Assembly (NCBI GenBank): GCA_003696125.1
Contig: RFHZ01000360.1
Span: forward strand, 1-5,601
Direction of reading: 5' to 3'
Source: Nitrospinota bacterium
GTDB taxonomy: Bacteria; Tectomicrobia; Entotheonellia; J063
Length of the DNA: 5,601 nt
Below the pieces are notes generated by a model. The model did no database searches and was not told the DNA's origin. It saw only the letters and a list, made by a program, of their open reading frames with translations. Positions within the stretch are counted from its first letter, which is position 1. Each line of letters opens with the position of its first letter. Shown here piece after piece: positions 1 to 5,601 of the stretch. A program made the translations under genes and the position numbers.

Positions 1-820
1 GGTCCACGCCGGATCGGCCTTCCACCACCTCACCGTCTACCGGGATCGCTTCCCCGGGGCGGATGCGGACCAGATCGCCCGGCTGCACCTGTTCGATGGG
101 CACCTCGGTTTCCTGGCCGTTGTGCACGACGCGGGCTGTTGGTGGTACCAGGGCCAGGAGCGTGCGGACAGCCTGCGAACTCCGGGTGCGCACCAGCAAC
201 GAGGTGTAGCCGGAGAGGAGATGGTAGGTGGTGACAAAGACGGTGACGGCAAAGAAGTCTAATAATGGGAAGCCAGGAAAGAGATAGGCGAGAAAGCCGC
301 CTATGAGCCCGGCAAAGGCACCAAATTCCAGCAGCACATGCTGGTTGAGTATCCCTCGACGGAGACTGGCCCAGGCCATGGTCAGGATGTGCCAGCCCGG
401 TCCCAGGAGGGTGGAGAGGGCCAGGGTCGGCATAAGCCAGCGGAGGACCGGCCATGCGGATGGTGGTAGTACCTCCCGCCACATCAGGAGCATGGGGATG
501 ACCGCGAGGAGGGCAAATCCTGCGGCCAGGAGCAGATTGTTGCGCTCGCGTCGCAGGGTGGCTTCTTCTTCGGCAAGAGTCCGCTCCCCGGCAGCATCTC
601 GGACCGTATATCCGAGGTCACGCAGCGTTTCCTGGAGTTGAACTGGCGTGATCTGCTGGGGGTCATATTCGATCAAGGCCTCTTCGTGAGCCAGGTTTAC
701 ATGGGCGTTGTGCACGCCCTTCATGCGTTCCAGTGCCCTGGTGATACTGGTCACGCAGAAGGAGCAGGACATGCCACCGACTTTGAGCTGCAGCTTCTCG
801 GTTGACCCGGCTTGCTCCAT
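1..820 (-). CDS. Heavy-metal translocating P1B-type ATPase, N-terminal part (3' end beyond window)
   Basis: This is the first 273 codons of a metal-exporting P-type ATPase of the inner membrane; the frame is open to the window edge. Residues 10-75 form a heavy-metal-associated (HMA) domain with the metal-binding GMSCSFC motif (Cys19, Cys22). Hydrophobic segments follow at about 95-114, 122-150, 162-182 and 186-210, matching the first four helices of P1B ATPases. Residues 225-273 begin the actuator domain, with PGDLVRIRPGEAIPVDGEV typical of the family. The TGE loop, the metal-selecting CPx/SPC helix, the DKTGT phosphorylation site and the ATP domain lie outside. The ATG at 820 is chosen because GAGGAG (831-826) sits 5 bases upstream; an in-frame ATG at 838 lacks such a site. 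It lies just downstream of a MerR-type promoter and of a merR-like gene, so metal-induced expression is likely. Family is certain; metal (Cu, Zn, Cd, Pb) cannot be assigned here. Confidence 0.95.
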   Translation of the reverse strand, partial: MEQAGSTEKLQLKVGGMSCSFCVTSITRALERMKGVHNAHVNLAHEEALIEYDPQQITPVQLQETLRDLGYTVRDAAGERTLAEEEATLRRERNNLLLAAGFALLAVIPMLLMWREVLPPSAWPVLRWLMPTLALSTLLGPGWHILTMAWASLRRGILNQHVLLEFGAFAGLIGGFLAYLFPGFPLLDFFAVTVFVTTYHLLSGYTSLLVRTRSSQAVRTLLALVPPTARVVHNGQETEVPIEQVQPGDLVRIRPGEAIPVDGEVVEGRSGVD

Positions 821-825
821 CGGAT

Positions 826-831
826 CTCCTC
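826..831 (-). promoter_or_regulatory. Ribosome binding site of the P-type ATPase gene
   Basis: GAGGAG on the minus strand lies 5 bases before the ATG at 820. It favours that start over the in-frame ATG at 838, which would add six residues (MSRGDP) and would place this site inside the coding region. Confidence 0.75.
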
Positions 832-880
832 TACTCATCCTGCCGGTACCGGTATACGAAGTTTTTCCCAGGTGAGATAC

Positions 881-912
881 AGTATACACCTTCCAGCAAA
901 CTGGAAGGTCAA
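881..912 (-). promoter_or_regulatory. MerR-type metal-responsive promoter and operator for the P-type ATPase gene
   Basis: On the minus strand a -35 box TTGACC (912-907) and a -10 box TATACT (886-881) are separated by 20 bases, longer than the usual 17. The spacer region carries a perfect inverted repeat, ACCTTCCAG (909-901) and CTGGAAGGT (896-888), around four central bases. Over-long 19-20 bp spacers with a dyad between the boxes are the hallmark of MerR-family promoters, where the metal-bound regulator untwists DNA to realign the boxes. The predicted transcription start is near 874, giving a leader of about 54 bases before the ATG at 820. The MerR-family gene immediately upstream is the obvious regulator. 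Confidence 0.93.
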
Positions 913-1030
913 GGGAAAAGTAGTGGAGAGGAGATCGCCTGGTTCTGCCGTCGCGAATATACTCGCCAGGAAAGGGCTCTCGCCGGGTTGAGGCAGGCAG
1001 GTGGGACTTACCAGAGGGAAACGGGCCGCA

Positions 1031-1468
1031 TCAGCTCAAGCCCTTTTCCCTGGTCGTCTCCATGTGTTGAATATAGGGACAGATCGTTCTCTCGCTATCC
1101 GACCGTTGTTGCGCGGTACGCAGTGTGGCCAGCAGGGTTGAAAGCGTGGCTTTTAGTGTCTGTAGTTCGGCGATTTTCCGTTCAATAATGGTGATCTTCT
1201 CTGCAAGGTGTTGGGCTACCTGGTGACAGGGAAGTATTCCTGTATCGCGTACAGCCAGGATTTCCCGGATTTCGGCCAGGGTCAGTCCCAGGGTCTGCGC
1301 CCTGCGGATAAAGTCGAGCCGGTCAAAGATGGCGGGAGAATAGACGCGATACCCGGCTGGCGTGCGGGAAGGAGGGGGCAGCAGGCCGATACTTTCATAG
1401 TAGCGTAAGGTACGAGGATTCAGTCCTGCTCGCGTGGCCACTGTTCCGATAAGTAACCGTTCCTGCAT
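1031..1468 (-). CDS. MerR-family heavy-metal-responsive transcriptional regulator
   Basis: A 145-residue protein of normal MerR-family length. Residues 6-75 form the winged helix-turn-helix domain, with the diagnostic NPRTLRYYESIGLL (17-30) and GYRVYS (39-44). Residues 82-118 form the long dimerisation helix, and a short C-terminal metal loop follows. Cys81 aligns with the first metal cysteine of MerR and ZntR, a position that is serine in CueR. Cys130, in ICPYI, aligns with the last loop cysteine. The middle loop cysteine(s) found in MerR, ZntR and CueR is absent (LRTAQQ instead), so the metal site differs from the characterised sensors. The ATG at 1468 is preceded by AAAGGAG (1486-1480), 11 bases away. 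It starts 30 bases after the response regulator stop and is probably co-transcribed with it, while its likely target is the promoter at 881-912. Family is certain; effector metal is not. Confidence 0.95.
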   Translation of the reverse strand: MQERLLIGTVATRAGLNPRTLRYYESIGLLPPPSRTPAGYRVYSPAIFDRLDFIRRAQTLGLTLAEIREILAVRDTGILPCHQVAQHLAEKITIIERKIAELQTLKATLSTLLATLRTAQQRSDSERTICPYIQHMETTREKGLS

Positions 1469-1479
1469 CGTAGATTACT

Positions 1480-1486
1480 CTCCTTT
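1480..1486 (-). promoter_or_regulatory. Ribosome binding site of the merR-like gene
   Basis: AAAGGAG lies in the 30-base gap after the response regulator stop, 11 bases before the ATG at 1468. The gap has no visible promoter or terminator, which supports read-through from the response regulator gene. Confidence 0.6.
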
Positions 1487-1498
1487 CCTTCCCTGCCG

Positions 1499-2884
1499 TC
1501 ATCCCTTACCGGCATCCTGGCTCAGTTGCTGGTATTGTTCCAGCCGGCGATAGAGGGTCTTGCGATCGATGCCGAGCCGTTCTGCCGCTTTCTGCTTGTT
1601 GCCTTTCACTTCCTCCAGCACCTGCAGGATGTACTCCCGTTCCAGCTCTTCCAGCGTTAACCGCTGTCGCTTCCCCCGTTCGAGCAAGGCGTACTCTGGC
1701 CGGCGTGCGGTCAGCATCTCCGGGAGATCGGCCGGCGTTATCCTCTCGTATTGACCCAGGATCACGGCCCGTTCGATCACGTTTTCCAGCTCGCGCACGT
1801 TACCCGGCCAGGGATAGTCGAGGAGGAGTTTAAGCGCCGGTTCACTGATCCCCTGCACCGCCTTTCCATTGCGCTCGGCGTACTTGCGGAGAAAATGGGT
1901 GGCCAGCAGGGGGATGTCTTCGGGACGCTCACGCAGGGGGGGGATATGGAGGGGGAGCACGTTTAACCGGTAGTACAGGTCCTCCCGGAACCGCCCCTGT
2001 TCCACTTCGGTCAGGAGGTCACGGTTGGTGGCGGCAATGATGCGGACATCGACCTGGCGAGCCTGTGTTGCCCCGATCCGGCGCACCTCTTTCTCCTGGA
2101 TGGCGCGGAGGAGTTTGACCTGGAGGGAAGCCGGCATCTCACTCACCTCATCCAGGAAGAGGCTCCCACCATGGGCTGCTTCAAATAAGCCCATCTTCTC
2201 CCGCTGGGCCCCGGTAAAGGCACCGCGCACGTATCCGAACAGCTCACTCTCCAGCAATTCTTCAGGAATGGCCCCGCAGTTCACCGGGATAAAGGGGCCC
2301 TGCTTGCGGCTGCTGTGGTAATGAATCGCTTTGGCTACCAGCTCTTTCCCGGTGCCGCTCTCGCCGGTGATGAGGACGTTGGCCGTACTCTGTGCCACCC
2401 GGCGCATCATGGTAAAGAGGTGCTGCATGGCCGGGCTTTTACCGAGGATATTGGCAAATTCATACGTCTGCTCCACTTCCTGGCGGAGTCGCACCACCTC
2501 CCGGTGGAGGGCCCGCTCCTTCAGCGCCTTGTGGATGGTGAGGAGCATCTCGTCCAGGTGGAAGGGTTTGGTAATGTAATCGTAGGCCCCCTGTTTCATG
2601 GCCTCAATGGCCGAATCGATGCTGCCAAAGGCTGTGATCACGATGACCTGGATGTCCGGGTACAGGAGGCGGGCCTGTTCCATGAGGGTCATCCCGTCCA
2701 TACCCGGCATACGCAAATCGGTCAGGAGCAACTCGTACTCCTGTTGTCGGAGTTTGGCCAGAGCCTCTTCTCCGTCCCCGGCCGTTTCCACCTCCCAGCC
2801 TTCCTCGGAGAGGATCTCCTGCAGAACGGTGGTCATCTCCGGGTCATCATCGACCACCAGAATGGTTGCTGGCACGGTCTGCAT
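1499..2884 (-). CDS. NtrC-family sigma54-dependent response regulator
   Basis: A 461-residue cytoplasmic activator with the three classic domains. Residues 5-120 are the receiver: acidic pocket Asp12-14, phospho-acceptor Asp56 in LLLTDLRMPGMDG, Thr84 and Lys106. Residues 145-380 are the AAA+ domain: Walker A GESGTGKE (174-181), the sigma54-contacting GAFTGA loop (221-226), Walker B SLFLDE (241-246) and the PWPGNVRELENVIERAV region near 358-374. Residues 411-452 are a Fis-type DNA-binding helix-turn-helix. All key residues are intact, so it should activate sigma54 RNA polymerase when phosphorylated, presumably by the kinase encoded just upstream. The domain order and length match ZraR/AtoC/HydG-type regulators. 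I choose the ATG at 2884 because AAAGGAG (2895-2889) precedes it and the receiver fold starts five residues in; the frame is open to a TTG at 2923 with a further ATG at 2911, but the TTG coincides with the predicted transcription start. No sigma54 target promoter is evident in the window. Confidence 0.96.
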   Translation of the reverse strand: MQTVPATILVVDDDPEMTTVLQEILSEEGWEVETAGDGEEALAKLRQQEYELLLTDLRMPGMDGMTLMEQARLLYPDIQVIVITAFGSIDSAIEAMKQGAYDYITKPFHLDEMLLTIHKALKERALHREVVRLRQEVEQTYEFANILGKSPAMQHLFTMMRRVAQSTANVLITGESGTGKELVAKAIHYHSSRKQGPFIPVNCGAIPEELLESELFGYVRGAFTGAQREKMGLFEAAHGGSLFLDEVSEMPASLQVKLLRAIQEKEVRRIGATQARQVDVRIIAATNRDLLTEVEQGRFREDLYYRLNVLPLHIPPLRERPEDIPLLATHFLRKYAERNGKAVQGISEPALKLLLDYPWPGNVRELENVIERAVILGQYERITPADLPEMLTARRPEYALLERGKRQRLTLEELEREYILQVLEEVKGNKQKAAERLGIDRKTLYRRLEQYQQLSQDAGKG

Positions 2885-2888
2885 GCTT

Positions 2889-2895
2889 CTCCTTT
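2889..2895 (-). promoter_or_regulatory. Ribosome binding site that sets the response regulator start
   Basis: AAAGGAG lies 4 bases before the ATG at 2884. A start at 2911 or 2923 would place this purine-rich site inside the coding sequence and would add a charged N-terminal extension that receiver domains normally lack. Confidence 0.7.
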
Positions 2896-2928
2896 CCTTT
2901 TCTCCCTTCATCCACCTGCCCAATCCCT

Positions 2929-2937
2929 ATTATAACA
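2929..2937 (-). promoter_or_regulatory. Extended -10 promoter upstream of the response regulator gene
   Basis: The minus strand reads TGTTATAAT (2937-2929), a perfect TGnTATAAT extended -10 element in the 167-base gap between the kinase stop and the response regulator ATG. Initiation about 7 bases downstream (near 2922) would give a leader of roughly 38 bases containing the ribosome binding site. The best -35 candidates at 16-18 bp spacing (TTCCTG, GTTCCT, TGTTCC) are poor, as is usual for extended -10 promoters. It would allow the response regulator and merR-like genes to be expressed independently of the kinase. Confidence 0.6.
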
Positions 2938-3051
2938 GATGGCATCCCGACAGGAACAGGGGGCAGCTCTTTTTCCTTCAGCCGGGGAGTTCCCTGGTCG
3001 CGACAACCGATGTGCCGGGTATGGTCCCCTGGCCCCTATCCTGGAGCCATT

Positions 3052-4857
3052 TTATCCCGGATCTCGCTGAGAGCGGGGCAGGGTCAGGGTAAAGGTGGTT
3101 CCCTTTCCCACGGTGCTGGTCACGGTCAATGTTCCTCCATGGGCCTGCACGATCTGCCGGCTGATCGCCAGTCCCAGACCGGTACCGGTGCCGGCCGGCT
3201 TGGTGGTAAAAAAGGGCTCAAAGATATGGGGGAGGTGCTCAGGCGGGATGCCTGGTCCGGTATCCTGCACGGAGAGGATGACCTTTTCCCGCTTCCCCTC
3301 TTGTTCTGTGCGGACGGTTACGGTCACGGTCCCCCCGTGGGGCATGGCCTGGATAGCGTTTAATACCAGGTTAAAGAGGACCTGTTGCAGTTGATCACCA
3401 TCCCCTTCGATAACGGGGAGCGTCTCCCGGGGAGGGAGGACCAGGGTGATCCGTTGCCGGCGGAGTTGCGCGGCCAGCAATTCCCCCAGGTTTTCCAGCA
3501 GGACGGAGAGATGCACCGGCTGGAAGGAGGGGGCTTTCTGGCGGGTAAAGTCGAGCAGACGGCGCACGATACGCACGATACGGTCGATCTGCTGGAGGAT
3601 CTTTTCCAGTTGTGCCCGGGGAAAGGCTTCGGGAGGGAGCTTCTTCAGCATGTATTCAGCCCGCGTCTGGATGATGTTAAGCGGCGTGCCGATCTCATGC
3701 GCCAGGCTGGCGGTGAGTTGCCCCACAGCAGCCAGCTTTTCCGCCTGCACCACCTGTCGCTGCAGCAAGATCTTCTCGGTGATATCATCGATGACCAGCA
3801 CCGCCCCCTGCAGGTGTCCGGCAATATTTCTCAAGGTATATCCACGGATATTCAAGATCACGTCACCCCGGTTCCGGATATGATGGGTCACGGCATCGAG
3901 CTGCACGGTAGGTTTCTCTCCCCGGCAGAGCTGTTCCACCGCGGTGATGACCCCTTTCTTTTCCAGCGCAGGGAACACCTCAGCCAGTGGTCTTCCCAGA
4001 ACCTCTGCGGCTGGAATCCGGTATTCTTCCTCCATGGCGCGATTCCAGGTCGTAATCCGTCCGGCCGTATCCACCACGATGATCCCGGAGGTGATACTCT
4101 CGATGATGCTGTGCGAGTACTCCTTTTCTTCGATCAGGCGTCTTTGCGCCTCGTGCAGCAGTCCGGTCATGCGATTGAAGGCTGCGGCTACCTGTCCCAC
4201 CTCGTCTGATCGCCGGATCGGAATCCGCCAGGACCACTCTCCCCGTCCCAGCGCTTCGATACCGGTGAGGAGGGCAGCCAGGGGGACTGTGACCCAGCGT
4301 CGCACCAGGGTCACGATGGCCAGGCTCAGCAGCAGGGTAATACCGGCGATAGAGAGGAGATTGCGCACGATAGCGGTCTGTTCAAAGAGATCGACATTGG
4401 CAACCGGCAGCACCAGCAGCACCGCACCGCTGATGGTGTTGTCTGGAGCAAACAGGGGACGCCAGTAGGCAAAGAGGCTGCCTCCTGGTGTCCGGTACAC
4501 CTGGCTCACACTCTGGTGGGAGCGGGAGAGCTGCTGCCAGAGCACGTCGGTCAGGACAATCTCTGGGGGCAGCGTCCCTACCGAGAGCAGGACTTTTCGC
4601 TGCGAATCAAACCAGCGCAGGGCCTGAATCTCCTCCTTCTCCGCTATCCGATCCGCAAATGACCGGAGTGCAGAGGGGTCAGGGGAAGAGGAGTCGGAAA
4701 TGAGCACACGCACCAGCAGGTCGGCATCTTTGGCCAGCATCTGGAGCAGGTGTTCCTTGCCTTTCAGGATCTCCACCACCGCGTGCACCACCATGACCAC
4801 CAGCAGCAGTCCGATGAGCACAACGGTCAAACGTGTTCCCAGCTTCATCCCTTGCAT
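3052..4857 (-). CDS. Membrane-bound sensor histidine kinase (HAMP-PAS-HisKA-HATPase)
   Basis: A 601-residue inner-membrane kinase. A hydrophobic helix at about 10-30 and a second at about 166-186 flank a predicted periplasmic sensor domain (about 31-163). A HAMP linker (187-240) precedes a PAS domain (about 248-360, containing ESITSGIIVVDTAGRITTWN). The dimerisation domain has the H box SLAHEIGTPLN with phospho-acceptor His387. The ATPase domain has the N box NLVLNAIQ (Asn500), the G1 box DTGPGI (532-537), the F box around FEPFFTTK (546-553) and the G2 box GTGTGLGL (556-563). All catalytic motifs are intact. This H box and layout match NtrB/ZraS/AtoS-type kinases that partner NtrC-type regulators, such as the one encoded 167 bases downstream. 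The sensor domain has no cysteine and few histidines, so direct metal binding there is not obvious; the ligand is unknown. ATG at 4857 is supported by AAGGAG at 4868-4863; an in-frame ATG at 4848 is the alternative. Confidence 0.95.
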   Translation of the reverse strand: MQGMKLGTRLTVVLIGLLLVVMVVHAVVEILKGKEHLLQMLAKDADLLVRVLISDSSSPDPSALRSFADRIAEKEEIQALRWFDSQRKVLLSVGTLPPEIVLTDVLWQQLSRSHQSVSQVYRTPGGSLFAYWRPLFAPDNTISGAVLLVLPVANVDLFEQTAIVRNLLSIAGITLLLSLAIVTLVRRWVTVPLAALLTGIEALGRGEWSWRIPIRRSDEVGQVAAAFNRMTGLLHEAQRRLIEEKEYSHSIIESITSGIIVVDTAGRITTWNRAMEEEYRIPAAEVLGRPLAEVFPALEKKGVITAVEQLCRGEKPTVQLDAVTHHIRNRGDVILNIRGYTLRNIAGHLQGAVLVIDDITEKILLQRQVVQAEKLAAVGQLTASLAHEIGTPLNIIQTRAEYMLKKLPPEAFPRAQLEKILQQIDRIVRIVRRLLDFTRQKAPSFQPVHLSVLLENLGELLAAQLRRQRITLVLPPRETLPVIEGDGDQLQQVLFNLVLNAIQAMPHGGTVTVTVRTEQEGKREKVILSVQDTGPGIPPEHLPHIFEPFFTTKPAGTGTGLGLAISRQIVQAHGGTLTVTSTVGKGTTFTLTLPRSQRDPG

Positions 4858-4862
4858 ATGCT

Positions 4863-4868
4863 CTCCTT
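4863..4868 (-). promoter_or_regulatory. Ribosome binding site of the histidine kinase gene
   Basis: AAGGAG lies 5 bases before the ATG at 4857 and supports that start over the ATG at 4848. Confidence 0.7.
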
Positions 4869-4905
4869 GCCCGTCTCACACCTGGCAGGAACACCAGCCC
4901 CTTGC

Positions 4906-4941
4906 CCCTGGCCGAAGCCGGCCCCGGTCCTCTGGCCAGGG
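4906..4941 (-). repeat. GC-rich inverted repeat between the cytochrome and kinase genes
   Basis: On the minus strand CCCTGGCC (4941-4934) pairs perfectly with GGCCAGGG (4913-4906). A second possible 5-bp stem, GGCCG (4923-4919) with CGGCC (4914-4910), overlaps the same arm and would compete with it. The element sits in the 138-base gap after the cytochrome stop. It has no U-run after the stem, so it is not a standard intrinsic terminator. It could be an mRNA-processing or stability structure, or chance in a GC-rich gap. Confidence 0.35.
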
Positions 4942-4995
4942 AGGGAGGGGGAAGGCCATGGCGAGCGAGGTGAGGGGACAACCCGGTTCTGGTGT

Positions 4996-5601
4996 CTAGG
5001 GAGTATGTTTATCCTTTTCCTGGTGTTCCTCTTCGTGGTGTCCTTTTTCCTCTTCTTCGTGGTGTTCCTCTTTCTCCTCCTCCATCGCCTCGTGTCCATG
5101 CTTATGCCCTGCGGCCATCTGGCTGGGGGTAAAGATGTGCGGGTGCCGCAGGGAGACGGTCGGCTGCAGGGAGACCTTGATAAATGGGCTGCCCACCGCC
5201 GCATGACAGCTATTGCAGAGGGCCGTGGTCTGGTCTAGCAGGGTAAGGAAGCGGGCACGATCGCCATCGGCGATGATCTCTTGCATCCCGGTAAAGAAGG
5301 GGGCCAGAAAGCTCTCCAGGAGCACCCCTCTTTGCGGATCGATCGCTTTTAACTGCTCGGCGACCCGTTTCATCTGCAGGAATTCATGGCCGGCCGTGGC
5401 CCAATCCCCGGCTTCCCCGGCAAAGTGGAGCACGTGGAAGCGCTCGCTGAACTCCGGCATCAGGGTGGCGAAATCGGGTCGCAGGCTCCAGAGGAGATCG
5501 AGCTTCTTTTCAATGGCCTGCAAACGGGTCTCGATTGTGCGCAGGGTGTGGAGGATCTCCTTGAGATCTTCCTCAGGTGTAGAGGCCTCTCCACTCCATA
5601 C
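4996..5601 (-). CDS. Putative exported c-type cytochrome-like protein with His/Glu-rich C-terminal tail (5' end beyond window)
   Basis: The final 201 codons of a gene whose start lies outside; the frame is open to the last base. Residue numbers here count from the window edge. Residues 11-40 form an amphipathic, coiled-coil-like helix rich in spaced Leu/Ile, followed by a mostly helical region. A single heme-attachment motif CNSCH (Cys129, Cys132, His133; bases 5217-5203) sits near the end of the helical part, followed by GSPFIKVSLQP. That placement recalls the four-helix cytochrome c' fold and small periplasmic proteins with a CNxCH...FIxV...P ending, as I remember them. Residues 166-201 form a tail of His and Glu/Lys with nine histidines, plausible for binding metal ions. 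Covalent heme attachment requires export, so a signal peptide is expected upstream of the window. It precedes the histidine kinase by 138 bases on the same strand. I do not recognise a named gene; heme binding is likely, function unknown. Confidence 0.85.
   Translation of the reverse strand, partial: VWSGEASTPEEDLKEILHTLRTIETRLQAIEKKLDLLWSLRPDFATLMPEFSERFHVLHFAGEAGDWATAGHEFLQMKRVAEQLKAIDPQRGVLLESFLAPFFTGMQEIIADGDRARFLTLLDQTTALCNSCHAAVGSPFIKVSLQPTVSLRHPHIFTPSQMAAGHKHGHEAMEEEKEEHHEEEEKGHHEEEHQEKDKHTP
5005..5070 (-). repeat. Imperfect 24-bp tandem repeat coding the His/Glu-rich tail
   Basis: The decamer cttcgtggtg (plus-strand reading) occurs at 5031-5040 and again at 5055-5064, exactly 24 bases (8 codons) apart. 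It encodes repeated HHEE units separated by Glu/Lys. A more degenerate copy (tggtgttcct) lies near 5021. The period is a multiple of three, so expansion or contraction would keep the frame. Confidence 0.55.

Follow-up and report, generated by a model that had tools for sequence, protein, structure and literature searches.

The sole precedent in the literature searched for a monoheme cytochrome with disordered His-rich termini was cytochrome c552 of Thioalkalivibrio paradoxus, which its authors set apart from every other cytochrome c without assigning a function to the tails (PMC9456337). Two other described systems are relevant to the present locus. In cytochrome b562 of E. coli the axial heme ligands are Met7 and His102 (PMC7864044), and ZraP, a metal-related protein of the periplasm, is found next to a two-component system of the sigma-54 type (PMC7657598). 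The window analysed here is a 5,601-nt stretch that makes up the entire contig C686 of a genome fragmented into 990 contigs. Five genes were found, all on the minus strand:

4996..5601, minus strand: monoheme cytochrome c gene, predicted class II-type (5′ end lost at the contig end; 201 residues kept)
3052..4857, minus strand: membrane sensor histidine kinase (HAMP, PAS, HisKA, HATPase), AtoS/ZraS-like but under every curated cut-off
1499..2923, minus strand: sigma-54-type response regulator, AtoC/NtrC/ZraR-like but under every curated cut-off
1031..1468, minus strand: MerR-family metal regulator, with Cys81 and Cys130 as its only cysteines
2..889, minus strand: start of a heavy-metal P-type ATPase, N-terminal part with one HMA domain (3′ end lost at the contig end)

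The cytochrome and kinase genes are separated by 138 bases (4858-4995), and in the part scanned between them no terminator was seen on the minus strand, so that co-transcription of the two is possible. The cytochrome frame is open to the contig end; no signal peptide lies inside the part of the gene within the window, and no overlapping contig was found from which the upstream part could be recovered. However, all five complete relatives (5/5) begin with Sec-type signal peptides, and the export assumed in the original prediction is supported by this homology; the window copy is presumably exported too. Cytochrome c assembly genes are present in the same genome. The window ATPase ends, with the contig, before its metal-selecting helices. 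A single orphan ATPase C-terminus runs off a contig end elsewhere in the genome (contig C304; locus L075, 1483-1836, minus strand) and carries FIYN and MAMSS, a pattern characteristic of Cu(I) ATPases; it may supply the C-terminus that the window ATPase lacks. The MerR protein scores the MerR, CadR, ZntR and CueR models about equally, all under cut-off.

Within the cytochrome gene, the following features are referred to below:

5458..5460, minus strand: codon of Met48, predicted sixth heme ligand, at the position of Met7 in cytochrome b562
5383..5436, minus strand: helix A-B histidines H56, H59 and H72 (with E73), proposed second metal site
5203..5217, minus strand: CNSCH heme-attachment motif, residues 129-133, in the last helix
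5098..5148, minus strand: short tail RHPH...HKH (R152-H168), kept throughout the histidine clade
4999..5097, minus strand: Glu/His/Lys-rich arm beyond H168, made of in-frame repeats and found in this gene only among the homologues

The original prediction placed one CNSCH motif and a His/Glu-rich tail in positions 4996-5217. Both are real and the span is exact, with CNSCH starting at 5217 and the frame ending at 4996 (stop codon 4998-4996). The last 36 residues contain 9 His, 14 Glu and 5 Lys, and include HKHGH and two HH pairs. His, Glu, Asp and Lys together make up 29/36 tail residues, a proportion reached in 0/10,000 shuffles of the same protein; nine His in 36 residues was reached in 125/10,000. 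The tail of about 35 residues had been singled out as unusual, and for the part after H168 this is correct: relatives in the clade described below stop no more than two residues past H168, and the window gene alone continues for some 33 more. The RHPH...HKH part, however, is common to these relatives. In the DNA of the arm a 22-base unit occurs three times in frame, with spacings of 15 and 24 bases, from which we infer that the arm probably expanded through duplication of repeats. A duplicate of the tail elsewhere in the genome was considered and rejected, as the sole other DNA match (contig C139) falls in a Phe/Leu-rich transporter-like frame and reflects chance similarity between low-complexity sequences.

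Public genomes yielded 27 homologues, or 28 sequences with the window protein, and 20 aligned members were used for a profile. Alone, the window protein scores 17 bits against Pfam PF01322 (Cytochrom_C_2), under the cut-off of 26.5. The same family was matched by 19/20 members, more than any other (best E 3.4e-5). The profile built from the 20 homologues matches cytochrome c′ (E 4.6e-5); its match to Kusta0087 is weak and sub-threshold (E 0.007). There is no named NCBIfam family for these cytochromes. The AlphaFold2 model (mean pLDDT 73; 88-95 across most of the bundle, <50 across the tail) consists of a long N-terminal helix and then four helices (44-63, 67-87, 89-112 and 115-135), with CXXCH lying close to the C-terminus, where the last helix of the predicted four-helix bundle ends. 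The top VIA-align match to this model was Kusta0087 (Z 11.5, rmsd 2.4, 103 aligned), with cytochrome b562 a close second (Z 10.3, rmsd 2.1, 88 aligned), although Z values of ~10-11 are also possible between unrelated helical bundles and are not decisive. Foldseek alone gave no match under E 0.001. The placement of the window protein among class II (cytochrome c′/c-556/b562-like) four-helix bundles depends on the sequence profile and the residue pattern, and profiles and fold prediction together support the original description of a protein with one c-type heme in a cytochrome c′-like helical context.

The wider family has no name. It comprises exported monoheme class II cytochromes with the motif ERY..LYWAA..G.W.FA.YQ, and recurs in Proteobacteria (L016-L024, L051, L008, L009). 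Its members include Cupriavidus megaplasmid genes, and none reaches a named NCBIfam model. In L051 (2088-3246) a relative is followed immediately downstream by a gene for a multiheme cytochrome.

Invariance across the 20 aligned members, which share 19-42% identity with the window protein, is limited to M48, C129, C132 and H133; Met48 is found in 28/28 homologues. In the VIA-align rows for b562, model residue 42 falls on b562 residue 1 and model residue 138 or 137 on residue 106. This range offset places M48 at or next to Met7, and H133 at or next to His102. The invariance of M48 and H133, together with these positions, leads to the prediction of a low-spin, six-coordinate Met/His electron carrier. 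A cysteine ligand of the NaxLS type was rejected, the homologous position being Met throughout.

What is new here is a clade with a conserved histidine set and a putative second metal site. The clade contains six sequences from five genomes (local support 0.997): the window protein, L005 (a SAR324 bacterium), L006 (a Lambdaproteobacterium), L007 and its paralogue L014 (one proteobacterium), and L015 (another genome of the same class as the latter). Clade members are divergent (35-42% identity), and in all six H56, H59, H72, E73, H153, H155, H166 and H168 are present, the short tail beyond the heme motif following the pattern RH-x-H...H-x-H. H59, H72 and the full tail pattern occur in 0/22 of the other homologues, in which positions 59 and 72 are occupied by Tyr, Trp, Phe, Gly or Ser. 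His is found in 3/22 non-clade sequences at position 56, and is scattered in 3/22 at position 153, where columns are poorly aligned. In the predicted A-B hairpin (helices 44-63 and 67-87) H59 and H72 are level with each other, so in the model a common metal site is possible. This previously unnamed clade is rare and scattered among bacteria. It was found in 2/52 genomes of the SAR324 phylum and 2/369 in one class of Proteobacteria, with no further carriers in either 386 relatives or 398 additional Proteobacteria genomes and no orthologues in four genomes of the same class as the window organism.

The five relatives in the clade lie in differing neighbourhoods. Lipid and transport genes surround L005, and L006 is found with membrane proteins and a class I cytochrome. 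L007 is flanked by a PAS kinase and a LuxR-type regulator, with sulfur-oxidation-like genes downstream (by sequence recognition), and L014 by an oxidoreductase and an ammonium-transporter-like gene. The two paralogues thus occupy unrelated neighbourhoods of one proteobacterial genome (L014 on G062:C97, L007/L010 on G062:C112). L015 has a copper-type P-type ATPase ~5 kb away, which has its own small cytochrome. Because of these differences the window gene arrangement is, on the genomes compared, not a conserved unit. The original prediction had looked to homologues for both tail and neighbourhood: the short His tail is kept, but the long arm is absent from them and the neighbourhood mostly so.

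The explanation that we favour, with moderate confidence, is an exported Met/His cytochrome that carries electrons and also binds transition metal via the clade histidines and tail, the arm raising its capacity. The protein would reside in the periplasm, have the class II fold and a single c-type heme ligated by Met48/His133, and act as a one-electron carrier. A transition metal, most likely Cu or Zn, would be held by H56/H59/H72 and the His-containing C-terminal tail. In the window organism, in-frame repeats would have lengthened this tail into a disordered or helical Glu/His arm of higher metal capacity, and the outcome would be a protein, produced under metal stress, that acts as a metal buffer or in metal-coupled redox reactions. 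The presence of MerR and heavy-metal ATPase genes on the same strand as the cytochrome favours a metal role; on the other hand, no metal genes adjoin the relatives, save for the distant ATPase of L015. Judged from sequence, a metal role for the window cytochrome is plausible, and its tail looks suited to metal binding, as the original prediction had it.

The clade histidines could instead serve protein contacts. The protein would then be an ordinary periplasmic electron-transfer cytochrome with no metal role, in which histidines and charged tail dock a redox partner and the arm is low-complexity sequence that has drifted by slippage. The varied contexts of the relatives (sulfur-oxidation, transport and lipid genes) fit such a protein, as does the confinement of the long arm to one gene where it is built of in-frame repeats. 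Moreover, the His-rich tails of Thioalkalivibrio c552 sit on the electron acceptor of TcDH and no role has been assigned to them (PMC9456337). However, seven histidines (H56, H59, H72, H153, H155, H166 and H168) are invariant in six sequences of such divergence, which is more specific than docking charge needs, and we consider this explanation possible but doubtful. Less likely still is that the clade represents a two-centre protein, in which one bundle houses both the Met/His heme and a distinct Cu site built of histidines (H56/H59/H72 and the HxH tail), with electrons exchanged between Cu(I)/Cu(II) and heme in the periplasm, as a cuprous oxidase or a metal-coupled electron carrier.

It had also been proposed that the protein could be a redox or metal sensor that signals to the neighbouring histidine kinase; ZraP and ZraS would be a comparable pair. 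The one-strand order of cytochrome, kinase, sigma-54 regulator, MerR and heavy-metal ATPase is consistent with this, and L007 likewise adjoins a kinase and regulator pair. However, that pair is of another type, and resembles the window kinase and regulator (29-32% identity) in general kinase and receiver regions only; the match between the kinases (29% identity) covers residues 244-594 and leaves out the sensor region. Using tblastn, no kinase was found in the neighbourhoods of 3/5 relatives. The periplasmic region of the window kinase, having 2 His, 0 Cys and 1 Met, is nearly devoid of metal-ligating residues. Nor was a sigma-54 site found within 4858-4995, allowing up to 3 mismatches, and the total of such hits across the window is at chance level. 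Signalling to the kinase is therefore unsupported, and we regard it as very unlikely. A search for an orthologue of the kinase adjoining a cytochrome gave only distant kinases (38-44% identity), and the two loci inspected had no such cytochrome.

The least probable explanation, a gas-binding five-coordinate cytochrome c′ that buffers NO or CO, draws on cytochromes c′ being the closest solved sequences by profile, but the position of the sixth ligand, at which to our knowledge cytochromes c′ have no ligating residue, holds the invariant Met48, which also argues against a cytochrome c′ context in the strict five-coordinate sense and for a Met/His carrier.

Compared with the class II cytochromes c (c′ and c-556; PF01322), the window protein differs in falling under the Pfam cut-off, and its clade histidines and His tail are foreign to that family; the invariant Met48 is c-556-like. 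Bundle and Met/His ligand positions coincide with those of cytochrome b562 by aligned range (42..138 on 1..106), although sequence identity is only 13-15% and b562 naturally lacks covalent heme. NaxLS (Kusta0087/Kusta0088) of the anammox organism Kuenenia stuttgartiensis provides, in the small cytochrome Kusta0087, the best structural match. However, NaxLS is a heterodimer, no His tail was established for it in this analysis, and the names of its solved mutants (C32M/C101M) point to a Cys ligand there as opposed to Met here. With ZraP/ZraSR the window shares a periplasmic-type protein adjoining sigma-54-type two-component genes, but ZraP has no heme and the window kinase and regulator miss the ZraS/ZraR equivalog cut-offs (206/479 and 466/760 bits, respectively), placing them outside ZraS/ZraR. 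Should copper or zinc indeed be bound by the clade histidines, the protein would be a natural example of a class II cytochrome into which a second metal site is built, a counterpart in nature to the engineered metal-binding variants of cytochrome cb562, and a compact system for asking whether an electron carrier reads or relieves periplasmic metal load. It would also be the second, independent His-tailed monoheme cytochrome after Thioalkalivibrio c552. The latter is likewise monoheme and periplasmic, with disordered His-rich termini and a Met axial ligand (PMC9456337), but has the class I fold, with its heme motif in an early helix. Since the window protein is of class II and c552 of class I, the His-tailed design arose separately in the two.
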